Shown: one piece after another, positions 1-7,815 of the stretch
Numbering within the stretch: the stretch's first letter is position 1
How the letters are laid out: each line of letters opens with the position of its first letter
NCBI GenBank assembly: GCA_013203065.1
Contig: JABMQV010000103.1
Coordinates: 1-7,815, forward strand
DNA length: 7,815 bases
Direction: 5' to 3'
Source of the DNA: Desulfobacteraceae bacterium
GTDB taxonomy: Bacteria > Desulfobacterota > DSM-4660 > Desulfatiglandales > Desulfatiglandaceae
Translations under genes and position numbers: made by a program
The notes under the pieces: generated by a model
Told to the model about the DNA's origin: nothing
The model's database searches: none
Seen by the model: the letters and a program-made list of their open reading frames with translations, nothing else

Positions 1-79
1 GAGAAATAATATCCCTGACCTGGCGCACGGCCGGCAGTCGATTCATGTCGGTTATGATTGAAGGACCATTATGCCTCAC
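1..79 (-). CDS. Possible 5' end of an unrecognised gene downstream of recO (partial)
   Basis: After the recO stop (TAA at 96-94) only one minus-strand frame stays open to the left edge. It can start at GTG 79-77 or at ATG 46-44. From the GTG it would begin MRHNGPSIITDMNRL and run on through PAVRQVRDIIS to the window end. Neither start has a convincing Shine-Dalgarno sequence. The visible 26 residues match no family I recognise. The tight position behind recO and the open frame are the only support, so this may be untranslated sequence instead. Confidence 0.25.
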   Translation of the reverse strand, partial: MRHNGPSIITDMNRLPAVRQVRDIIS

Positions 80-93
80 GCCCTGCGCCTACA

Positions 94-837
94 TTATTCC
101 AGATACTTGGCACTCTTCATTTTCCGCCCTATCCGGTATTCGATATGTAGCCTGTTCACAGGCCTAATCTCGCGGATCATTTCGTCCGTCAGCCCCAGGG
201 CCGCAACTCCTTCCAGTTTGGATGATTGCATCATCTTCAAACCGTTTACGCTACCCGGACCAAAACGGGGCGTGAACCTGGACTCTTGTTTGCACCTAAG
301 ACAGGCAATTCTCCCTTTTCGCGGGTCAAAAATGGCATCTCCCTCGCCTTTATAAGCCCTTCCGCAACCGCAACACCTGTCCAGATCAATCCCATAGCCC
401 CCCAACGCCATGGCCCTTGCCTCAAAAAAGATGCGGAGAATATCGCCGCTCTGGCCCTCGCTTATGGCAAGAAAAGAGTCCTTTAACAACCCAAACATTT
501 TTTCATCCGTTACGGCCAAAGGGAAGAGGATCTCGCTGAGTTCCGTCATGTAGCTCGCCAGGGACAAAGAGGAGAAATCGGATCTGAGCCCCGGAAATGC
601 GTTGACCAGCTTGCATGAATGGAGAAAATAGAGGTCTCCCTTCCTTTTTACGTCATATTCCAGATTTGTCAGGCAAAATAGATCCAGGCAATTGGAAAAA
701 CGCCTTTTGCTCCTCCGTGCGCCTTTGGCCACACCCTTTAATCGACCTTTGTCAGCGGTGAAAAAGCTGATCAAAAGATCCGACTCACCGAACTCCCTAA
801 TCCGCAAGATAATGGCCAAAGAAACATGGGTGCTCAT
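94..837 (-). CDS. recO: DNA repair protein RecO
   Basis: RecO is the recombination mediator that works with RecR to load RecA on SSB-coated single-stranded DNA in the RecF pathway and to anneal complementary strands. The 247-residue product has the usual family length. Residues 1-80 form the N-terminal OB-fold, with the typical opening in which a VSLAIILRIREFGESD stretch is followed by a TADKGRLKGVAKGARR segment rich in basic residues. The helical C-terminal part carries a four-cysteine zinc site, Cys155-x-x-Cys158 and Cys179-x-x-Cys182, followed by an F-G-P-G-S loop. The ATG at 837-835 overlaps the stop of the upstream acyltransferase-like gene in an ATGA arrangement, so translation is probably coupled. 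The identification is firm; nothing in the sequence looks damaged. Confidence 0.95.
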   Translation of the reverse strand: MSTHVSLAIILRIREFGESDLLISFFTADKGRLKGVAKGARRSKRRFSNCLDLFCLTNLEYDVKRKGDLYFLHSCKLVNAFPGLRSDFSSLSLASYMTELSEILFPLAVTDEKMFGLLKDSFLAISEGQSGDILRIFFEARAMALGGYGIDLDRCCGCGRAYKGEGDAIFDPRKGRIACLRCKQESRFTPRFGPGSVNGLKMMQSSKLEGVAALGLTDEMIREIRPVNRLHIEYRIGRKMKSAKYLE

Positions 838-1493
838 TCCCCGTCCTTAAGTATCCTCTCTGCCTTGTCATGGGCCCTGTGGAGGGACGCCTCTACACTG
901 AGGCGATACTGCTCCATCTCTTTTGGGTCCGATGTCCTTGAAAAAAACAGGGGTTCATCCACTAAAATCACCTGGTGGGCAAAGGGCAGAGGCAGATATA
1001 CCTGATTCCACGTCTTTTTGAAAATATATTTACGGGAAGTGGCCACCCCAACCGGAAACAGGGGTACGCCCATTTTCTGCGTCAGTTGCACAATGCCCAT
1101 CTTACACACCCCTCGCGGCCCCTGGGGGCCATCCACCGCCAGGACAACGCTGTGTCCGCCCCGTATTGCCTTGATAAGGGCCAACAACCCTCCCACTGCT
1201 CCCCGTGTGGATGAACCACGGGTGATACGGTAGCCCAAAGCACTTGCCGCCTTGGCCATCATTTCGCCGTCCCTCGAGTGACTCACCAGCAGCGTGAGCC
1301 CGGCACGTCCAAAGTGCGGGAAAAGGGCCACCTCGTCACCGTGCCAATGGGCGGCAGCCACGTTGGGGAATCGGCCTGTCTCCTCAAGCCCAACAAGCCG
1401 GGTCCGAACCAGACGTGACCAGAACCCCAGGGACCTGGCCGCCCAAACAGGCCAACGGTCTTGTAACCAGCGCTTTTGAAAATCGGAAATCAT
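834..1493 (-). CDS. DUF374 / lysophospholipid acyltransferase-like protein
   Basis: The 219-residue product belongs to the DUF374 group of the LPLAT superfamily, membrane-associated acyltransferase-like proteins often found in envelope lipid or lipid A contexts. The family markers are all visible: a HWHGDE block at 50-55 that stands in for the HX4D-type active-site region, SHSRDGEMMAK at 71-81, the RGSSTRGAVGG block at 92-102, and the DGPQGPRG block at 121-128. A C-terminal segment (about 178-215) is charged and helical. The start ATG at 1493 has only a weak upstream GAAAG, but it precedes the conserved domain by the expected distance. The gene ends within the first codon of recO. A KdtA-like or LpxL/LpxM-like substrate cannot be deduced from sequence alone. 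The family is clear; the substrate is unknown. Confidence 0.87.
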   Translation of the reverse strand: MISDFQKRWLQDRWPVWAARSLGFWSRLVRTRLVGLEETGRFPNVAAAHWHGDEVALFPHFGRAGLTLLVSHSRDGEMMAKAASALGYRITRGSSTRGAVGGLLALIKAIRGGHSVVLAVDGPQGPRGVCKMGIVQLTQKMGVPLFPVGVATSRKYIFKKTWNQVYLPLPFAHQVILVDEPLFFSRTSDPKEMEQYRLSVEASLHRAHDKAERILKDGE

Positions 1494-1568
1494 AGGATAT
1501 CTTTCAGAACAGCCGGAAAATGATTTACACGGTCTTCTTTCAACAGCCTGGAGGCAAAAATCGGCTCT

Positions 1569-2576
1569 TTACAATACCTCGGCTGCGTCACTGGGAAAAG
1601 AGATCCTCAGTTCATCTCCCACACAGAGACGATTATCCCTCACTTCCTTTCTTGAAAGAAGGATGTTGAGCGGCACACCGATATCGGCTATCGCCCTCAC
1701 ACCGTTATGTTCGTATATCATCTGTACCAGTCTTCCAACAAAGGTGTTTTCTCCGAACACCGGCTCTCCATCAGGAAAAATCATAACCTTTGCGGGATCG
1801 ATTGAGAGCTTCACATCCCCTGTCTTTTCTGTTTTTATCGGAAGATTTATCTTGTCCTGAATCAGGCACGATCTATTCCCGTGTCCATCAGTGATAATTC
1901 TTCCATTGAATAGATTTTGAGACCTTTGAGACGTTAACCTCCCTTCAAAAAGTGAAATTACCCTGCCAGAAAGCCTTGAGGCCTGGGTCAAATTATGGGT
2001 GGTGAATATAATCGAAATCTTTTTTTGGGAATTTATTTCCTTGATTATGTTTTCTATGTCAACCTGGCTCTCCACGTCAACACTGGAGGTTGGTTCATCA
2101 AAGAGCATCACTTTCGGAGAACAGACCAGGGCCTGGGCAATGGCAACCCGCTGTGTTTCTCCGCCTGAAAGGTTATGTGCCTCGGCATCCACGAAACCGT
2201 GCATTTTCACCAGATCCAGGGACTCCCTGATGATCTTACCCCTTTCTCTCTTGGAAACCCCCCTGACCCTGAGGCCGAATTCCAGATTCTTATGGACCGT
2301 GGTCGTGAAAAGAACCGGGTCCTGCTGGACCATAACAATCTCCCGGCGTAAGTATGTCAGATTGTCCCCAACAAAATCGATGCGGGTGTTTCCATAGTTG
2401 AGTTCCCCGCTCGTTGGGGGAACCAGAAGGGCCAGGATTTCAAGGAGTGTTGTCTTTCCCGATCCATTTGGTCCCTGCAAGGAATATATGATGCCCTTTT
2501 CAAGAACCAGTTCCGGTATGTCAAGGACAGTCCTTTCCCCATAAATCTTCTTGAGATGGTTGATCTTATAGAGCAT
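1569..2576 (-). CDS. tupC: Tungstate-type ABC transporter ATP-binding protein (TupC-like)
   Basis: This is the ATPase that powers oxyanion import, probably tungstate, with the adjacent permease at the cytoplasmic membrane. In the 335-residue product the ATPase parts come in order: Walker A GPNGSGKTT (35-43), Q-loop Gln85 before Asp86-Pro87, signature LSGGETQR (136-143), Walker B VMLFDEP with the D-loop SSVD (156-167), and the switch His194. Residues after about 225 form an extra C-terminal region. Its end (about 272-331, from EPVFGENTFVG to LRISFP) resembles a TOBE-type oxyanion-binding domain, which in related importers senses the substrate or regulates the pump. The start codon ATG shares its A with the permease stop (TGATG, 2578-2574), the mark of a translationally coupled pair. 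Tungstate rather than molybdate is inferred from the permease and the tupA-like remnant; molybdate cannot be excluded. Confidence 0.87.
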   Translation of the reverse strand: MLYKINHLKKIYGERTVLDIPELVLEKGIIYSLQGPNGSGKTTLLEILALLVPPTSGELNYGNTRIDFVGDNLTYLRREIVMVQQDPVLFTTTVHKNLEFGLRVRGVSKRERGKIIRESLDLVKMHGFVDAEAHNLSGGETQRVAIAQALVCSPKVMLFDEPTSSVDVESQVDIENIIKEINSQKKISIIFTTHNLTQASRLSGRVISLFEGRLTSQRSQNLFNGRIITDGHGNRSCLIQDKINLPIKTEKTGDVKLSIDPAKVMIFPDGEPVFGENTFVGRLVQMIYEHNGVRAIADIGVPLNILLSRKEVRDNRLCVGDELRISFPSDAAEVL

Positions 2577-3271
2577 CAGACCCTGCTTCTCCCCTGTATA
2601 TGATTGAAGAGGATGTTGATACTCAGGCTTATCAGGAGGAGAACCATTCCAAGGGCCACCCCCAGCACAAATTCCCCCTTATCGTATTCAAGGGCCATGG
2701 CAGTTGTCATGTTTCGGGTATACCCTTTGGCGTTGCCTCCCAGCATCATACTGATACCTATCTCTGAAATGACCCTTCCAAAAGCGGCGATGACCCCCGC
2801 CATTATACCGAAACGTGTCTCCCTGAAGATAACCAGCGCCGTCTGCAACGGGCTGGCCCCAAGGGTCATGGCGGTCTTCCTGTACCTCTCATCCACCCGG
2901 CTTGTGGCCGCGATGGTGAGGGAGGTCACGATAGGAAGAATAAGGATCACCTGCCCAATAACCATGGCGGTCTGGGTGTATAGAAGATCGAGGATCCCCA
3001 GGAGACCTCTCCTGGAGATAAAGGCATAGACGAGGAGCCCGACAACCACTGTGGGTAGCGCCATCAAAGAATTCAGGACAGTGATAACGCCCCTCTTGCC
3101 TCGAAATTCCTTAAAAGAGATCATAAAACCCGTGGGGATACCCAGGAGACTGGCGATCAGGGTTGAGCTGAGGCTCACCTTAAGTGAGACATAGATGATA
3201 AAATAGACATCGGGATTAAACGACCAAAGGAGTAGAATTGCTGACAAAAAACTGTCTATGAGGAATTCCAT
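2576..3271 (-). CDS. tupB: Tungstate-type ABC transporter permease (TupB-like)
   Basis: This is the membrane subunit of an oxyanion importer, of the CysTW/ModB-related binding-protein-dependent permease fold. The 231-residue product shows about five hydrophobic segments: near 21-50 (two possible spans), 62-85, 101-123, 155-178 and 202-223. A PTVVVGLLVY motif (73-82) and the cytoplasmic coupling (EAA) loop at about 134-153, containing MTLGASPLQTALVIF, are visible. The EAA loop is followed by AFGRVISEIGISMMLGGN (163-180), a signature I associate with TupB permeases. The ATG start at 3271 has a poor ribosome binding site. It lies just after a decayed tupA-like remnant, so translation may once have depended on coupling to tupA. 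The permease and the ATPase are intact, so the importer could still work with a binding protein made elsewhere. Confidence 0.87.
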   Translation of the reverse strand: MEFLIDSFLSAILLLWSFNPDVYFIIYVSLKVSLSSTLIASLLGIPTGFMISFKEFRGKRGVITVLNSLMALPTVVVGLLVYAFISRRGLLGILDLLYTQTAMVIGQVILILPIVTSLTIAATSRVDERYRKTAMTLGASPLQTALVIFRETRFGIMAGVIAAFGRVISEIGISMMLGGNAKGYTRNMTTAMALEYDKGEFVLGVALGMVLLLISLSINILFNHIQGRSRV

Positions 3272-3296
3272 GGAATGATCTCTTATTCCCTTTCAG

Positions 3297-3420
3297 TCAA
3301 AAAATTGGTGCTCTCAATGGTCTCGGGTCCCCTGGACAGGATTCCAAGATCCAGACCATGCCTTCTGCCATATTTGTACGTCAGGCAGGTCCCTCAGTCG
3401 GCGAGGACGTATGCGCCCTT
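3297..3420 (-). pseudogene. tupA: Remnant of a tungstate-binding protein gene (tupA-like), with stop and frameshift
   Basis: The gap between regulator and permease is not blank. Read from 3420 on the minus strand it encodes KGAYVLAD, then TGA (3396-3394), then GTCLTYKYG (3393-3367) and, further on, LDLGILSR (3354-3331). TupA proteins typically carry K-G-A-Y-T-L-T-D-R-G-T-Y-L-A-Y-K, followed by a LDL-x-ILVEGDPRLLNPYG stretch. The TGA falls where the conserved Arg of DRGT sits; one C-to-T change in CGA would produce it. The next expected piece, GDPR, is present but in the next frame (3332-3321), continuing as PLRAPIF before a stop at 3299-3297, so a frameshift is also needed. The rest of tupA (most of the N-terminal part and the C-terminal end) is absent. 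The comparison is from memory of the family, not from an alignment. Confidence 0.55.
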
Positions 3421-3423
3421 TCT

Positions 3424-4359
3424 TCATCCCGCTTTTTCGCCTTCCGCCTCCTGCGGCAATACCATCTTTCCGCACAGGCTCAGATCGTAACCCGCCAGAT
3501 CCTCTGCCTGTTTTCTAAACTCGCTTTCGTGGAGGAGATTTAAGAACAGCTGTACCCCTTTTTCAAAAAACCGATCTTTAAGAATAAGGAAATCAAAACG
3601 CTCCCAGCGCAAGGGAATAAAGTCAAGATCCAGGAGGCCTGCCACGGCCCTTATGGCCGGACCCAGATCCGCCCTACCCGAAAGGACCTCCAGACCAACA
3701 TCCAGGTGCCGCTGCAGTTCCCGGTGATACCCTTGAATCTTATCCCCCTCAATGCCGGCCCCCTCAAGCTCTTTGTCAAAAAGCAGCCGGGTACCTGTGC
3801 CCAAAGGCCGATTGACGACCTTTAAGCCGTGACCTGTCAGATCCCCAACCCCTTTAATCCCTTTAGGATTTCCCTTTGCCAGCAGGAAGCCCTGTTCCCG
3901 CTTGCAAAAGTTCACGACCCCGGGCAATTGTCCCAGTTCCTCTTTGGCAAAACCCAGGTTGTATTCCTGGGTATTTTGCTGAAGCAGATGACTTGTGGCC
4001 ATATGGCAAAGATTTCGCCTGAGCGCCCGGATCCCCCCGAGGCTTCCCAGGTTTCCAAAGACCGCCACATGCCCCGGGTGACGGTCGTTGAAAAGCGAAA
4101 TCGTCTTGTCCAACAGGATATCATTACTCCCGCCTATAATGAGCAGCCCTTGATAAGCAGGCAAAGGATCCGTTGTTTCAGGGTAGTTAATGGTCTCATT
4201 TTCCAGCCATTGCTCCACAAGGTGAAGGGGAAAAAGCCACTTCCCTGTCACTTTGGTTGCCGGGAGTCCCTTTTCTGCGATGAGGGCGTAGACCATCTTT
4301 TCGTTAATATTTAGAAATTGTGCAACCTCCCGGGTGCTAAGAAATCTTGTCTCTCCCAT
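3424..4359 (-). CDS. Helix-turn-helix regulator with periplasmic-binding-protein-like sensor domain
   Basis: This is a one-component cytoplasmic regulator, 311 residues. Residues 5-53 form an excisionase/MerR-type helix-turn-helix (FLSTREVAQFLNINEKMVYAL, then GLPATKVTGKWLF and the recognition wing ending VEQWL). Residues about 70-295 form a PBP-like domain of the PF12727 type, the fold of ModA/TupA-like binding proteins, with a NRPLGTGTRLLFDKEL motif (183-198) typical of that domain. No signal peptide precedes it, so it senses ligand inside the cell. Proteins of this build commonly sit next to molybdate or tungstate uptake genes and probably respond to the oxyanion or to the cofactor, which is an inference here. 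The ATG at 4359 has a strong GGAGG (4373-4369) nine bases upstream. The frame is complete and its end abuts the tupA-like remnant. Confidence 0.85.
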   Translation of the reverse strand: MGETRFLSTREVAQFLNINEKMVYALIAEKGLPATKVTGKWLFPLHLVEQWLENETINYPETTDPLPAYQGLLIIGGSNDILLDKTISLFNDRHPGHVAVFGNLGSLGGIRALRRNLCHMATSHLLQQNTQEYNLGFAKEELGQLPGVVNFCKREQGFLLAKGNPKGIKGVGDLTGHGLKVVNRPLGTGTRLLFDKELEGAGIEGDKIQGYHRELQRHLDVGLEVLSGRADLGPAIRAVAGLLDLDFIPLRWERFDFLILKDRFFEKGVQLFLNLLHESEFRKQAEDLAGYDLSLCGKMVLPQEAEGEKAG

Positions 4360-4368
4360 CCCATACCA

Positions 4369-4373
4369 CCTCC
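4369..4373 (-). promoter_or_regulatory. Shine-Dalgarno site of the regulator gene
   Basis: GGAGG on the minus strand, nine bases before the ATG at 4359. It supports that start codon over internal alternatives. Confidence 0.75.
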
Positions 4374-4441
4374 CTAACCAGGGATTGGAACATTTTTGTA
4401 ATTATTAGTCAATAGTGATCTCCCTTGACCTTTTGAAGGTT

Positions 4442-4457
4442 TTATGGTTACCCATAA
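4442..4457. promoter_or_regulatory. Inverted repeat, candidate operator between divergent genes
   Basis: The plus strand reads TTATGG-TTAC-CCATAA: perfect 6-base arms around a 4-base spacer. It lies 83 bases upstream of the regulator start and about 60-75 bases upstream of the proposed rightward promoter. A further half-like ATTACCC follows directly at 4458, and a shorter repeat, ACCTT-TTG-AAGGT, lies at 4428-4440. The placement is that of a binding site for the adjacent helix-turn-helix regulator, but the link is inference. Confidence 0.4.
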
Positions 4458-4515
4458 TTACCCCCAAAAACCCTTAATGACCATCACATAAAGAAAGTTG
4501 TAGGCGTATTCCTTC

Positions 4516-4545
4516 TTGACAGATGACTTACTTTACAAATATATC
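4516..4545 (+). promoter_or_regulatory. Candidate sigma-70-type promoter
   Basis: A perfect TTGACA (4516-4521) is followed, after 18 bases, by TATATC (4540-4545); overlapping ATATAT gives a 17-base option. Transcription would start near 4552 and read through the short ORF into the selenoprotein gene. The TTG of the -35 box is also a possible start codon of the short ORF, so the two readings compete. If this is the promoter, the ORF must start later (ATG 4558) and would have almost no leader. Confidence 0.4.
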
Positions 4546-4734
4546 TCTGTTACTTTTATGGATACATCTGCGTTCGAGCAGGGCAGAAAATGTTTCGACC
4601 TGTGCGGTGAACAAATAGCTTTTGTTGAAAATTCTGCAGGTTATCTAACCGCTCAATTCGAAATGTTTCAGGATGTCCTGGATTTCAAACGGGTGATATC
4701 ACGAGAATTTATTGACGGTAAACCCGAGGAGTAA
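4516..4734 (+). CDS. Short hypothetical protein, start uncertain
   Basis: The frame is open from a TAG at 4501-4503 to TAA 4732-4734. It can start at TTG 4516 (72 residues) or at ATG 4558 (58 residues, beginning MDTSAFEQGRKCFDLCGEQ). Neither has a good Shine-Dalgarno sequence, and the TTG is part of a TTGACA that looks like a promoter -35 box. The product is soluble and acidic, with Cys-x3-Cys near the N-terminus of the shorter form, and ends FIDGKPEE. I recognise no family. It reads in the same direction as the selenoprotein gene 77 bases downstream and might share its transcript. It could equally be a decayed or spurious frame. Confidence 0.35.
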   Translation: MTDDLLYKYISVTFMDTSAFEQGRKCFDLCGEQIAFVENSAGYLTAQFEMFQDVLDFKRVISREFIDGKPEE

Positions 4735-4800
4735 AGATCCGGGCACGGGTTTCAGATGAGACCAATGGGGTCAAACAGTTCCTGAATAGGAAAATGAAAA

Positions 4801-4805
4801 GGAGG
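4801..4805 (+). promoter_or_regulatory. Shine-Dalgarno site deciding the GTG start of the selenoprotein gene
   Basis: GGAGG preceded by AAAA, six bases before GTG 4812-4814. It favours this start over the in-frame ATG at 4794, which lies upstream of the site. It also shows that a ribosome is recruited well upstream of the UGA codon, which would be pointless if the gene began at ATG 4938. Confidence 0.8.
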
Positions 4806-4811
4806 ATCATA

Positions 4812-5288
4812 GTGAATCCACAAGAAATGAGAGAAAGAGCCATCGAGTTGTTTGCAAAACGATTCCACTGAAGTCAGGTAATCCTGGCAGTTGGTCAGGA
4901 AAAACTGGGTACGGTCAATGAAGCCGTTATCAAGGCCATGGGCGCATTTGGCGGCGGGGTTGCCAGTTCAGGAAATGTCTGTGGCATCCTTTCGGGCGGG
5001 GTGGCCCTGATTTCAGGTATCTACAGCAGGGGGAACCTTGAGGAAAAAGATGACCCTCGCATGTGGCGTTTGAGTTACAAGCTATTCAAGATATTTGAGG
5101 GTCTCACCGAACCTTACGGGGGCATCAATTGCAGGGATATTGCCAGAGTGGATTGGAGAGACAGGGAAGCCACCAAGGACTTTTACAAAAACCCTGAAAG
5201 CCGCCACAAAATATGCGCCCAGTTGGTGGGTGATGTTGCATTCGCCCTGGGTGAAATCCTGGACAAGGACGCTGAAACAGCCTCCTGA
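4812..5288 (+). CDS. C-GCAxxG-C-C family selenoprotein (in-frame UGA read as Sec20)
   Basis: The frame from GTG 4812 to TGA 5286-5288 gives 158 residues if TGA at 4869-4871 is read as selenocysteine. Its four conserved redox positions are Sec20 (in H-U-S-Q, the first Cys of the family), Cys57 (NVCGILSGG), Cys107 (GGINCRD) and Cys135 (KICAQLVGD). Upstream of the UGA, ERAIELFAKRF matches the usual amphipathic N-terminus of the family, where C-S-Q follows about twenty residues in. Downstream, VILAVGQEKLG and AFGGGVASSGNVCG continue the family pattern without a break. The family is thought to be redox-active; its substrate is not known, and some members are annotated as selenoproteins. A conventional call would start at ATG 4938 and lose the first 42 residues, including Sec20. 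Sec insertion needs SelA-D, none of which lies in this window. A nonsense mutation of a Cys codon (TGC or TGT to TGA) is the alternative. Confidence 0.8.
4882..4900 (+). promoter_or_regulatory. Candidate bacterial SECIS element
   Basis: TCCTGGC (4882-4888) pairs with GTCAGGA (4894-4900) over seven pairs, one of them G-U, closing a five-base loop AGTTG. The hairpin starts ten bases after the UGA. Its loop guanine (4890) is 19 bases past the last base of the UGA and in the second loop position, as expected of the short SECIS hairpins that bind SelB in bacteria. It lies within codons of the protein, again as expected. Identification is by eye, without energy calculation. Confidence 0.6.
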
Positions 5289-5325
5289 ATCAGCAGTTAC
5301 TTGAGGCATTTTTGAAGACAGGATA

Positions 5326-7089
5326 CTACTGAAACACCAGGTACTCCGCAGTGACCGTTCCTTCACTGTTACCAATCGTCATGGAGTTTAGGGTTGATGT
5401 TGACGATCGGGAGGTGAAAGATGGGTTGCACCCTCCCTGCAGCGTCAAATTCTTGGATGTGTCAAGGGAAAGATCTTCATCATAAGTTCCTTGGGCTATC
5501 TTTATGAAATCCCCGGAACTTGCAGCGTCGATGGCCGCCTGGACGGTGGAATAGCAGGGTGTTTTGCCCCCACATGATCCTGTCGCCTCCACGTAAAGGA
5601 ACCTAAACCCCAGGGATTCAAGGGCGGCGTCCACCTGAATCCTTGGCTTGTAATCGGGGTTGTAGATGCCCGGACATATGGTGGTCACAGACGGGCCTGT
5701 TGAATTCAGGGCGCCAAAAAACTGTGTCACGGTCCCAGTGGCCTTGTACTGTTTCAGCAGGGCCCAGGCCCCTGTCACATGGGGGGCTGCCATCGAGGTA
5801 CCGCTTTTTGTCCCATAGCTTGAATTCGAAGCACCGGTTGCCGAGTAAATCTGGTACCCGGGGGCAAAGAAGTCAAGCAACGTGGCACTCCAGTTATTAA
5901 AGCTCGTTTCCACGTCAGCATCGTTTGTCGCACCCACTGTAACGGCCGATGAAATGCAGGCAGGACTACCTACATACCCGCAATACCCTTCATTTCCGCT
6001 AGAAATCACGGTTGAAATTCCCACGGCACGAAGGTTGTCAATCGCCGCTTTCCGGGGATCAGTATCACAGTAAGAGGCGTATTTGCCCCCACCCAGGCTC
6101 ATATTCGCAGCGGCGATGTTATAGCTCCCCCGTATGGAATAGATATATTCCAACCCTTTTAGCTGATCTGAAGGATAAGATAAGACACAGGTATTGCTTG
6201 ATCCGCAGATTGATCCGGTAAACGGCGAAAATACCTGGACAGCAACAATGTCAGCATTTTTGGCTACACCAAATATCGTTCCGCTGTTACCCGCGGCGAT
6301 CCCCGCCACGTGGGTGCCATGGTCATATCCGGTGTAGCCGTAATAGTGTGCCGCAGCGCCGCTCCCGTACATCTCGGTGCTCCCGTTGGGGCAGGCACTG
6401 TCTGCTGAGAAACACGCCTCAACAATCGTCTTTCCCGCAAACATCTCATGGGTGGATCGGATCCCGGTATCGAGAATCCCCACATACCACCCGGAGCCTG
6501 TGTATCCATACCCCCATGCCACATCCGCCCCGATAACATCAATCGAGTCATTAAGACTTGGAGGCTCAGGCCCATCGTCTGCAAAAAAATCCTCCAACGG
6601 ACCTTTTTCGCTTCCCTCATATCTGTTGAACCTGACGGGTACGTCTTCAACAATATCCAGCACCTCCGGAAGAGACCGCAAAATTGACAAGGCCTCCACT
6701 GAAACATCGAGGGCCAGAAAAGGTATGGTTGAATACGTATGGTTGATTCGGTATTCGGCCCCATTCAACCGGTAAAGCACCGAGTCCGCAACGGAACGAA
6801 TGGCCTCGGCCAACAAAGCATCTGCTTTACTGCGATCCAGAGAATCCGCCTTTCCCCGCTTACGGCCTGAAAATTCTTGCGAATCCTCCGTCAATTTTCC
6901 GATATTCATTACATTCAGTTGAATAATTACCTTGACAGATCCTTTGGCAAGGGCCTTTTCTGCCAACGCCTCGTAGCCATCCGGTTTGGTTCCATTATCA
7001 AACGCGTTCGCTAGTCCACCCGCTATCAAAAAAATCGCACACAGAAAAGTAAGAAGGGGGACCACAATAAACCTTGGATTTTTCATCAC
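5326..7089 (-). CDS. Secreted subtilisin-like serine protease (S8) with C-terminal beta-helix-like module
   Basis: An exported endopeptidase, 587 residues. Residues 1-29 are a signal peptide: basic start, hydrophobic core VVPLLTFLCAIFLIAGG, and A-N-A before the likely cut. Residues about 45-150 resemble an I9-type propeptide (VKVIIQLNV, then a YSTIPFLALDVS strand). The catalytic domain (about 180-490) has all active-site residues: Asp207 in GILDTGI, His257 in DHGTHVAGIAAG, the oxyanion Asn366 in SSGNEG, and Ser432 in GTSMAAPHVTG. About ten cysteines in the mature part suggest disulfides. Residues about 497-587 form a distinct module (TVQAAIDAASSGDFIKIAQGTY, then NLTLQGG) like the first coils of a pectate-lyase-type right-handed beta-helix, typical of surface proteins of this bacterial group. 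The start is GTG 7089 with GGAG seven bases upstream; the ATG three bases later is an alternative. No function beyond proteolysis can be deduced. Confidence 0.92.
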   Translation of the reverse strand: MMKNPRFIVVPLLTFLCAIFLIAGGLANAFDNGTKPDGYEALAEKALAKGSVKVIIQLNVMNIGKLTEDSQEFSGRKRGKADSLDRSKADALLAEAIRSVADSVLYRLNGAEYRINHTYSTIPFLALDVSVEALSILRSLPEVLDIVEDVPVRFNRYEGSEKGPLEDFFADDGPEPPSLNDSIDVIGADVAWGYGYTGSGWYVGILDTGIRSTHEMFAGKTIVEACFSADSACPNGSTEMYGSGAAAHYYGYTGYDHGTHVAGIAAGNSGTIFGVAKNADIVAVQVFSPFTGSICGSSNTCVLSYPSDQLKGLEYIYSIRGSYNIAAANMSLGGGKYASYCDTDPRKAAIDNLRAVGISTVISSGNEGYCGYVGSPACISSAVTVGATNDADVETSFNNWSATLLDFFAPGYQIYSATGASNSSYGTKSGTSMAAPHVTGAWALLKQYKATGTVTQFFGALNSTGPSVTTICPGIYNPDYKPRIQVDAALESLGFRFLYVEATGSCGGKTPCYSTVQAAIDAASSGDFIKIAQGTYDEDLSLDTSKNLTLQGGCNPSFTSRSSTSTLNSMTIGNSEGTVTAEYLVFQ

Positions 7090-7205
7090 AGCGTCACTCC
7101 GGTTGATTAGGATATCTGTAACTTCTCAATAAGTCCGGAAAAAATAGCAGGATTTTTGGAGCAATAAAATATTACACACCACGGAGGATGAAGTGGGAAT
7201 CCCCT

Positions 7206-7815
7206 TTACTCGACGGTCCGTACTGCCTTTATGAAACTGGTTGCCTCTTGAATCTCATAACGGGAGCCTTCCGCGCTCCCATACCCGATCTCAATGGCGC
7301 CTGATGAGAAATCCACATAATATGCGTTGTCCCTTTCCCGATCCGTGCTGCGGTCTGAACTCCAGCAGACACTCTGTTCTTCATCAAAAAGAGGGTCAAT
7401 ATACTGCCCGGTTTGTCTCACCTTTGGCTTCATCAGGGAGCCCAGCTCTTCAAGGGTGGGAACACGCCAGTCATTGTGGCCCAGGAACCTCTCTCCATTG
7501 AGATCTTCCACATAACTCGCGGCCCCCCAAAATCTCCGCTGATAGGAAGAGCCCTTTTTCTCCCACATGAGTCCGGTGGACCTGTCCGTAATGGTCCCGT
7601 CGCCATTATCCACAAAGTCATTACGAAAGGAACCCGCCTCATTCGTCTTTTTAAAGAAAAAATTGTTTCTGAGAATCATTTTTTTAATCCCGGATTCCAT
7701 TATCTCCTTGGGTTCGTGCCTTAGTCTTATCTTAGAGATTTTACCGTCTTTTACTTCCTTGGGAATGTAAGCGAGTTGTCTTTTCCCGGGCTGCTCCCCT
7801 TTGGGTTTATCGACC
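7206..7815 (-). CDS. DUF1566 (Lcl C-terminal-like) domain protein, 5' part beyond the window
   Basis: The C-terminal half is a DUF1566 domain: DNGDGTITDRSTGLMWEKK, then NDWRVPTLEEL, CWSSD, AYYVDFSSGAIEIGY and the closing FIKAVR. The function of the domain is not established; it is often the last module of large multidomain or surface proteins. An ATG at 7700-7698 could be taken as the start, but the frame stays open upstream without a stop to 7815. There it encodes KPKGEQPGKRQLAYIPKEV and then KISKIRLRHEPKEIME, a charged linker of the kind that precedes NNFF and DUF1566 in longer proteins of Desulfobacterota. I therefore treat the gene as 5'-partial; 202 residues are visible. It is followed, 116 bases later, by the protease gene in the same direction, with no terminator that I can see. 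Confidence 0.85.
   Translation of the reverse strand, partial: VDKPKGEQPGKRQLAYIPKEVKDGKISKIRLRHEPKEIMESGIKKMILRNNFFFKKTNEAGSFRNDFVDNGDGTITDRSTGLMWEKKGSSYQRRFWGAASYVEDLNGERFLGHNDWRVPTLEELGSLMKPKVRQTGQYIDPLFDEEQSVCWSSDRSTDRERDNAYYVDFSSGAIEIGYGSAEGSRYEIQEATSFIKAVRTVE

Follow-up and report, generated by a model that had tools for sequence, protein, structure and literature searches.

The C_GCAxxG_C_C family (PF09719) is already known to include selenoproteins, as an earlier note on this DNA had stated. The tables of PMC13188914 distinguish a 'form 1' (MGD8741185.1) and a 'form 2' (WP_012158890.1), and one row in PMC9312934 also lists such a protein. These forms have the Pfam family, selenoprotein status and prokaryotic origin in common with the gene described here, which would thus be a further member of a selenoprotein class already in print. 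A family member was reported among the acetone-grown proteins of Desulfococcus biacutus in the protein data of PMC4103992. Another is labelled 'putative FeS cluster-binding' in a proteomics table of PMC8322314, so the idea of a metal in this family is not wholly new. A relative of solved structure is split-Soret cytochrome c (1h21; NF047622), and the published title of that structure names a 'novel iron centre'. According to PMC10779653, selenocysteine (Sec) can coordinate Mo, W or Ni, and PMC13188914 tabulates predicted Fe-S proteins that contain Sec; a metal ligand of this kind therefore has precedent.

Reading frame and family assignment

The window, that is, the whole stretch of 7,815 nucleotides analysed, carries a C_GCAxxG_C_C family gene at 4812..5288 on the forward strand. 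It runs from a GTG start to a UGA stop (TGA 5286-5288) and encodes 158 residues. A GGAGG at 4801..4805 (+), the likely ribosome-binding site, lies six bases before the GTG at 4812, and a purine-rich stretch also precedes the start in aligned relatives. Direct reading confirmed the claim of the earlier note that this frame is broken by the TGA at 4869-4871 alone. This in-frame TGA (4869..4871, +) is the proposed selenocysteine codon 20, in the context RFH-U-SQ. The three further cysteines, said before to be intact, are indeed so and are invariant across 47 aligned sequences: Cys57 (NVCG; 4980..4982, +), Cys107 (INCRDI; 5130..5132, +) and Cys135 (KICAQL; 5214..5216, +). Positions 20, 57, 107 and 135 are the only Cys/Sec positions of the product, and no CxxC or UxxC motif was found within its 158 residues. 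Inspection by eye revealed no obvious signal sequence in the 158-residue product, so it is probably cytoplasmic. The gene had been expected to appear in annotation as a 116-residue fragment. This holds for the ORF finder, which gives 116 aa from the ATG at 4938, but not for the protein database, where the product is a 134-aa fragment starting after the TGA (P0002).

With Cys standing for Sec, residues 18-148 of the read-through product matched PF09719 at 77.6 bits, the cut-off being 27. Its score against the NCBIfam subfamily TIGR01909 was 44.5 bits, below the curated cut-off of 47.4, while the Cys-containing relative P0007 passed this model with 62.5 bits. The best NCBIfam match was the DVU_1555 family C-GCAxxG-C-C protein (NF045669), with 84.3 bits under a curated cut-off of 103. 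A named selenoprotein model, HUGP/GUXX-star fusion selenoprotein (NF045501), matched residues 4-146 with 47.9 bits; this is far under its cut-off of 325, and the remainder of the 236-position model is without a match.

Codon 20 and the proposed SECIS hairpin

A protein search gave 514 relatives, and the 120 matches listed were aligned with the query. Among these, 63 extend to position 20, where Cys is found in 59 and Trp in four protein sequences (P0019, P0072, P0089 and P0102). The Trp is most simply explained by the gene caller reading UGA as Trp. The other 57 of the 120 matches listed start past the Sec site, one of them being the window's own fragment, and indicate that annotation truncates many such selenoprotein genes. 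At the DNA level, 51 related genome loci were compared: 43 have TGA as codon 20 and 8 have TGC (Cys), so the TGA is not a matter of chance. By genome title, 46 of these loci are Desulfo-, Syntrophobacter- or other deltaproteobacterial, four are Proteobacteria/Pseudomonadota and one is from an uncultured bacterium. The earlier note had placed the TGA on the first conserved Cys of the family and had proposed aligning residue 20 with homologues; both the loci and the matches listed bear out this placement. Placing Sec/Cys labels on an unrooted tree required four changes, at least three of them forced by supported branches. None of the viral contigs encodes a relative, and a DNA pattern matched five viral stretches.

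Codons 1-19 of the window were compared with those of 8 of the 51 loci, the values being rough estimates from about 10-12 silent sites per pair. The nearest locus, L021, differs by no replacement change and one silent change. For L001, pN was 0.07 and pS 0.67, while for L002-L005, L008 and L010 pN ranged from 0.13 to 0.22 and pS from 0.38 to 1.01. Since replacement changes are fewer per site than silent ones at all eight loci, the stretch 5' of the UGA appears, on this rough comparison, to behave as protein-coding. Decay without selection before the UGA, named earlier as a sign against the selenoprotein reading, was thus not seen. The start codon and ribosome-binding site are also retained in aligned relatives.

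A bacterial SECIS hairpin is proposed at 4882..4900 (+), with a 7-bp stem (4882-4888/4894-4900) and a loop at 4889-4893 (AGUUG), at a distance of 17 nt from the UGA. It fits the bSECIS rule as quoted in PMC13188914, namely a small apical loop with G in the first two positions, 16-37 nt past the UGA. In the 44 Sec genes (the 43 TGA loci and the window), G occupies loop position 2 without exception. All seven pairs are formed in 22 of the 44 Sec genes against 0 of the 8 Cys genes (Fisher p 0.008, kinship ignored). Pairing in the Sec genes exceeds the level imposed by the protein, as none of 2000 synonymous resamples was as high, while the Cys genes have no excess (1838 of 2000 as high). When the resampling was redone on representatives (29, 14 and 6 genes), 0, 0 and 9 of 2000 were as high. 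Covariation in the hairpin was weak and uninformative, with one pair changed on both sides and 71 of 500 shuffles pairing equally well. By itself the window hairpin is unremarkable, seven pairs being formed in 20% of synonymous resamples (z -1.81). Folding energy lay under its null in Sec and Cys genes alike and did not separate the two classes, and an Rfam search of the window gave no match.

Selenocysteine machinery, decoding of the UGA and gene neighbourhood

Genes for Sec insertion were searched in 14 genomes with related loci (14 of the 51) and in 14 control genomes. selB was above cut-off in 13 of the 14 relatives' genomes versus 2 of the 14 controls. All 14 relatives' genomes gave a strong tRNA-Sec match (67.2 to 78.5 bits); the model was also above cut-off in 5 of the 14 controls, so weaker matches mean little. 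Of three relatives' genomes searched for selA and selD, all have selA and two have selD, and both selD genes above cut-off carry one interrupting TGA. The genome of the nearest relative (G001, with locus L021) possesses selA, selB, selD and tRNA-Sec. An absence of sel genes, which the earlier note had named as a refuting sign, was therefore not observed in the relatives. PF09719 matched eight times in the same genome, and one of these matches contains an inner TGA. In the 2.6-Mb genome of L001 (G002), tRNA-Sec and selA were detected but neither a full selB nor a selD match, perhaps as a result of an incomplete MAG.

Other readings of codon 20 were weighed against this evidence. A pseudogene or a sequencing error is suggested by the single stop codon and nothing more; with TGA at 43 of the 51 loci, in many genomes, and protein-level conservation on both sides, it was refuted in practice and rejected as extremely improbable. 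If translation started downstream of the TGA, the true protein would be the 116- to 134-residue database fragment, and such fragments do make up nearly half of the matches listed (57 of 120). Against this stand the conservation of codons 1-19 as protein, the retained start codon and ribosome-binding site, and the Cys before SQ in 59 of the 63 long-enough matches listed, so an internal start was also rejected and has hardly any probability left. Decoding of UGA as tryptophan by another genetic code would suit the W in 4 of those 63 matches. The other 59 have Cys, however, the window gene's own terminator is UGA, and relatives possess sel genes and tRNA-Sec; this reading was rejected as scarcely credible. 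By contrast, the comparison of relatives, through UGA conservation, Cys/Sec exchange, the hairpin and the relatives' machinery, strongly supports the claim made before of a C-GCAxxG-C-C selenoprotein hidden by an in-frame UGA. On this comparative evidence, the window gene is almost certainly a selenoprotein gene. UGA20 would be decoded as Sec by SelB and tRNA-Sec, aided by the hairpin 17 nt downstream, and UGA at codon 159, the same codon, would terminate translation.

The gene order of the window is shared with L021, a Desulfobacteraceae MAG, in which six neighbour proteins are 92 to 99 percent identical. Close matches to the neighbours were found at L021 only, the other loci giving just ABC ATPases with 23-35% identity. 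On the DNA covered, 40 of the 44 Sec genes are preceded and 40 are followed by an ORF of 100 aa or more; 10 of the 40 upstream ORFs and 5 of the 40 downstream ones share the strand of the Sec gene and lie no more than 100 nt from it. Window positions 1569-3271 (-) encode a tungstate-type ABC transporter ATPase and permease, TupC-/TupB-like and below equivalog cut-offs, and no plain substrate-binding protein was found among the nine window ORFs scanned. As neighbours are so rarely kept, the transporter is probably not a partner of the selenoprotein. A helix-turn-helix/PBP-like regulator (3424-4359, -) adjoins the transporter genes. Upstream of the selenoprotein gene, an ORF of 72 codons (4516-4734, +) has no Pfam or NCBIfam match and may not be a gene. 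At another locus, L062, a PF09719 paralogue (1459-1956, -) is situated between radical SAM-like and methyltransferase-like ORFs, as judged by eye, in a context unlike that of the window.

Split-Soret homology and the proposed role of Sec20

Plain Foldseek gave no PDB match at E <= 0.001 for the window protein, and 1h21 turned up solely in a second alignment of the Foldseek candidates. Among the genomes of the first 14 relatives, split-Soret matches were present in G007 only (four matches); this genome also carries L008, which belongs to the window's own family and is of the Sec type. A wider search took in 395 genomes of the same phylum, scored no more than six candidates in each, and yielded 57 matches distributed over 49 genomes. 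Inner stops among these 57 were one TGA in five rows and two TGAs in one, and two further matches carry an inner TAA or TAG. In G292 and G007:C37 every TGA is positioned past the domain end, and these were dropped as Sec sites. In 4 of the 57 matches (G007:C39, G157:C8, G144 and G381) the TGA falls exactly at the first conserved Cys. The candidate selenoproteins at these sites are L102 (G157; 258-1118, +), L104 (G144; 301-1185, +), L105 (G381; 212-1228, +) and L106 (G007; 338-1189, -).

Identity to L102 is 78 percent for L106, 45 for L104 and 28 for L105. L102 and L106 have a candidate 7-bp hairpin with a 4-base loop starting GG, 20 nt past the UGA, and in L104 and L105 the fold after the UGA is less neat. 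All four genomes contain selB and tRNA-Sec. Sec at the matching site of split-Soret homologues was not found in print within the literature searched, and the word 'Soret' is absent from PMC13188914. Cys57 and Cys135 of the window protein correspond to Cys133 and Cys218 of L102, and Cys107 is matched with its Cys194 in one profile alignment and lies one column off in the other. In 1h21 the four conserved positions are Cys44, 86, 147 and 171 as the chain was numbered here, and it has more cysteines beyond these, such as 29 and 155.

Two roles of Sec20 have to be distinguished. A catalytic selenol cycling with one of the three cysteines as a selenenyl-sulfide, with no metal, builds on the selenol/thiol redox pair of the earlier note and is in keeping with the Pfam name 'putative redox-active protein' and with the thiol-redox motifs such as UxxC listed for many bacterial selenoproteins in PMC13188914. 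The product has neither CxxC nor UxxC, however, its Cys/Sec residues being just the four described. In the predicted model all four are at or near helix starts. Metal ligands commonly sit at helix starts. Together with whole-domain homology to a protein with a 'novel iron centre', this makes the selenol/thiol pair the less likely of the two. Both the fold and the split-Soret homologues favour instead an iron centre with Sec among its ligands, and the balance leans slightly towards Sec20 having this part. Owing to the split-Soret homology, the four conserved positions may be taken to hold the centre, with Sec20 as one ligand. As a whole, we regard as the best explanation, with moderate confidence, a haem-less selenoprotein with a Sec-ligated iron centre for electron transfer or redox sensing. 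The product would be a haem-less protein of 158 residues, probably cytoplasmic, consisting of an all-helical domain that shares homology with split-Soret cytochrome c. Sec20, Cys57, Cys107 and Cys135 would most likely ligate an iron centre, probably iron-sulfur, and the protein would transfer electrons or sense redox state in bacteria of the sulfate-reducing type.

Compared with split-Soret cytochrome c, the window protein has Sec in place of Cys at the first position, no CxxCH haem motif anywhere in its 158 residues and no leader or TAT motif that could be seen. The whole-domain fold and homology are common to both, and the four conserved positions of the cytochrome correspond to Sec20, Cys57, Cys107 and Cys135. 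It is tentatively proposed, with the case still nearly balanced, that natural Sec helps to bind an iron (iron-sulfur) centre of the split-Soret type, and does so at the same position in stand-alone haem-less and in haem-carrying members of the superfamily. Because the structure of an iron-centre protein related to the family is already solved, the family offers a test case in which Sec as an iron-centre ligand in nature is directly askable, with the Cys orthologues as ready controls.
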